From the NCBI RefSeq assembly GCF_013426735.1, contig NZ_AP023272.1:2090501-2154500 (forward strand): a stretch of 64,000 bases of DNA. The letters run 5' to 3'. Position 1 is the stretch's first letter. Each line of letters opens with the position of its first letter. Below the pieces are notes generated by a model. That model saw only the letters and a program-made list of their open reading frames with translations, was not told the origin of the DNA and ran no database searches. The stretch is from Agrobacterium vitis. GTDB taxonomy: Bacteria > Pseudomonadota > Alphaproteobacteria > Rhizobiales > Rhizobiaceae. Position numbers and translations under genes: made by a program. Shown one piece after another: positions 1 to 64,000 of this stretch.

Positions 1-154
1 TGCCGATGGCCAGACCATCCAGAAGCCTGACAGCATGGGCTTCGGCCCCAGCGATTGGGACGACCTGCCAAGCCAGACGATCTGCACCGATATCGAGGCC
101 GGTGCCGTGCTGAAGCTGATCCACGACACGATCGTGTCAGTCCAGGAAGCGTGA
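1..154 (+). CDS. C-terminal fragment of an unidentified protein
   Basis: An open frame enters the window from the left and runs for 50 codons in frame 2 to a TGA at 152-154. The visible tail is acidic and polar, with a GFGPSDWDDLP stretch followed by a short helix-like end. I do not recognise the family. It lies upstream of cheD on the same strand but about 380 bases away, so co-transcription is uncertain. Codon use looks like that of the neighbouring chromosomal genes. Confidence 0.5.
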   Translation, partial: ADGQTIQKPDSMGFGPSDWDDLPSQTICTDIEAGAVLKLIHDTIVSVQEA

Positions 155-533
155 CTTCGTCCGCTGCATTCCTTGACCGATGAAGAGTAGACAATAAATC
201 AATATATTCATGGTTTATTAGCTAGGAAGCCAGAATGCCCGCCTTATCGGAGAGTTGGCACCATTAAATTGGGTGGTGTCTGCGTTGTGTCCGATGAGTG
301 AGCATGTTGCGATAATGTCTGGTGTAATTTCTTATCCAAAGCCTAAGGCATGATTTCTTAAACAGGTTGTCGTTTAAGGAGAACATTATGCAGAAAATAT
401 AAAGTGTTACAGCGTTCTTTGTGCGGGTTTCCAAAACGCACGGGCTGTGGCGCGGCGTGCGGACAGAAATGATCAATAGGTTTTTATCTCAATCTATGCT
501 TTCATTAGTATGTAATGTTAGGGGTCGGATTGA
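155..533. other. intergenic region upstream of cheD, no gene seen
   Basis: This stretch looks more AT-rich than its flanks. The minus-strand frame at 264-476 has no recognisable features and atypical composition, so I do not call it. I see no clear terminator or operator. It presumably holds the promoter of cheD. Confidence 0.4.
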
Positions 534-1091
534 ATGTCTTTCGTTTGGAATGCTCCAGTGGCTTCACGAATCGATCTGCCCAAGGGTCGGGTGACCATTT
601 CGCAGGGACAATTTGCCGTCAGCGACGATCCTGATTCGGTGATGACGACGGTGCTTGGCTCCTGCGTCGCGGCCTGTATTCGCGATCCCGTGCTGGGTCT
701 CGGCGGTATGAATCATTTCGTCTTGCCGGGGCCGGTTACCAAGGTCATGAGCAAGAGCGAGGCGGCGCGATATGGCTGCCAGCTGATGGAGCTTCTTGTT
801 GACGGGTTGCTGGCGCGTGGTGCAAATGTCTGGCGGCTGGAGGCAAAGATTTTTGGTGGCGCCAGTCCCGGAAACTCCTTCTATAATGTGGGGGCGCGCA
901 ATTTCGATTTCGCGCGGCAGTTTCTGGCAACGAACGGTATTGCGGTCATTGAGGAAAATGTCGGCGGCCCTTATGGCTGCAAGCTCGAATATTGGCCCTA
1001 TTCGGGCAAGACCAATTGCGTGCCGCTTGGCGGACGTATGGGTGTGAAGCCCAAGGTTACGACAATTCGGTCGCCAGCTCAGAAGGTGTGA
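534..1091 (+). CDS. cheD: CheD chemoreceptor glutamine deamidase
   Basis: CheD deamidates specific glutamines in methyl-accepting chemotaxis proteins and so tunes receptor output and adaptation in the cytoplasm. The 185-residue product has the family signature: a TVLGSCVAACIRD block with the catalytic Cys at about residue 44, followed by GGMNHFVLPG with the catalytic His at about residue 61. Length is close to that of rhizobial CheD proteins (about 180). Here the gene stands alone rather than inside a che operon, although cheW and two chemoreceptor genes lie at 14.6-23.4 kb. It converges on cobK with a gap of about 57 bases. Confidence 0.93.
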   Translation: MSFVWNAPVASRIDLPKGRVTISQGQFAVSDDPDSVMTTVLGSCVAACIRDPVLGLGGMNHFVLPGPVTKVMSKSEAARYGCQLMELLVDGLLARGANVWRLEAKIFGGASPGNSFYNVGARNFDFARQFLATNGIAVIEENVGGPYGCKLEYWPYSGKTNCVPLGGRMGVKPKVTTIRSPAQKV

Positions 1092-1148
1092 GGATATCGC
1101 CTTCACCGTGGCGAAACAAAATCAATATCAATGTGACAACGCAATCGT

Positions 1149-1841
1149 TCAGCACGCGACCGGGCGGGCGATCATCACCACGGGCAATCCCAATTTTCGG
1201 GCCGCGATAATCTTGCCGTAGCTTGCCTCGCCGCCTGAATTGCGGGTCACGAGATGGGTGATGGCATGGCTTTCCAGCAGGGCTTTTTCTGATTCCCAAT
1301 CCGCTGACGCTTTGCCGACAACGATGTCGGCATGGGTAAAGGGCAGCGGCGTTGAAGGCGCATCCACCATGCGGATCACAAAGTGGCAATCCGTTCGCCG
1401 CGCAAATATGTCGATATATTGCCGCCCCAGCGCCAGGAAGACCCTGGCTCCCTCCGGCAATGTATGGGCCGCCGCTTCCAGCGTTTCGACCATGATCCAG
1501 CGGTCCCCGTCTTGTTCCAGCCATTGCGGGCGCAGATGCACGGTCAGCGGGATCTTTGCTTTCCGGCAGGCTTTGACGGCATGGGCGGATATCTGCTGGG
1601 CAAACGGATGGGTGGCGTCGATCACCCTGGTAATGCCTTCACTCCTCAGATAGGCCACCAGCCCATCGACACCGCCGAAGCCACCGATGCGGACGTCTCC
1701 AGCCAGACTGGCCGGATATTCGGTGCGTCCGGCAAGCGCGGTAATGACGAAAGCCTCACCTTGCTCCACCAGCTCTGCGGCAAGCTTTGCCGCCTCTGCT
1801 GTGCCGCCGAGAATGAGGATGCGTTCAGGAGGCGATGGCAA
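1149..1841 (-). CDS. cobK: precorrin-6A reductase (CobK/CbiJ)
   Basis: CobK reduces precorrin-6A to dihydro-precorrin-6B with NADPH in corrin ring synthesis. The 230-residue product opens with a Rossmann-type ILILGGTAEA loop and carries the family-typical DATHPFA segment near residue 76, followed by HAVKACRKA. The start appears to be a TTG at 1841-1839: no ATG lies near the conserved N-terminus, and a GGGAG ribosome-binding site sits 6 bases upstream, inside cbiD. The first codons overlap the end of cbiD by 17 bases, which suggests translational coupling in a cbiD-cobK operon. Confidence 0.9.
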   Translation of the reverse strand: MPSPPERILILGGTAEAAKLAAELVEQGEAFVITALAGRTEYPASLAGDVRIGGFGGVDGLVAYLRSEGITRVIDATHPFAQQISAHAVKACRKAKIPLTVHLRPQWLEQDGDRWIMVETLEAAAHTLPEGARVFLALGRQYIDIFARRTDCHFVIRMVDAPSTPLPFTHADIVVGKASADWESEKALLESHAITHLVTRNSGGEASYGKIIAARKLGLPVVMIARPVAC

Positions 1842-2952
1842 GGATCGCTCCCGCTCGGTCGGTGACGATCACATCGACCGCGATATCGGCACCGCGCAGG
1901 ACTGACAGGGCTGTCTGTCTTGCCCTTTGCGCAATCGGGGTCGCCATGTCCAGATTGTTTTGCCGGGTGATGTCGAGGATTTCCAGTGCGGTGTTGGCAG
2001 ACCTGATCCTCTCCTTGATGTCTTGCGAGAGAGGATGATCGGAGATCAATGTTTCCATGAAGGAATTGTCGATCTGGCTGCGGGCGGAATGTAGATCCAG
2101 TGCGCCTTGCGCCAGCTTGCTCAACTTGGCAAATCCACCCGCAATCGTCAGCCGGGGCACGGGATGCTGGCGCAGATATTTGAGCAGGCCGCCGGCAAAA
2201 TCACCCATGTCCAGCAGCGCTTCCTGCGGCAGGCCATAAAGCTGCTGGGCGGCGCGTTCGGAAGTCGAGCCGGTGGCGCCAAGCACATGCGGAAGGCCCA
2301 TGGCACGTGCGACATCGATGCCGCGATGGATGGAGTGAATCCAGGCGGCACAGGAAAATGGATTGACGATGCCGGTGGTGCCGAGCACCGAAAGCCCGCC
2401 GATAATGCCCAGGCGCGGGTTCCATGTCTTTTCCGCCAGCGCCTGCCCGCCAGGAATGGAAACGGTGATTTCCACATCGGGCGCCACTCCATGCTGTTTG
2501 GCCAGCGCCTCCACCTCGGCCACCATCATCGCGCGCGGGACGGGGTTGATGGCTGGTTCACCGATGGCCAGCGGCAGGCCGGGCCGAGTCACCGTGCCGA
2601 CGCCGTCGCCCGCCACGAAGCGGATGCCAGAACCGGCGGCGATACGCCGCACAATGGCGATCACGGTCGCGCCATGGGTCACATCAGGGTCGTCGCCCGC
2701 GTCCTTGATGATTCCCGCCGAGGCTTGGCCACCCGCGATCTGTTCATAGGCGAGCGCAAAGGCTGGTTCCTGGCCGCCCGGCAGGCGGATCGACACCGGA
2801 TCGGGAAATTCACCGGTCAAAAGCGCCGTCAGCGCTGCCTTGGTCGCGGCTGTCGCGCAGGCGCCTGTGGTCCACCCCTTGCGCAGCGGTCCATTCGGCT
2901 TGCGCGAAGCAGCGGCATTGGGTGTTTCGGTTGGCGGCGCGGCTTCGGTCAT
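1825..2952 (-). CDS. cbiD: cobalt-precorrin-5B C1-methyltransferase (CbiD)
   Basis: CbiD-family enzymes methylate C1 of the corrin ring using S-adenosylmethionine. The 375-residue product has the family N-terminus LRKGWTTGACATAATKAAL at about residues 23-41, a GDGVGTVTRPGL loop and a C-terminal MGDFAGGLLKY region. CbiD is classically an anaerobic-pathway protein, whereas its neighbours (CobK, CobA, CobB, CobC) carry aerobic-pathway names; many rhizobia use this mixture, presumably with CbiD in place of CobF. The gene is divergent from cobA across about 140 bases and overlaps cobK downstream. ATG at 2952 begins a polar leader before the conserved domain, so a slightly later start is possible. 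Confidence 0.92.
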   Translation of the reverse strand: MTEAAPPTETPNAAASRKPNGPLRKGWTTGACATAATKAALTALLTGEFPDPVSIRLPGGQEPAFALAYEQIAGGQASAGIIKDAGDDPDVTHGATVIAIVRRIAAGSGIRFVAGDGVGTVTRPGLPLAIGEPAINPVPRAMMVAEVEALAKQHGVAPDVEITVSIPGGQALAEKTWNPRLGIIGGLSVLGTTGIVNPFSCAAWIHSIHRGIDVARAMGLPHVLGATGSTSERAAQQLYGLPQEALLDMGDFAGGLLKYLRQHPVPRLTIAGGFAKLSKLAQGALDLHSARSQIDNSFMETLISDHPLSQDIKERIRSANTALEILDITRQNNLDMATPIAQRARQTALSVLRGADIAVDVIVTDRAGAILAIAS

Positions 2953-3094
2953 GGCTCTTTATAGGCAAGGCTTGCGGCGGGGGGAAGATGGAGGCGTCTT
3001 TTGCCATTCATTCGGGCAAACCACTTTTATGGCAGTAATATTTTCCCCGCCAGCCGATTTCGGTTTGGGAAATTATGCAGTAGATCTTCTCGCC

Positions 3095-3937
3095 ATGATG
3101 CAAGATGTTTTCAAGCCTTTGCCCCTATTGCAGCCGGGCCATGTCTGGCTGGCGGGGGCAGGGCCGGGTGATCCAGGTTTGTTGACGCTGTTGGCGGTGC
3201 GTGGCCTGTCCATGGCGGATGTGATTGTTCATGACGCGCTGGTGGATGAGGCTTGCCTTGCCTACGCCAATCCAGGTGCCGTGCTGGAATATGCTGGCAA
3301 GCGTGGCGGCAAGCCCTCGGCACGGCAGCGCGATATTTCCCTACGGCTGGTGGAACTGGCGAAATCCGGCAAGCGGGTGCTGCGGCTGAAAGGCGGCGAC
3401 CCCTTCGTCTTTGGGCGCGGCGGTGAGGAAGCGCTGACATTGGTCGAGCATGGCGTGCCGTTTCGCATCGTGCCGGGCATTACGGCAGGCATTGGCGGGC
3501 TGGCCTATGCGGGCATTCCCGTCACCCACCGCGAGGTCAACCATGCCGTCACCTTCCTGACCGGTCACGATTCATCCGGCGCCATGCCTGACGGAATTGA
3601 TTGGCAGGCGGTGGCCAAAGGTTCCCGCGTAATTGTCATGTATATGGCGATGAAGCATATGGGCCATATCGCCGCGCAATTGATGGCGGCAGGACGCCAG
3701 CCCGAAGAGCCGCTGGCCTTTGTCTGCGACGCAGCAACGGACCGGCAACGGGTGCTGGAAACCACGCTGGGCGAAGCGGATGTCGCCATGCAGGCAGCAG
3801 GCATTCTGCCTCCCGCTATCGTGGTGCTGGGCGAGGTGGTGCGTCTTCGCCCCTCGCTGGATTGGCTGGGAGCCTTGTCGGGCCGGGGTTTGCAACCGGA
3901 CCCCTTTGCCAATCGAAGCTTAAAGGATACGGCATGA
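3095..3937 (+). CDS. cobA: uroporphyrinogen-III C-methyltransferase (SUMT)
   Basis: CobA adds two methyl groups to uroporphyrinogen III to give precorrin-2, the entry step of the B12 branch. The product (280 residues from the ATG at 3095) has both S-AdoMet methylase signatures: VWLAGAGPGDPGLLT at residues 17-31 and RLKGGDPFVFGRGGEE near residue 100. The frame is open upstream to 2840, but that part overlaps cbiD and lacks homology-like content; ATG 3098 and ATG 3029 are alternatives and no strong ribosome-binding site decides among them. It is the first gene of the plus-strand run cobA-cobB-cobC-cobD and overlaps cobB in an ATGA. Confidence 0.93.
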   Translation: MMQDVFKPLPLLQPGHVWLAGAGPGDPGLLTLLAVRGLSMADVIVHDALVDEACLAYANPGAVLEYAGKRGGKPSARQRDISLRLVELAKSGKRVLRLKGGDPFVFGRGGEEALTLVEHGVPFRIVPGITAGIGGLAYAGIPVTHREVNHAVTFLTGHDSSGAMPDGIDWQAVAKGSRVIVMYMAMKHMGHIAAQLMAAGRQPEEPLAFVCDAATDRQRVLETTLGEADVAMQAAGILPPAIVVLGEVVRLRPSLDWLGALSGRGLQPDPFANRSLKDTA

Positions 3938-5244
3938 GTGGCCTTCTGATTGCCGCGCCTGCCTCCGGGTCAGGTAAGACCACCGTCACGCTTGGCCTAT
4001 TGCGCGCCTTGAGCGAGGCCGGTCATAAGCTGGCGCCGGGCAAGGCCGGGCCGGATTATATCGATCCGGCCTTTCATGCGGCGGCAAGCGGTGAGACCTG
4101 CCTGAATTTCGACCCCTGGGCGATGCGACCGGAATTGATTGCCGCCAATGCCGCCCTGCACCGTCAGGGTGGCCGAACCTTGGTGGTTGAGGCGATGATG
4201 GGGCTTTACGACGGGGCGGCGGATGGTACCGGTTCGGCGGCGGATCTTGCCCTGATGCTCGGCCTGTCGGTGGTGCTGGTGGTCGATTGCGCCCGCACCT
4301 CGCATTCCGTCGCCGCTTTGGTAAAGGGCTTTGCCGATTTCAGGCCTGGTCTGCTGATGGTCGGCGTTATCATCAACCGGGTCGCCAGCGACCGGCATGA
4401 GGCGATGCTGCGCCAGGCGTTGGAGACAATCCGCATGCCGGTGCTGGGCGTGATCCGCAGCGATACGGGGCTTTCACTGCCGGAGCGGCATCTGGGACTG
4501 GTGCAGGCGGCGGAGCAGGCTGATCTTGAAGGCTTCATCAGCCATGCCGCGCAGGTGGTAGCAAAAGGCTGTGATCTCGACGCCATTATCAGGGCTGCCG
4601 CTCGCTGCCCTGATCCGGTCTCGGAGGCCAATATTTCCCGGCTTGTGCCGCTGGGGCATCACATCGCCGTGGCGCGGGACGAAGCGTTTGCCTTTTGCTA
4701 TGAGCATATGCTGCTGGGCTGGCGACGCCGCGGCGCGCAGATCAGCTTCTTTTCGCCCCTGAAGGATGAGGCTCCGGCAGGTGATGCCGATGCGGTCTAT
4801 TTGCCTGGCGGTTATCCCGAACTTCATGCCGGAAGGATTGCCAATGCCTACCGGTTCCGGGCGGGAATGCTGGCGGCGGCGGCAAGGCCGGTGAAAATTT
4901 ACGGGGAATGCGGTGGCTATATGGTGCTGGGTGAAGGGTTGACCGACGCGGATGGAACCGACCATGCGATGCTGGGGCTTTTACCGCTGAAAACCAGCTT
5001 TGCCGCGCGTAAGCGCCATCTGGGTTACCGGCTTTTGCGACCATTGGCGGGAGATTTCTTTCCCCATGCCATGACCGGCCATGAGTTTCATTATTCGACC
5101 GTGATCGAGGAAGGCGAGGGCGACCGGCTGTTTGCCGCCGAGGATGCCCTGGGCGTATCGCTGGGGCAGGTCGGGTTGCGGCGCGCCAATGTGGCTGGCT
5201 CCTATATGCATCTGATCGACCGTGCGGGCGAGAACAGGTCATGA
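3934..5244 (+). CDS. cobB: cobyrinic acid a,c-diamide synthase
   Basis: CobB uses ATP and glutamine to amidate the a and c side chains of (hydrogeno)byrinic acid. The 436-residue protein has an N-terminal dethiobiotin-synthetase-like ATPase half with a P-loop APASGSGKTT (residues 8-17) and a KAGPDYIDP segment. The C-terminal half is a class I glutamine amidotransferase with the nucleophile Cys in GECGGYMVLG near residue 326 and a conserved His in the later GHEFHYS segment. The start ATG shares four bases with the cobA stop, and its own stop overlaps the start of cobC, so the operon is translationally coupled. Confidence 0.93.
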   Translation: MSGLLIAAPASGSGKTTVTLGLLRALSEAGHKLAPGKAGPDYIDPAFHAAASGETCLNFDPWAMRPELIAANAALHRQGGRTLVVEAMMGLYDGAADGTGSAADLALMLGLSVVLVVDCARTSHSVAALVKGFADFRPGLLMVGVIINRVASDRHEAMLRQALETIRMPVLGVIRSDTGLSLPERHLGLVQAAEQADLEGFISHAAQVVAKGCDLDAIIRAAARCPDPVSEANISRLVPLGHHIAVARDEAFAFCYEHMLLGWRRRGAQISFFSPLKDEAPAGDADAVYLPGGYPELHAGRIANAYRFRAGMLAAAARPVKIYGECGGYMVLGEGLTDADGTDHAMLGLLPLKTSFAARKRHLGYRLLRPLAGDFFPHAMTGHEFHYSTVIEEGEGDRLFAAEDALGVSLGQVGLRRANVAGSYMHLIDRAGENRS

Positions 5245-6254
5245 CCTTACAGACCGGCCAGATCATTGCCCATGGCGGCGGCCTTGCTGCGGCAGCGCGC
5301 CTTTATGGCGGGAGCGTTGAAGACTGGCTGGACCTGTCCACCGGCATCAATCCCTGTCCACCGGATCTGCCCGCTATCGATGCCCGCGCCTGGCACCGCC
5401 TGCCGGACCGCGAACGCGAGGATGCAACGCGGCTTGCAGCGCGGGATTTTTATCGCAGCGGAACCGTTCTGCCGCTGCCGGTTCCCGGCACGCAATCGGT
5501 CATCCAGCTTTTGCCGAAGTTGATGGATGCGGGCAGGCGCGCCGCCATTTTGAGCCCCACCTATGGGGAATATGCCCGCAGCCTCACGCTGGCTGGTATC
5601 GGCGTCGATGCGGTGGATGGGCTTGAGACCATCACGTCAGTCCATGGGCTGGCGGTGGTGGTGAACCCCAACAATCCGACCGGGCTGCAGATCGGAAGAG
5701 CGGAACTGGTCGCGGTTGCGCAGCGCATGGCGGTCCATGGCGGTCTTTTGCTGGTGGATGAAGCCTTCGCCGATGCGCAGCCGGAGCACTCTCTGGCGTC
5801 GCTGGTGGCGGATCATCCCAATCTCGTGCTGTTTCGTTCCTTCGGCAAATTCTTCGGTTTGGCGGGTTTGAGGCTGGGCTTTGTGATTGCCGAACAGGTG
5901 CTGTTGGACCGGTTTGCCTGTTGGCTCGGCCCGTGGGCGGTTTCCGGCCCGGCTCTGTCGGTGGCGACCCAATTGTTCAGCGCCGATCACCATGCGCTTC
6001 GCACTCGGATCTTTGCGCGCAAGGCGGCGCTTGATGCGGTTTTGGCGCAAGCAGGTTTGACGGTGATCGGTGGTACGCCGCTGTTTTCACTGGTGGAGCA
6101 TACGGATGCGGCGAAGATCCATGCTCATCTGGCGCGGGTGCATATCCTAACGCGGATTTTTGAGTATGCGCCGGGCTGGTTGCGGATCGGTCTGACGCCC
6201 GACGAAGAGGCCGATGCCCGGCTTCTGGCTGCCTTGCAGGCCTTCCAGTCATGA
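5241..6254 (+). CDS. cobC: threonine-phosphate decarboxylase / CobC aminotransferase-fold enzyme
   Basis: CobC-type enzymes are PLP-dependent and supply (R)-1-amino-2-propanol phosphate, the linker between corrin ring and nucleotide loop. The 337-residue protein has the class I/II aminotransferase fold: a DLSTGINPCP motif near residue 30, VNPNNPTG in the PLP-phosphate region, a VDEAF segment with the pyridine-binding Asp, and the Schiff-base Lys in SFGKFFGLAGLRLGF near residue 203. The start ATG overlaps the cobB stop in ATGA and the 3' end overlaps cobD, so it sits inside the same coupled operon. Confidence 0.9.
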   Translation: MTLQTGQIIAHGGGLAAAARLYGGSVEDWLDLSTGINPCPPDLPAIDARAWHRLPDREREDATRLAARDFYRSGTVLPLPVPGTQSVIQLLPKLMDAGRRAAILSPTYGEYARSLTLAGIGVDAVDGLETITSVHGLAVVVNPNNPTGLQIGRAELVAVAQRMAVHGGLLLVDEAFADAQPEHSLASLVADHPNLVLFRSFGKFFGLAGLRLGFVIAEQVLLDRFACWLGPWAVSGPALSVATQLFSADHHALRTRIFARKAALDAVLAQAGLTVIGGTPLFSLVEHTDAAKIHAHLARVHILTRIFEYAPGWLRIGLTPDEEADARLLAALQAFQS

Positions 6255-7222
6255 TGGAAGCACATCTGCTTATTTTAGCTCTGGCGCTGGTGCTTGACCG
6301 CGTGGTTGGCGATCCGCCCTGGCTATGGTCGCGCCTGCCGCATCCGGTCGTGGTGTTTGGCACATGTATTTCGGCCTTCGACCGGCTGCTGAACCGGCCG
6401 ATTCTAGCCGATCCGCTGCGCAAGGCGGGCGGGGTGCTGACGATTGCGCTTCTGCTGATGGCAAGCCTTGGCGTTGGATATGGGCTGCATCTTCTGTTTA
6501 CGGCGCTCGGATTTCTCGGGGTGCTGCTGGAAATTGCCGTCACGGCGGTGTTCCTGGCGCAGAAAAGTCTGCTGGACCACGTGAAGGCCGTCGCCGATGG
6601 CTTACTGTATGAGGGCCTTGCCGGTGGTCGCCGGGCTGTGTCGATGATTGTCGGGCGTGATCCCGATGTGCTTGATGAGGCCGGTGTGGCGCGTGCCGCG
6701 CTGGAAAGCCTGTCGGAAAACTTTGCCGATGGGGTGGTGGCGCCCGCCTTCTGGTATGGCCTGCTCGGCCTGCCGGGTCTGTTTGCCTATAAAATGCTGA
6801 ACACTGCCGATTCGATGATCGGTCACAAATCCGAGCGCTATATGCAATTCGGCTGGGCTTCTGCCCGGCTGGATGATCTGGCCAATTGGCCTGCTGCCCG
6901 GCTGGCGGGATTGTTGATCGTCTGTGCTGCCGGCACTGGTGAGGGTATAGCGACGGCTAAAAGGTGCTTTACGGTGATGATGGCTGATCACGGACTGCAT
7001 CGCTCGCCCAATTCCGGCTGGCCGGAAGCGGCGGCGGCGGGCGCGCTGGATGTGGCGCTGGCGGGGCCGCGTATCTATGCCGGAGACTTGGTCTACGAGC
7101 CAATGATGAATGCTGCGGGGCAACGCACCATCGGTGGTGAGGATATCCGGCGCGGTCTTGTGCTGATTGACGATGCCTGGCGTATCGGTGTTGGCATTTT
7201 GGTACTGCTGGTCCTGTTGTGA
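6251..7222 (+). CDS. cobD: adenosylcobinamide-phosphate synthase (CobD/CbiB)
   Basis: This integral membrane enzyme attaches aminopropanol (phosphate) to adenosylcobyric acid to give adenosylcobinamide (phosphate). The 323-residue product begins with a hydrophobic helix and the family motif LDRVVGDPPWLW near residue 14. It continues with conserved ESLSENFADGVVAPAFWY and NTADSMIGHKSERY segments and several hydrophobic spans. Two adjacent ATG codons begin at 6251, overlapping the cobC stop. It is the last gene of the plus-strand cob run; about 120 bases separate it from mgtE. Confidence 0.92.
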   Translation: MMEAHLLILALALVLDRVVGDPPWLWSRLPHPVVVFGTCISAFDRLLNRPILADPLRKAGGVLTIALLLMASLGVGYGLHLLFTALGFLGVLLEIAVTAVFLAQKSLLDHVKAVADGLLYEGLAGGRRAVSMIVGRDPDVLDEAGVARAALESLSENFADGVVAPAFWYGLLGLPGLFAYKMLNTADSMIGHKSERYMQFGWASARLDDLANWPAARLAGLLIVCAAGTGEGIATAKRCFTVMMADHGLHRSPNSGWPEAAAAGALDVALAGPRIYAGDLVYEPMMNAAGQRTIGGEDIRRGLVLIDDAWRIGVGILVLLVLL

Positions 7223-7343
7223 CGGATAACCTGCTGTTTTTTGTGGCATGTATCGTCACTGTCATGCACTTATGGTGAAGCTGATCCGGTGAAATACAGG
7301 ATTCGTTTGCGGCAGGCCGCCGTGAACCGAACGGGGCGCGAGT

Positions 7344-8759
7344 ATGAGTGATATTGAAGAACAGCTACGCCCGCGTCATTCCCGTGACGATGAAAAGGCC
7401 GATATCTACGACGAGGATGGCTCGATCCGCAGCGATTTTCGCGCTCTGGTCGGTGCTGCCATCGCTGATCGCGATGTGCTGTTCCTGCGCAAGGAAGTCG
7501 CGCATCTGCACGAATCGGAAATGGGCGACCTGATCGAGGCGATCCAGCCGGATCAGCGACTGGCGCTGATTACCCTTCTGGGTGACGATTTCGACATGAC
7601 GGCGTTGACCGAGGTGGATGACGCCATCCGCCTTCAGATTGTCGACCAGATGCCGAACGAGCAGATTGCCGCTGCCATCGGCGATCTCGATTCGGACGAT
7701 GCCGTCTACATTCTCGAAGACCTCGACGAGGAAGACCGCGACGAAATCCTCGCGCAATTGCCGTTTACCGAGCGGGTGCGGCTGCGGCGCGCGCTGGATT
7801 ACCCGGAAAGCTCTGCCGGACGGCGTATGCAGTCGGAATTCGTGGCCGTGCCACCCTTCTGGGCGGTGGGCCAGACCATTGACTATATGCGCGAAGAAGA
7901 AGGTCTGCCCGAGAGCTTCACTCAGATTTTCGTCATTGATCCCACCTTCAAGCTGCTGGGTGTGGTCGATCTCGACCGTATCCTGCGCACCAAGCGGCAG
8001 GTGAAGATCGAAACCATTATGCGCGAGACCAACCACCCTATCCCGGCTGAAATGGACCAGGAAGAGGCGGCGCAACTGTTCGAGCAATACGATCTTCTCT
8101 CTGCCGCCGTGGTCGATGAAGGCGGGCGCCTGGTCGGCGTGCTGACCATCGATGACGTGGTTGACGTGATCCAGGAAGAGGCCGAGGAAGACTTGATGCG
8201 CCTGGGCGGCGTCGGCGATGAAGAATTGTCGGACAGCATTCCAGAGACATCCCGCTCGCGCGTTCCGTGGCTGCTGGTCAATCTGTTGACCGCTTTCCTT
8301 GCCGCTTCGGTGATCTCGCTGTTTGAGGCAACCATTGAGCAGATCGTTGCGCTGGCCGTGTTGATGCCGATTGTGGCGGGCATGGGCGGCAATGCCGGGT
8401 CGCAGACCATGACGGTGACGGTCCGGGCGCTCGCCACCCGCAATCTCGACATTCACAATGCTTGGCGAGTAGTGCGGCGCGAAGCGGGTGTCGGGTTGTT
8501 GAACGGGTTGATCTTCGGCGTGTTGATCGGCGTCATTGCCGGGTTCTGGTTTCATGACCCCAATATCGGCGGCATCATTGCCTCGGCCATGCTGATCAAC
8601 ATGATGGCCGCTGCCATTGCCGGCATTCTCATTCCGCTATTGTTGGACAAGATCGGTGCCGACCCGGCGGTCTCCTCTGCGGTTTTCGTGACCACTGTCA
8701 CCGATATTACCGGTTTCTTTTCGTTTCTGGGGCTGGCCACCTGGTGGTTTGCGATCTAG
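7344..8759 (+). CDS. mgtE: MgtE magnesium transporter
   Basis: MgtE is a Mg2+-gated channel/transporter of the inner membrane. The 471-residue protein shows the canonical order: an acidic N-terminal helical-repeat domain (residues 20-150, with LDSDDAVYILEDLDEEDRDE), a CBS-domain pair (about 155-275) and five hydrophobic helices in the C-terminal 190 residues. The signature MPIVAGMGGNAGSQTMTV lies near residue 340, and a conserved acidic residue (GADP) precedes the last helix. I saw no Mg2+ leader element in the 120-base upstream gap. It is probably transcribed on its own. Confidence 0.94.
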   Translation: MSDIEEQLRPRHSRDDEKADIYDEDGSIRSDFRALVGAAIADRDVLFLRKEVAHLHESEMGDLIEAIQPDQRLALITLLGDDFDMTALTEVDDAIRLQIVDQMPNEQIAAAIGDLDSDDAVYILEDLDEEDRDEILAQLPFTERVRLRRALDYPESSAGRRMQSEFVAVPPFWAVGQTIDYMREEEGLPESFTQIFVIDPTFKLLGVVDLDRILRTKRQVKIETIMRETNHPIPAEMDQEEAAQLFEQYDLLSAAVVDEGGRLVGVLTIDDVVDVIQEEAEEDLMRLGGVGDEELSDSIPETSRSRVPWLLVNLLTAFLAASVISLFEATIEQIVALAVLMPIVAGMGGNAGSQTMTVTVRALATRNLDIHNAWRVVRREAGVGLLNGLIFGVLIGVIAGFWFHDPNIGGIIASAMLINMMAAAIAGILIPLLLDKIGADPAVSSAVFVTTVTDITGFFSFLGLATWWFAI

Positions 8760-8844
8760 GCGCTTTGAGCGCACCATCTGCAATTGGCAAAATCGGTCAA
8801 AGCAGCGAGATGTTTCCCGCCTGAGGCAGCGAGGTGAACAAAAA

Positions 8845-8872
8845 TTGACTTTTACGTCAAAGTTAATATGAT
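8845..8872 (+). promoter_or_regulatory. merR promoter with dyad operator
   Basis: TTGAC (8845-8849) and GTCAA (8856-8860) form a perfect 5-base dyad around TTTTAC. TTGACT also serves as a -35 hexamer, with TATGAT (8867-8872) as a -10 after 16 bases, about 27 bases before the merR ATG. The site resembles the TTTACGT-type operators of LiuR-like MerR proteins, so autoregulation is a reasonable inference. Confidence 0.55.
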
Positions 8873-8898
8873 TATCGTCTTGAGCGATACGGAACACC

Positions 8899-9291
8899 AT
8901 GGCCTTGAAAAAATCTTACAGCATCACCGAGTTGACCCGGGAATTCGGCGTTTCGACCCGCACTCTTCGTTTCTACGAGGATGAAGGGTTGATTCAGCCG
9001 GAACGCAAGGGCCGTACCCGTGTCTACCGGGGTGCCGACCGCCATCTTCTCAAAGAAATTCTGCGCGCTCGTCGCATCGGCTTTACGGTAGCAGATATTC
9101 GCGAAATCATCCATGTCTATAAACAGCCGCCAGGCGAGGTCGGCCAATTGAAGCTGATGATGAAGCGTATCGATGAAAAGCGTGATGATTTGCGCCAGAA
9201 GCGCAAGGATATCGAGGAGACCCTGGCTGAGCTGGATCAGGCCGAAGAGGCCTGCCTGACCCGTCTGGTGGAAATTGGTGTCGGTTCATAG
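8899..9291 (+). CDS. MerR-family transcriptional regulator, LiuR-like
   Basis: A 130-residue DNA-binding protein. The N-terminal winged helix-turn-helix covers residues 7-75 with YSITELTREFGVSTRTLRFY followed by EDEGLI, diagnostic for MerR. The C-terminal half is a long coiled-coil dimerisation helix (about 85-125, rich in Lys, Glu and Arg). Only one cysteine is visible near the end, so a metal or redox sensor of the CueR/SoxR type is unlikely; the sequence looks like the LiuR group that controls branched-chain amino-acid or fatty-acid catabolism. No such catabolic operon is adjacent, so the target is unknown. Confidence 0.85.
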   Translation: MALKKSYSITELTREFGVSTRTLRFYEDEGLIQPERKGRTRVYRGADRHLLKEILRARRIGFTVADIREIIHVYKQPPGEVGQLKLMMKRIDEKRDDLRQKRKDIEETLAELDQAEEACLTRLVEIGVGS

Positions 9292-9311
9292 AGCGAGCCG
9301 ACACCCTTTTT
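9277..9311 (+). terminator. rho-independent terminator of merR
   Basis: GGTGTCGG (9277-9284) pairs perfectly with CCGACACC (9298-9305), followed by C and TTTTT. The left arm lies inside the last codons of merR and the stop codon is in the loop, so the terminator overlaps the coding end. Confidence 0.75.
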
Positions 9312-9338
9312 GCTAATCTCATCGCTTCCGGTATTCCG

Positions 9339-9815
9339 TCAAAGCCAGCGCCGTGTGTGCTGGCAATAACGTTCGAAATCGACGCCGAACCGCACCAATA
9401 GATGCATTTCCTCACAGCGGATGGCGACCATGGTCGTCAACATGGCGGTAAGCGGCGCTGCCAGGACCAGCCAGACATTGCCGAGGATCATTCCCGCCGC
9501 GATCATCAGCAGCGTGTACCCGAGATAGATCGGGTTGCGGGAATAGCGGTAAGGCCCCTCTGTCACCAGCCGCCGGGCGCGCTGGTGCTGGCTAAGGGGT
9601 GTATAGTTGGACATCAGGGTCTTGATGGCCCAGAAATCAATCGCGATTGCACCGGTGGCGATCATTGCGCCGGTCATCCACATGAGGGGCTCCTGGTCTT
9701 CGAAAGGACTGACAGGGGCAACATAGGCATTGAGAAAAAAAGCAATGACACAGGCGCCGACATAAAGAAGCGGCGGCCATGGGTATTTCAGCGGCTTCAT
9801 GCGATAGGCGTTCAT
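9339..9815 (-). CDS. isoprenylcysteine carboxyl methyltransferase-family membrane protein
   Basis: A 158-residue polytopic membrane protein with about four hydrophobic helices. The motif GPYRYSRNPIYLGY near residue 88 is the SAM-binding signature of the ICMT/PEMT superfamily. In bacteria such proteins act on small membrane or lipid substrates, mostly unknown. ATG at 9815 is preferred over the longer frame to 9848 because AAAGGGTCC provides a ribosome-binding site just upstream. Only 11 bases separate it from the upstream acyltransferase gene, so the two are probably co-transcribed. Confidence 0.78.
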   Translation of the reverse strand: MNAYRMKPLKYPWPPLLYVGACVIAFFLNAYVAPVSPFEDQEPLMWMTGAMIATGAIAIDFWAIKTLMSNYTPLSQHQRARRLVTEGPYRYSRNPIYLGYTLLMIAAGMILGNVWLVLAAPLTAMLTTMVAIRCEEMHLLVRFGVDFERYCQHTRRWL

Positions 9816-9826
9816 GTTAGGACCCT

Positions 9827-10810
9827 TTATTGGCTGGCGATCGTGCATTCCCGCGCCAGTTTCAGGACCCTTTCATCTTGCGCCGCTATGATTGCCCCAG
9901 ACTGGAGCGGTTCGAGTATATTTCCGGTCTGCAACTTCTCCAATGTACAGCCGCAGAACCGTTGGCAAAAGCCGGCATCGTTATTGCCTGCCGTGCAGGA
10001 TTGCTGGCAACTGCGGTCATAGGCCGCCGCTCTGTCGGGTGGGGGCGGGGCAACGACCAGCGTCGCCAGATAGACCAGAGCGATCAGCACAGGTTGATGC
10101 ACCAGGTAGAAGACCAGGCTATGGCGGCCCGCAAGCGAGAGCAATTTTGGGCCGGATGGCCAGGCTGCCAGCTTTTGCCACAGACCGAACCGTAGGGCGA
10201 GGCGGGCGCAGGCAATGCCAAACAATACGGCGGCAAACCATGGAAACACCGGCACGTAGTCATTTGAGCGCGGAATTGTCTCGGACAGGCCAAGCCACCA
10301 GAAATAGGGTGCGTCGAACATAGCCGATCGCACATAAAACGGCAGGATCAGCGTGGCAATTGCCGCGCCCAGCGTGACAGCCACCGGCAGGCGAATGAAG
10401 GCCAGGCCGAGCAGGCTCATCAGCGCGATGGCATGCAGAATGCCGAAGAAGATCCAGCCTGCCCCCATGGCCAGATAGGTGGCAACGGATATGGCAAAGG
10501 CGCTTGCGGCAATCTGCGCAAATCGCTTGCCAAAGGACGTCCAGCGGATGCCATTTCGATGCGCCAGCACCAGGCCGATGCCGACAAGAAACAGAAAGGT
10601 CGAGGCGATGCAGCGGGCATAGATCTTCAGAACGCCGGTTTCTGCCGTACCCGGTGGTAGATAGCCGAAGAATTCCAGATCCCAGCTGAAGTGATAGGAA
10701 GCCATAGCCAGCAGCGCCAGCCCGCGCATTGCATCGAGCAGGCCGATGCGGGTGTTGGATTTGGCGGGGGGGGATTTGGCGGGAAGGGGAGATTCGGTTT
10801 GAAAAGCCAC
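9827..10810 (-). CDS. DUF1624 / heparan-alpha-glucosaminide N-acetyltransferase-like membrane protein
   Basis: A 327-residue protein with 7-8 hydrophobic helices. The opening LLDAMRGLALLAMASYHFSWD, with its RG and YHFSWD, matches the acyltransferase-like DUF1624/YeiB-type group; SLVFYLVHQPVLIAL near the end is also typical. Members move acetyl or acyl groups across the membrane onto sugars or lipids. The apparent start is GTG at 10810 with AGGA upstream. Two oddities are a run of eight C (coding strand) near codons 13-17 inside a repeated PAKS coding unit, and a Cys-rich tail (SCQQSC, FCQRFCGC) of about 60 residues after the last helix. Confidence 0.75.
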   Translation of the reverse strand: MAFQTESPLPAKSPPAKSNTRIGLLDAMRGLALLAMASYHFSWDLEFFGYLPPGTAETGVLKIYARCIASTFLFLVGIGLVLAHRNGIRWTSFGKRFAQIAASAFAISVATYLAMGAGWIFFGILHAIALMSLLGLAFIRLPVAVTLGAAIATLILPFYVRSAMFDAPYFWWLGLSETIPRSNDYVPVFPWFAAVLFGIACARLALRFGLWQKLAAWPSGPKLLSLAGRHSLVFYLVHQPVLIALVYLATLVVAPPPPDRAAAYDRSCQQSCTAGNNDAGFCQRFCGCTLEKLQTGNILEPLQSGAIIAAQDERVLKLARECTIASQ

Positions 10811-10936
10811 GCGATGTCCTGAAACAGCTATCTACAGCGACCGGACATGCTGGAGGCAGAGGTCGCTGGGGCAAGGTCATGCCCTTGGTTCGAGTTATGC
10901 CAAGGTCATTTTAATGACACCTGGGATCACGGTTCT

Positions 10937-11719
10937 TTACGACATTCCAGATGAGCTGTCGCCATCGGTTGCAGGATGGGGGCTGGTTTGTGGGCTTGCT
11001 GTCATGTGTCCTGGCACGGAGATCGGATTTTTCAGCATGGCGGCCAGCCGGGCATTCGAGAAGAACTGGCGGTGCACCAGCACGAAGAAAATCAGCACCG
11101 TTGTTGCCATGAACATGTAGGCGTTCAGGAACCAGCCGAGATAGCCCATCGACATGAAGATTGCCCGCAGGCCCGAATTGAAGTTCTGCGCGGCGATGAC
11201 ATTCATGGCAATCACAGTTTCGGCCGCGTCTTCGGCTGCGACCGGGTCCTGGCGAACTTCCGCATGCATTGGCAGGCCGCCGAACAGGATGGTGCAATAG
11301 TTGAACAGGCGATAGGACCAGCCGAACTTGAAAAAAGCATAGCCGAAAATCGCGATCAGTCCGCAGACTTTCAACTCGAATGCGGCCCGCCCGCCCGCCC
11401 CGAATAAAGGCAGGTCCCGCAGCACCAGATCGACCTTTTCGGTGGCGCCCAGCATGGCGAAACAGCCGCCGATGGCGATGATCGAGGTCGAGGCAAAAAA
11501 GGCAGTGCCGTTTTGCAGACCGGCGAGGATCTGCGTGTCGATCATCCGCAGGTCTCGTTTCAGCGCATTAAAGATCCAGGCGCGTCGGCGCTCCGCCATG
11601 ATCCGGCTGAGGCTGAGGCGGGATTTGATTAGGCGGCCATTGGTTAAAAAAGCCAGGCCGAACCAGCCGCAGAAAAACAGCAGCAGAGCAAGCCAATCCA
11701 GAAGGGTCATGTCCGACAT
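10937..11719 (-). CDS. DUF599 family membrane protein
   Basis: A 260-residue inner-membrane protein with about four strong hydrophobic spans (residues 5-25, 70-90, 115-135 and 190-220) and a Ser/Pro-rich cytoplasmic tail. The conserved pattern (NGRLIKSRLSL, RRAWIFNALKRDLRMIDTQILAGLQNGTAFFAST) is that of DUF599, a proteobacterial family of unknown function. It is separated from the acyltransferase gene by about 125 bases, so it is probably its own transcription unit. Confidence 0.8.
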   Translation of the reverse strand: MSDMTLLDWLALLLFFCGWFGLAFLTNGRLIKSRLSLSRIMAERRRAWIFNALKRDLRMIDTQILAGLQNGTAFFASTSIIAIGGCFAMLGATEKVDLVLRDLPLFGAGGRAAFELKVCGLIAIFGYAFFKFGWSYRLFNYCTILFGGLPMHAEVRQDPVAAEDAAETVIAMNVIAAQNFNSGLRAIFMSMGYLGWFLNAYMFMATTVLIFFVLVHRQFFSNARLAAMLKNPISVPGHMTASPQTSPHPATDGDSSSGMS

Positions 11720-11914
11720 TGTCTTTCAAATCTTGGGGTAACGACAGGTGATGACTGTTGCGAATCTGCAATTTTCATCCTGTTTTATCATGCTGGGCTG
11801 ATTTTATCATGATAGGCCGAGGCCAATTCACAAAGCGCCAATATCCATTGTCACTGTCGATGATGGAGGTGAAGCGCTCATGCCAAGGTGCTTGCGGCGT
11901 CATTTAAGAAATAT

Positions 11915-12081
11915 GCGGCTCTGACCGTTGTCAGCGATTGAGCAAGGCCACCAAATCGTCTATCCATGCTGTGCTCGGGGGTTTTCGGGGGATTGGCCTC
12001 GTGCCTGCCGCTTTGTTGCGGTAGAAAACCGCTTTACGGCGGGGGACGACAGCGCGGCTGGAGACGAGCCGCGCTGTTTTT
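11915..12081 (+). ncRNA. candidate structured small RNA ending in a terminator
   Basis: Between two genes, a segment with nested inverted repeats (GCCG...GCGGT-AGAAA-ACCGC...CGGC around 12008-12040) is followed by a strong hairpin, CAGCGCGGCT (12050-12059) pairing with AGCCGCGCTG (12067-12076), and TTTTT. A terminator about 115 bases upstream of sdaA with no gene feeding it suggests an independent transcript or an attenuated leader of sdaA. The 5' end near 11915 is a guess. I could not match it to a known RNA family. Confidence 0.4.
12050..12081 (+). terminator. intrinsic terminator upstream of sdaA
   Basis: A perfect 10-base-pair stem (12050-12059 with 12067-12076) and 7-base loop are followed by TTTTTG. 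It faces plus and precedes sdaA rather than following a coding sequence. Confidence 0.8.
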
Positions 12082-12196
12082 GTTTCGCGGCCTTGTCGCT
12101 ACAGTTTCACTGAATGTCGATCCTTCATCAGGAATTTGTTGGCCATACGGCTAAAGTTTCAGGTATTGGCTACGGCTTCACTGGTAGGGTCCTTGC

Positions 12197-13600
12197 ATGT
12201 TTCTTTCCGTCTTCGACGTTTTCAAGATCGGCATCGGGCCATCCAGCTCGCACACGATGGGGCCGATGTCGGCAGCAAGCCGGTTTCTTGACCTGATCCT
12301 TTCCAATGACTGGCCGCGCCCGGCTGGCGCCGAGGTCGCAGCACTGAAGGTCAGCCTGCACGGTTCGCTGGCCTATACAGGCGTTGGCCATGGCACCGAC
12401 CGCGCCGTTATCATCGGCCTGACCGGCGAGATGCCCGACAGGGTCGATCCGGACCGGATGGCGGAGCTTGTCGCGGAGGTGCAGCGCAGCGGCAAGGTCT
12501 GTCCCGCCGGGCATCCGGCCTATCAGTTCAATCCGGCCACCGATCTGGTGCTGGACAAGAAGACGCCGCTTTCGGGTCACGCCAATGGCATGCGATTTTC
12601 GGCCTTTGACAAACAGGGTCGCCTGCTGCTGACGACTGTCTATTATTCCATCGGTGGCGGTTTCGTGGTGACTGATATCGAGCTTGCTGCCGTGCAGAAG
12701 ACCAAGAAGACAGAAACCCACGCCGTCAAAGTGCCTTATCCTTTCGCCTCCGCCCGGCAGATGCTGGCCATGGCGGCGTCATCCGGGCTGACGATTGCCC
12801 AGATGAAGCGCGCCAATGAGGAAGTCTCCCTGAGCCGTCAGGCGCTGGACGAAGGCCTCGATCGGCTGTGGACGGCGATGAGCGGCTGTATCGATCGCGG
12901 TTTGCGGGGTGAGGGCGAACTGCCCGGCGGGTTGAAAGTCAAGCGCCGCGCCCGTTACATCCATGACAAGCTCCAGGAGGAATGGCGATCCAACCGGCAA
13001 AACCCGCTGCTGGCCAATGACTGGCTCTCGGTCTATGCCATGGCCGTCAACGAAGAAAATGCCGCTGGCGGCAGGGTGGTGACGGCGCCGACCAATGGGG
13101 CAGCAGGCGTCGTGCCTGCAACGATCCGCTATTACCTGCATTTTCATCCCGATGCCGATCAGGAAGGCGTGCGCGATTATCTGCTGACGGCTGCGGCCAT
13201 TGGCGGCATCATCAAGCACAATGCCTCGATTTCCGGTGCCGAAGTCGGCTGCCAGGGCGAGGTGGGTTCGGCAGCGGCCATGGCTGCGGCAGGATTGGCG
13301 GCGGTGATGGGCGGTAGCCCCGAGCAGATCGAAAATGCCGCCGAGATTGCGCTGGAACATCATCTCGGCATGACCTGCGATCCGGTGGCGGGTCTGGTGC
13401 AAGTGCCTTGCATTGAGCGCAATGCGTTGGGTGCCGTCAAGGCGGTGACGGCGGCCTCGTTGGCCATCAAGGGTGATGGCAGCCATTTCGTACCGCTGGA
13501 TGCCTGTATCGAGACGATGCGCCAGACCGGCAACGACATGAGCGAGAAATATAAAGAGACCTCGCTCGGTGGCCTGGCCGTCAATGTGGTGGAATGTTAA
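12197..13600 (+). CDS. sdaA: L-serine ammonia-lyase (iron-sulfur type)
   Basis: Deaminates L-serine to pyruvate with a [4Fe-4S] cluster. The 467-residue single-chain form contains the beta domain first ([19 protein letters not shown], residues 5-23) and then the alpha domain, with [17 protein letters not shown] near residue 353 and a Cys pair in [19 protein letters not shown] near residue 400, which supply cluster ligands. Length matches the fused SdaA of proteobacteria. It lies downstream of the candidate RNA/terminator and just ahead of the DUF1489 gene on the same strand. Confidence 0.95.
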
Positions 13601-13645
13601 CGGTACTGCTTGACCTGCGGCATGAAAGGTCTATCTGCAAAACCC

Positions 13646-14083
13646 ATGGCGCTCAATCTCATCAAACTCTGTGTCGGGGCCGATAGCATCGACGATCTCA
13701 AGCACTGGGTGGCGGAACGCGCCCTGGTGGCGATATCGGCTGGCTTGGCGCCGCAAAGTTCGCATGTCACCCGGATGATGCCCAAACGGGTTGAGGAATT
13801 GCTGGACGGCGGCTCGCTTTATTGGATCATCAAGGGTCAGGTTGCAGCCCGCCAGCCTCTACTGGACATTTTCAGCGTCACCGGCGCGGACGGTATCAAC
13901 CGCTGCGAACTGGTGCTTGGCCCTGAGGTCATTGAAACCACGCCAGCGCCACGCCGCCCGTTTCAGGGCTGGCGCTATCTTGACCCGAAAGATGCCCCGC
14001 GTGATCTTTCCGCTGGCGGTGCTGGCCTGGATGACATGCCCGACGATTTGAAGCGAGAACTGGCCGAGCTCGGATTGCTGTAG
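13646..14083 (+). CDS. DUF1489 family protein
   Basis: A 145-residue soluble protein. MALNLIKLCVG at the start, SSHVTRMMPKR in the middle and GWRYLDPKDAPRDL near the end are hallmarks of DUF1489, an alphaproteobacterial family with no assigned function. ATG at 13646 is chosen because the family begins with this MALNLIKL motif; the frame is open upstream to 13610. It follows sdaA by about 45 bases and is probably co-transcribed. Confidence 0.85.
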   Translation: MALNLIKLCVGADSIDDLKHWVAERALVAISAGLAPQSSHVTRMMPKRVEELLDGGSLYWIIKGQVAARQPLLDIFSVTGADGINRCELVLGPEVIETTPAPRRPFQGWRYLDPKDAPRDLSAGGAGLDDMPDDLKRELAELGLL

Positions 14084-14597
14084 GCCTTATCCGAACAGCC
14101 ATTGAAAACGATTCGGCTTATTCCATTTCCGAATGTCTTAAGCCATTGATGTGTTTAAGATTTCGCTGAGGCGTGGACGGGTCCCCTATTTCGAGCCTTT
14201 GTATTTTCCAGCGCGATGCACTGGCATATGGATCATTTTTTGAATGGATAATTTTTTCATCCGAAATCGATTTTTGAAATAGATAAGGCCGTTCAATCGG
14301 TTAGGTTGCATTTCTCTGTTTTGATTGCGGTATGCTGTACGGTCCTTTCAGAATTTATATTTGAATTCACTAACGGTTAAGACGCATCAACTATGTTTCT
14401 GATCAAGGAATCCAAAGTGGCCACGTGTGGCTAGCAGAGGCACATTCGAAGGCTGGCAGGATTACGGCATAGATTGCACGTCGGGCGGTTCACGGTGCAG
14501 AGGCTTGCATTGCACGTGTTTGTCTGGATCGGCAGCGATTTAAGGACGTATATGCTAAAATACTGTCCCAAACCTATGAAAGCTGGGAGAAAATTTG
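14084..14597. other. 514-base AT-rich intergenic region before cheW
   Basis: No gene is called. It contains a short tandem repeat, TGGAT-N-ATTTTTT, at 14229-14241 and 14245-14257 (period 16). No terminator is evident for DUF1489. It presumably holds the cheW promoter. Confidence 0.4.
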
Positions 14598-15071
14598 ATG
14601 ACCACATCGCATCTGGTGCAAGCGGGCTCTCTGGAGATCATTGCTTTCCGGCTTCATGCGCAGGAATTTTGCGTTAAAACCACGTCCATTCGTGAAATTC
14701 GCGGTTGGGCCACTGTGACCCCGCTCCCCCATGCGCCTTACGAAGTGCTGGGCGTGATGAACCTGCGCGGCACGGTCATTCCGATCGTCGATCTGGCCGT
14801 CAAGCTTGGCATGGCCAATTCCGAGGTCAACCAGCGCAGCGCCGTGGTCGTCGCTGATGTCAATGGCGTGACCGTCGGTCTGCTGGTGGATGGCGTTTCC
14901 GACATCCTGACCATCCCTGCCGATCGCTTGCAGCCCTTGCCACAGGCAGCCGGACCAAGCGCTGCCTTTTCCGACGGCATCATTGCCCAGGGTGAAAGCA
15001 TGATTTGCTTCCTCAACCTTGAGCGCATGTTTGGTGTTAATGACGCAGACGACTGGGGCATGGCGGTTTAA
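14598..15071 (+). CDS. cheW: CheW chemotaxis coupling protein
   Basis: CheW bridges chemoreceptors to the CheA kinase. The 157-residue protein is essentially one CheW domain: EIIAFRLHAQEFCVKTTSIREI, then PYEVLGVMNLRGTVIPIVDL (receptor/CheA contact region) and VGLLVDGVSDILTIPADRL. ATG 14598 follows a GGGAGA ribosome-binding site. It is separated from a che operon and followed by a strong terminator, tRNA-Leu and a chemoreceptor gene, so it may be a dedicated extra coupling protein. Confidence 0.92.
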   Translation: MTTSHLVQAGSLEIIAFRLHAQEFCVKTTSIREIRGWATVTPLPHAPYEVLGVMNLRGTVIPIVDLAVKLGMANSEVNQRSAVVVADVNGVTVGLLVDGVSDILTIPADRLQPLPQAAGPSAAFSDGIIAQGESMICFLNLERMFGVNDADDWGMAV

Positions 15072-15132
15072 TATCTGACGTTCTTACGAACGTTGGTATT
15101 TGACTTTAGACCTTGATGCATTTCAATAATTA

Positions 15133-15162
15133 CCCTGGACCGGTTTCGGTCTGGGGTTTTTT
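15133..15162 (+). terminator. terminator of cheW
   Basis: CCCTGGACCG (15133-15142) pairs along all ten positions with CGGTCTGGGG (15147-15156), two of them G-T wobbles, around a GTTT loop, and is followed by six T. Confidence 0.85.
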
Positions 15163-15289
15163 GTGTGACCGAGCGGACACGAACAGTCTGCTAGAGTATG
15201 TCAGGTTCGGATTGAACCAGACAGACTCTAGGGAATATCTGAAACACCCTCTTGCAATTGCGCCTCAGGTCGTTGAAAACGCTGCTTAC

Positions 15290-15374
15290 GCGGACGTGGC
15301 GAAACTGGTAGACGCAAGGGACTTAAAATCCCTCGGAGCAATCTGTACGGGTTCGACCCCCGTCGTCCGCACCA
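15290..15374 (+). tRNA. tRNA-Leu (anticodon UAA)
   Basis: A class II tRNA with acceptor arms GCGGACG and CGTCCGC, an encoded CCA at 15372-15374, and an anticodon stem AGGGA/TCCCT enclosing CTTAAAA (anticodon TAA). It has a long variable arm, as expected for Leu, and a T arm ACGGG-TTCGACC-CCCGT. Total length is 85 bases. I saw no duplicated 3' end in the window that would mark an integrated element. Confidence 0.97.
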
Positions 15375-15659
15375 ACCACAATGGACTGTGTCCTTTACCC
15401 CCGGTGCTGTTTTTGTCGCTGTTTTCCGCGGATCGCTGCTCGTGTGCCATCGCGGCCTTAATCTTAAGTATAAGAAAATTAGAATTCACTAAAAATTAGA
15501 TTTTACCCGCTAGTTTCTACGGGTGCCGCCGGATCAGCCGACCGTTGCAGACCGATCATTCTGTGCGGTTTGGCGAGGACTGGAGCCGGTTCGGCGCGCC
15601 AAAAATTTACCCCCACATGTACTCGAAGGTCGAGCCACCTTGAGTTACGAGGCAATGAG

Positions 15660-17627
15660 ATGAAAAACCTATCAATCATCGGGAAATTTCTATCGATCAT
15701 GGCGTTGTTCGGTCTGTTTACCATCGGCATTGCGGCCTATTCTGGAGCGAAGCTGAAATCGATCGACGCCGCCTATAGCGACCTTCTGGATCAGGAATCC
15801 ACTGCTTCGCTTTATCTGGCGCGCGCCAATCGGTCGATGCAGTCTGCACGAGCCTCTTTGGCCGATATCATGCTGTCGCGTACCGACGCGCTCAATCAAG
15901 CCGCGACAAAGGAATTCGAAAAGGCTCGAGATTCTTTCTTGACGTTCATGGATACAGCGGCAAAGGCTCTTCCTAATAATGCCGACATCGCAGGGCTTAA
16001 GGCGGATACCTTGAAAATTCTTGACCAGACCTGTGGCAATGCCATGCAGCTGGGGAAAGCCGCCACTACTGATGATGAGGTCGCTAGATCCCAGTCGGTT
16101 TTCCTGAGGGAATGCCAGCCTGAGTTTGCAAAGATTTCGCCGCGCTTTACCGAAGTCGTCACGACAATCAGCAAGGCTGCCGATACAGAAAGTAACGACC
16201 TTACTGATATGACCAATAGCACGGTGATGACGACTGTGCTTGGCGTGCTGGTAGGTTTGGTTCTGGTTCTGACAATTGGCTTTTTCGCCATCCGCGCCTG
16301 GCTGGTTGTGCCGATCCGCGAACTGGCCAGCAAGATGGGCATTCTGTCCGGCGGTGATCTCTCGGCATCGGTCGAGGGAACAGATCGTCGTGATGAAGTG
16401 GGGATCATGGCGCGTGCCGTGCAGATCTTCAAGGATAACGGCCTTGCCGCTCGCGAGCTGGAAAAACAGGCCGCTGCGGTTCGCGACATGAGCGAAGTGG
16501 AACGCCAGCGCGTTGCTGAGGCCGATGCCAAGCGCGCCTCTGAGATGGCCCAGGCGACCGCTGGACTTGCAGAGGGATTGAAGCGGCTTTCGGCTGGGGA
16601 TCTCACGTTCCAGCTTACCCAGAATTTTGCTAGTGAATTCGAAGGTTTGCGGACTGACTTCAACAGCACGGTTGAGCAATTGCGTGACACGATGTCGTCC
16701 GTTGCCATCTCGACCAGCTCGATTGACAGTGGTTCGCGAGAAGTGAGCCAGAGCGCCAACGACCTGTCGAAGCGTACTGAACAACAGGCAGCTTCGCTGG
16801 AAGAAACCGCAGCGGCACTGGATCAGATCACCACCAATGTCTCCAATTCCTCCAAACGTGCGGAAGAGGCCCGGGCTATGGCCGTTCAGGCCAACCAGTC
16901 AGCCCGGCAGTCCGGCGAAGTGGTCTCGAATGCCGTCAACGCCATGCAGCGGATCGAGCAGTCGTCCAGCCAGATCTCCAACATTATCGGTGTGATCGAC
17001 GAGATTGCCTTCCAGACCAATCTTCTGGCGCTGAATGCTGGTGTGGAAGCGGCGCGGGCAGGTGAGGCTGGTAAGGGCTTTGCCGTGGTCGCCCAGGAAG
17101 TGCGCGAACTTGCCCAGCGCTCTGCCCAGGCTGCCAAGGAAATCAAGGACCTGATCCGCAATTCTGCCAGCGAAGTTGAAAACGGTGTGAAGCTGGTGAC
17201 GGCAACCGGTGAAGTTCTGAAGGTGATCGAAGGCCATGTCGTCGCCATCAATGGCCAGCTCGATGCCATCGCCATTTCGGCTCGCGAGCAGTCTGTCGGC
17301 CTCTCCGAGGTCAATATCGCCGTCAACCAGATGGACCAGGTCACCCAGCAGAATGCCGCCATGGTGGAAGAAGCCACCGCTGCCAGCTCATCGCTGGCCA
17401 ATGAAGCGGAAAAGCTGCGCCATCTGGTCGGTCAGTTCCAGATTGGTTCTGGTTCATCAGGCTTAGTGGCCAATGCCGCCCCTTCTGGAGGCAGATCCGC
17501 TGGTCCTGTTCCAGCCAGCGCCGGGCAAAGGCCTGTCGCGTCACCCGCCCGCCGCATGGTCGGTCAGGTCGCCAAGGCACTCGGCATGAATACCGCAGCC
17601 AAGCAGGAAAGCTGGGAAGAGTTTTAA
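15660..17627 (+). CDS. methyl-accepting chemotaxis protein with WxxF tail
   Basis: A transmembrane chemoreceptor of 655 residues: a membrane helix at about 7-29, a periplasmic four-helix-bundle sensor (30-189), a second membrane helix (about 190-212), HAMP segments and a cytoplasmic signalling coiled coil with the hairpin tip [16 protein letters not shown] near residue 455. [17 protein letters not shown] marks a methylation helix. The last residues are SWEEF, matching the xWxxF tether that recruits CheR/CheB. ATG 15660 is chosen because the membrane helix starts directly after it; the upstream frame to 15570 looks non-coding. The ligand is unknown. Confidence 0.93.
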
Positions 17628-18002
17628 GACCAAGTGACAGCATCGGATTTTCCGAAAACCGGTGCTTATTTTTCTGCCCTATCGTCTCATTGCTCAAGCC
17701 GCCCTGCGTTTTCCCGCACGCAGGGCGGCTTGCTGTTTGGTGGATGGAGGGACAAGAGCCCGGGCGAGGGGCAAGGACGAAAAAATGGCGTAGCCGATAA
17801 TTTCGTCTCTCTGTTTGGTCCAGTCTCGCAAAAATGACGTTACATCGATATGCATCGAATAAATGCACGAAAGCCGCCGCAAGATTTCCGATCCGTTGCC
17901 TGGTCGTCACCTTAAATCGGACCCGATTGAGGGAATTATGCGGTTAGCCAAAGATAGTTCCAGTTCGTCCCAGCTTGTCAAAGTCCGTTAGAAGGCCCTC
18001 CT
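17628..18002. other. intergenic region with two palindromes
   Basis: No gene. Besides the hairpin at 17695-17732 it contains an imperfect 24-base palindrome at about 17641-17664 (CATCGG...CCGGTG around TTTTCCGAAAA) of a type commonly scattered between rhizobial genes. Confidence 0.45.
17695..17732 (+). terminator. long hairpin downstream of the chemoreceptor gene
   Basis: CAAGCCGCCCTGCG (17695-17708) pairs perfectly over 14 bases with CGCAGGGCGGCTTG (17719-17732) across a 10-base loop. The T run afterwards is weak (CTGTTTG), so termination efficiency is uncertain. Confidence 0.6.
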
Positions 18003-18785
18003 ATGTCCGATTCCACCGCCGCTTCCCCGTCTCAAGTCGTCACCGCCGCCATGCTTGCCATAGGTGATGAATTGCTGTCCGGCCGCACCAAGGACAAGAA
18101 TATCGGCCATCTGGCCGATGTGCTGACCCTGGCCGGTATCGACCTCAAGGAAGTGCGGATTGTCGCCGATGAGGAAGAGGCAATCGTCGAGGCGCTGAAT
18201 GCGCTGCGAAGCCGTTATAACCATGTGTTCACCTCGGGTGGCATTGGCCCGACCCATGACGATATCACCGCCGATGCCATCTCAAAGGCTTTCGGCCTGC
18301 CTTGCCTGCATGACGAAAAGGCCATGGCGCTGATGGCGGAAATGTATGCCCGCCGTGGCCTGGAATTTACCGAGGCGCGCCAACGGATGGCCCGCATGCC
18401 GCAAGGCGCGGAGCATATTGCCAATCCGGTTTCCACCGCGCCGGGATTCCGGGTGGAGAATGTCTATGTCATGGCCGGTGTCCCGCAGGTGTTTCAGGCC
18501 ATGCTCGAAAATGTCGTCAAGACATTGCCCGGCGGCGTCCGTGTTCTGTCGCGGGCAATTGCCTGCCCCTATGGCGAGGGCGAGATCGGCACGGCGCTGG
18601 CCGCCGTTCAGAAGGCGCATCCGCAGACCAGTATCGGTTCTTATCCCCGCTATGACGGCGCCAAGGGGTTTCATACGGAACTCGTGGTGCGGGCGAGGGC
18701 CGAAGATGTTCTGAACGCCGCTGTTCTTGATGTCGAGGAGATGATTGCGGCAATTAGCGGCGGCAAGACCGTGCTGGAGGCCTGA
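18003..18785 (+). CDS. CinA N-terminal / molybdopterin-binding (MoCF) domain protein
   Basis: A 260-residue protein whose first ~170 residues form a MoCF_biosynth domain: AAMLAIGDELLSGRTKDKN (substrate loop), then HVFTSGGIGPTHDDITADAI, the conserved ligand-binding GGIGPT/DD signature. The family includes CinA N-terminal pyrophosphatases and MoaB/MogA. The separate CinA C-terminal deamidase domain is absent, so this is the stand-alone form. The exact substrate (a pyridine nucleotide or molybdopterin) cannot be told from the sequence. Probably monocistronic. Confidence 0.85.
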   Translation: MSDSTAASPSQVVTAAMLAIGDELLSGRTKDKNIGHLADVLTLAGIDLKEVRIVADEEEAIVEALNALRSRYNHVFTSGGIGPTHDDITADAISKAFGLPCLHDEKAMALMAEMYARRGLEFTEARQRMARMPQGAEHIANPVSTAPGFRVENVYVMAGVPQVFQAMLENVVKTLPGGVRVLSRAIACPYGEGEIGTALAAVQKAHPQTSIGSYPRYDGAKGFHTELVVRARAEDVLNAAVLDVEEMIAAISGGKTVLEA

Positions 18786-18820
18786 GACTGTCCCGCGTGG
18801 CTGAGACTTGAGTGGGACTC

Positions 18821-18866
18821 CAGATCAGCCTTGAGCGAAATCCCAGTTCAGCCTTGAGCGAAATCA
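18821..18866 (+). repeat. 23-base tandem repeat, two copies
   Basis: Copies at 18821-18843 and 18844-18866 share an exact 18-base core, TCAGCCTTGAGCGAAATC, and differ only at two other positions. It lies just after the CinA-like gene and about 145 bases before the stress-protein gene. Confidence 0.85.
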
Positions 18867-19009
18867 AGGAACCGGCGTGGTTTCGGCGCATTATCTTTTT
18901 CGGTGGTTGGGCGGGATGACGCAAGCGTGTCTTCCTGTCGCCCAGACCACGATGCAGTATGCTTTTGCTCGGACGGTGTTCGGTCGGAGCAATTTGCGGG
19001 GAGATGACA

Positions 19010-19849
19010 ATGGCTTACAAGACAATTCTGAGCGTTCTCGACAACCGCCGTACGGCAGCGCAAGTTTCTGATTTTTCCATTGCACTGGCCGAACAGTTTG
19101 GGTCCCACGTCATCGGCGTTCATTGCGAAGCGGTCGCCGGCATGCCCTTGATCGCGCCGATGGAAATACCCGATCCGGTCGCGGTGCAAGCCATGCAGGA
19201 TCTGGCCCATAAGGAAACCGGAGCCATCGAGGCGATCTTCGCCGAGGTGTCACGGCGCGAAGGGGTATCGACCGAATGGCGCAATTTCGTAACTTCCGTC
19301 GGCTCGACGGGTTCGTTTATCGACAGCGCCCGTTGCGCTGATCTGGTGGTGGTTGCTCAGGGCGAAAGTGGTTCGCTGTCAGACAATCGCAGCGAATTGG
19401 AAACAGCTTTGTTCGACAGTGGTCGGCCCGTGCTTCTCGTTCCTTACATCCTGAAGACGCCGCGGCCGATCAAGCGGGTGCTGATTGCCTGGAATGGGTC
19501 GCGTGAAGTGGCACGCGCCACATTTGATGCTCTCCCTTTCCTGAAACAGGCGGAAAGCGTTGAAATCTTCTCTGTGGTCGATAGCAGCGGTGACGATCTT
19601 TCACGCAGCCTGCCCGGCGCCGAAATCGCCGCGACGCTGAGCCGCCACGATATCAATGTCACCGTGACCCAGCAGGATCAGGAGCAATTGAAGGCGGCGG
19701 CACATATCGAAAACCGTTTGTCCGACCAGAGTATCGATCTTCTGGTCATGGGGGCCTATTCCCATAAACGCTGGTGGGAAGTGTTGTTTGGTGGTGTGAC
19801 CCGCACCGTGCTGGATTCCATGACGGCACTGACTTTGCTGTCACGCTAA
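19010..19849 (+). CDS. universal stress protein, two UspA domains
   Basis: A 279-residue protein with tandem UspA folds. The first (residues 1-145) starts AYKTILSVLDNR; the second (about 150-279) starts RVLIAWNGSREVARA and ends with an ATP-binding-like GAYSHKRWWEVLFGGVTRTVL near residue 247, close to the G-2x-G-9x-G(S/T) pattern. Such proteins are stress-induced and may bind nucleotides. ATG 19010 is preferred over 19004 because GGGGAG lies at a good distance. It ends at a strong hairpin terminator. Confidence 0.9.
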   Translation: MAYKTILSVLDNRRTAAQVSDFSIALAEQFGSHVIGVHCEAVAGMPLIAPMEIPDPVAVQAMQDLAHKETGAIEAIFAEVSRREGVSTEWRNFVTSVGSTGSFIDSARCADLVVVAQGESGSLSDNRSELETALFDSGRPVLLVPYILKTPRPIKRVLIAWNGSREVARATFDALPFLKQAESVEIFSVVDSSGDDLSRSLPGAEIAATLSRHDINVTVTQQDQEQLKAAAHIENRLSDQSIDLLVMGAYSHKRWWEVLFGGVTRTVLDSMTALTLLSR

Positions 19850-20183
19850 AAGACTTGGGTTTTTGGGCTGGGTTGAAAAATATGATGAGGCAAGGCATTC
19901 GGTATCGAGCCGGATGCCTTGCTGTTTCCGGCATCCTCTTTCCATCTCTTGCCTTCATGGGCAGATTGCCGCTATAGCACCGAGAAAGACAAGGAGCCGA
20001 AAGGGCTTTTGCGCAAGGTCTGCTGCGCCTATGGCTCTCCCAGCCAGGCGGTTTTCGGGTCGATGCGCAAGCTGAATGGCGTCACTGTCTTCGTTTTTGC
20101 TGCGATGACGCGGCGGGCGGTTGAAACGCGAAGCGCTTCGGTTGCCTTTCCTTCTGTCTTTTCTTGATGCGCGGAGCCCTTGC
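19850..20183. other. intergenic region between usp and gpt
   Basis: It holds the usp terminator near its left end. No convincing gene: several frames are open but have no family features and overlap the terminator or the gpt start. The gpt promoter presumably lies here. Confidence 0.4.
19890..19922 (+). terminator. terminator of the universal stress gene
   Basis: GCAAGGCATTCGG (19890-19902) pairs with CCGGATGCCTTGC (19910-19922), 13 bases with one wobble, followed by TGTTTCC. Confidence 0.65.
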
Positions 20184-20681
20184 ATGTCTCTTCCCGATAA
20201 AGCCTTTCCCGTTGCCTGGGATCAATTCCATCGTGATGCCAGGGCGCTTGCCTGGCGCCTGGCCGGGCTTGGGCAGGAGTTTCGCGCCATTGTCTGCATC
20301 ACCCGTGGCGGTCTGGTTCCGGCGGCGATCATTTCGCGTGAGCTGAATATCCGCCTGATCGAGACGGTTTGCGTCGCCTCCTATCACGACTATGTCAACC
20401 AGGGCGAATTCAACCTGCTGAAGGGCATTACGCCTGAGCTGCTCACCAATGGCGGCGAAGGCGTGCTTGTTATCGATGACTTGACTGACACCGGCAAGAC
20501 CGCCACCGAAGTGCGCTCGATCATCCCGAAGGCGCATTTTGCCTGCGTCTATGCCAAGCCGAAAGGCGTGCCGACGGTCGATACATTTGTCACCGAGGTC
20601 AGCCAGGATACGTGGATCTATTTCCCCTGGGATATGGGTTTCACCTATCAGGAACCAATCGCCAAGGGCCATAAGGGCTAA
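20184..20681 (+). CDS. gpt: xanthine-guanine phosphoribosyltransferase
   Basis: Salvages xanthine and guanine to nucleotides using PRPP. The 165-residue protein has the type I PRTase core: [14 protein letters not shown] near residue 35, the PRPP-binding motif [15 protein letters not shown] near residue 95, and a C-terminal [10 protein letters not shown] segment typical of Gpt. ATG 20184 gives the usual length; the frame is open to 20121 but the extra residues are not family-like. Probably cytoplasmic or membrane-associated. Confidence 0.93.
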
Positions 20682-20780
20682 AAGCCTTGCAATCTATGGA
20701 TCGGCGCAATTGATCGCTGTCAATGCGTCGGCCATGGTTCCCATGCAAAAGGCAATCTGTTGTTGATAATGGATTGACTG

Positions 20781-21359
20781 ATGATGATTGCAACCTTTCT
20801 TCCCGCCGTCCTGGCGCTGCTTCTGGCGCCAGGGCCGACCAATACCTTGATGGGCGTTGCCGGTGCTCAAGGCGGTTTAGGGCGCGTGTTGCGTCTTGTG
20901 CCAGCAGAACTGGCGGGCTATCTCACGACCATCCTGCCGCTGGTTTATCTGGGAGATCAGCTGATGGCGCACTGGCCTGCCGCTGCCGTCCTGCTGAAAA
21001 TCGCCGCGGCGATCTGGGTGATGGTCATCGCCTTCAAGCTTTGGCAGATGCCGGGGCAGGGCAATGCGCTCAATCCCATCACAGCGGGCCGGATCTATCT
21101 GACGACCGCGCTCAATCCCAAGGCATTGGTCTTCGGTCTCGTTCTTCTTCCCGCTCCTGGCAATCCGAATTTCCTGCCTTGTCTTGGCCTGTTCTGCCTG
21201 TTGGTTGCAGCAGTGGCCTTGCTTTGGGGCTCTGCCGGGCGATTGACCCAGGCAGGGCATGGCGGCCAGGGCAGATTGCATATCCTCCAGCGTGTCGCCG
21301 CTGTCTGGCTCACTTTCGTCTCGGTTTCTCTTATCGTTGGCGTTGTGACGACGGTTTAG
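20781..21359 (+). CDS. LysE-family amino-acid exporter
   Basis: A 192-residue membrane protein with about six hydrophobic helices. The N-terminal ALLLAPGPTNTLMGVAGAQGG and a central LTTALNPKALVFGLVL are the two LysE/RhtB signatures (PGP and NPK). Substrate cannot be predicted. Two adjacent ATG codons begin at 20781. It is transcribed toward the second chemoreceptor gene and ends in a shared bidirectional terminator. Confidence 0.85.
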   Translation: MMIATFLPAVLALLLAPGPTNTLMGVAGAQGGLGRVLRLVPAELAGYLTTILPLVYLGDQLMAHWPAAAVLLKIAAAIWVMVIAFKLWQMPGQGNALNPITAGRIYLTTALNPKALVFGLVLLPAPGNPNFLPCLGLFCLLVAAVALLWGSAGRLTQAGHGGQGRLHILQRVAAVWLTFVSVSLIVGVVTTV

Positions 21360-21403
21360 TCAGCTAAATAGCCCCTTCCATCATTTGCCTGACCCAAAAT
21401 GCC

Positions 21404-21440
21404 AAAAGCCCCTGCGCTTTTTCAAACGCAGGGGCTTTTT
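21404..21440 (+). terminator. bidirectional terminator between lysE and the chemoreceptor
   Basis: AAAAGCCCCTGCG (21404-21416) pairs perfectly with CGCAGGGGCTTTT (21427-21439); there is a T run on both strands. It serves the convergent lysE and chemoreceptor genes. Confidence 0.9.
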
Positions 21441-21485
21441 GATTTCGTGGCTTTTGGAGGAAGAATAAAAACTTCTGCGCCCTGA

Positions 21486-23387
21486 TTACGCCACCGCGCG
21501 ATACTCACCCCGTCTGTTATCCTCCAGCCGGAACCGTTCAAGCTGCACCAGCAGCTGTCGGGATTCACTGGCCAGGACCTGGCTGGCAGCCGTGGTTTCT
21601 TCGACCATGGCGGCGTTCTGCTGGGTCATCTGGTCCATGTGGTTGACGGATGTGTTTATTTCAGCAAGCGCTGCCGACTGTTCCTGAGCGGCGCGGGCGA
21701 TGCTCGCCACATGGCCGTTGACATGATCAACCAGGCCGACGATTTCGTTAAGAGCTTCGCCGGTGGACAGAACCAGTGAGACGCCGCCCTTGACTTCATC
21801 GGCGGAGGTGTTGATCAGCGCCTTGATTTCGCGGGCCGCATTGGCGGAGCGCTGGGCCAGTTCGCGGACTTCCTGGGCAACAACGGCAAAGCCGCGTCCG
21901 GCCTCTCCGGCGCGGGCGGCTTCGACACCGGCATTCAGCGCCAGGAGATTGGTCTGGAAGGCGATTTCGTCGATCACCGAAATGATCTGGCTGATCTTTT
22001 GCGAGGATTGCTCGATCCGGCCCATCGCATCAATGGCGCTGCGGACGATCTCGCCGGATTTTCCGGCACTGTTGCGGGTCTGCTCCACCATCTGGTTGGC
22101 TTCATGGGCGCGTTCAGTGGAGGTGCGAACCGTCGTGGTGATTTCTTCAAGCGCTGCTGCTGTCTCTTCCAGGGCCGCAGCCTGCTGTTCGGTCCGGCGG
22201 GCCAATTGGTTGGCGGCTGAACTCAGTTCGCCGGAATTGTCGGTAATCGTACCCGAAGCGCCGCGAATGCTTTGCATGGCTTCGCGAAGCGTTGCCATCG
22301 CGTGGTTGACGTTGCTCTGCAATTCGGCGAAGGCGCCCTGGAAATTGCCGCGCATATCCTGGGTGAGATCGGAAGAGGAGAGGGCGGCAATCACCCGCCG
22401 CACTTCGGTGACGCCGAGATCGACATTGGCCACCAACTCGTTGACGCTGGAGGCGAAGCGTTGCAGGTCGGCATCCTCGTAGGATTTGGTAATGCGCTGC
22501 GAGAAATTACCCGCGGCTGCCGAGGCGACAATGCTGCTGATGCTGGATTGCAGATCCTTGCTCTGACTGTTGAGCGCGGCTTCCTGGGCTTCCATTTCCT
22601 GCATCTGCAATCTGTTGGCCCGGAAGATTTCCAGGGCGCGGGCCATCTCACCGATTTCGTCGCCGCGCTCTGTGCCCGGAATGGTGTCACCCAGGGCGCC
22701 TTTGGCAATCCGGTTCATGTTATCGGTCAAAAGGCGGATCGGATTGACGATGCCGCGACGGGCAATCAGCGTGCTGACCGCAACGCCGAGAACGATGCTG
22801 ATCGCAGCGGTCGACAACAGCGCGATCATCGTCAGCTGCGAGTCGGCAATGGCATTGCTGCGGGCCGCAGACAGGGTTTTGGCGGAATAGGTACTGTAGA
22901 CCTTGACCGCCGCCGTCACCGCTTTTTGTCCGTCAAGTGCCTTGGAAAGCTCCTTGGCCATCACGCCGGGTTCCTTGGCGGCGTCGGTACCGGCCACCTT
23001 CACCATCTGGCGGATCTGGTCGAAATAGGTGTTGAGTGTCGTGCGAACGTCCTGCAGTTGCTTCTGCTCGTTCTCATCGGCGGTGGCCGCGATCTTTGGC
23101 AGGCGCGCCAGCATTTCGCTGGAGCGCGTTTCGGTTTCCTTGGCGAAATCGGCGGCCTTTTCCGGCGCGAAAGCCAGCTGATAGGTCATGCGGCTGATGG
23201 CGATAATGTCGACGCGCAGGTCCATGGCCTCGCGGGCCACTTCTTCACGCTGTCCGGTGTTTTGAAGCGAGGCACCAAGCGAAGACAGGCCGAAGGCGCC
23301 AGCAGCGGCGATAGCGCCTGCCGCAACGCCCATCAGCACCACAAGAAGACTGACCTTCTTCAGGATAGACAGATTACTGATGGTCAT
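21486..23387 (-). CDS. methyl-accepting chemotaxis protein
   Basis: A 633-residue chemoreceptor: a membrane helix near residues 10-32, a periplasmic helical bundle, a second membrane helix near residue 190 (MIALLSTAAISIVLGVAV), HAMP (RRGIVNPIRLLTDNMNRIAKG), a second HAMP-like linker and a signalling domain with [16 protein letters not shown]. Unlike the plus-strand receptor it lacks an xWxxF tail and ends in a basic GEYRAVA. The start is ATG 23387, with AAGG 7 bases upstream; the frame is open a little further through a TTG. Confidence 0.92.
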   Translation of the reverse strand: MTISNLSILKKVSLLVVLMGVAAGAIAAAGAFGLSSLGASLQNTGQREEVAREAMDLRVDIIAISRMTYQLAFAPEKAADFAKETETRSSEMLARLPKIAATADENEQKQLQDVRTTLNTYFDQIRQMVKVAGTDAAKEPGVMAKELSKALDGQKAVTAAVKVYSTYSAKTLSAARSNAIADSQLTMIALLSTAAISIVLGVAVSTLIARRGIVNPIRLLTDNMNRIAKGALGDTIPGTERGDEIGEMARALEIFRANRLQMQEMEAQEAALNSQSKDLQSSISSIVASAAAGNFSQRITKSYEDADLQRFASSVNELVANVDLGVTEVRRVIAALSSSDLTQDMRGNFQGAFAELQSNVNHAMATLREAMQSIRGASGTITDNSGELSSAANQLARRTEQQAAALEETAAALEEITTTVRTSTERAHEANQMVEQTRNSAGKSGEIVRSAIDAMGRIEQSSQKISQIISVIDEIAFQTNLLALNAGVEAARAGEAGRGFAVVAQEVRELAQRSANAAREIKALINTSADEVKGGVSLVLSTGEALNEIVGLVDHVNGHVASIARAAQEQSAALAEINTSVNHMDQMTQQNAAMVEETTAASQVLASESRQLLVQLERFRLEDNRRGEYRAVA

Positions 23388-24190
23388 GACCAAACCTTAA
23401 GCGCAGCCCGGCGCTCTCATAGCGACTGGCGCAGCATATCTAGGCATGGACATCATTCCAGACCCTGGTGCCGATATAGTTGTCCACAAACATTAATATC
23501 CCTTTAGTTCGTTTGGAAATTAGCAAGACCTATTCCCCGCGTATTAAAGGGTTTCCTGATGGAAGTGAGCACGGTCAGAGCGTTCTTGGGTACAAAAAAC
23601 CTCCGATTCGTTTCGGGATACAGGCAGGCATGCGGCGGCAGGCCTCTGTCGTCTTGCTTGCGTGCCATGATGTGACGGTGGATAAAAAAAACCTTCACCC
23701 AGCGTTAATCATGAAGCTTTTCCGCCAAGCCTATGAATTCTCTAGGCTAGCCTCTTTCCCCGTTTTCCACAGATGCTGACCACAACATATAGGGTTCATA
23801 TTTTCGATACAGACCAGCTCTTGCGCTTGCCCGCAGGCAGGGTTAATGAATTGATTGTTGCGGCGGCGGCTGAACCGAGATGTCTACGAGGTCGGTTCAA
23901 ATCAGCGAACATCATCAGGTTTGAAACGGTCATGGCTTCCACGCTTTGACCGCACGGATATCCTTGTGAATTTTTCTGGCACGCTGCGGCCATTTGCTCT
24001 GGCATGAAAACGCTGTTGATACTATATTTAGTGTCTAGCGGATAAGGCTGGCGCAAGATACAGAGCGGACCATCATTATGATCGGCCTCGCTCCGAAGAG
24101 AGCGAACCAACGGCAAGCCGCTTGAACGTGGTGCCGTAAAACCTATTTTGCGCCCTTTTCCGGGTGCTTGGACCAACGAGGACTAGCCAG
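23388..24190. other. 803-base intergenic region between chemoreceptor and nrdJ
   Basis: A divergent promoter region. Several short frames are open but none resembles a protein family. The right half contains the NrdR-type box pair. I searched by eye for a cobalamin riboswitch before nrdJ and did not find one. Confidence 0.5.
24019..24066 (+). promoter_or_regulatory. pair of NrdR-type boxes upstream of nrdJ
   Basis: ATACTATATTTAGTGT (24019-24034) fits the NrdR consensus acaCwAtATaTwGtgt closely. GCGCAAGATACAGAGC (24051-24066) fits it at 10 of 16 positions. The boxes start 32 bases apart, about three helical turns, which is the usual spacing for NrdR pairs. They lie about 125-170 bases before the nrdJ start and overlap a possible -35 (TTGATA at 24016). 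NrdR repression of nrdJ is the inference. Confidence 0.72.
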
Positions 24191-27100
24191 ATGCGCATCG
24201 AACGCCGTTTCACCAAGCCCGGCCAGTCGCCCTATGCGGAGATTGAATTCCGCAAGGCGGTAAGCGAAATCAAGAACCCGGATGGCTCTGTCGTCTTCCG
24301 GCTGGCGGATATCGATGTGCCCGCGCAGTTCAGCCAGGTGGCGGCCGATATTCTGGCCCAGAAATATTTCCGCAAGGCTGGCGTGCCGAAGATCTTGAAA
24401 AAGGTCGAGGAAAACGATGTTCCGTCTTTCCTGTGGCGGTCGGTTGCCGATGAAAAGGCCATGAAGGATCTGCCTGAAGACGAGCGCTACGGTTCGGAAA
24501 CCGATGCGCGTCAGGTCTTTTCGCGTCTGGCCGGCACCTGGGCCTATTGGGGTTGGAAGGGCAAATATTTCACCTCAGAAGAAGACGTACTCGCCTTCCG
24601 GGATGAACTGGCCTATATGCTCGCCACCCAGCGCGTTGCGCCGAATTCCCCGCAATGGTTCAACACTGGCCTGCATTGGGCCTATGGCATCGATGGTCCC
24701 GGCCAGGGCCATTTCTATATCGATCCTTTCACCGGCAAGCTCACCAAGTCCAAGTCGGCCTATGAACATCCGCAGCCGCATGCCTGCTTCATCCAGTCCG
24801 TCGAAGACGATCTCGTCAACGAAGGCGGCATCATGGATCTGTGGGTGCGTGAAGCGCGCCTGTTCAAATACGGCTCCGGCACCGGCTCGAACTTCTCCCA
24901 TCTGCGCGGCGAGGGCGAAAAGCTGTCGGGCGGTGGTAAGTCGTCCGGCCTGATGAGCTTCCTGAAGATCGGCGACCGCGCCGCTGGTGCCATCAAGTCC
25001 GGCGGCACCACGCGCCGCGCCGCCAAGATGGTGGTTGTAGATATCGACCATCCTGATATCGAGAACTACATCGATTGGAAGGTGAAGGAAGAGCAGAAGG
25101 TTGCCGCTCTCGTCACCGGCTCCAAGATCGTCGCCAAGCATCTGAAGGCGATCATGAAGGCCTGCGTCAATTGCTCAGCCGATAACGACGCCTGCTTCGA
25201 CCCCAATGAAAACCCGGCCCTGAAGCGCGAAATCCGTGCTGCCAAGAAGGATATGGTGCCGGAAAACTACGTCAAGCGCGTCATCCAGTTCGCCCAGCAG
25301 GGCTATAAGGATCTGGAATTCAAGACCTATGACACGGATTGGGATTCGGAAGCCTATCTGACTGTCTCGGGCCAGAATTCCAACAATTCCGTTTCGCTGC
25401 GGGATGACTTCCTGCGGGCTGTCGAAGACGATGGCAACTGGAACCTGACCGCCCGCCGCGATGGCCGGGTGATGAAGACCCTTAAGGCGCGTGATCTCTG
25501 GGAAAAGATTTCCTACGCCGCCTGGGCGTCTGCCGATCCGGGTCTGCATTTCAACACCACAATGAACGACTGGCACACCTGCCCGGCGGCTGGCCCGATC
25601 CGCGCTTCCAATCCGTGCTCGGAATATATGTTCCTGGACGACACCGCCTGCAATCTGGCGTCGCTGAACCTGTTGCAGTTCAAGGATGCCGATACAAAGA
25701 AGATCGACATTGCCGATTACGAACATGCCGTTCGTCTCTGGACGGTTGTGCTTGAAGTCTCCGTGATGATGGCGCAGTTCCCTTCACGCCAGATTGCCGA
25801 ACTGTCCTATGAATACCGCACGCTCGGCCTCGGCTATGCCAACATTGGCGGCCTGTTGATGTCTACCGGCATTCCCTATGACTCGGCTGAAGGCCGCGCC
25901 ATCTGCGGTGCGCTGAGCGCCATCATGACCGGCGTTTCCTATGCCACGTCAGCTGAAATCGCCTCCGAGCTTGGCCCGTTCCCGGGCTATGCACCAAACC
26001 GCGACAACATGCTGCGCGTTATCCGCAACCATCGCCGCGCTGCCCATGGCCTGTTTGAAGGCTATGAGGGTCTTGCTGTCGATCCCGTGCCGCTGGTCCA
26101 TGCTGAATGCTCCGATCCGGCGCTGATTGCCCATGCCAAGGCGGCCTGGGACAAGGCGCTGGAACTGGGCGAACAGCATGGCTACCGCAATGCTCAGGTC
26201 TCCGTCGTTGCCCCAACCGGCACGATCGGTCTGGTCATGGATTGCGACACGACAGGTATCGAGCCGGATTTCGCCCTGGTGAAGTTCAAGAAGCTGGCTG
26301 GTGGCGGCTATTTCAAAATCATCAACCGCGCCGTTCCCGAAGCCCTGCGCACGCTTGGCTACACGGAAAGCCAGCTTGCCGAGATTGAGGCCTATGCTGT
26401 CGGCCACGGCAATCTCAACCAGGCACGGGGCGTCAATCCCGGCTCGCTGAAGGCCAAGGGCTTTACCGATGAGAAGATCGAGGCTGTCAACGCTGCGCTT
26501 GGCGCTGCCTTCGACATCAAGTTCGTCTTTAACCAATGGACCTTAGGCGCTGATTTCCTGAAGGAAACGCTTGGCGTCAGCGCTGAACAGCTGACCGACA
26601 TGAGCTTCAACCTGCTGGAGCATCTGGGCTTTGCCAAGAAGGACATCGAGGCTGCCAATATCCATGTCTGCGGGGCGATGACGCTGGAAGGCGCGCCGTT
26701 CCTGAAGAAGGAACATCTGGCGGTCTTCGATTGCGCCAATCCTTGCGGCAAGATCGGCAAGCGGTATCTGTCTGTCGAAAGCCATATCCGCATGATGGCA
26801 GCGGCCCAGCCGTTCATCTCGGGTGCGATTTCCAAGACCATCAACATGCCAAACGAGGCAACGGTGGAAGATTGCGGCGCAGCTTACATGCTGTCCTGGA
26901 AACTGGCGCTGAAGGCCAATGCCCTGTACCGCGATGGCTCCAAGCTCAGCCAGCCACTGAATTCCTCGCTGATCGAGGATGAGGATGATGAGGACGCGGT
27001 TGAGGAACTGTTGGCCCAGCCGCAGGCTGCCCAGGCCGTGACCATTACCGAACGGATCGTTGAGCGCATTGTCGAGCGGATCGTCCGCGAACAGGAAAAG

Positions 27101-27961
27101 CTGCCGACCCGCCGCAAGGGCTATACCCAGAAGGCCAAGATCGGCGGTCACACCATCTTCCTGCGCACCGGCGAATATGATGATGGCCGTCTTGGTGAAA
27201 TCTTCCTCGACATGAACAAGGAAGGCTCGGCTCTGCGCGCCTTCATCAACAACTTCGCGATTTCGGTATCGCTCGGCCTGCAATATGGCGTGCCGCTGGA
27301 AGAATATGTTGATGCCTTCACCTTCACCAAGTTCGAACCGGCGGGCATGGTAACCGGCAATGACGCCATCAAGAACGCCACGTCGATCCTCGACTATGTG
27401 TTCCGCGAACTGGCGATCTCCTACCTTGGCCGCAACGATCTGGCCCATGTCGATACGTCCGACTTCTCCACCACGGCGCTTGGCCGCGGCGTGAAGGAAG
27501 GCAAGGCTGATGTGGTCTCCAAGGGTCTGACCCGTGGCTACAAGCCGACCCTGGTCTCCAGCAGCCAGGCCGGAACCGCCGAACCTCGTGGCGCCGCAAC
27601 CGGCACTCCGGCCAAGGCATCCGCGAATGTCACGTCGTTTTCCGGCAATGCAGCCCGCAAGCTGGAAGTGACGACAGCCATTTCCACCTCCGAAGTCGTG
27701 TCCTTCAAGCGCGATTACGAGGAACGGGCAGCTGAATTGGTCGAGGACGTCGCAACCGAAGCCCTGTTCTCCGACGCCGCCACCGACGAAGCCGAAGCCG
27801 CCAAGGCCGAAGCCAAGAAAGTCGAAGCTGCCCGCCGCATGCGCTCCATCGCCCAAGGCTATACCGGCAACATGTGCTCCGAGTGCCAGAACTTTACGAT
27901 GGTACGGAATGGGACGTGTGAAAAGTGCGACACTTGCGGAAGCACGAGTGGGTGCAGCTGA
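24191..27961 (+). CDS. nrdJ: class II adenosylcobalamin-dependent ribonucleotide reductase
   Basis: Reduces ribonucleotides to deoxyribonucleotides through a thiyl radical generated from adenosylcobalamin, independent of oxygen. The 1256-residue protein has the family core: [12 protein letters not shown] with an active-site Cys near residue 200, [52 protein letters not shown] with the conserved N-x-C-x-E, and [16 protein letters not shown] Cys-rich tail (CSECQNF...CEKCDTCG) probably relays electrons or binds zinc. A Glu/Arg-rich linker with repeated ERIVERIV lies near residue 960. It ties the window's B12 genes to DNA synthesis. Confidence 0.96.
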
Positions 27962-28356
27962 TTAATGCACTCATATGTGAAAATTAAATTTTGATTGCAA
28001 TTTTTATGTAAAGCGAACCCGTTCCGATTGATTTCGGGGCGGGTTTATTTGTATAAATTTGCAAAATGCACAATGAGAAATTATTTTCTGATTTGAAGAT
28101 AGTCTCAAGGAAACAAGATATAATTAATATTACTTATAAATCGACTTACATTTAATAATGCTTATAAAAAATTATTAATACTAGAGAGTTGGGCCAAAAA
28201 TTGGGGACAGATTTTCGGATAAATCCGATGTGTAAGCAATAAATTAAAGTATCATGCTAATTCCAACTTTTTGTACGATGCAGTAAAGTTTGTTCTTGAA
28301 TTGTTCTGAGGATGTGGCATCTAATATGTTTAGTATCTTAATGGTGGAGAAGCGAT
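27962..28356. other. 395-base AT-rich region after nrdJ
   Basis: Apart from the nrdJ terminator, no gene is seen. Composition is much more AT-rich than the nrdJ side, with runs of A and T, and marks the start of a compositionally distinct stretch. Confidence 0.5.
28016..28050 (+). terminator. terminator of nrdJ
   Basis: AACCCGTTCCGA (28016-28027) pairs with TCGGGGCGGGTT (28034-28045), twelve pairs with two wobbles, followed by TATTTG. Confidence 0.75.
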
Positions 28357-28872
28357 TTGAGCAATCTAGAGCTGAATGAATTTCACTCATTTCTTGAAGA
28401 ACTTATTGAGAAGTCCTCGCGAGGCACTCGATTCAATGCTGACAAAATTATTGAAACAATCATGTCAAAGCATCCTAGTCGTTTGGAAAAGGTTCAAAAT
28501 CAGGTGATGGTCCTCGGACTGAGAGCGCTGATCAAAAACAATAATCGCTCAAAGACCAGCAAGATAAGCGACGGCCCTGATTTGTTCGGTAACTATGGCA
28601 TCTCAAAACGCATCTCTGTTCCCTACCGAGACGAGAAAGGGGGGCTACACTGGGATCAAAAAGGACGCGATGAGCTTTCGTTTGAAGACTTGGATGAGAT
28701 CATAGCTCGGCTAGAAGATCGCGAAAAAAAACCATCGAAAAATCGGAAAAATATGGACGAAATTGTCAAAAAGGTCGCTCCATATCGTGATAAGGCAAAA
28801 ACGGTTGCTGAGGCTCTAAAAATGGCGGAACGCGATAGCGTTTTAGATCCTATCGAAACCTCACACTCTTAG
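28357..28872 (+). CDS. orphan hypothetical protein in an AT-rich stretch
   Basis: 171 residues, highly charged, with no membrane segment and no motif I recognise. Residues 1-65 look helical (FHSFLEELIEKSS), 80-120 contain a DEKGGLHWDQKGRDELSFEDLDE segment, and the C-terminal third is Lys-rich and probably coiled or disordered. The start is most likely TTG 28357, with GGAG about 8 bases upstream; the next Met is at residue 36. The gene appears less GC-rich than its neighbours and sits between nrdJ and a palindromic repeat, consistent with acquisition by transfer. No function is proposed. Confidence 0.6.
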   Translation: MSNLELNEFHSFLEELIEKSSRGTRFNADKIIETIMSKHPSRLEKVQNQVMVLGLRALIKNNNRSKTSKISDGPDLFGNYGISKRISVPYRDEKGGLHWDQKGRDELSFEDLDEIIARLEDREKKPSKNRKNMDEIVKKVAPYRDKAKTVAEALKMAERDSVLDPIETSHS

Positions 28873-28984
28873 GGCATTGGTGTGCGAGCCTGAGCAACAC
28901 GCACAAGCTTATCTGAAGGTCATTGCTGACGAACCGGAAGACCAGCAAAATGGCGGTTTGTAGAAGAACATTTCCATCTTACCT

Positions 28985-29050
28985 CTTCCCTTGCGGGAGA
29001 GGACAAAAAATCATGATCTTAGCGACCGCTACGATCATGATTTTTTAGGT
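28985..29050. repeat. REP-like palindromic element
   Basis: A small G/C hairpin (CTCTTCCC-TTGC-GGGAGAGG, 28983-29002) is followed by a perfect inverted repeat AAAAAATCATGATC (29005-29018) / GATCATGATTTTTT (29033-29046) with an internal TAGC-gacc-GCTA stem. The T and A tracts on both sides allow termination in either direction. It resembles dispersed intergenic palindromes of rhizobia, and also ends the orphan gene (plus) and the downstream end of the nucleotidyltransferase operon (minus). Confidence 0.75.
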
Positions 29051-29112
29051 GAGGGATGCACTCATTGATCCTTGAAAGATTTGAATCCGTCATCACCCAT
29101 AGGTGAGCGACT

Positions 29113-29808
29113 CTATCGTTCGTGAAAAATCTTTCCCACGGGCCGGCAATTTTCAATAGTGGGTGCCAGCACGGTGTGGCCGTCAGCGATGACGCCGTTG
29201 ACCATGGGGCAGATGAAAAGCACGCCTTTATAGCTCATGGTCTGGCGGTTGTTGATACTATGAACGGCTGCACTGAGGAATATCTGGATGTTTCGGAACA
29301 TGTATACGCCTGCGGAGGCGTTTTCCGAGATCACCTGTTTTTCCCGCGCTTCAACCACCACGCCGTCGGTCATCTTCAAATAGCTGTAGCAGTTTTCCCT
29401 TGAGGTAAAGACCGGCACGACTGCGCCGCATCCTTCCGTCGAAAACAGTGTCTCCGGGTCGTCTGGTCCGCTCGTGAACAGGATGTCGGCCAGATCGATG
29501 ATGACGGGCTCGTCTGGCGCAACGAGCGCCATTGCTGCGAGCACAGAGAACAAAGCCCCGCCGGTCAGGTCGGAGAGCGTCACGATGCGGCAGCCGGGCC
29601 ATCTCAGGCGCAGGTATTCAACAAGCTCTGCGAGGTTCGCAACCTCGCGGAGGACGAAGATGTAATCCTCTGGCCGAAGCCGGTTCGCCCACACCCTGTC
29701 ACCCAAGGCAGCGTCGATCAGCGGCTTTCCGCTGAGATCCACGAGCGGTCTAAAGCCATATTTTTGGGTCCACAAATCAGGCCCGGCAAGGGGTACGATG
29801 CATTTCAT
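29113..29808 (-). CDS. single-domain sugar-phosphate nucleotidyltransferase-like protein
   Basis: A 231-residue protein resembling each half of the neighbouring double nucleotidyltransferase: MKCIVPLAG start, RPLVDLSGKPLI, an internal VIIDLADILF where the active-site Asp loop belongs, and GVYMFRNI near the end. The canonical G-x-G-x-R-F loop and the first Lys of PKP are missing (PDLWTQKYGFRP), so it may be an inactive paralogue or act on an unusual substrate. The start is ATG 29808, just after the upstream stop; a TTG at 29817 is the alternative. It is the last gene of the accessory operon. Confidence 0.7.
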   Translation of the reverse strand: MKCIVPLAGPDLWTQKYGFRPLVDLSGKPLIDAALGDRVWANRLRPEDYIFVLREVANLAELVEYLRLRWPGCRIVTLSDLTGGALFSVLAAMALVAPDEPVIIDLADILFTSGPDDPETLFSTEGCGAVVPVFTSRENCYSYLKMTDGVVVEAREKQVISENASAGVYMFRNIQIFLSAAVHSINNRQTMSYKGVLFICPMVNGVIADGHTVLAPTIENCRPVGKIFHER

Positions 29809-29813
29809 GCTTA

Positions 29814-31298
29814 TCAAATCAGCCTAAGATAGGCCTCCAGATCGGGAGGCGTGCCTATACCGTGCATGGCGTCGGGAGCGACATGATAGACGCCGACCCT
29901 GGCTCCCTGCTTGATCAGGTAGTTGTAAACCGGGCAAACATAGAACTCGTTGTTGGACCGGTCATTGTGGGCAATCATATCGGTCGCGGCATCGATGAAA
30001 TCGCGGGCGCGCCTGAAATAATAGATGCCAACGGTCGCGTTGTCGGAAATCGCCACCTTCTCCTTTACCTCATCGACCAGGCCGTCATCGTTCAAATGAG
30101 CGAACGACCATTTCGGGTCCCGATCCTTGTCCTTGAAGCAGAGAATTGAGCCATCCAGATCGCGCTCCAGTGCATCTTGAATGTAATCCGCGCATTCGAA
30201 ATCGACGATCTGGTCGCAATTGGCAATCAATAATGGGGCATCGGGATCAAGATGTGTCCGCGCCGTCAAGACGGTGCAAGCAGCACCCTCGGTTACGAAG
30301 TTGATCGGCGAAAATGCGAGATCGCCATGAGCTTTCAAACCACTGACGACATCGGGTTCCGCATCCAGATGGTCCTGCCGGGCGATCAGGACGAAGCGCG
30401 CATGATCGAGGCGCAGATTGTCCATGACACGCTCGATCATCGTCTTGCCTTTCACATCAATGAACGGCTTTGGCTTGAGATAACCGACTTGCGCAAACCG
30501 GCTGCCAAGGCCCGCCATCGGAATGACGACCTGAACCTGCCGGGCTGGCTTGGTCATCGCGGCAACCTTGTCCCGGATCTCGTTCTGATAGAATTCGATG
30601 CGCTTGGGCGAATAGAACGAGATATAGCTGTCGGATGGAATCTCGTGTTGGACGATTTTGCCACCGGCGAGAATGACCTCGTTCAGAACCGGGGAAAGAT
30701 AGTATTTTCCACCAAACGGGTCGGCTTTCAGCAAATAATTCTGGGCAAATTCCACAAATAGACTGCCGCTTCTAAAATAATAATATCCAGCAATCGCCTT
30801 GCGGCTCAGAACGCGCTTTTCCGCCGTTTCTATGACATATCCAGACTTATCCTCACGGATATAGGACCAGCGGGGGTGTACGGAATTGAAGGTCACGACA
30901 CCGGCATCGGCCTGCGAGCGCGTAAAATCTCGTGCAATGCCCGCCAGATCCGCATCGATAATCTGGTCGCCATTGCAGATCACCAAAGGGTCGTCGTCCA
31001 CAATATGATCGACGGCCATCAGAGCGGAGCAGACAGCGCCCATGGTCGGATTGTTCAGTTTGATGACAACGGTGCTTTCGCCAGCCAGTAATTTCAAAAT
31101 TGAATCGAGACTGTATTCAAGTGCATCCTGATTAAGAACGATGAAGATGAACTTCGCGGATGCATCGCGGTTGCGGATACTGTTGACGACGAGCGAGATC
31201 ATCGGCGAACCGTCGATTTCGATCAGAGGCTTGGGGAAATGAAACTCGTCCTTTGGGAAAAGATCATCCTTCGACGCGATGGGAATAAGATATCTCAT
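29814..31298 (-). CDS. fused double nucleotidyltransferase
   Basis: 494 residues made of two homologous nucleotidyltransferase domains. Domain 1 (1-247) has IPIASKDDLFP in place of the nucleotide loop, then PKPLIEIDG, VICNGDQIIDADL (metal Asp), PRWSYI and GYYYFRSG. Domain 2 (about 252-494) repeats the plan with an intact VIPMAGLGSRF loop, KPKPFIDVKGK, LIANCDQIVDFEC, PKWSFA and GIYYFRRA. Domain 2 is therefore the likely catalytic unit, making an NDP-activated sugar or polyol from its phosphate; domain 1 may be divergent or regulatory. The start overlaps the HAD stop in ATGA. Substrate unknown. Confidence 0.78.
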   Translation of the reverse strand: MRYLIPIASKDDLFPKDEFHFPKPLIEIDGSPMISLVVNSIRNRDASAKFIFIVLNQDALEYSLDSILKLLAGESTVVIKLNNPTMGAVCSALMAVDHIVDDDPLVICNGDQIIDADLAGIARDFTRSQADAGVVTFNSVHPRWSYIREDKSGYVIETAEKRVLSRKAIAGYYYFRSGSLFVEFAQNYLLKADPFGGKYYLSPVLNEVILAGGKIVQHEIPSDSYISFYSPKRIEFYQNEIRDKVAAMTKPARQVQVVIPMAGLGSRFAQVGYLKPKPFIDVKGKTMIERVMDNLRLDHARFVLIARQDHLDAEPDVVSGLKAHGDLAFSPINFVTEGAACTVLTARTHLDPDAPLLIANCDQIVDFECADYIQDALERDLDGSILCFKDKDRDPKWSFAHLNDDGLVDEVKEKVAISDNATVGIYYFRRARDFIDAATDMIAHNDRSNNEFYVCPVYNYLIKQGARVGVYHVAPDAMHGIGTPPDLEAYLRLI

Positions 31299-31924
31299 GT
31301 GAGGGCCGACTCGATCTTGGTGATTTCGTTCATGATACGCTCATAGGTGACGTCGTTGGTCGATCCCACCACCAGGACATGGGCGCCTGAGGAGCGGGCG
31401 GCCTGTATGCCGTGATCGTTATCTTCCAGGATCAGGCATTCCTCCGGCTGCAATTGCAGTCGATCGATTGCCGTCAGGTAGATTTCGGGATCAGGCTTCG
31501 CCTTGCCGACATCCTGATTGGATAGAAAGAAATCCAGGTATTTCAACAGGTCAGCCTGGCGCATCATCGCTTCTACGCTCGACCTGACGGAGTTTGAGCA
31601 GACGACGATATGCTTTCCCTCCCGCTTCAGGCGCGCGAGGGCGTATTCGTGATGAAAGACCGGTTGGCATTTTTCGACGATGACCTGATAGGTCATCTTC
31701 TGTTTGAGCGTGTTGAGAAAATCGTGCAGCCTTGGCGGCAATCCCCGCGTCTTGGTCAGCATTTCCAGTTTTTTGCGTGTTGGCAGGCCGTCATAGACGG
31801 CGAGATGTTCGGTGCGGCTGATATTGAGCCCGAGAAGCGCCAGCGCGTCATTCAGCGTCTCGTAATGCCATTCCTTGGCATCAATCAGAACGCCGTCCAT
31901 GTCGAAAAGCACTGCCTTGATCAT
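31295..31924 (-). CDS. HAD-superfamily phosphatase/phosphomutase-like protein
   Basis: A 209-residue Rossmannoid hydrolase: motif I DMDGVLIDAKEWH (nucleophile Asp near residue 8, general acid Asp near 10), motif II VVCSNSVRSS, motif III Lys in GKAKPDPEIY and motif IV LILEDNDHGIQAA. The cap region (15-85) is alpha-helical, as in the beta-phosphoglucomutase/phosphatase subfamily. Placed between a phosphodiesterase-like gene and nucleotidyltransferases, it could dephosphorylate or isomerise the phosphate that is later activated. AGGA precedes the ATG at 31924. Confidence 0.85.
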   Translation of the reverse strand: MIKAVLFDMDGVLIDAKEWHYETLNDALALLGLNISRTEHLAVYDGLPTRKKLEMLTKTRGLPPRLHDFLNTLKQKMTYQVIVEKCQPVFHHEYALARLKREGKHIVVCSNSVRSSVEAMMRQADLLKYLDFFLSNQDVGKAKPDPEIYLTAIDRLQLQPEECLILEDNDHGIQAARSSGAHVLVVGSTNDVTYERIMNEITKIESALT

Positions 31925-31954
31925 AATGTCCTGTCCGTCTGGTTCATGGCTGGC

Positions 31955-32575
31955 TTATCCCCATTTCTCGGCGGCGAGGTGCGGCAAGTCGGTGCAGATT
32001 GAGATGTCGTCACCTGTCAGATCACCCCAAACATCCCATGCGGCGGCATGATCACGCCCGTGTAGTTCTGGAGAGACGAGCGCCACTTTCTTGCCGGCAT
32101 CGAGATGCTTCTGGATGACATCTGAAGTGATCCAGTCAGAATAGAAGGCATCCAGCCACACGCCTTGGGCCTTGTCATAAAAGGGAGGCAGCGGTTCGAG
32201 TTCGGAATGGCGGGTATAGGTTATAAAGCCATTATTGAGATAGCCGATGGCATCAGGAACAGCCATATCGAAGCAGAACAGATCGGTTATCCCGGCACCC
32301 TCCAACGAGGCGCGGAGCGCCTTGTGCAGGCCGTCTGCCTTGATGTTCATGGCAATCGTGCCTGATCCGGCATAGCTGTTGTGCAGATCCAGAAAATAGT
32401 CGAGATCCATCACTTGGTCGCCGACGGGCATGTCATGCGCGATTTTCAGCACGCCATTCTGGTCGCGCGTGTCCGTCTCGACCCCGAATCCATTTTCAAA
32501 GGCACGCCTGAAAGCCGTTTCACTGTTTTTTTCGACAGGTTCCAGCCACCAGCCCCTGTGCGCGAGAATTTTCAT
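31955..32575 (-). CDS. glycerophosphodiester phosphodiesterase-like protein
   Basis: A 206-residue TIM-barrel-type protein. It starts MKILAHRGWWLEP (first catalytic His-Arg), followed by a conserved Asn-Ser-Glu-x-Ala-Phe segment, a GFGVETDTRD acidic pair for metal binding and IAHDMPVGD (second His). This order is that of the GDPD/PI-PLC superfamily, though the protein is shorter than typical GlpQ or UgpQ (about 240+). No signal peptide, so cytoplasmic. ATG 32575 has GGAAAGAG upstream; ATG 32587 lacks one. It could cleave a glycerol- or polyol-phosphodiester in the same pathway. Confidence 0.78.
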   Translation of the reverse strand: MKILAHRGWWLEPVEKNSETAFRRAFENGFGVETDTRDQNGVLKIAHDMPVGDQVMDLDYFLDLHNSYAGSGTIAMNIKADGLHKALRASLEGAGITDLFCFDMAVPDAIGYLNNGFITYTRHSELEPLPPFYDKAQGVWLDAFYSDWITSDVIQKHLDAGKKVALVSPELHGRDHAAAWDVWGDLTGDDISICTDLPHLAAEKWG

Positions 32576-32637
32576 CGCTCTTTCCATTCAAACGTTGCGA
32601 AATAGATGCTTCACCGGCCACTGCAAATTCCTGGGAA

Positions 32638-33834
32638 TTAGCCGGGGTTGAATTGAGGAAAGCTCTTCCTGTCGATGTGATAGACGGCAAGATAGTTGTT
32701 CTCTCGGAAAAAGTTCGGGTTCTGGGTATAGGCAAAGGCATTCGTCCATCTCATTGGATGGATCTGTTGATGCACCTTGGAGACAATCCCGGCGTTGCAG
32801 AATTCCATCGCATGGGCGATGCCTTCGACCATCGTGAACGAGAAACCACCGTAAAGAGCCATGTAGAACTGGTAGGTGATATGGTCGAATACGCTGTGGA
32901 CGAGCCGTTCCACAAATTGCAGGCTGGTGTCCCAGCCAATCCACTCCAGAAAGCCCGGTATGCTCTTGCCCGAATAGACCGGAATATCCCACCACCAGGT
33001 ATAGATGCCCCAATTGCCGGAAATGGCCTGAATTTTTTCATGATCGACCGCCGGTGCCAGCATGATGGACGAGGCGTGCATGATCTGCCTTTCGGCCGAG
33101 TGGTTTGCAGTCAGAGTACCGCCGTACCAGCGTGCTGCGGAAACAACGCTTGCGGCGGCCTCGGTCCAGCCCGTTTTATTGAGAATGAAGGTCTCGGCAT
33201 CGACGCACAGGAGATAGTCGTAAAGCTTATGGGCGAGAGAAAGCGCCAGGAATTTCTTGACCGTCGGCCAGGTTCTACCCTCAGCGACGACCGACAGCGC
33301 ACTGCCTGAGAAATAATCCGACAGCACGATGGACGAGTAGTTCAGGAAAGGGGATGCCTGATGCATCTCTCTGAACTGCAGGCGATCGGCATCGGTGGAG
33401 AAGACGAAAATGATGTCGTAGTCGGCACCAATGCTCTGAAACAGCAGGTTGATGCCATAGATGAAATAGGCGTCGTGAATGGGCACGATAAGAGCGGTTC
33501 TGTTCCGCGGCTTCCGTGCCTCGCCGCATTCCGTCAAGAGATGAACGCCACGCTCTCCCGGCAGACGGAACTGTCCCTCCATTTCGATGCGTCCGTCGAT
33601 AGACCTTACGGTATCGAATCGCGTGGTGACGGCAGCGTTCTGGTTCAGAAACTCGACCGCCCCGCCTTTCACGCGCCAGGAGTTTTCATTGGTATGGGAA
33701 TATCCGCGCAGCCAACCGCCGCTCTCGAAGGATATCTGCGATGCAAAAACCTGTTCGGCGCCAGCTTTACCGAAGGTCCACACACGCTCCTTCATCAGTC
33801 GCTCAAGCGACAAATCATCAAGGCCGATCGTCAT
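32638..33834 (-). CDS. putative glycosyltransferase with N-terminal beta-rich domain
   Basis: 398 residues. Residues 1-105 form a beta-rich module with the pattern GYSHTNENSW ... GAVEFLN ... TTRF that I associate, from memory, with the N-terminus of other rhizobial glycan-related proteins. Residues 110-398 look like a GT-A fold transferase: RTALIVPIHDAYF at the start of the Rossmann half, YDYLLCVDAETFI (a D-x-E in the position of DxD) and a conserved aromatic region near NWGIYTWWWD. Start ATG 33834 has AGGAG 7 bases upstream. It is the first gene of the five-gene minus-strand operon. Transferase activity is inferred, not certain. Confidence 0.6.
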   Translation of the reverse strand: MTIGLDDLSLERLMKERVWTFGKAGAEQVFASQISFESGGWLRGYSHTNENSWRVKGGAVEFLNQNAAVTTRFDTVRSIDGRIEMEGQFRLPGERGVHLLTECGEARKPRNRTALIVPIHDAYFIYGINLLFQSIGADYDIIFVFSTDADRLQFREMHQASPFLNYSSIVLSDYFSGSALSVVAEGRTWPTVKKFLALSLAHKLYDYLLCVDAETFILNKTGWTEAAASVVSAARWYGGTLTANHSAERQIMHASSIMLAPAVDHEKIQAISGNWGIYTWWWDIPVYSGKSIPGFLEWIGWDTSLQFVERLVHSVFDHITYQFYMALYGGFSFTMVEGIAHAMEFCNAGIVSKVHQQIHPMRWTNAFAYTQNPNFFRENNYLAVYHIDRKSFPQFNPG

Positions 33835-34142
33835 TGTTGCACTCCTATCCGCAGTTACAAGGCACGGTAGGAAGGCAAACTTGTATGAAGCTGTCGGTCT
33901 TCGTTTCACTTGCCTGAGTGGTTGAAGCCGACAAAGTTTATGCGGGACCCTATGCAACCAATAGCGAGCTACAGCTTAGCTTTGAGCATTTCCAGGAAAA
34001 TTGGAAACTGGTTTTGCCACCCGGAAATGGGCAAAAACAAAGAGCGTTGCTGCGATTCCATGAAAATCAGAAACGCCCTCGTGTACCAAATATGGTGCAC
34101 GAGGGCGTGTTGTAAAAACCGGTAGGCTGTGGCGAATTATAC
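33835..34142. other. 308-base region holding operon promoter and araC terminator
   Basis: The left part must contain the promoter of the accessory operon. The right part holds the hairpin of the upstream araC-type gene. Frames open on plus across this region (33910-34125) have no protein-like features. Confidence 0.45.
34073..34108 (-). terminator. terminator of the araC-type gene
   Basis: ACGCCCTCGTGTACCA (34073-34088) pairs with TGGTGCACGAGGGCGT (34093-34108), sixteen pairs with one wobble and a four-base loop; on minus it is followed by TTTCTGATTTTC. It separates the regulator gene from the accessory operon. Confidence 0.8.
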
Positions 34143-35156
34143 TTATGCGGCGACCGCCGCTTTTGCCGTTGCCAGTTTGCGTTCGGCGCGTTCCTGCTGG
34201 GGCGAGCGATTGTAGAATTCGCGGTAGCATTTGGAAAAATGCGAGGCGGAGACAAAGCCGCAGGCGACGGCGACTTCCACCACTGGCATCGAGGATTGCA
34301 CCAGCAGATGCCGGGCGCGGTCAAGGCGGATTTCCAGATAGTAGCGCGCTGGCGAGCGGCCCATTTCCTGGCGGAACAGCCGTTCGATCTGGCGGCGTGA
34401 CAGATCCACCTTGTCGGCGATATCAAGCAGGGACAAGGGCTCGGCCAGACTTGCCTCCATCAATTCGATGATCTGCAAGACCTTGTTGTTCTGCACGCCA
34501 AGGCGGGCGCGCAGCGGCAGGCGCTGGCGGTCTCCGGCAGCCCGGACGCGGTCGGTCAGATGCTGTTCGCAGACCCGGTTGACGAGGCCCTCGCCAAAAT
34601 CCTGGCCAATCAGGTTGAGCATCATGTCAAGCGAAGCGGTACCGCCCGCGCAGGTATAGAGATTGCTATCGACTTCATAGAGATCGGCATAGACCTCGGC
34701 CTGGGGAAAGGCTTCGGAAAAGCCCGGCAGGTTTTCCCAGTGGATCGCGCAGCGCTTGCCGTTCAAAAGTCCGGCCTGGGCCAGCACGTGGGCGCCCGTG
34801 CAAAGGCTGCCGACCGCGACGTTGCGGTTATAGGCTTCCCGCAACCAGGCGTTGACGGATTTGTTGTTAAACTCTTCGACAAACACGCCGGAACAGACAA
34901 TCGCCATATTGGGCCGGTTCTCACCGGCCAGGAAACGGCGCTCATCGGCAAGCGACGAATCAACCTCGATGCTGATGCCCGACGAAGACGACACCTTGTT
35001 GCCATCGACTGAACAGAGCCGCCACTCATAAGCCGCATAGCCCAGCATCCTGTTGGCAATGCGCAATGTTTCGATGGCGCCCGCAAACGGCAATAGCGTG
35101 AAATTCGGGACAAGAAAAAAGACGATATTGCGTTTTTTGACAGGCGTTTTGCTCAT
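34143..35156 (-). CDS. GbdR/GlxA-type AraC-family transcriptional regulator
   Basis: A 337-residue two-domain activator. Residues 1-200 form a DJ-1/PfpI-like domain with VGSLCTGAHVLAQAGLL, HWENLPGFSEAFP and YTCAGGTASLDMMLNLIG. Residues 225-320 contain two AraC helix-turn-helices (LSLLDIADKVDLSRRQIERLF and VVEVAVACGFVSASHFSK). The segment pattern is close to GbdR, which responds to glycine betaine and dimethylglycine; a choline/betaine transporter lies 10 kb away, but the link is inference. Start ATG 35156 is chosen because the frame upstream begins with TTG and lacks domain content. Confidence 0.85.
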   Translation of the reverse strand: MSKTPVKKRNIVFFLVPNFTLLPFAGAIETLRIANRMLGYAAYEWRLCSVDGNKVSSSSGISIEVDSSLADERRFLAGENRPNMAIVCSGVFVEEFNNKSVNAWLREAYNRNVAVGSLCTGAHVLAQAGLLNGKRCAIHWENLPGFSEAFPQAEVYADLYEVDSNLYTCAGGTASLDMMLNLIGQDFGEGLVNRVCEQHLTDRVRAAGDRQRLPLRARLGVQNNKVLQIIELMEASLAEPLSLLDIADKVDLSRRQIERLFRQEMGRSPARYYLEIRLDRARHLLVQSSMPVVEVAVACGFVSASHFSKCYREFYNRSPQQERAERKLATAKAAVAA

Positions 35157-35409
35157 GATGCCACCGTGCTGAGGAGATCTGCTAGAATTGACAGTTTTTA
35201 ATTCCGCCAATAGCTCAAAAACGACAATAGCACGATAGAAACCGACTACAACAATTTGACCTCGTTATTGCTAGATCATTTGTGGGTGTTTCATCAGCAA
35301 GGTATCACTGGGCACGGCGAGCAAGCGAAAGCATCAACTTATTGAAGAAAAACGATATTCTTATTAACGGCCCTCGGAAACAAGGCCTGAAACAGCCGTT
35401 TTAAGCCGT

Positions 35410-35631
35410 TTAAACCATGTCGCGTCGGGTCTGCCACGTGTCGTGTGCAGGCCAGCCAAGATCCTTGCGCATATCGAAAGGGGCTTCTGCCAGCGCCTTT
35501 TCCATGGCGCGGTGTTGCCGCCAGGATTCTAGCTGACTGAACCACGTGGCAATGGCATGAAAAGCCGACTCGGCGAGGATAATACTGCTGGTAAACAGCC
35601 GCGAAGGGCTGGAATGAGAAATGTAGGCCAT
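35410..35631 (-). CDS. DUF1127 microprotein
   Basis: A 73-residue protein ending in a DUF1127 (YjiS-like) domain: WRQHRAMEKALAEAPFDMRKDLGWP, shown by the basic helix and the KDLG turn. Residues 10-30 are moderately hydrophobic. DUF1127 proteins of rhizobia are often small regulators of carbon or phosphate use, or RNA-binding. Start ATG 35631 has AGGAA 7 bases upstream; the frame is open further. It is the second of two related genes transcribed away from a LysR regulator. Confidence 0.82.
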   Translation of the reverse strand: MAYISHSSPSRLFTSSIILAESAFHAIATWFSQLESWRQHRAMEKALAEAPFDMRKDLGWPAHDTWQTRRDMV

Positions 35632-35710
35632 GGAAAGTTCCTTTCGTTGATCTCGCCTAAGGACTTTCTGGTCCTGAGGCGGCAGAGACATCATCTGCCG
35701 TATTCATTGA

Positions 35711-35944
35711 TCAATAAAGCGAATGTTTGTGATCTATCGCATCGCATATTGTGATCGGTTTGCTGTCCGGCTGTTCCGGCACGACGATGCCCACATCCGC
35801 CCGCAGGTATTCAGGCAAGCCATTAAGATGAGCCATCGCCTTTTCACGTGCCTGGCGTAGATGGCGTCTCTCCCGCCAGTGATGAAAGGCCAGCCAGAGC
35901 CGCAGCATGGGTGGAACGCGGCGGGGTGTTGTTTCGAAGACCAT
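35711..35944 (-). CDS. second DUF1127-like microprotein
   Basis: A 77-residue protein with a divergent DUF1127 helix: WRERRHLRQAREKAMAHLNGLPEYLRADVGI, keeping the basic first helix and the L-x-x-DVGI turn. Start ATG 35944 is preceded by a strong GGAGGAG. About 79 bases separate it from the downstream DUF1127 gene, so the pair is probably one transcript. It is divergent from the LysR gene, with a 116-base shared promoter region. Confidence 0.7.
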   Translation of the reverse strand: MVFETTPRRVPPMLRLWLAFHHWRERRHLRQAREKAMAHLNGLPEYLRADVGIVVPEQPDSKPITICDAIDHKHSLY

Positions 35945-35998
35945 GCTTTTCACTCCTCCTGATGCCGATCGGCTTCGTTGCAAACAGTGTCAGGCGGA

Positions 35999-36011
35999 AT
36001 TGACATTCAAT
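35999..36011. promoter_or_regulatory. candidate LysR-type operator between DUF1127 pair and lysR
   Basis: ATTGA-cat-TCAAT is a perfect 5-base inverted repeat in the 116-base divergent region, the kind of dyad LysR regulators use to control themselves and a divergent target. Assignment is by position and symmetry only. Confidence 0.4.
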
Positions 36012-36060
36012 CAAACGAAACGATATGATCTTTATGTTGAGAAAAATTGATGGTTGTCCA

Positions 36061-36999
36061 ATGACCCTTTCCCAGTCTCCCTCCATGCCTTCCACCGTTC
36101 TGGCGGCGGCCAGTTTGCCGCTTCTGGATAATGATGTGCTGCGCACCTTCGTGGCGATTTCCGAGGTCGGCAGCTTTACCGCTGCCGCAGACATGGTGTT
36201 TCGCACCCCCTCGGCGGTATCGATGCAGATCAAGAAGCTGGAGGATCAACTGGGCGTTTCGCTGTTTCGCCGTGACGCTCGCTCCGTCACGCTGACTCCG
36301 CATGGGGCTTTGCTGCTCAGCTATGCCAAGCGCATTCTCGCCCTGAACAATGAGGCGGTGGCGCGGTTTTTGGCGCCCGAGATGAATGGTGTGGTGCGGC
36401 TGGGATCGCCTGATGATATCGGCGAACTGGTCCTGCCCGGTATTCTCACTCATCTGGCGCGCACATGGCCGCATCTGGCCATCGAGGTGACGATTGCCGG
36501 TTCTGTGGAGCTGCGCAAGGCGGTGAATGAGAAGCGGCTGGACGTAACACTGTTCAATTTTCTAAACGGCATCGCCGCCGATCCCACAATGACAGTGATG
36601 AGCGAAAAGCTGGTCTGGGCCGGAAAAAAACACGGTCAGGCCCATCTGAAAACGCCGCTGCCGCTGTCTGTCTGGGATGAGAGCTGTGTGTGGCGCAAGC
36701 GCGCCATGAGCGAATTGACCCGCCAGGGCAAGGAATTCCGCATCGCCTATTTCTGCGGTCACCACGTCGGGCAATATGCGGCGATCCGCGCCGATATCGC
36801 CGTCGCGCCGCTTGCCCGCTTCCTGTTGCAGGAGGATATGGTGGAACTGACTGAGCAGGATGGAATGCCGGATCTTGGCAGTTATGAGGTCGGTCTTGCC
36901 GTGTGTGAGGATGCGTCGCCGCCGGTCAAGGCTGTTGCCGATTACGTGCGTTGCGTGCTGGGAAATCGCGGCTGTGTCGGCACGGCGGTGGCCGCCTGA
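36061..36999 (+). CDS. LysR-family transcriptional regulator
   Basis: 312 residues. The winged helix-turn-helix near residues 20-80 reads LLDNDVLRTFVAISEVGSF...TPSAVSMQIKKLEDQLGVSLF. Residues 100-300 form a periplasmic-binding-like effector domain (VRLGSPDDIGELVLPGIL). The divergent partner is a pair of DUF1127 microproteins, which recalls the VtlR/LsrB regulators of Brucella and rhizobia that activate DUF1127 genes. The AbcR small RNAs that flank vtlR in Agrobacterium are not visible here, so orthology is doubtful. ATG 36061 is preferred over an upstream Met at 36025 that would extend into the promoter. Confidence 0.85.
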   Translation: MTLSQSPSMPSTVLAAASLPLLDNDVLRTFVAISEVGSFTAAADMVFRTPSAVSMQIKKLEDQLGVSLFRRDARSVTLTPHGALLLSYAKRILALNNEAVARFLAPEMNGVVRLGSPDDIGELVLPGILTHLARTWPHLAIEVTIAGSVELRKAVNEKRLDVTLFNFLNGIAADPTMTVMSEKLVWAGKKHGQAHLKTPLPLSVWDESCVWRKRAMSELTRQGKEFRIAYFCGHHVGQYAAIRADIAVAPLARFLLQEDMVELTEQDGMPDLGSYEVGLAVCEDASPPVKAVADYVRCVLGNRGCVGTAVAA

Positions 37000-37109
37000 G
37001 CGGATAAAGGCTATTTAGCGACAGGGCTTGGAACCGCCTCGTTCGATCTCTACATCCTGAAGGTCGCCCCAAAAGGGTTATGCAAGGGTCTACGCAAAGG
37101 AGATGGCAG

Positions 37110-38489
37110 ATGAACATGCCGGTCTTGTCCGCGACGAGTGAAGGTGTCGTTGCTAGCCGTCGTTCGCCGGTGCGGGTGATTGCTGATCTGATCCGCAATC
37201 CGCTGGATGCCCTGCCGCCGCAGATCTATGATCATAAGCTGGTCTATTCGCAGTTTGGCGATGAGGTGCGGCTGCATGTGATGGACCCTGAACTGATCCA
37301 TGAGGCTCTGGTCAAAAATGCAGCTGTGCTTGGCAAGGGTGAAGACGTTCGCCGTGCGCTGGGTCCTGCCTTGGGGCAGGGGTTGTTGACCGCTGATGGC
37401 GCCCATTGGAAATGGCAGCGACAATCCGTTGCCGCCGGTTTTCAATGGGAAAAGCTGAGAGGCTTCCTGCCGGCGATGGTTGCCGCAGCCGAACGCCGCC
37501 GTGATTCCTGGCAGGCTGGCGAGACTGTCGATATCGGTCATGAAATGATGCAGACGACATTCGACATCATTGTTGAGACGATGATGACAGGGCGCGACAG
37601 GATCGATGTCGCGCGGGTCGAGCAGAGCGTTACCGATTACCTCGAACCGACGGGCTGGATGTTTGCACTTGGTATGTTGAAGGCGCCGGAATGGATACCC
37701 TATCCCGGCAAGGGAAAAGCAAGTCGCGCCGTGGACTATTTGCGGTCCGCTATGGCCACAATGATTGCCGAGCGGCGCGCTGAAGGCGTGGAACGTGCCG
37801 ATCTGATCTCGATGTTGCTATCGGCTCACGATCCGGAAACAGACCGCGAAATGAACGACGAGCAGATCATCGACAACCTGCTGACCTTCATTTCCGCCGG
37901 GCATGAAACCACCGCCCTTGGGCTTGCCTGGACATTCCATCTGCTGGCAAAGCACCCGGCTATCGAGCAAAAGCTACTGGACGAGTTGGGCCGTGTGGTG
38001 GGGGATGGTCCGGTTCTGGCCGAGCATGTCGAGAAATTGACCTATACCAAACAGGTTTTCAACGAAGCCATGCGGCTCTATCCGCCAGCGCCGGTCATTA
38101 CCCGGACCGCGAACGAGGCGTTTACGTTGGGCCAACACCATATCCAGGCGGGTACGATATTGCTGGTGCCAATCCATGCCATTCACCGCCATAGCCTGAT
38201 CTGGGATAGGCCTGACGTGTTCGATCCCGACCGTTTTGCGCCCGAAGCGGTTAAAGCACGGCATCGTTACGCCTTTATGCCGTTTGGGGCAGGGCCGCGC
38301 ATCTGTATCGGCAGTGCTTTTGCAACCATGGAGGCCGTTGCCATTCTGGCGGTGCTGGCCAAGACCTTTCGTCTGCGCAACAAGAGCGAGGTGACACCGG
38401 AGCCGACGATGCGCATTACCCTGCGGCCGAAGAAAAAACTGATCATGGAGATTGAGAACCGGCGGGAGGACGTGCCGGTTTCAAGCTGA
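37110..38489 (+). CDS. cytochrome P450
   Basis: A 459-residue soluble monooxygenase with no membrane anchor. Landmarks are the I-helix oxygen-activating AGHETT near residue 263, the K-helix ExxR in NEAMRLYPPAP near residue 317, and the heme-binding FGAGPRICIG with the Cys ligand near residue 398. Start ATG 37110 has AAAGGAG upstream. Substrate cannot be inferred; it needs a ferredoxin and reductase from elsewhere. It converges on the formyltransferase-like gene with a gap of only 16 bases. Confidence 0.93.
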   Translation: MNMPVLSATSEGVVASRRSPVRVIADLIRNPLDALPPQIYDHKLVYSQFGDEVRLHVMDPELIHEALVKNAAVLGKGEDVRRALGPALGQGLLTADGAHWKWQRQSVAAGFQWEKLRGFLPAMVAAAERRRDSWQAGETVDIGHEMMQTTFDIIVETMMTGRDRIDVARVEQSVTDYLEPTGWMFALGMLKAPEWIPYPGKGKASRAVDYLRSAMATMIAERRAEGVERADLISMLLSAHDPETDREMNDEQIIDNLLTFISAGHETTALGLAWTFHLLAKHPAIEQKLLDELGRVVGDGPVLAEHVEKLTYTKQVFNEAMRLYPPAPVITRTANEAFTLGQHHIQAGTILLVPIHAIHRHSLIWDRPDVFDPDRFAPEAVKARHRYAFMPFGAGPRICIGSAFATMEAVAILAVLAKTFRLRNKSEVTPEPTMRITLRPKKKLIMEIENRREDVPVSS

Positions 38490-38505
38490 ACCAGAGTGCT
38501 CTTCG

Positions 38506-39285
38506 CTACCATATGCCTTTGGTGAGGCCCGTCCACAGCCAGCGCCAGAGGGTCGGCGGAAAATAGAGGGCGGACGGCCCGCTCGGCGCGATAGGGGTCA
38601 GCTTGCCTTCCAGGGCGTCGCCAACCGCCTGGCAGGCGATGGGAAGGGCTGCTGCGGTCAACAGCATTGGATAGGTGGAGATGAAATCGCCGGAGCTAGG
38701 CTGCGCACGCACTTGGTAGAGGACCGCGCCTGTATCGGTGCCCTGATCGACCAGATGCACCGTTGCGCCGAAATTGCCGCGATCGCCTTTTGCCAGCGCC
38801 CAATAGCCACCCATCTGACCGCGATAGGCCGGATTGATGCCAGCATGAAGATTAAGCACGGGGCAGGGCATGCTAGCCAGAACTTTTGCCGTCATCAGCC
38901 GGGTGCTGACCAACAGGATCACACCGGGAGAGAGCTGTTGGATCGCCTCCTGGGCCTCGGGACTGTTGATGCTGCGCACCGTAGTCACTGGGATCTGCGG
39001 ATTGAAATGGGGATTGGCGGCAAAGTCCCGGCAGATCGTTTCTGTGCGTTTTTGGGCTGCCCGGCGCATGAATTTGCCGGCGGCCATGGTGGCGAGCTGA
39101 CCAAGTGCTGCCACGGTTCCAACCCGCCGTTGACGGCGTCGAAAAATCTCCGCCTTGCTTTCCTGTTCTTCCAAGAGGACCTGCACGTCACCGAAACGGG
39201 CTTTCAGCGCGTTGACCACCATCCACGGGTTTGGCCCCCCGGCGGTCATCACCAGAATTGCGCCTTTGCCCTGCTGCTGCCCCAT
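38506..39285 (-). CDS. formyltransferase-like protein
   Basis: A 259-residue protein with a methionyl-tRNA formyltransferase-type catalytic core: MPCPVLNLHAGINPAYRG (Asn and His of the active site near residue 143) and TVHLVDQGTDTGAVLYQ (catalytic Asp). The N-terminal 100 residues have a Rossmann-like ILVMTAGGPNPWMVVNAL. Unlike Fmt or PurN, the N-terminus is extended and the C-terminal tRNA-binding domain is absent; related proteins formylate amino sugars in surface glycans. Start ATG 39285 has GAGGGG 8 bases upstream. Confidence 0.75.
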   Translation of the reverse strand: MGQQQGKGAILVMTAGGPNPWMVVNALKARFGDVQVLLEEQESKAEIFRRRQRRVGTVAALGQLATMAAGKFMRRAAQKRTETICRDFAANPHFNPQIPVTTVRSINSPEAQEAIQQLSPGVILLVSTRLMTAKVLASMPCPVLNLHAGINPAYRGQMGGYWALAKGDRGNFGATVHLVDQGTDTGAVLYQVRAQPSSGDFISTYPMLLTAAALPIACQAVGDALEGKLTPIAPSGPSALYFPPTLWRWLWTGLTKGIW

Positions 39286-39501
39286 GATCAATCCCCTCAA
39301 GCGCTGCTTTAGCCCATGTTATCTATTGTGCTCGCGAGCAGGCTGAACCAAACTTTCATAGGCGCGGATATCAGTTGGCGTAAATGTTTGGTTAAAAACG
39401 CCGAAAACTTTGGGTGCGAATGAACTTTTTTCGAGTTGCCGCGTTCATGCCAATGCGAGGCACCTGTGGTGCCCGATTATCATAATAGGGGTTTATCCAA
39501 T

Positions 39502-39660
39502 ATGAACACGAAAAAGCTCGCTGCCGTTGCTGCTCTCTTTGTTGCCGCTGCCGCATTGTCGTCATGCGGTAACACGATCCGTGGTATGGGCAAAGATACA
39601 GCCAATACCGTGAACGCCACGCAGTCGGCGGGCAACAATGTCGCCAAGGCTGCTAAATAA
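39502..39660 (+). CDS. entericidin-type small lipoprotein
   Basis: 52 residues: a basic N-terminus, a hydrophobic signal helix, and the lipobox ALSSC with the lipidated Cys at residue 22. The mature part of about 31 residues (GNTIRGMGKDTANTVN) is typical of entericidin A/B-like cell-envelope lipoproteins. In enterics these act as an antidote/toxin pair; in rhizobia single copies are common and their role is unknown. It is followed by a hairpin and another tiny gene. Confidence 0.85.
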   Translation: MNTKKLAAVAALFVAAAALSSCGNTIRGMGKDTANTVNATQSAGNNVAKAAK

Positions 39661-39677
39661 CGCAACCTAACAGCAGT

Positions 39678-39709
39678 TTTGCTTCACGCCCTTAAAGGGA
39701 TGAAGCAAA
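39678..39709 (+). terminator. hairpin after the entericidin gene
   Basis: TTTGCTTCA (39678-39686) pairs with TGAAGCAAA (39701-39709), with a CCC/GGG inner stem. There is no T run on plus, so it may attenuate rather than end transcription into the next small gene. Confidence 0.5.
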
Positions 39710-39742
39710 GCTGCTTCGGGAGAGGGAAGAGGAGTTAGGTTC

Positions 39743-39895
39743 ATGTCCATGCATCTGGTTGCCAAAGTGAGTGCTGCTTATATTCTGGCGGTTGTCGTTT
39801 CGGCCGCTGGGCATGTCGCCTTCCAGGGTCCGCCGATTCAATTTGCGGGCCAAACTCAGGAAGTGGGCGTTCTGACCGCTTCCGCCCAGCAGTAA
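39743..39895 (+). CDS. 50-residue secreted or membrane-anchored peptide
   Basis: A short frame from ATG 39743 to TAA 39893-39895 encodes 50 residues: an N-terminal MSMHLVAKVSAAYILAVVVS leader with a hydrophobic helix and an Ala-rich cleavage-like region, then a polar tail with TASAQQ at the end. AGAGGAG lies upstream. No family is recognised. It follows the entericidin gene after a hairpin and could be co-expressed. It is too short for certainty, but the leader and ribosome-binding site support a real gene. Confidence 0.5.
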   Translation: MSMHLVAKVSAAYILAVVVSAAGHVAFQGPPIQFAGQTQEVGVLTASAQQ

Positions 39896-40026
39896 GAGTG
39901 GCGTCAACGGCGGGATACAGCTAACTTTTTTGCTCTACTCCCTCGTGAAACTTGCGTATTGGTGTCCGTGCCAGAAGACGGACCAGAAGGGGTGCGCCTT
40001 CAAATATTTGATGTGAGAGTTCACTT

Positions 40027-40812
40027 TTGAGATTTTGCTCGGAAAACGCGCTCCGTTTGAAAATAGTCATTGGGCTTTTTGCGTTACTGTCTCCGCTTGT
40101 CGTTTCTCTAGAGCGCGCTGAGGCAGAAGAACAGAATTGTCGTGACCAGATGGAAAACGGCGTTGCTTATCGTGTCTGTCGATTTGATCCCGCCACGCGC
40201 ACAATTCGCATCTTCAACCGTAATGCTGACGGCGTGATATATGGTGGGTTCGATGCGTTGCGAAACCAGCTTTGGCAGCAAAGACTGATCCTGACCTTCG
40301 CCGTCAATGGCGGTATGTATCACTCCGACCTCAGTCCCGTTGGCCTGTTCGTGGAATATGGCGTGATGCGCAAGCCAGCCGAAACCGCCGATGGCTGGGG
40401 CAATTTTTACCTGAAGCCGAATGGCGTGTTTTTTCTCAAAGACGGCCATGCTGGCGTGCTTGAGACCGGACAATTCGAAGCCCGGAAGATTGATGTGGAT
40501 TTCGCCACTCAATCCGGCCCGATGCTGGTCATCGATGGTGTTCTTCACCCGAAGTTTCTCCCCGCCAGCGACAGTTTGAAAATCCGCAATGGTGTCGGTA
40601 TCGATGCCAGCGGACAGGTGGTGTTTGTGTTGAGCAAAGACCCTGTGCGTTTCTACGATATGGCCGCGTTCTTTCGCGACCGATTGGGCGCGGCCAATGC
40701 ACTTTATCTGGACGGGACGATTTCAAGCCTTGCCGAGCCGCTGGCTGGCCGAATCGACCGGGCCTATCCGCTCGGGCCGATCATTGCGGTGGTGGAACCG
40801 CGCCCCAACTGA
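40027..40812 (+). CDS. secreted phosphodiester glycosidase-family protein (NAGPA domain)
   Basis: 261 residues with a signal peptide (basic start, hydrophobic residues 12-28, AEA near 33). The body matches the NAGPA/DUF2233 family: FAVNGGMYHSDLSPVGLFVEYG, NFYLKPNGVFFL, ATQSGPMLVIDG, RNGVGIDASGQVVFVLS and ALYLDGTISSLAEP. This family includes the enzyme that removes GlcNAc from a phosphodiester. Periplasmic action on a surface glycan is likely. The start appears to be TTG 40027, since no Met precedes the signal sequence. Confidence 0.82.
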   Translation: MRFCSENALRLKIVIGLFALLSPLVVSLERAEAEEQNCRDQMENGVAYRVCRFDPATRTIRIFNRNADGVIYGGFDALRNQLWQQRLILTFAVNGGMYHSDLSPVGLFVEYGVMRKPAETADGWGNFYLKPNGVFFLKDGHAGVLETGQFEARKIDVDFATQSGPMLVIDGVLHPKFLPASDSLKIRNGVGIDASGQVVFVLSKDPVRFYDMAAFFRDRLGAANALYLDGTISSLAEPLAGRIDRAYPLGPIIAVVEPRPN

Positions 40813-40834
40813 TACATGTGATGCTGATAGGGTG

Positions 40835-42586
40835 TCAGTCGGCATCCGGCCTGAACGGTTCCTGTCGCAGTGGCAGGGCTGGTACGTCGATGTGATCCGG
40901 TTCCAAGCCAGCCTTTTCTCGCTCCACCATCATCTCAAAAGCGCGTTCCAGATGGCGGGTGAAGCGTTGCGTATCAAACAGTGGCGCGCGCAGCCGGTTG
41001 TCGGCAATCGTCTGACTGAGTGCGGCGAGCCTGGAACGATCCTGCGCCAGATCTGCGGCCAGACGCACCATGTCGTCCGGCGTTTCGGCCACCAGTTGTG
41101 GAACGCCGAGCGCCGTCAGCAGGCTTTCAGAGACCCTTGATGCGAAATTGCTGCCCTTGAAAGTAATGACCGGCAGGCCCGCCCATAGCTTGTCCGAGGT
41201 CGTGGTGTGGCCATTATAGGGATAGGTATCAAGACCGAGATCGGCCGCCTGCATTCGGGCAATATGCGGGGCGTAGCTTTCGGCCCCAGTGAAATGAAGG
41301 CGTGAACGATCGATACCGCATCCGGCCATAAATGCGGCCAGCCGGTCGCGCTGCTCGCGCCCGGCGCAGAGAACCCAGAGAATGGATGAGGGAATGGCGT
41401 CCAGAATTCTTGCCCAGAGACGCGCGGTTTGCGGGGAAATCTTGCGAACCATGTTGAAGGAGGCCAGCACGAAGGCATCCTCCGGCAAATCGAGCACCGA
41501 GCGGGATGTGGCCGGTGGCAGCGGGCGATAGCGATTGTCATTTGCCTGATAGGTTTCCGGCAATCGACAGAGCCTCTCGTGATAATGGGGTTTGGATGAG
41601 TCGGGTGTGACGATCGGGTCGCCGATGACGTAATCGCAATCGATCCCATAGGCGGAGCCTGGAAAACCGAGATAGGCGACCTGCAATCTGGCCAGGCCAC
41701 TGTTGATCAGATCGGCGCGGACATCTTTGGTATGGCCTTTGAGATCGACCAGAATATCAAGGTCAAAGCCGCGGATGAAATCGCGTGCCGTACCATCGTC
41801 CATGGACAGGATATCGTGAAGATTGGGGTAGGTCTGCCGCAGCCCGCGATCCAGCTGCCTGATATCCTCTGGCGTGTGACAGAAAAGGTGGATCTCGAAG
41901 CGGGCGGCGTCGTGGCCCAGCAGAACACTTTGCAACAGCCGCATGGTTGGATGCTGGTCGGAAAAATCCGACGAAAGATAACCGACACGGATTTTTTCCC
42001 CGAAACGATGGGGTAAGCTACGGCGTGCCTGGCGCGATTGCACCGTAAACGGCTTTCCGCTGGCCATGCGGGTCTGGCGTGCGTTGATCGCCTCGTCGTC
42101 ACACCACAGCATATGCTGGTAGGGATCGTCGATGTTAAAGAATGCCGGATTGGTGCCCTCTCGCATCGCAGCCATCAGTGCGTTGTCGCTGGCTTCGATT
42201 TCCTCGAGGCACAATTGTCCTCGCAGCAGCCGCCGATAGGTTCTCTGCTCTTCCGGGTCGAGCGATGCGAGCTGTTGGGATGTTGGCACTTTGCGGATCA
42301 GCGAAAGCGCCTGCTCCCCCTGATCAATCTGCATATACAAACGCGCAGCCATCAGGAGAAACATCCGGCGATTTTGCGGCTGCACATCCGCCACCCGGGC
42401 GTAAAGCTCGGCAGCCTCGAGTTTTTCCTCCAGCTTTGCATGGCATTGCGCCGCCACCAGCAGCATATTGGCATCCGGCGGACGTTTTTTCAAAAGTGGA
42501 TGCAGGCGGTTAAGGCAGGCGCGCAGATCGCCCTGCTTATAGGCCTGTAAAGCCTGGATGAAGGCTGGGGACGGACCCACGTTCAC
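40835..42586 (-). CDS. O-GlcNAc transferase-like (GT41, SPINDLY-type) protein
   Basis: 583 residues. The first ~150 residues are TPR-like helices (AYKQGDLRACLNRLHPLL, AAELYARVADVQP). Residues 195-565 are a GT41 catalytic domain: IRVGYLSSDFSDQHPTMRL, DILVDLKGHTKDVR, VAYLGFPGSAYGIDCDYVI, and LDTYPYNGHTTTSDKLWAGLPVIT for the nucleotide sugar. Bacterial members glycosylate proteins such as flagellin or adhesins. The start is GTG 42586, overlapping the upstream stop as GTGA. The usual GSAG of GT41 reads GSAY here. Confidence 0.88.
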   Translation of the reverse strand: MNVGPSPAFIQALQAYKQGDLRACLNRLHPLLKKRPPDANMLLVAAQCHAKLEEKLEAAELYARVADVQPQNRRMFLLMAARLYMQIDQGEQALSLIRKVPTSQQLASLDPEEQRTYRRLLRGQLCLEEIEASDNALMAAMREGTNPAFFNIDDPYQHMLWCDDEAINARQTRMASGKPFTVQSRQARRSLPHRFGEKIRVGYLSSDFSDQHPTMRLLQSVLLGHDAARFEIHLFCHTPEDIRQLDRGLRQTYPNLHDILSMDDGTARDFIRGFDLDILVDLKGHTKDVRADLINSGLARLQVAYLGFPGSAYGIDCDYVIGDPIVTPDSSKPHYHERLCRLPETYQANDNRYRPLPPATSRSVLDLPEDAFVLASFNMVRKISPQTARLWARILDAIPSSILWVLCAGREQRDRLAAFMAGCGIDRSRLHFTGAESYAPHIARMQAADLGLDTYPYNGHTTTSDKLWAGLPVITFKGSNFASRVSESLLTALGVPQLVAETPDDMVRLAADLAQDRSRLAALSQTIADNRLRAPLFDTQRFTRHLERAFEMMVEREKAGLEPDHIDVPALPLRQEPFRPDAD

Positions 42587-42930
42587 AGCGCTGATTTTGG
42601 ATAGGCGCGTTCCAGGCCGCCGGAGCGTGTCAGCCCCTGGCGAAAGGCCAGGTAGGCGCCATGCTGGCTGGATTTGGCAATTTCCATCAAGCGGATCTGC
42701 ATCCGGGCCGGGCAGCTATTGCCAAGCCATTCGCCACAGCGCTCCAGCTTCAAGGAGTTGAGGAAGCGTTGACCGGCGGATTGTTCAAGGTAGGCAAACA
42801 GGCCTTCGGCAAAGGTCTCGTCCTGCTTGGGGTTTTCCAGCATTAGGGCCAGGAAGGCCTTGTCGTCATCAGAGAATCCACCCAGCTTCATGGCGACGGT
42901 GTCTCGGTCGGTAACGGCGGTGGCGGACAT
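42583..42930 (-). CDS. unknown 115-residue protein coupled to GT41
   Basis: 115 residues, soluble and mostly helical, with GGFSDDDKAFLALMLENPKQ near residue 18 and a Cys pair in ERCGEWLGNSC. I do not recognise a family. ATG 42930 has GGAG 9 bases upstream; the longer frame to 43002 lacks support. Its TGA overlaps the GTG of the glycosyltransferase, so the two are translationally coupled, which suggests a partner, adaptor or substrate role. Confidence 0.7.
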   Translation of the reverse strand: MSATAVTDRDTVAMKLGGFSDDDKAFLALMLENPKQDETFAEGLFAYLEQSAGQRFLNSLKLERCGEWLGNSCPARMQIRLMEIAKSSQHGAYLAFRQGLTRSGGLERAYPKSAL

Positions 42931-43336
42931 GATGAAGGTCTCCTGCTGTCTTGGCTTTTGCCCGGCGTGTCTGTTGTGAGTCTCTACCGATATTATCTGC
43001 ATTGGTTCTTAAACAATCGTCGCTGGAGCAGAGCTTGCGATTTTATCAACTGAATAATTCGCGGCAGTGTTTGGTGATCGACCATTTGACTCCGTTGAGC
43101 CTTGCGTGAGGCTTGCGGTCGGCTTCATCCGCTGGTTGACACAGGTGCCGCAACGTTTGACGGTAGGATATCGCTGTTCGTCAAAGGCGAACCAAATGCG
43201 GCAAAGCTTTGCGGATATTGTATAATTACCCATTTCGAGTCTGAGCTGGGAAAATTGTCTGAGAGCTGATCCCGCCTGAATGCTATTTTCTGCAATGGGG
43301 GCTTGTCATGGGCCCGCATTTTTCCGGAGTGTTTCT
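42931..43336. other. 406-base divergent promoter region
   Basis: It lies between the GT41 pair (minus) and the GT2-like gene (plus). A minus-strand frame at 43009-43233 is open but has no recognisable features. I see no strong operator. Confidence 0.35.
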
Positions 43337-44359
43337 ATGGCCGAACTGACTATCTGCATGCCCAGCCATCGCCCGCTCGACGGTTCGCGCGCTGCCATCG
43401 ACAGTGCGCTTGCTTTTTGCGAGGCGCGGGACGCCCTGCTGGTGGTCAGCGACAATTCCGGCGATGCCGCCAAAAAAGCCTATTTGCAAGACCTTTCTCC
43501 CCGGTTGACCTATGTGGCAAGCGAGGCACAAACGGCCTTCGCCAATATGTTCAACGCTGTCGAGGCAGCCTCCACGCCCTTCATCATGCCGATGGGCGAT
43601 GATGACGGCATCATTGCCGAGGCGGATCAGGCACCTTTCGATCTTGATGATCTGCCCTTTGATTACGTTGGCGTGCTGCCGGTAACCGAAAGCTTCCTCC
43701 AGCGATCCGAAACCGGTCCGGTTCAGGCCTTTGCCCTGGAAGAATATGATCCCGGCGAAAGAATGCTCGCCTATCTACAGAACAGCCCGACCAACAATGG
43801 CGGTTTCTATTCCATCCTGCGCCGCGAAGTCTGGCTTGCGACAATGGATCTGTTTCTGCGCTCCCATCCGACCAAGGCAGCGACATGCGATTGGGCCATT
43901 GCACTATCCCTGTTTGCGACTGGAAAAATGGCGCATGATCCGTCGATCCGCTATCGCTACAATGCCGCAAAATGGGCTGAAAAGGCGCAGATCGATGCGG
44001 AACGCAAGGTTATGCTGCTTGAAGCCGGACTGCCGGAGAGTGCGGTTCATTATGAAATGCTTCTGCTGTTTCTCGATGTTTTCGTGCTGATCAACCGGGT
44101 CGGCTCTCCGCTTTCCATTGATGAGCGCCAGCGTCTCGGCAAATTCACGGTCAACCGGTTTCTCGGCAGCTTTATCAAGGAGGTGGCCGATTCTCCTGAA
44201 CTTTACGCCGAAGGCGTCACAGGCCTGGCGGAAATGGTGCTGGAAGAAACCGATAGTTTCACCCAATTCCAGATCGCCATGCTGATGGCCGAGCGGCTGC
44301 AACCGGGTCTCAAGGACAAATACGTTGCCTTCATTCAAGCTTCTATTGCTGGAGCGTAA
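43337..44359 (+). CDS. GT2-like glycosyltransferase
   Basis: 340 residues beginning MAELTICMPSHRPLDG, the first strand of a GT-A family 2 fold, with VVSDNSGDAAKK (nucleotide-sugar loop) and FIMPMGDDDGII (DxD-type metal motif GDDD near residue 90). The C-terminal half is helical and family-unique. CGGAG precedes ATG 43337 by 8 bases. It is divergent from the GT41 operon, and the two may glycosylate the same acceptor. No membrane segment. Confidence 0.78.
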   Translation: MAELTICMPSHRPLDGSRAAIDSALAFCEARDALLVVSDNSGDAAKKAYLQDLSPRLTYVASEAQTAFANMFNAVEAASTPFIMPMGDDDGIIAEADQAPFDLDDLPFDYVGVLPVTESFLQRSETGPVQAFALEEYDPGERMLAYLQNSPTNNGGFYSILRREVWLATMDLFLRSHPTKAATCDWAIALSLFATGKMAHDPSIRYRYNAAKWAEKAQIDAERKVMLLEAGLPESAVHYEMLLLFLDVFVLINRVGSPLSIDERQRLGKFTVNRFLGSFIKEVADSPELYAEGVTGLAEMVLEETDSFTQFQIAMLMAERLQPGLKDKYVAFIQASIAGA

Positions 44360-44407
44360 TAGCTGGCGATAGCAATGCTGACCCATGCGATTCTGAATTG
44401 AAGAACA

Positions 44408-44447
44408 TGGCGGCAAGGCAGTGGGGACGATCTCCTGCTTGCCGCCA
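44408..44447. terminator. bidirectional terminator between GT2 and choV
   Basis: TGGCGGCAAG (44408-44417) pairs perfectly with CTTGCCGCCA (44438-44447), followed on plus by AAGATTCTTTATTC. It lies between convergent genes. Confidence 0.65.
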
Positions 44448-44454
44448 AGATTCT

Positions 44455-45507
44455 TTATTCCGCCGCTAGCGCCGGTTGGAGGCTGTGCGCGGGAGAGACC
44501 ATGGCCGAAAGGATGATCGACAGGTCGATGGTGCCTATCTGGTGCCCTGCTTTATCGGTCACTTGCGCCTCTGTGACGCCTTGCTCGACCATGGCCCGGG
44601 CCGCCGTTTCCAGCGTCGTGCGGGCGGCGAGCTTGAAATGGCCGGACTGGCTGTGCGCTGGGGCCATCACCGTGCCGATGCGGATCACCCGACCGCGATT
44701 GACCTCGCGCACGAAGGCGGAGATGTAATCGTCCGCTGGACGCAGCACGATATCCTGGCCGCTGCCCTGCTGCACCACCTCGCCGTCCCGCAGAATGGCG
44801 ATCTTGTCGCCCAGACGCAAAGCCTCGTCCAGATCGTGGGTGATGAACACCACTGTCTTTTGCAATTCCTGCTGCAAGTCGATCAGCATGGTCTGCATAT
44901 CGACCCGGATCACCGGGTCCAGCGCGGAATAGGCCTCGTCCATCAAGAGGATATCGGCATCGGTTGCGAGGGCCCGCGCCAGACCGACACGCTGCTGCAT
45001 GCCACCGGAAAGTTGGTTAGGATAATGGTTTTCAAAGCCCGGAAGCCCGACCCGCTCGATCCAGTAATGCCCCTTGGCAAGGCTTTCCTGCCGTGGCATG
45101 CCCTGAATATCGAGGCCGTAGAGAACGTTTTCCATCACGGTTCGATGTGGCAGCAGGCCGAACTTCTGAAAGACCATCGCGGTTTTCCGACGCCGGAAAT
45201 CGCGCAGCTGCGCAGGTGACATGGCGCATATGTCGGTTCCGTCATAGAGCACTTCGCCCGCCGTCGGTTCGATCAACCGGTTGATATGGCGGATCAGCGT
45301 GGATTTGCCGGAGCCGGAAAGGCCCATGACCACGGTGATCTCGCCACCGGGCATGTCGATGCTGATGTCGCGCAGGCCGAGCACATGGTGATGCCTGTCA
45401 TTCAACTCGGCCTTGGTGATGCCCTGGCGTACGGCGTCGATATGGGCTTTCTCATCGGGGCCGAAAATCTTGTAGAGATTGCGGATGTCTATGCCGTGAC
45501 TAGCCAT
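44455..45507 (-). CDS. choV: choline/glycine-betaine ABC transporter ATPase (ChoV/ProV type)
   Basis: 350 residues: an ATPase domain with Walker A MGLSGSGKST, signature LSGGMQQRVGLARAL, Walker B ILLMDEAYSALDP and switch ITHDLDEALRLGD. After residue 270 comes a CBS-type regulatory tail (DDYISAFVREVNRGRVIRIG), as in ProV/OpuAA. Start ATG 45507 overlaps the permease stop (ATGGCTAG). It completes an X-W-V operon, in which V energises uptake of a quaternary amine, choline being most likely. Confidence 0.88.
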   Translation of the reverse strand: MASHGIDIRNLYKIFGPDEKAHIDAVRQGITKAELNDRHHHVLGLRDISIDMPGGEITVVMGLSGSGKSTLIRHINRLIEPTAGEVLYDGTDICAMSPAQLRDFRRRKTAMVFQKFGLLPHRTVMENVLYGLDIQGMPRQESLAKGHYWIERVGLPGFENHYPNQLSGGMQQRVGLARALATDADILLMDEAYSALDPVIRVDMQTMLIDLQQELQKTVVFITHDLDEALRLGDKIAILRDGEVVQQGSGQDIVLRPADDYISAFVREVNRGRVIRIGTVMAPAHSQSGHFKLAARTTLETAARAMVEQGVTEAQVTDKAGHQIGTIDLSIILSAMVSPAHSLQPALAAE

Positions 45508-46414
45508 GCAGCACCTGTGTATGTTTCTGGAGGCGTTTGCCATAGGCTTGGCTTGCCCTGTCGAAAATGATGGCGATTGCCACAAGGGCAAAGCCGTTGA
45601 GCAGGCCGATGGTGAAGAACTGGTTGGTGATGGCCTGCAGGACGTTCTTGCCAAGCCCGCCAACACCGATCATCGAGGCGATTACCACCATGGCCAGCGA
45701 CATCATGATCGTCTGGTTGATGCCCGCCATGATGTTGGGCAGCGCCAGCGGGATCTGCACATTGAACAGTTTCTGCCTCTCCGACGACCCGAAAGCATCT
45801 GCTGCTTCGATGGCCTCGCGGCTGACAAGGCGGATACCGAGATTGGTGAGCCGGATAATCGGCGCGATGGCATAGATCACCACCGCGATCAGGCCCGGCA
45901 CCTTGCCGATCCCGAAAATCATCACCACGGGGATCAGGTAGACGAAGCTCGGCATGGTCTGCATCACGTCGAGCACCGGGTTGAAGACCGACTGCGCGCG
46001 GTCGGACCGCGCCATCCAGATGCCCAAGGGAATGCCGATGACGACGGCGCAAAGCGTGCAAACGGTCACCATGGCAAGCGTTATCATGGTATCCTGCCAG
46101 AGACCGGCCATGCCGATCAACACCATGGCAAGAACCGTGCCGAGCGTAATGCGCCAATTGCGGCTGACGCCATAGACTATGGCGGCCAGTGCGAAGATCA
46201 TCACAATCCAGGGTGTATCAACGAACAGCGCCTGAAGCCAGTTCAGGAACCATTGCAGCGGCAGGGTCAATCCGTCGAGGAAATCGCCATAGGAGCGGAC
46301 GAACGTCTTGAAGCCGGTATCGACGGTCTTTTTGAAACTCCGCATCAGAGTGTCATCGACCGCCGGAAACTGGCAGAGGAGGGTGGGGATATAGCTACAG
46401 ATAGCGGATGCCAT
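45500..46414 (-). CDS. choW: choline/betaine ABC transporter permease (ChoW/ProW type)
   Basis: 304 residues with 6-7 hydrophobic helices; residues 30-75 precede the first. The binding-protein-dependent permease loop appears as REAIEAADAFGSSERQKLFNVQIPLALPNIMAG near residue 205, with the EAA-type Ala and Gly. LDVMQTMPSFVYLIPVVMIFGIGKVPG is characteristic of OpuAB/ProW. It sits between choX and choV; a hairpin separates it from choX. Confidence 0.9.
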   Translation of the reverse strand: MASAICSYIPTLLCQFPAVDDTLMRSFKKTVDTGFKTFVRSYGDFLDGLTLPLQWFLNWLQALFVDTPWIVMIFALAAIVYGVSRNWRITLGTVLAMVLIGMAGLWQDTMITLAMVTVCTLCAVVIGIPLGIWMARSDRAQSVFNPVLDVMQTMPSFVYLIPVVMIFGIGKVPGLIAVVIYAIAPIIRLTNLGIRLVSREAIEAADAFGSSERQKLFNVQIPLALPNIMAGINQTIMMSLAMVVIASMIGVGGLGKNVLQAITNQFFTIGLLNGFALVAIAIIFDRASQAYGKRLQKHTQVLHG

Positions 46415-46526
46415 ATGTGCTCCTTATCGTGCGGATCGAAGCCAATGCCGCTGTGTTCGGCTTTATCGATGTGGCCTGATCATTGTATTGCGGGGCGCGG
46501 TGGCATGGCCAAGCCGCTGCGTGGGT

Positions 46527-46550
46527 GACGGTAGAAACATGTCTACCGTC
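46527..46550 (-). terminator. intra-operon hairpin between choX and choW
   Basis: GACGGTAGA (46527-46535) pairs perfectly with TCTACCGTC (46542-46550) around AACATG. There is no T run, so it more likely protects the choX mRNA 3' end or partly attenuates read-through into choWV than fully terminates. Confidence 0.55.
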
Positions 46551-46613
46551 ATGCGCGAGTGATTGAATTCATCACGGATGAGAGTTCGCGGAAAGGCAGC
46601 CTTCCGAGCTTTG

Positions 46614-47612
46614 TCAAAGAGCGGCCTTGACCTTTTCAGCGACGTCAGGCGAGACCCATTGTGTCCAGACATCGGGATAGGTCTTCAGGAAATATTCAGC
46701 CGCATCGGCATTGTCAGCCTGGTTTTCGCTCATCCAAGCCAGAACCTTGCCGATGGTTTCATTGTCCCACTGGCGTTTGCCGACATAGTCCATCGTCACG
46801 CCTGCCTTTTCGGCAAAGTTCTTGGTGACGACACTATAGACATCCGTGACCGGATAATCGTTGACACGGGGATCTGCACAATCGGCAACCGAGGTGCAGC
46901 GGTCCCATTCCGCCTTGTCGAAGGGAGTATCCATGCCAAGCTTGACCATATCATATTTGCCGAGAATGGCGGTCGGCGCCCAATAATAGCCAAGCCATCC
47001 CTGCTTCTTTTCAATGGCATTGGCAATCGAGCCGTCCAGCGCGGCAGACGAGCCGCTATCGACAAGCTGGAAGCCTGCATCGTCACCCTTCAGCGCCTTG
47101 TAGATATTCTCCGTGGTGACCTGGCAGGCCCAACCGGATGGGCAATTGGTAACAGCGCCCTTGGACGAATCTTCCGGGGCGGGAAAAAGCTCGGGATGTT
47201 TCAGCGCGTCCTGTACAGTCTTGATGTCGGGATGCTCATCGGTGATATATTTCGGAACCCACCAGCCCTCAACGCCACCATCCTTCAGAATGCGTGCGGC
47301 TTTCAGCAGGCGACCGTCCTTGACGGCGTCCGCTAGCGGCTTTTGAATCGTATTGACCCAAAGCTCAGGGGCCAGATCCGGCTCGCCTTTTTCATTCATC
47401 GAGGTAAAGGTCGGCATGGTGTCACCAGTCACCAGATTGACGGAACAACCATAACCGCTTTCCAGAATGATCTTGTCGACATTGGCCGCAACGCCGGCTG
47501 AGGCCCAGTTCATTTCCGCAATGGAGACCGAACCGCAATCGGCAGCCTCGGCAGAACCGGCCATGCCATACAATCCGGCGGCGAGTATCGTGGAAACGAT
47601 CAATGTCCTCAT
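46614..47612 (-). CDS. choX: choline/betaine-binding periplasmic protein (ChoX/ProX type)
   Basis: 332 residues with a signal peptide (residues 1-23, ending SAEA). The mature OpuAC-type domain has VSIAEMNWASAGVAANV, GEPDLAPELWVN, a cage-like aromatic set (GWWVPKY, GWLGYYWAP, a later Trp-Asp-Asn segment) and two internal Cys pairs. Aromatic cages bind the trimethylammonium group of choline or betaine. It is the first gene of choXWV. ChoX naming is by likeness to rhizobial choline transporters. Confidence 0.88.
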   Translation of the reverse strand: MRTLIVSTILAAGLYGMAGSAEAADCGSVSIAEMNWASAGVAANVDKIILESGYGCSVNLVTGDTMPTFTSMNEKGEPDLAPELWVNTIQKPLADAVKDGRLLKAARILKDGGVEGWWVPKYITDEHPDIKTVQDALKHPELFPAPEDSSKGAVTNCPSGWACQVTTENIYKALKGDDAGFQLVDSGSSAALDGSIANAIEKKQGWLGYYWAPTAILGKYDMVKLGMDTPFDKAEWDRCTSVADCADPRVNDYPVTDVYSVVTKNFAEKAGVTMDYVGKRQWDNETIGKVLAWMSENQADNADAAEYFLKTYPDVWTQWVSPDVAEKVKAAL

Positions 47613-48179
47613 ATCGTGGAGTTCTCCGTTTTATTGGCGCATGTTTAGCGCATGGGCGTGATTGTTTCACGCATGACAGCCGATCCCGGTCGCATATTTC
47701 GCAACCCGGGTCGGGCATATTGGATGGAAGGACCGCTCGTCGGCGAGCCTGCCGGATTGTGAAGTCCGGGGTAGTCCCGAGGCAGTCCTTGTCTGTTTAC
47801 GACAGCGACAAGGGTAGGGTCTTGGCCGTATTAATCAACCCCTTGCGGCTTTTTGTTCGAATAAATGTCGCATAAAAGCCATTAAGCATCGTGGAAACGC
47901 ACATGCTCTCATGGGTAAATCCGAGCGCTCCAACATCCCAATGAGCCCTCAATGGATTGAAAAAAGGCAGGAATCCGGCGCTGTCAATTATGCCGGTTCC
48001 CGCTGGCTCTGTATCCTTTTCAGGAAAAACTGTGGAAAAGCCAATCTTTGACCGCCATTGCCTTCCGGCGGGCCGCAGGTCATACCACAAACCATCGACA
48101 TGAGGTCTGGTAGAAAGACGCGCGGCCCATTCTGAACACGGTTGCGCTTTGAACCAAATTGGAGGAGCTGGCAAACGTC
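47613..48179. other. 567-base divergent region between choX and cobQ
   Basis: No gene is called. A hairpin (CCTTGTCTGT...ACA-gc-GACAAGG) lies near 47787-47814. Short stretches resembling parts of a cobalamin riboswitch occur at 47971-48086 but are too degenerate to call. Promoters for choX (minus) and cobQ (plus) must be here. Confidence 0.45.
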
Positions 48180-49634
48180 ATGACACGGATGGTTATGCTC
48201 CAGGGCACCGGCTCGGATGTCGGCAAGACGGTGCTGGTGGCCGGCCTTTGCCGCCTGGCGAGGTTGCATGGGCGCGTCGTGCGTCCGTTCAAGCCGCAGA
48301 ACATGTCAAACAATGCCGCCGTGGCTGATGATGGCGGGGAAATCGGCAGGGCGCAATGGCTCCAGGCCTTGGCCTGTGGCGTGCCATCTTCGGTGCATAT
48401 GAACCCGGTTTTGCTGAAGCCGCAAAGTGAGACCGGCAGCCAGATCATCGTGCAGGGTCGCATGTTTGGCCAGGCGAAGGGACGCGATTACCAGCGGCTG
48501 AAACCGCAATTGCTGGGTGCCGTGCTTGATAGTTTCGAGGAGATAAAGGCCGGGGCTGATCTGGTGATTGTCGAGGGGGCGGGGTCGCCAGCCGAGATCA
48601 ATCTGAGGGCTGGCGACATCGCCAATATGGGCTTTGCCACCCGCGCCAATGTACCGGTAGTGTTGGTTGGCGATATCGATCGCGGCGGGGTAATAGCCTC
48701 GCTGGTCGGCACCCATGCCATCCTGCCGGAGGAAGACCGCCGGATGATTTCTGGCTATATCATCAACAAGTTTCGCGGTGATCAAAGCCTGTTTGCCGAT
48801 GGCATCGGAGCCATTACCCAATATACCGGCTGGCCGAGTTTCGGCATTGTGCCTTGGCTGAAGGCTGCTGGCCGCTTGCCACCGGAAGACAGCGTGGCAC
48901 TGGAACGATTGAGCCGCAGTTCGACAGGCGCTTTGAAGATCGCCGTACCGGTTCTGTCGCGTATTGCCAATTTTGATGATTTCGATCCGCTTGCCTCGGA
49001 GCCTTCCGTTGATCTGGTCTATGTACGTCCCGGCGAACCCTTGCCCGCCGATGCGGCGCTGGTGATCCTGCCCGGCTCCAAGGCAACGATTGGTGATCTG
49101 GCGGACCTGTGCGCGCAGGGATGGGACAAGGACCTCATCCTCCATCGTCGGCGTGGCGGGCGGATCATCGGCATTTGTGGTGGCTATCAAATGCTTGGCA
49201 ACAGTGTTGCCGATCCGCTGGGGCTGGAAGGTGCGCCATGCCGCGTTGAAGGCCTGGGTCTGCTTGAGATCGACACAGAGATGGCACCGGAAAAGACCGT
49301 GCGCAATAGTGCGGCCCATTCATTGGAATATGACATGGCCCTGAGCGGCTATGAAATCCACCTCGGTCAGACCGATGGCCCTGATTGCCAGCGTCCTGCC
49401 CTGACGATCCGTGGCCGCGCTGATGGGGCGGTTTCCGCTGATGGAAAGGTGATGGGTACCTATCTGCATGGTCTGTTTGCCAATGACGGCTACCGCGCTG
49501 CGCTGCTGCAAAGCTTCGGGATCAGCAATGGTACAGTAAACTACCGGCAAAGCGTCGAACAGGCGCTGGACGATCTGGCTCGTGAGCTGGAAAGCGTGCT
49601 GGACAAGGCTTGGTTGGACCGGCTGATCGGCTGA
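48180..49634 (+). CDS. cobQ: cobyric acid synthase
   Basis: CobQ amidates side chains b, d, e and g of adenosylcobyrinic acid diamide. The 484-residue protein has an ATPase domain with P-loop QGTGSDVGKT at residues 8-17, then VEGAGSPAEINL and GDIDRGGVIASL. The C-terminal glutamine amidotransferase has the nucleophile Cys near residue 333 in GICGGYQMLG and the His of YEIHLGQT. ATG 48180 matches the usual MTR start; GGAGGAG is 12 bases upstream. The gene is 41 kb from the other cob genes. Its stop directly abuts the stop of the PAP2 gene. Confidence 0.94.
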   Translation: MTRMVMLQGTGSDVGKTVLVAGLCRLARLHGRVVRPFKPQNMSNNAAVADDGGEIGRAQWLQALACGVPSSVHMNPVLLKPQSETGSQIIVQGRMFGQAKGRDYQRLKPQLLGAVLDSFEEIKAGADLVIVEGAGSPAEINLRAGDIANMGFATRANVPVVLVGDIDRGGVIASLVGTHAILPEEDRRMISGYIINKFRGDQSLFADGIGAITQYTGWPSFGIVPWLKAAGRLPPEDSVALERLSRSSTGALKIAVPVLSRIANFDDFDPLASEPSVDLVYVRPGEPLPADAALVILPGSKATIGDLADLCAQGWDKDLILHRRRGGRIIGICGGYQMLGNSVADPLGLEGAPCRVEGLGLLEIDTEMAPEKTVRNSAAHSLEYDMALSGYEIHLGQTDGPDCQRPALTIRGRADGAVSADGKVMGTYLHGLFANDGYRAALLQSFGISNGTVNYRQSVEQALDDLARELESVLDKAWLDRLIG

Positions 49635-50339
49635 TCACTGTTCCGGTTCAAGTGGTGTGCGGCGGCGGTTCAACGCATCGGCAATCATCCAGACGCACAG
49701 CGCCCAGGCGCCGCCGACCGTCCAGCCCGCGATGATATCCGTTGGCCAATGCACGCCGAGAAACACCCGGCTGATCCCGATCAGTAGCGTCAGGAACAGG
49801 CCAGCACCGAAGGTAAAATAGCGCAATTGCCATGTCGGCTGAGCGCGGGCCAGCATGGCACCAAGCGTCAGATAGGTAATGGCCGACATCATGGCGTGGC
49901 CGCTTGGAAAGCTCATGGTTTGCACGGTGACCAGATGCGGAACAACATCCGGCCTGGCACGGGAAAATAACAGTTTCAGACCAGATTCGGCTAAGGCTCC
50001 CAGCGAAATCGCCAGCCCGACAATCATGGCATTGCGGGTTTTGCCCGCCGCAAGCAGATAGAACACCGTCAGCACGGTGACGAGGGTAATCACCGTGAAG
50101 CCGCCAAGACTAGTAATGTCGCGCACTGAATTGACCAGCCAGGGCGGGCCGATTGTCAAGCCGGGATCGTCCTTGATCCGGAGCGCCAGCAATATAGCAC
50201 GATCGAAGGCATGACTTTCCTGATCGAAGACGTCTTCTGCGATTTTTGCAAACAGCAACCCAAGACCGGCCAATACGGTCAGACTGGCGAGAAGGCGCGG
50301 CTCAATCCGGTCGCGCAGACGTTCAGGCAGAAATTTCAA
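49635..50339 (-). CDS. PAP2-family membrane phosphatase
   Basis: 234 residues with six hydrophobic helices. It carries the three phosphatase motifs in order: KLLFSRARPD (KX6RP), FPSGHAMMS (PSGH) and SRVFLGVHWPTDI (SR-x5-H-x3-D). Such enzymes dephosphorylate undecaprenyl pyrophosphate or phosphatidate at the membrane. The stop codon is immediately adjacent to that of convergent cobQ (TGA next to TCA). It is followed in the minus direction only by the end of cobQ, so it is probably monocistronic. Confidence 0.88.
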   Translation of the reverse strand: MKFLPERLRDRIEPRLLASLTVLAGLGLLFAKIAEDVFDQESHAFDRAILLALRIKDDPGLTIGPPWLVNSVRDITSLGGFTVITLVTVLTVFYLLAAGKTRNAMIVGLAISLGALAESGLKLLFSRARPDVVPHLVTVQTMSFPSGHAMMSAITYLTLGAMLARAQPTWQLRYFTFGAGLFLTLLIGISRVFLGVHWPTDIIAGWTVGGAWALCVWMIADALNRRRTPLEPEQ

Positions 50340-50413
50340 GGCGTGCTCCGGGTTTGGTCGTCCGCTTTTCGTTTCAGTAGATAATGCGGCAGATGCCTTT
50401 CACCAAGAGGCGC

Positions 50414-51631
50414 TTACGGATGCAATAACAACACCATGCATTGGCCGCCTTCCCGCAGGGCCGACGCATGTGGTGGGCGCACGATTAATGCCCCGGCCTC
50501 GGCGAAAATTCGCATCATCGAGGAATCTTGCTTCGGAAAGGTCGTGACCCAAAGCCCATCCGCCGAATCGACCCGCAATTGGGCGCGCAGGTAGTCCTGT
50601 CGCTGATCGTTGGCAGCAAGTGCAGTTGCCGTGCGGGCGTGTCTGAGGCGCTGCGGCAAAGCGCGATGGCCGAGCTTGGCGATCAGCGGTTCGAGAAACA
50701 GCAGGCTACAGACCATGCTGGAGACAGGATTGCCGGGCAGGCCGAGCACATGCATCGGTCCGAGGTTGCCCACCATCAGCGGTTTGCCCGGGCGCATGGC
50801 GATTTTCCAGAAATCCAGCACCATGCCCGCATCAGTAAGCGCTGCCTGCACCAGGTCGTGATCGCCAACCGACGCGCCGCCGGTCGTCACCAGTACATCC
50901 GCACCTGCGGCCTCTGCCTTGCGGATGGCCGCGACGATGGCGTCATGATCATCAGGCACGATGCCGAGATCCAGCACATCCGCGCCCAGATTTTCGGCAA
51001 GGGCGGCAATGGCAAATGTGTTGGAGGCGATGATTTGGCTTGGCCCCGGCGCGGTGCCTGATATCACCAGTTCATCACCAGTTGCGAGAAGGGCGATGAG
51101 CGGCTTGCGATAGACCAGTGCATTTGCATGATTGCCGCTTGCGGCCAGCATCAGCTTGGCAAAATCCAAAGCCTTACCTGCCGGAATCAAAACCGTGCCT
51201 TCAGCAAAATCCTGGCCGCGAGGCCGGATATGGCGTCCCTGCACAGCGGCGAATGTGGTGCGGATACGAAGGCTCTTTTCCGCCGGTTCCGTATCTTCCT
51301 GAATGAGGACGCTATCGGCACCATCAGGCACAGGAGCACCGGTAAAGATCCGCACGCATTGCCCGGCGCCCACCCTGCCATCAAAGCCGTGCCCGGCCGC
51401 CGATTGGCCGATCACGGACAATTCGCTCCCCGGCGAGAGGGCATCTTCGGCCCGCAGCGCGTAGCCGTCCATGGCCGAGGCATCGAAAGGCGGCTGCGTC
51501 AGCCGAGCTGCCATATCCTCTGCGAGAATGCGGTTGCGGGCCTGCCGGAGCGGCAGAATTTCGGTGTCCTGCAATGGGGTCGCAGACGCCAGCAGTCTGG
51601 CTTGGGCCTCTTCCACGGGCAGCAGTGCCAT
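50414..51631 (-). CDS. moeA: molybdopterin molybdenumtransferase
   Basis: MoeA inserts molybdate into adenylated molybdopterin. The 405-residue protein shows ASAMDGYALRAED near residue 50, RIFTGAPVPDGADSVLIQEDTE near residue 93, a MoCF-type active site TTGGASVGDHDL near residue 246 and a C-terminal beta domain. Its ATG shares one base with the moaC stop (TAATG), so it is the last, translationally coupled gene of ppiD-trpD-trpC-moaC-moeA. Confidence 0.93.
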   Translation of the reverse strand: MALLPVEEAQARLLASATPLQDTEILPLRQARNRILAEDMAARLTQPPFDASAMDGYALRAEDALSPGSELSVIGQSAAGHGFDGRVGAGQCVRIFTGAPVPDGADSVLIQEDTEPAEKSLRIRTTFAAVQGRHIRPRGQDFAEGTVLIPAGKALDFAKLMLAASGNHANALVYRKPLIALLATGDELVISGTAPGPSQIIASNTFAIAALAENLGADVLDLGIVPDDHDAIVAAIRKAEAAGADVLVTTGGASVGDHDLVQAALTDAGMVLDFWKIAMRPGKPLMVGNLGPMHVLGLPGNPVSSMVCSLLFLEPLIAKLGHRALPQRLRHARTATALAANDQRQDYLRAQLRVDSADGLWVTTFPKQDSSMMRIFAEAGALIVRPPHASALREGGQCMVLLLHP

Positions 51632-52116
51632 TATCCGGCCTCCGGATGACGAAACGGGCCGGATTTTCCGCCAGTCTTTTCAACCACCCGAATTCTGCCG
51701 ATCTCCATGGTCTTGTCGGCGGCTTTTGCCATGTCGTAAATCGTCAGGCAGGCAACTGAAACGGCAGTCAGCGCTTCCATCTCGACGCCGGTCTTGCCGG
51801 TTAGTTTGACGGTTGCTGTGACGCGCAGGCCGGGCAGGGCGGCGTCCTCGGTGATGTCAACACTGACCTTGGTCAACATCAACGGATGACAGAGCGGGAT
51901 CAGGTCTGCCGTGCGCTTGGCGGCCATGATGCCGGCCAGCCGTGCCGTACCGATCACATCGCCCTTCTTGGCATTGCCGTCGCGGATCAACGCCAGCGTT
52001 CCCGGCGCCATGCGGATATGGCCTTCGGCTATAGCGACCCGTACGGTCTCGACCTTGTCGCCGACATCGACCATATGCGCTTCGCCCGCAGCACCGATAT
52101 GGGTCAGGCCGCTCAT
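51631..52116 (-). CDS. moaC: cyclic pyranopterin monophosphate synthase accessory protein
   Basis: MoaC makes cyclic pyranopterin monophosphate together with MoaA. The 161-residue protein has [14 protein letters not shown] near the start, [20 protein letters not shown], the active-site LIPLCHPL near residue 74 and [20 protein letters not shown]. Length is standard. Start overlaps the trpC stop in ATGA. It belongs to a mixed tryptophan/molybdopterin operon conserved in rhizobia. Confidence 0.95.
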
Positions 52117-52928
52117 TCGGCGGCTATGCGGTCGGATGCACCGGTCAAGAGCGCCTTGGTGGCACCAGCCACATCGTCCTTGCGCATCAAGCTTTCACCA
52201 ACCAGGAAAGTTTCGATGCCGGATTTTTGCAGGCGAAGGCAGTCTTCATGAGTGAAAATTCCGCTTTCACCAACCAGCAACCGATCAGCGGGAACCATGG
52301 CGGCCAGCCTCTCGCTGACGGCAAGATCGACCTCGAAAGTCCGCAGATTGCGATTGTTGATGCCGATGAGCGGTGAGGCGAGTTTCAGCGCCCGCAGCAT
52401 TTCCTCTTCATCATGCACCTCAATCAGCACGTCCATGCCGAGCGCCAGGGCTTCCCCTTCCAGATCCGAGGCCTCGGAATCTGACAGGGACGCCATGATC
52501 AGCAGGATGCAATCTGCGCCCCAGGCACGCGCTTCATGCACCTGATAGGCCTCGAACATGAAATCCTTGCGCAGCGCCGGAAGTGTGCAGGCCGCACGGG
52601 CCGCGACCAGAAACTCCGGCGCACCTTGAAAGCTTGGTGCGTCGGTCAGCACCGACAGACAGGCAGCCCCGCCCGTTTCATAGGCTTGAGCCAGCGCTGG
52701 TGGGTCGAAATCGGGACGGATCAGACCTTTGGACGGGCTGGCCTTCTTGATTTCAGCAATCAGTCCGAAATTGCCAGCCGCCTGCTTTGCCCGCAATGCA
52801 TTATAGAAGCCACGTGCCGGTGGCTGGTCGGCGGCGCGGGCCTTGATCTCATCCAGCGGTACGGCATTCTTGGCTGCCGCGATTTCCTCGCGCTTATAGG
52901 CTTCGATCCTCTTCAGGATGTCACTCAT
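52113..52928 (-). CDS. trpC: indole-3-glycerol phosphate synthase
   Basis: Closes the indole ring from CdRP in tryptophan synthesis. The 271-residue TIM barrel has [13 protein letters not shown] near residue 60 (catalytic Lys), [16 protein letters not shown] near residue 118, [10 protein letters not shown] and [15 protein letters not shown] near residue 185, then [13 protein letters not shown]. Start overlaps the trpD stop (ATGA). This is the single-domain form, not fused to TrpF. Confidence 0.95.
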
Positions 52929-53947
52929 GCCGAATGTCCTCCATTGGAGACGGTAATCAATGTCTCCAGCCGTTTCAGGGCAGCGCCGCTGTCCAGCGAT
53001 TGCGCGCCGAGCGCCATGCCGTCCGCCAGTGTGGCGGCTTTTCCGGCAATGACCAGGGCCGCGGCGGCATTGCAGAGCGCCACTTCGCGATAGGCATTTT
53101 TCTCACCTTCAAGAACAGCGCGCAAGGCCTTGGCATTATATTCGCCGTCGCCACCCTTCAGGGCGGCCAGCTCAACCTGCTCCACGCCGAAGTCACCGGG
53201 CGTCAGCTCAAAACTACGGATATTACCGTGTTCAAGGGCCGCCACCTGCGTCGTTCCGGTCGTGGTGATTTCATCAAGGCCATTGCCATGCACGACCCAG
53301 ATGTTCTCACTGCCCAGGTCACGCAGGGTCTCGGCCAGCGGTACCACCCATTCGGGCGCATAGACGCCGAGCAACTGCTTTTTAACGCCAGCCGGATTGG
53401 CGAGCGGTCCCAGAAGGTTGAAAATGGTGCGGGTGCCAAGCTCCACTCTCGCCGGGCTAACATGGCGCATGGCAGAGTGATGCAGCTGGGCAAACATGAA
53501 GCCGACGCCAGCCTCCGATATGCAGCGGCCAATGACGGCTGGATCGATATCCAGCTTAACGCCGAGCGCTGTTAGGCTATCGGCTGCACCGGATTTCGAG
53601 CTGAGTGCCTTGTTGCCGTGCTTGGCGACCGGAACACCGGCACCTGCAACAATCAGGGCTGCCAGCGTCGAGATATTATAGGTGCCGGTTCCATCTCCGC
53701 CCGTTCCGACGATGTCTATGGCATCCGCGGGTGCACTGACCGGCAGCATCTTTTGGCGCATGACGGTAACGGCGCCAACAATCTCCGGCACGGTTTCACC
53801 GCGCATGCGCAGGGCAATCAGGAAGCCGCCGATCTGGGCAGGCGTTGCCTCTCCCGACATCAGGATGTTGAAGGCGTCTGCCGCCTCATCCCGTGTCAGT
53901 GCTTGCCCGCTGGCGACTTTTGCGATGAATGGCTTCAGCCCGTTCAT
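52925..53947 (-). CDS. trpD: anthranilate phosphoribosyltransferase
   Basis: Transfers phosphoribose from PRPP to anthranilate. The 340-residue protein has the glycine-rich PRPP site [17 protein letters not shown] near residue 82, [15 protein letters not shown] near residue 108 and an [20 protein letters not shown] segment near residue 165. This is the stand-alone form, not fused to TrpG. It follows ppiD by about 20 bases and overlaps trpC, so it is in the same operon. Confidence 0.95.
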
Positions 53948-53968
53948 ATGCTTCGCCCTCCCGGCGGT

Positions 53969-55858
53969 TCAGCGTGTGATGGCCTGCTGGGCCAGCGCCT
54001 GATTGATGGTGACGCCATATTTGGTCTGGAGCTGGTTGACCATCTGATCGAGAATATCGTCACCGGCGGATTTCGCCAGCGCGGTAATCTGGCTTTCCTG
54101 CTGGTCTACGACATCGCCGGTCGGCTGGGTGTTGACATCCGTAACCTTCAACAGGATCTGGGTCATCGGATCGGCACCAACCGCCGAGCCAATCGTGCCG
54201 GAAGGTCCACGGAATGCGGCCTGGACGGCGGCAGGGCCAAGCACCGGATCTTCGGTATCGCGGCGAAGACCGGCCTTGGTTTCGACGCCGATGGCCAGTT
54301 GCGTGGCCAGATCGGCGAGTGCCACTCCGGTATCGGCCTTGGCCTTCAACTGCTCAACCTTGGCGCCCAGCGCCTGTTTCTGCTGTTCGGTAGTCCAGTC
54401 GGAGATGGCCTTGTCCTTGACTTCGTCCAGCGTTCTCTCACGAGACGCATCGGTGGCCGTCACGTCGAACCACAGATAGCCATTGCGACCGATATTCAGC
54501 GGCAGGGGTTCCGCGCCCGCTTCGGTTTCAAAGACTGATTTCAACAGGTTGGCTTTTTCCGGCAGGTTTTCTACTGCCTTTCCGGTCTTATCCTGTCCCT
54601 GAGCATCGATTCCGTCAACCTTGATGGCTTTCAGGCCAGCTTTGGTGGCGGCTTCCTCAAGGCTGGAACCGGAGGCGCGCATATCCTCGAACCGGTCATG
54701 CACGTCATTGATCTGCTGGGCCGCGGCATTGGCAGCAAGATCAGCGCGAATCTGCTCCTTGACTTCGTCAAGCGTTTTCGTGCGGCTTGGCTTGATGTTG
54801 CTGACCCGCAGGATCACCGGTCCGAAGGCTCCTTCAACCACAGGTGTCGTATCGCTGTCTTTGGCGACGGCGAATGCGGCATCGGCCAGTTTCTGATCGG
54901 GAATATCTGCCCGGGTGAAATCACCCAGCAGCACATCTGTCGCCGTCTTGCCCTGGTCGGCCACCAACTGATCGAAGGTCTTGCCATTCTTCAGCGACTG
55001 AGCCGCGGTTTCGGCCAGTTCCTTGGTCGGGAAGGTCAATTGCTCCAGCGTCCGGGTGCCAGCCACTTCGAATTTCTTGAGGTTGGCGTCGTATTCCTGC
55101 TTCACCTGCTCGTCGGTCACGGCTTTCGGATCGGCGATATCGGCAGGCTCTAGTTTTACATAGGAAAAGCTGCGATATTCCGGCGCGCGGTAGCGCGATT
55201 TCATCGTGTTGAACCAGGTTTTCAGAACCGTTTCGTCCGGTGCCTTGATCGGGTCGATATTGGCAGTGGTCAGCAGCAGGTAGTCAATGCTGCGGCTTTC
55301 CTGGCGATAGAGTTTCAACGCATCGACCAGCACTTTCGGAGGCACGAACCCTTCCGCTGTCGCATCGACGATCTGGCTGCGAACCGCGACCTTGGAGCGC
55401 TCGGTGATATAATCTTGCTCGCGAATGCCGGAATTGCGCAGCCGTGAGGTGAACAATTGCCGGTCGAACTGGCCATTGGTGTTCTTGAAGGCCGGATCGT
55501 CACCGATCAGTTGGGCCAGGCGGTCCTGGGAAAGGCCGAGATTCATGTCCGAGGCCAGCTGATCGAGAGCGGCACCCGCTACAAGCTGCTGGTAGACCTG
55601 CGATTCGATGCCGAGCGAACGGGCCTGCTCGCTTGTCAATTGCGTGCCGAAACGGCGGCTGAGATCGGAGATCTGTCGCTGATAGGCGAGGCGGAATTCA
55701 TTGGAATTGACGCTCTGGCTGCCGACCTTGATGACCTTGTCCGACGTGTCGCTCATGATCGAGCTGGAAATGCCCCAAATCGCGAAGGACGCGACAAGCA
55801 AAAGAAGAAGCCCTTTTGCCACCCAGGTGCCGGCAGCTTTTCTCAGGATCACGAGCAT
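53969..55858 (-). CDS. ppiD: PpiD-like periplasmic chaperone / peptidyl-prolyl isomerase
   Basis: 629 residues: a cytoplasmic start, one membrane anchor (residues 14-34, GLLLLLVASFAIWGISSSI) and a large periplasmic part. A SurA_N-like helical region (50-230) is followed by a rotamase-like parvulin segment (265-360, with FDQLVADQGKTATD and LGDFTRADIPDQ) and a C-terminal helical domain. PpiD helps outer-membrane protein folding at the SecYEG exit. The rotamase core is divergent and possibly inactive. It heads the ppiD-trpDC-moaC-moeA operon. Confidence 0.88.
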   Translation of the reverse strand: MLVILRKAAGTWVAKGLLLLLVASFAIWGISSSIMSDTSDKVIKVGSQSVNSNEFRLAYQRQISDLSRRFGTQLTSEQARSLGIESQVYQQLVAGAALDQLASDMNLGLSQDRLAQLIGDDPAFKNTNGQFDRQLFTSRLRNSGIREQDYITERSKVAVRSQIVDATAEGFVPPKVLVDALKLYRQESRSIDYLLLTTANIDPIKAPDETVLKTWFNTMKSRYRAPEYRSFSYVKLEPADIADPKAVTDEQVKQEYDANLKKFEVAGTRTLEQLTFPTKELAETAAQSLKNGKTFDQLVADQGKTATDVLLGDFTRADIPDQKLADAAFAVAKDSDTTPVVEGAFGPVILRVSNIKPSRTKTLDEVKEQIRADLAANAAAQQINDVHDRFEDMRASGSSLEEAATKAGLKAIKVDGIDAQGQDKTGKAVENLPEKANLLKSVFETEAGAEPLPLNIGRNGYLWFDVTATDASRERTLDEVKDKAISDWTTEQQKQALGAKVEQLKAKADTGVALADLATQLAIGVETKAGLRRDTEDPVLGPAAVQAAFRGPSGTIGSAVGADPMTQILLKVTDVNTQPTGDVVDQQESQITALAKSAGDDILDQMVNQLQTKYGVTINQALAQQAITR

Positions 55859-56002
55859 CGGAACGAAAACCTCATCAATATTCTTCGCCGGATGCGAAGC
55901 AGTCGCCGTTGCTTAAAGCAATCCCTGAACAAATTGAAGGCTTTCTTGATGGAAAACCCCAATGCCGTGGCATGAAACCTGTCATTGGCAGGCAGGCCCA
56001 CG

Positions 56003-56033
56003 AAAAAGCCCGGCGAATTGATCGCCGGGCTTT
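56003..56033 (-). terminator. terminator of gltA
   Basis: AAAGCCCGGCGA (56005-56016) pairs perfectly with TCGCCGGGCTTT (56022-56033); on minus it is followed by TTTTTCG. It lies 22 bases after the gltA stop. Confidence 0.9.
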
Positions 56034-56055
56034 GCATAAGACAGGGTATTGCCGA

Positions 56056-57345
56056 TCAGCGCTTGGCGACGGGCAGGTAGTCGCGCTTGGGTGCGCCGGT
56101 GTAAAGCTGGCGCGGACGACCGATGCGCTGCTGCGGATCCTCGATCATTTCGTTCCACTGAGCAATCCAGCCGACGGTGCGGGCGAGAGCGAACAGAACG
56201 GTGAACATTTCCGTCGGGAATCCAAGGGCGCGAAGCGTAATGCCGGAATAGAAATCGACATTCGGATAGAGCTTCTTCTCGATGAAATATTCGTCGCTCA
56301 AGGCGATCTTTTCCAGCTCGAGCGCCACCTGCATCAGCGGATCGCCAGCATTGCCGGTGGCTTCCAGCACTTCATACATGGTCTTCTGCATGATCTTGGC
56401 ACGCGGATCGTAGTTCTTGTAAACCCGGTGACCGAAGCCCATCAGGCGGAACGGATCGTTCTTGTCCTTGGCGCGGGCGATATATTCCGGAATCCGGTCA
56501 ACCGTACCGATTTCGCGCAGCATGTTCAGGGCCGCTTCGTTGGCGCCGCCATGGGCAGGACCCCAGAGGCAGGCGATGCCAGCCGCGATGCAGGCAAACG
56601 GATTGGCACCCGAAGAGCCAGCCAGGCGCACCGTGGAGGTGGAAGCGTTCTGCTCATGATCGGCATGCAGGATGAAGATCCGGTCCATGGCGCGGGCCAG
56701 AACCGGGTTGACCTTGTATTCCTCGCAAGGCACGGCAAAGCACATGTTGAGGAAGTTTGCGGCGTAATCCAGATCGTTCTTGGGATAAACGAAGGGCTGG
56801 CCGATGTGATACTTATAAGCCATGGCGGCGATGGTCGGCATCTTGGCGATCATTCGCAGGCTGGCAACCATGCGCTGGTGCGGATCGGTAATGTCGGTCG
56901 AGTCGTGATAGAAAGCCGACAGAGCGCCGACAGTACCGACCATGACCGCCATCGGATGGGCGTCGCGACGGTAGCCTGAGAAGAATTTCGACATCTGCTC
57001 ATGCACCATGGTGTGATGCGTGACGCGGTGATCGAAGTCCTTTTTCTGAGCGACTGTCGGCAGTTCGCCATAGAGCAGCAGGTAGCAGACTTCCAGGAAG
57101 TCGCCTTTTTCAGCCAGCTGTTCGATGGGGTAGCCGCGGTGCAGCAGCACGCCTTCGTCGCCATCGATATAGGTGATCTTCGATTCGCATGATGCCGTGG
57201 AGGTAAATCCGGGATCATAGGTAAACTTGCCGGTATGCTTATAAAGAGCGCCGATGTCGATAACATCGGGGCCGATCGTGCCGCTTCGCACGTCAAGATC
57301 GACGGCCTTGTCCTCAATCTTCAAGTTTGCGCTTTGTTCCGTCAT
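56056..57345 (-). CDS. gltA: citrate synthase
   Basis: Condenses acetyl-CoA and oxaloacetate, the first step of the TCA cycle. The 429-residue protein is the large type II form: [38 protein letters not shown] (catalytic His), [14 protein letters not shown] (second His and Arg) and [16 protein letters not shown] (catalytic Asp), close to Gram-negative hexameric enzymes that are NADH-sensitive. ATG 57345 has GGAGG upstream; the frame is open to 57408 but looks like leader. The promoter region is shared with comEC. Confidence 0.96.
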
Positions 57346-57652
57346 GGTGATCCTCCGGATATAGGCGGGAGACGCAGCTTTCGCCTCGTCCCAGGTTAAG
57401 CGTTGCAATTAGCTATATGATCCAGAGGTTAATGCCAAGCTATCCAAAGGACAAAGTGTGCATTGCAATAAATCCTCACTTGCATTGCAGGCATGCGTTA
57501 TTGCCAGAACTGCTTTTCTTGGTTTGCACCCCTTTCTCCTACAGCTTTTGATTGATAGTCTGCCGTTAGCGGCAAGGTAAGTTTTGTTGCCGAATTATCA
57601 TAAAAGCAATTTTCAGGAGCCTCGCCGTTCGTTTTCAGCGCTTTGAAGGCGT
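57346..57652. other. 307-base divergent region between gltA and comEC
   Basis: It carries two identical TGCATTGCA words 22 bases apart (57459-57467 and 57481-57489) and the presumed gltA and comEC promoters. No other gene or RNA is seen. Confidence 0.5.
57459..57489. promoter_or_regulatory. paired TGCA-N-TGCA dyads upstream of gltA
   Basis: TGCATTGCA occurs at 57459-57467 and 57481-57489; each is a TGCA-T-TGCA dyad, and the centres lie 22 bases apart, about two helical turns. The spacing suggests an operator on one face of the helix. The regulator is unknown. Confidence 0.4.
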
Positions 57653-60600
57653 GTGGCATTGCAAGGCACCGGGGCGACGGCAGGATCGATGCCGGATACG
57701 GCGGAATGGGAACTGGTCAGGCAAAAAGAGGCGCGTCCAGCGCGCGGCTTGCCATGGGATAGGGGCTCTTCCAAAACCCTGTTTGACGAGGTTCTGCGGC
57801 GTCCGGACATCGAGCCGGAGGACGAGGCGGCAACCCCTGATTTCGAGGGCCACTTTGGTGCGTCGCCGCTTCTGGTCTCCCGCTGGCAGCGCTTTCTGCG
57901 TGCTCTCCACCGGGATGCTCTACAGGAGCTTGCCTATGGGCGGACATTTCTGTTTTTACCCGTTCTGCTTGGGCTTAGTGCGATCTGGTGGTTTACCCGT
58001 CCGCAGGACCTTCCCCGTCTGCCGATCTTCCTGACTTTTTGTGCAGCCGGAGTGGTCTGGCTGCGGGTCCGTTACCGTCATCCTGTCCTGGCCGCCGTCT
58101 GCGGCATTGCAACTCTCGGTCTTGCTGGCATGTTGTTAGCTGATGTGCAAACCGCGCGTCTGGACACGATCATCATCGACAGTGCAGTGACGACGGTGGT
58201 GCGCGGCAAAGTGGTTTCGGTAGAACCAAATGCGGACGGCAATCAAAGATATGTGATTGCACTGCATCAAACGCGCTATCCTAGTCTAAAGCGTATGCCA
58301 CAGCAGGTCGCGCTTCTGGCCCGCGGCAAGCATGTTCCCTTCAACCCCGGCGACTGGATTGAGGGCAGAGCGCGGCTCTCCCCGCCGTCCGGACCGGCTT
58401 TGCCGGGCTTGAACGATTTTGCCTTTGCCTCCTATTTTGCGGGCACCGGCGCGATCGGCTATTTTTATCAGCCACCCAAGCCATTTCTGCCGGGACCAGA
58501 GATAGCGCCACCGGATTTTTGGGAGCGTGCCGGAATCAAGCTGGATGAAACGACACAGGAATTGCGCAACGGCATTTCCGACCGTATCAGAGCCATCGTG
58601 CCGGGCGACGCGGGCGCGTTTGCCGTGGCGATTGTGACCGGCGAGCGGCGCGGCCTTTCGGAGGAGGCCAATAACGATCTTCGCGTTTCCGGCCTTGCCC
58701 ATATCATCTCGATTTCCGGTCTGCATATGGCACTGGCCGGTGGGCTGTTCTTCGTGGGCATCCGGCGCCTGTTGAGCCTTGTCCCTGGCATGGCGGAGGC
58801 CCGCTCGATCAAGAAGATTGCCGCAGCAGGGGCGATAGCCACCACGACCGGCTATTTTCTCATTTCCGGCTACGACATTGCCGCCCAGCGCGCGTATCTG
58901 ATGATGCTCATCATGCTGTCGGCGGCTTTCTTCGACCGACCTGTGCTTAGCCTGCGCAATGCCGCGCTGGCGGCTATCCTCGTGATTCTCCTCTCGCCGT
59001 CGCAGGTCATGGGACCGAGCTTGCAAATGTCCTTCGCAGCCACCTTTGCCCTGATCGCCGGATTCGACCTTTGGCGCCAACGCCCAAGAATGCCTCCCAT
59101 CCTGCCGGCGATCCCCGTGCTGACAGTGATGAAGCCGTTGATGACGCTGGTCAGCGGCATTCTGATGACCTCAGCACTTGGCGGTTTTTCCACAGCGATG
59201 TTTTCAGCGGCGCATTTCCACCGGGTCGGATTGCATGGGTTGGAGGCAAATCTCCTGGCTGCTCCCCTTATGTCGATGCTTGTCATGCCAGCGGCGATGA
59301 TCGGCGTGCTGCTCATGCCTTTCGGTCTGGACCAATGGCCGATCCAGTTGATGGGGCTTGGCCTTGAGGGCGTCTTGATGATTGCCAGCAAGGTCGCGAG
59401 CTGGGGGACTGGCTTCACCTTCGGCCGGTTCGTGTGGTGGTTTCTGCCGGTCTCGGCAACCGGCCTGCTGATACTGACCCTGATGAAGACGCGGCTCAGG
59501 CTGATTGGCGTGGCGATGATGCTGACGGCGTTTGGCTATGAGGCGATAAAAACCGATCCGCCACTGCCCGATCTCGCTATAACCGAAGATGGCCAACTGT
59601 TCGCTCTGTTTCGGACCGACAACCGCGATGTTTTGACCGTTGCCACCAACAAGAAGCGTCCGCCGGGTTTCGTTTTCAACCAATGGCGCTCAGTGCTCGA
59701 CATCGCTGATCCGATTGCGCCTGAAATATTGCCCAAGCTGGCAGCCGTCGAAATGGAAACAAGCCAACAGGGCGCGGGGAAAAGCGAGGACAAGGCGCGG
59801 GAAACAACGCGGGCCGGTAAAACAAAAACAAAGACGGGCGGCCAAAAAACTAAGGGAAGAGAGCCGGTAGAGCCGCAACAGGCGATAGTGGAGATGACGA
59901 CGGCAAAGGAGAAGGCCGATAAAAAACCTGATCTTTTCCATTGTCGCACTGATGCTTTTTGTCTCGCGAGGCTCAGCAATGGTTGGACAGTCAGCCTGGT
60001 GCAGAACCGCGACTATAGCGAGGCCGCCTGCGCCTTGTCCGACCTGATCGTCTCGACTGAGGCCAGTCGCGATGCCGTCTGTAAGGCGCCGATAGCATCC
60101 ACTATTCCCGCAGAACATACCGAAGCCACCGTTATCCGGGAGCCTACGGAACACGCGACTGGGTTGGACGTTGAAAGTGAACGGATGATGGCCGATGGTG
60201 ATGGGCTGGCGTCTGACAACAGCAGCCCGTCCGTTCGCTCCCAAACAATCAACCGAACGCAAGCGGGAGGCACTTCCGCAGCCAGTGAAAGCCCGGCACT
60301 ACGGCAGGGCGTTGAATTGCCCATGGATAGCCACGTGACGGGCGGCACCTCAAACTCGGACCAGAATTCCCCGTCCCGAATAGAATCGGGCGAACCTCTC
60401 GCCTTCTTGCAAACCGAGAAGGCCGTTAACGCTGGAACGATGCTGTCACGTCCCCCGAAAGTCCTAACCCGTAACGATCTGCGGCGCTTCGGAGCGATGG
60501 AAATCACCCTCGGCGATCCCGCCACCCGAACTCTGCATATCGTTACGGCATTTCAAAATCAGTATCGGCCCTGGACTCGCCATCGTTATTTCGATTGGCG

Positions 60601-60718
60601 CAGCAATCGTTATGATCGACCGGATGGCTCGGCCCACGCCAATGTTCCATCTGCTGCCAGTAACGACGTCCAGTCAGGCGCTGGAGATGTCAGCGAGCTT
60701 AGTGATAGCGACGAATAA
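57653..60718 (+). CDS. comEC: ComEC/Rec2-type DNA-uptake channel protein
   Basis: 1021 residues. The N-terminal cytoplasmic leader (1-85) is followed by a DUF4131-type OB region with flanking helices (95-300) and a competence domain of about eight helices: [53 protein letters not shown]. The final third is unusual: Lys/Gln-rich and Ser/Thr-rich low-complexity inserts (about 697-755 and 816-930) interrupt short conserved pieces ([34 protein letters not shown]). Start GTG 57653 or ATG 57689; neither site is decisive. The last 20 bases overlap lexA tail to tail. Confidence 0.85.
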
Positions 60719-61418
60719 GACCGACAAGCTTGCCCTGGATTTTTACCCGGTCCGGTCCGAAAATCCGGGTTTCATAGGCCGGATTGGCAGCTTCCAGCGC
60801 GATGGACGCCCCACGGCGGCGGAAGCGTTTCAAGGTGGCTTCCTCATCGTCTACCAAAGCGACGACGATATCACCCGGATTGGCCGTGGTCGCATTGCGG
60901 ATGATCACCGTGTCGCCATCGAGAATGCCAGCCTCGATCATCGAATCACCTTTGACCTCGAGGGCGTAATGTTCGCCACTGCCCAGCATTTCCATCGGTA
61001 CGGAAATGTCATGGGTGTTGTTCTGGATGGCGGAGATCGGCACGCCTGCCGCGATACGGCCCATGACTGGTATGGATGAGGAATTGCGCACTTCCTCGAC
61101 CGGCTTGGCCGGAGCGGATGGCACTGCCTGCAACTTGCCTCGACTGCCTTCAATGACGGATGGCGAAAATCCTGTACGTCGGGGCGGTATGCTGGAGGTC
61201 ATGGCCTCCGGCAGCTTGATCACTTCCAGCGCTCGTGCGCGATTTGGCAAGCGACGGATGAAACCGCGCTCTTCCAAAGCGGTGATCAGCCGGTGAATGC
61301 CGGATTTTGAGGCGAGGTCCAGGGCATCCTTCATCTCATCGAAGGAGGGCGGTACCCCAGACTCCTTCATGCGCTCGTGTATAAACAGCAAAAGTTCCTG
61401 TTGCTTGCGAGTCAGCAT
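60699..61418 (-). CDS. lexA: LexA SOS repressor
   Basis: 239 residues: a winged helix-turn-helix (1-70, with [21 protein letters not shown]), a linker with the self-cleavage site Ala124-Gly125 (RIAAGVP), and a latent protease with catalytic Ser159 (KGDSMIEAG) and Lys197 (EATLKRF). RecA-stimulated autocleavage lifts repression of DNA-repair genes. A GTTC-N7-GTTC box lies about 50 bases upstream, so it is autoregulated. Its 3' end overlaps comEC by 20 bases. Confidence 0.96.
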
Positions 61419-61467
61419 TGGGACCTACCCTTTGAATTATGAAACAAATACAGAACATACGCTATCT

Positions 61468-61482
61468 GTTCCAGTTGTGTTC
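61468..61482. promoter_or_regulatory. LexA box upstream of lexA
   Basis: GTTC-cagttgt-GTTC (61468-61482) is an exact alphaproteobacterial SOS box; on the lexA strand it reads GAAC-N7-GAAC. An extra GAAC at 61453-61456 forms an inverted pair with the first GTTC. Confidence 0.88.
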
Positions 61483-61808
61483 CGCAAGTCCTTCTTGCAA
61501 ATTTCCTTCGATGACGCAGTGAGAGACGGCGTTGAAGAGGAGAGGAACGAGAAGCATGCTTTAAATACGGGAGGCTGAGAGGCTCGTATAAAAACAGAAA
61601 GCCTTTGCTTTCTTGTCCTGACGACGGTCGGTTGGGAATGGGCAGAAAGATAGAGAAAATCGATACTATCGAAGACGTGAAATTGCGGAATGAAAGTTGG
61701 TAGCAAGTTGTTTCAGTGCTGATGGCCAACGATAAATCGACAACAATAATCTGCCGCAGTGTCTGATCGGGGACATTATCACCCCCGATCCATTTTGATA
61801 TCAGTGGC
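61483..61808. other. 326-base gap between lexA promoter and psuG
   Basis: No gene is supported. It holds a hairpin downstream of psuG: GATCGGGG (61766-61773) with CCCCGATC (61784-61791), a weak candidate terminator for psuKG on minus. Confidence 0.45.
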
Positions 61809-62732
61809 TTACAGCATCGCGACGGCAATTTCCGCGGCAAGACGCGCGTTGTTTTCCACCAACGCGATATTGGTGGTCAGGCTGCGGCCGTCGGTGAGGT
61901 GATAGATTGCGTCGAGCAGGAAAGGCGTGACGGCTTTGCCAATGATTTCCTCGCGTTCAGCCGCGGCCAGCGCCCGGCCAATATAGATTTCCATCTCCTC
62001 GCGCGCGATTTCCTCTGCTTCCGGCACAGGATTGGCGATCAACATGCCGCCATCAATGCCCAATTGGTCGCGTACCTTCTGGAAATTGGCAATTGCTGCC
62101 GGGCTTTCCAGTTTAAGTGGGCTTTTCAAGCCCGATTCCCGCGACCAGAAGGCTGGAAATTCGTCGCTGTCGTAAGTCACGACAGGTACGCCACGGGTTT
62201 CCAGGACTTCCAATGTCTTGGGAATATCAAGAATGGCTTTTGCTCCGGCGCAGACGACGATGACAGGGGTGCGGGCCAGTTCTTCCAGGTCCGCTGAAAT
62301 GTCAAAGCTTTCTTCTGCGCCACGATGCACGCCGCCGATGCCGCCGGTGGCAAAAACCGAGATATTGGCGCGGGCGGCAGCGATCATCGTCGCGGCTACC
62401 GTGGTAGCGCCGGTGCGGCGTTCGGCAATGGCGTAGGCGAGATCGGCACGAGAGACCTTCAGGACATCAGTCATTTGCGCCAGTTTTTGCAACTGATCTT
62501 CTTCCAGCCCGATATGCAAAACGCCTTCAATCACGGCGATGGTCGCCGGGACAGCACCACCGTCGCGAATGATTGCCTCCACGCTTTGCGCCATCTCGAC
62601 ATTTTTCGGATAGGGCATGCCATGGGTGATAATGGTGGATTCCAGCGCGACAATAGGCGCATTGCGCGTCTTGGCCGCAGCCACTTCGCGGGCGTATACG
62701 ATGGGCAGGAGCGGAGAAATCGAACGGGTCAT
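61809..62732 (-). CDS. psuG: pseudouridine-5'-phosphate glycosidase
   Basis: Cleaves the C-glycosidic bond of pseudouridine 5'-phosphate to uracil and ribose 5-phosphate. The 307-residue protein matches PsuG/IndA: VALESTIITHGMPYPKN near residue 28, FATGGIGGVHRGAE near residue 126, VVCAGAKAILD with the catalytic Lys near residue 164, and NPVPEAEEI near residue 240. Start overlaps the psuK stop in ATGA, so the pair forms a pseudouridine-salvage operon. Confidence 0.95.
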   Translation of the reverse strand: MTRSISPLLPIVYAREVAAAKTRNAPIVALESTIITHGMPYPKNVEMAQSVEAIIRDGGAVPATIAVIEGVLHIGLEEDQLQKLAQMTDVLKVSRADLAYAIAERRTGATTVAATMIAAARANISVFATGGIGGVHRGAEESFDISADLEELARTPVIVVCAGAKAILDIPKTLEVLETRGVPVVTYDSDEFPAFWSRESGLKSPLKLESPAAIANFQKVRDQLGIDGGMLIANPVPEAEEIAREEMEIYIGRALAAAEREEIIGKAVTPFLLDAIYHLTDGRSLTTNIALVENNARLAAEIAVAML

Positions 62733-63694
62733 GATCGGGAACTCGTTTGGCGGGAAAGGGCGCGCGGCTCGCCAACAAGGTCAAGGCGCGCGGCGAGGCG
62801 ATCTGCGGTGAGGTCCTCGTCTGTTGCCCTGTCAGATAGCAGGGTCAGGCCAGCCAAGGCAACACCGTGGCGCAGCGCCAGCGGCAAGGAACTGTCATTC
62901 ACTCTTTGCGAAAGCACCCCCGCACAAAGCGAATCGCCAGCTCCGGTCACATCGGCCAATGCGTCCAGTGGCGGCGGGGTCAAGGCATAGTCACCGCTTG
63001 GATCAAAGGCCACGACCGGTCCCGCACCATTGGTGACAACGCCGCCATGGAGGCCTTTGGCGCGAAGCAGATCCGGCCAATCAGAAGGATCATCCGGTTT
63101 TGTTCCCGCCAGAACCGCTGCTTCAGCGCTGTTTAGAAACAGCATATCGAATCTATCGAGGCAGTCGGCGTATCGCACCACTTTGGCCGGTGAAATGCCG
63201 ATCCCGGCCAAAGGTTTGGCAAGCTCACGCGCCATGGCCGCAATCGCCTCCAGCGTCTCTTGCGGCAGGTTGGCATCAACCAGCAAAACGCGTGTGGCTT
63301 CGAAAGCTTCGCGAACGGCGCGTACTTTCAGCCGGCGTGGCGAGAACAAGCGGTAGAGCTCCATATCGGCCAAGCCGATCACCAGATTGCCGTCTTTTTC
63401 CAAAATAGCAGTGTAGCTTGGGGTGCTCCGATCCAAAAAGGTGAAGGGCCGGTCGTCGACGCCAGCCGCTTCGGCGGCGACCGCCACCCGTTGGCCAAGC
63501 GCATCGCCGCCGCGGGGGCTGATCATGGCAACATTCAATCCAAGTCGTGCCAGGGCGCGCGCCGCGTTGAAGCCACCGCCGCCCGGTTCTTCCAACCATC
63601 GCCCCGGATTGCTGGCGCCAGCAATGGTTTCCGCATCGATGCGTCCGCGCCGATCGATATGCGCGCCGCCCAGAACGAGAATGTCGAGACTCAT
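62729..63694 (-). CDS. psuK: PfkB-family pseudouridine kinase
   Basis: Phosphorylates pseudouridine for PsuG. The 321-residue ribokinase-fold protein has an N-terminal GGGGFNAARALARLG near residue 38 and a C-terminal PfkB signature DVTGAGDSLCAGV near residue 250 with the catalytic Asp. Assignment to pseudouridine rests mainly on its coupling to psuG. Start ATG 63694 has AGGAGG upstream; the frame is open to 63796 but lacks the conserved start. Divergent from recA. Confidence 0.88.
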   Translation of the reverse strand: MSLDILVLGGAHIDRRGRIDAETIAGASNPGRWLEEPGGGGFNAARALARLGLNVAMISPRGGDALGQRVAVAAEAAGVDDRPFTFLDRSTPSYTAILEKDGNLVIGLADMELYRLFSPRRLKVRAVREAFEATRVLLVDANLPQETLEAIAAMARELAKPLAGIGISPAKVVRYADCLDRFDMLFLNSAEAAVLAGTKPDDPSDWPDLLRAKGLHGGVVTNGAGPVVAFDPSGDYALTPPPLDALADVTGAGDSLCAGVLSQRVNDSSLPLALRHGVALAGLTLLSDRATDEDLTADRLAARLDLVGEPRALSRQTSSRS

Positions 63695-63855
63695 ACCTGC
63701 CAGCCTCCTGGAAACAGTGGAAATTCGAATCGCGAAGGCGTCATTCCGAAGGGTGCGATGGGCTGAAAACCAACTTCTCTTAACGGCCAATGCCATGGAA
63801 ACATTAAGAGAACACCCGTCAGATTAAAAAATAAACACAAAGACTTGGGCAAGAC

Positions 63856-63884
63856 TTGCAAAAATGGAACAAACCATGTACATA
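63856..63884 (+). promoter_or_regulatory. recA promoter with SOS-box-like site
   Basis: TTGCAA (63856-63861) and TACATA (63879-63884) are separated by 17 bases. Between and over them lies GAAC-aaaccat-GTAC (63867-63881), one mismatch from the alphaproteobacterial GAAC-N7-GAAC LexA site. LexA bound here would block RNA polymerase. Confidence 0.7.
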
Positions 63885-63940
63885 GTTCGTGTCTGCTGTT
63901 TCGTTGCCTACGCGGCTTCAATAACCTAAAGGTGGTTCAA

Positions 63941-64000
63941 ATGTCACAAAATTCTTTGCGGCTCGTAGAGGACAAAACGGTGGATAAAAGCAAGGCATTG
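63941..64000 (+). CDS. recA: RecA recombinase, N-terminal fragment
   Basis: The last 20 codons of the window, from ATG 63941, encode a segment ending SLRLVEDKTVDKSKAL, which matches the start of rhizobial RecA. AAAGGTGG provides a ribosome-binding site. The promoter above contains a near-consensus SOS box. The gene runs off the right edge, so nothing beyond the N-terminus can be checked. RecA would stimulate cleavage of the LexA encoded 2.5 kb away. Confidence 0.88.
   Translation, partial: MSQNSLRLVEDKTVDKSKAL

Follow-up and report, generated by a model that had tools for sequence, protein, structure and literature searches.

A five-gene set of Agrobacterium vitis with a probable role in making an unusual activated, phosphate-bearing unit and adding it to the cell surface

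What is made by the five tightly packed ORFs, all on the minus strand, at 29113-33834 of the window (i.e., the whole 64,000-nucleotide stretch of Agrobacterium vitis DNA analyzed here), which encode three related nucleotidyltransferase (NT) modules, two of them fused, a HAD protein, a GDPD-fold protein and a GT-A-fold protein? A preliminary description proposed that they supply an activated building block for a surface glycan. Our analysis points, as the most likely role, to an unusual cell-surface building block, activated and bearing phosphate, which the set both produces and attaches. The features are as follows.

32638..33834, minus strand: GT5, a 398-aa transferase, with its ATG at 33834
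31955..32587, minus strand: GDPD-like TIM-barrel protein; the family start is probably the ATG at 32575
31295..31924, minus strand: HAD protein of the beta-phosphoglucomutase/sugar-phosphatase group, 209 aa
30570..31298, minus strand: NTa, first half of the 494-aa NT2; boundaries from HMM
29814..30551, minus strand: NTb, second half of NT2; start approximate
29113..29817, minus strand: NT1, a degenerate NT module; ATG probably at 29808
29005..29046, no strand: near-perfect palindrome with an A/T run; by its form, a probable (bidirectional) terminator after NT1

The ORF coordinates confirm the close spacing and ATGA overlap described previously: the overlap between NT2 and HAD is at 31295-31298, the probable ATG of NT1 at 29808 lies a few bases past the NT2 stop, and the gaps are 30 nt between GDPD and HAD and 50-62 nt between GT and GDPD. 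The palindromic repeat and the orphan gene reported beside the set are also real. The former, ~67 nt past the NT1 stop, has 20-nt arms that are 95% complementary, resembles, at 85% over 41 nt, the palindrome that follows NT1 in A. vitis L007 and looks like a terminator, while the latter is AT-rich (GC 0.434). At a cut-off of E 0.1, Pfam gave no match for the window's NT1, GT-like or GDPD-like protein (for the last, PF03009 included), and their identities were settled by profile, fold or homology to NT2.

Pfam places NTP_transferase/MobA-like domains in two stretches of NT2, one covering the NTb half, which also matches 4evw by profile (E 1.1e-26). In the alignment, NTb keeps R267, K277 and D362 plus E413-K414 of the nucleotidyltransferase site; across the GxG(S/T)R loop, the PKP lysine and the metal Asp, the residues G, G, R, K and D are invariant in 14/14 rows, and the loop Ser is replaced by Lys in one row only (L021). 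The loop arginine is missing from NTa in all 14 rows, with PKP, NGDQ and Asp kept. The loop as a whole is missing from NT1 in 13/13 rows, where PKP itself is lost and its lysine position is taken by Arg (10/13) or Lys (3/13); NT1 still has DL(A/G)D and EKxVIS..ASAG.Y, and its profile finds 4evw as the sole match among PDB sequences (E 1.9e-9). Three related modules, two of them fused, are therefore present as described, but because the R, K and D site is intact solely in NTb, they are not three complete nucleotidyltransferases, a reading rejected for want of the loop Arg in NTa and of GxGSR and PKP in NT1.

The HAD assignment is borne out by a HAD_2 domain (PF13419, 113.8 bits) and by a DxDG motif present as FDMDGV. 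Its scores against TIGR02009 (120.1 bits, cut-off 153.35) and the bPGM equivalog TIGR01990 (90.6, cut-off 189.4) fall under the cut-offs, and the top-scoring solved chain is 3kbb. The GDPD-like protein has the GDPD TIM-barrel fold along its whole length and keeps the catalytic HR(G), ExD, HD and later Lys, in agreement with the glycerophosphodiesterase-like barrel noted earlier; H10, R11, E37, D39, H51 and K83 are invariant in 46/46 family members. In GDPDs, the Glu (or Asp) of the ExK motif is the third metal ligand. With residue equivalence set by hhalign, this column holds Asn81 in 46/46 GDPD-like proteins, whereas the 24 ordinary GDPDs compared have Glu (21) or Asp (3), which could mean altered chemistry and is an observation against our main reading. 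The barrel otherwise has strong family-specific motifs of its own. Pfam matches are found in 6/46 family members (best E 0.0018), and a precomputed Pfam domain in 0/120 relatives among the matches listed, out of 1298 at E 1e-3 whose weak end may include ordinary GDPDs.

In the AF2 model of GT5 (pLDDT 91, pTM 0.90), the transferase-like protein with a beta-rich N-terminal module resolves into an N-terminal beta-barrel (~residues 9-103) and a GT-A domain (~110-398). GT5 has 21 homologues at E 1e-3; Pfam searches with 20 members returned three single-member matches only (best E 0.14), the Stealth model not among them. A search for the Stealth family gave no match in 115 genomes of the class, nor in 14 controls, and is uninformative. 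By Foldseek, glycogenin ranks first and no phosphotransferase appears in the top 50, while the best VIA-align rows are GlcNAc-1-phosphotransferase and CpsY. The Foldseek rank of glycogenin and the lack of a Stealth or other convincing Pfam match are observations against the main reading.

The combination, first described as unfamiliar, is not a one-off. No characterised version of the gene set or of the five-gene order was found in the literature searched, but the four-gene core is widespread: GDPD, HAD, NTa and NTb occur together in 58/72 loci, each fetched via one cassette gene and with near-duplicates included (e.g., L006-L008 with the window, L009/L050, L013/L052 and L137/L188). The bait was NT2 for L006-L027, GDPD for L050-L064, L118-L127, L172-L175 and L188, and HAD for the loci from plasmids and cyanophages; the presence of the bait gene itself is thus built into the sample; 16/24 plasmid and 2/11 phage records were examined. 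Because loci fetched by one gene show the others adjoining, the set is not a chance neighbourhood. Core loci come from Alphaproteobacteria, Bacteroidota, Pseudomonas plasmids and a viral contig, and the cassette is also present in plant-associated bacteria. At least one core gene is missing from 14/72 loci (L054, L122-L127, L137-L139, L173-L175 and L188). Two viral loci retain GDPD-HAD-NTb only, cyanophages hold the cassette in part, and NTa is undetected in an Enterobacteriaceae plasmid copy. That the set is unique to this strain was rejected, as related sets are found in many bacteria.

The A. vitis copy sits in a variable nrdJ-araC interval. In a same-genus relative this interval holds other genes and the five-gene unit lies elsewhere in the genome; therefore, the cassette moves. 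Matches at E 1e-3 are found in 20/394 family genomes (19/20 over nearly the whole protein) and in 2/6 of the same-genus genomes listed. This patchy distribution, together with the other genes at the site in the relative, supports the mobility behind the suggested acquisition, and a laterally mobile cassette is the best reading. The lower GC than the flanks noted previously is true but mild, at 0.526-0.569 for the five genes vs 0.593 +/- 0.021 for the 32 longest non-overlapping window ORFs of >250 aa. It is barely evidence for acquisition because GC3 is ordinary (0.636-0.705 vs 0.676 +/- 0.044); recent acquisition because of GC was accordingly rejected, the site comparison being better evidence. 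Two findings had been named beforehand as refuting the proposal, a characterised five-gene order and a housekeeping set conserved in place in all relatives; the first was not found in the literature searched, the second does not apply, and the site is variable.

Each of 55 intact core loci has either NT1 (34 loci) or a small metal-type cupin (21 loci), never both, and always adjoining the core. Left out of this count were L022, where the contig ends inside NTb and neither was seen; L184, where NTa is decayed (28-bit match), GDPD is broken and neither was detected; and L141, where GDPD and NTb are broken and the cupin is present. In the fused-type loci L020/L027, the cupin occupies the NT1 gene position, and two free trees both place these loci among NT1 loci, beside L021 in one and beside L140 in the other. 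On these trees, the cupin may have re-replaced NT1 in L020/L027, with the rival of a single NT1 clade not rejected at 5% (AU p = 0.051). That unrejected clade, and the fact that NT1 and the cupin are unrelated proteins, are consistent with the two being non-interchangeable and marking two lineages that each make a product of their own, an alternative whose chances we put somewhat below even given the gene position and tree placement of the L020/L027 cupins and the WavE-type neighbours alongside both kinds. The exclusivity lets genetics test directly whether a cupin and the relic of an enzyme fold are non-orthologous replacements for each other.

Neighbours of the cassette are often GT, WavE, flippase, ABC transporter and O-antigen ligase genes (names partly assigned by eye), which supports the proposed activated building block for a surface glycan. 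WavE-type proteins (PF07507) are the commonest recognised neighbours in other genomes; L023, L056, L136, L137 and L140 seeded the WavE HMM and match by construction, and the plasmid records L136, L137, L140, L179, L182, L183 and L186 carry the WavE name independently. A search of the genome that contains the window found no WavE protein, and L013 and L014 hold the cassette with no obvious glycan neighbours; both observations run against the main reading.

We consider it an even chance that the set is a surface-glycan precursor cassette, in which an NDP-activated phosphate-bearing unit is transferred by its own GT5, and infer its substrates, reaction order, phosphodiester product and acceptor as follows. 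NTb would turn a phosphorylated sugar or polyol into NDP-X; before or around this activation, the HAD protein, acting as mutase or phosphatase, may join the GDPD-like phosphodiesterase in shaping or clearing the phosphate ester; NTa and NT1, or the cupin in other lineages, would form an accessory unit on the same substrate that is not a complete nucleotidyltransferase; and GT5 would move X or X-phosphate onto a cell-surface acceptor. The finished glycan would therefore probably carry a phosphodiester-linked or phosphate-derived decoration. More tentatively, and on the doubtful side, the widespread mobile cassette may produce an undescribed class of activated phosphate-diester-bearing glycan block by means of one catalytic NT, an arginine-less NT partner and a helper of that partner, which would be either a metal cupin or, unrelated to it and never alongside it, a degenerate third NT that took its place.

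An ordinary NDP-sugar cassette, with the GDPD barrel recruited as isomerase, lyase or cyclic-phosphate hydrolase and the HAD protein as beta-phosphomutase, would suit the beta-phosphoglucomutase/sugar-phosphatase grouping, the Asn at the metal site, the family-specific motifs and the rml-like sugar genes, identified by eye, that adjoin the cassette in L018 and L026, but is rather improbable in view of the fully conserved GDPD catalytic histidines and acid pair. Less probable still is a glycerol-type route, in which the GDPD-like protein splits a diester to free the phosphate of glycerol or of a related polyol, HAD cuts back or shifts the phosphate group and the product of NTb is a CDP- or NDP-polyol: the GDPD fold with its conserved catalytic residues, and the use of phosphoglycerate, phosphocholine and phosphoglutamine by related cytidylyltransferases in the available part of the source (PMC12275187), favor it, but the Asn in place of Glu or Asp and the barrel's own motifs do not, and plain CDP-glycerol or CDP-glycerate synthesis should need neither four conserved genes nor a cupin or NT1.

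The set that this grapevine-associated bacterium carries is related to others across many bacteria, plasmids and, in part, some phages. If its substrate were identified, an as yet unassigned sugar or polyol phosphate might become predictable in many surface glycans.

Among known systems, the D-glycero-D-manno-heptose pathway, in which HddC works with a phosphatase and a kinase, shares the logic of an NT plus a HAD phosphatase. It has no counterpart to the GDPD and cupin/NT1 of the cassette, whereas the A. vitis set is without kinase or isomerase and its HAD protein is of the beta-phosphoglucomutase group; matches of the cassette to an HddC model and to two solved proteins of the heptose pathway are weak. 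GlcNAc-1-phosphotransferase and CpsY, which we take to be sugar-1-phosphate transferases of the "Stealth" name, are the top VIA-align rows for the GT5 model, but no Stealth sequence signature was found in GT5 and Foldseek favors glycogenin. GT5 also differs from WavE-type proteins in belonging to a different, small family. In the capsule-locus systems of C. jejuni HS:5 (the CDP-6-D-glucitol pair HS5.18/HS5.17) and S. pneumoniae (Mnp1/Mnp2), as far as the available part of the source describes them, a dedicated NT activates a phospho-sugar, fructose-6-phosphate, at its non-anomeric phosphate (PMC10918830); this likens them to NTb in its proposed role, whereas their partner is an NAD(P)-dependent oxidoreductase, and that part mentions no GDPD, HAD, second NT or cupin partner (PMC10918830). 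In lipid or solute synthesis, the phosphoglycerate cytidylyltransferase CpgD and IMPCT each work as a single protein, with no such cassette mentioned in the portion of the source available, but share with NTb the R, K and D pattern of R267, K277 and D362, matched by motif and spacing (PMC12275187).

All five minus-strand genes that the preliminary description reported at 29113-33834 were located, in a genome of 5.88 Mb whose nearest match is Agrobacterium (Allorhizobium) vitis:

32638-33834 (within 29113-33834), minus strand, GT5, a GT-A-fold transferase, 398 aa
within 29113-33834, minus strand, GDPD-like TIM-barrel protein, 206-210 aa depending on start
within 29113-33834, minus strand, HAD protein, 209 aa
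within 29113-33834, minus strand, NT2, the fused nucleotidyltransferase modules NTa and NTb, 494 aa
within 29113-33834, minus strand, NT1, a degenerate nucleotidyltransferase, 231-234 aa depending on start

The N-terminal third of GT5 holds a beta-barrel module of ~90 residues, which is common to other Rhizobiaceae proteins and similar in fold to protease-inhibitor barrels.

The four-gene core (GDPD, HAD, NTa and NTb) is accompanied by either NT1 or a small metal-type cupin. Among 55 complete loci, with three damaged or truncated loci (L022, L184 and L141) excluded, 34 possess NT1, 21 a cupin, none both and none neither (22 NT1 and 21 cupin once the loci were dereplicated at 95% identity). Whichever of the two genes is present, it always shares its strand with a core gene and lies at most 70 nt from one (55/55). 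The cupin is ~105 aa long, with an invariant H-x-H-x4-E set (15/15). Loci L020 and L027 show the NT-module fusion of NT1 loci, yet a cupin occupies the position of NT1. Free trees nest both among NT1 loci, but the placements differ between trees, and holding all NT1 loci in a single group costs 11.2 log units, a tree that is narrowly not rejected (AU p = 0.051). Given the 34/21/0/0 split, exclusivity is firm in the 55-locus set, whereas the AU value and the differing placements mean that the number of swaps is not.

Profile HMMs from the cassette genes, searched against 72 loci (55 + 17) each fetched via one cassette gene, detected the complete core in 45 of the 55 loci of the first set and 13 of the 17 of the further set. 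Holders include Azospirillum, Asticcacaulis, Hyphomicrobium, Pedobacter, Polaribacter, P. aeruginosa, P. alcaligenes, Ruegeria and Tropicibacter. Gene order varies, from GDPD-HAD-NTa-NTb-NT1 as in the window to NTb-GDPD-HAD-NTa-cupin, GDPD-HAD-NTa-cupin-NTb and GDPD-HAD-NTa-NTb-cupin. A related HAD gene occurs in eleven Synechococcus phage records; the two examined closely (L138 and L139) have it as a HAD-NTb fusion, together with another HAD and, nearby, a GDPD-like gene of ~150 aa (by annotation or by eye). These phage genes sit inside a glycosyltransferase cluster. Because viral contigs L173 and L174 contain GDPD-HAD-NTb, with no NTa, NT1 or cupin detected by the profile HMMs, we suggest that GDPD-HAD-NTb is a minimal triad to which NTa and NT1 or cupin were later added as a pair. 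A second GDPD-like subfamily (L122-L125 and L127), whose profile match begins only at about residue 14-29, lies near two tandem NTb-like modules and GT2/GtrA genes, in some loci also near class II aldolase- and kinase/isomerase-like genes (names by eye), and is perhaps a parallel pathway.

The window's cassette occupies the same site in three A. vitis records, whose contigs are colinear with the window (93-96% nucleotide identity) and whose NT1-nrdJ gap varies from 1.0 to 1.4 kb. The variable interval adjoining nrdJ (27962-29112) is AT-rich, contains an orphan ORF (28357-28872) and differs between A. vitis records. In the same-genus genome G289, nrdJ and an araC-like gene (95% identical) bound 4.9 kb of other genes, and the five-gene unit is found elsewhere. 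No cassette was found in the four other same-genus genomes listed, where 109 kb separates nrdJ from araC in one and the two genes are on different contigs in three. The comparison fits acquisition, or relocation, into the variable nrdJ-araC interval; the earlier suggestion that the region may be acquired is upheld to that extent, although GC alone is insufficient to show it.

The window's genome has a second, diverged cassette (L005:10983-14500, GC 0.443), 42% (GDPD), 59% (HAD), 38% (NT1) and 46% (NT2) identical to that of the window, in the following region:

L005:3080-14500 (contig C1 of the window's genome, about 2.565-2.577 Mb), GC-poor (0.44), second-cassette region

A GT2 protein and a sulfotransferase-like protein adjoin the second cassette, with genes that look transposase- and phage-like (by eye) farther away. 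HAD-long and a 736-aa unknown protein are also encoded in the region, and this gene group recurs in G289 (L051).

Neighboring genes include WavE (PF07507), which Pfam confirms in L023, L024 and L056 and our own HMM detects in 12/55 loci (five being HMM seeds) and 5/17 further loci, one of which, L188, is apparently the same plasmid as L137. WavE is rare in Rhizobiaceae (3/151 genomes, at the cassette in one of the three). Other neighbors are ABC transporters, flippases (by annotation or by eye), an O-antigen ligase in one plasmid record and GT41 enzymes. In L011 (Pfam) and L053 (by eye), a GT41 enzyme and ALTTAQ-repeat proteins (24 stretches in one protein) flank the cassette, which suggests that a repetitive protein is glycosylated. 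The window's genome encodes an ALTTAQ protein away from the cassette (C1:1715111-1716613). No obvious glycan genes adjoin the cassette in L013 and L014. Two Rhizobium plasmid records (L176 and L185; L51/94 and R. rhododendri) have the cassette preceded by genes with the annotations FGGY kinase, glycerol-3-phosphate dehydrogenase, triose-phosphate isomerase and RpiB. We take this set to resemble an erythritol-type catabolic locus; the association is possibly a coincidence.

We propose that NTb may form NDP-X, that HAD and the GDPD-like protein may work on a phosphate ester, that NTa together with NT1 or cupin may assist with the same substrate, and that GT5 would attach the unit; the order of steps and the substrates are those that we infer. 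The putative phosphodiester theme is based on the GDPD site and the fold neighbors of GT5. That the cassette makes a surface-glycan precursor is, in general terms, very probable, while for a phosphate-bearing, GT5-transferred version the balance is even. In the literature searched, which covered few subscription journals, we found no description of the cassette composition or of NT1/cupin exclusivity. As cassettes for activated building blocks are already known as a kind, we regard this one as a novel form of that known type.
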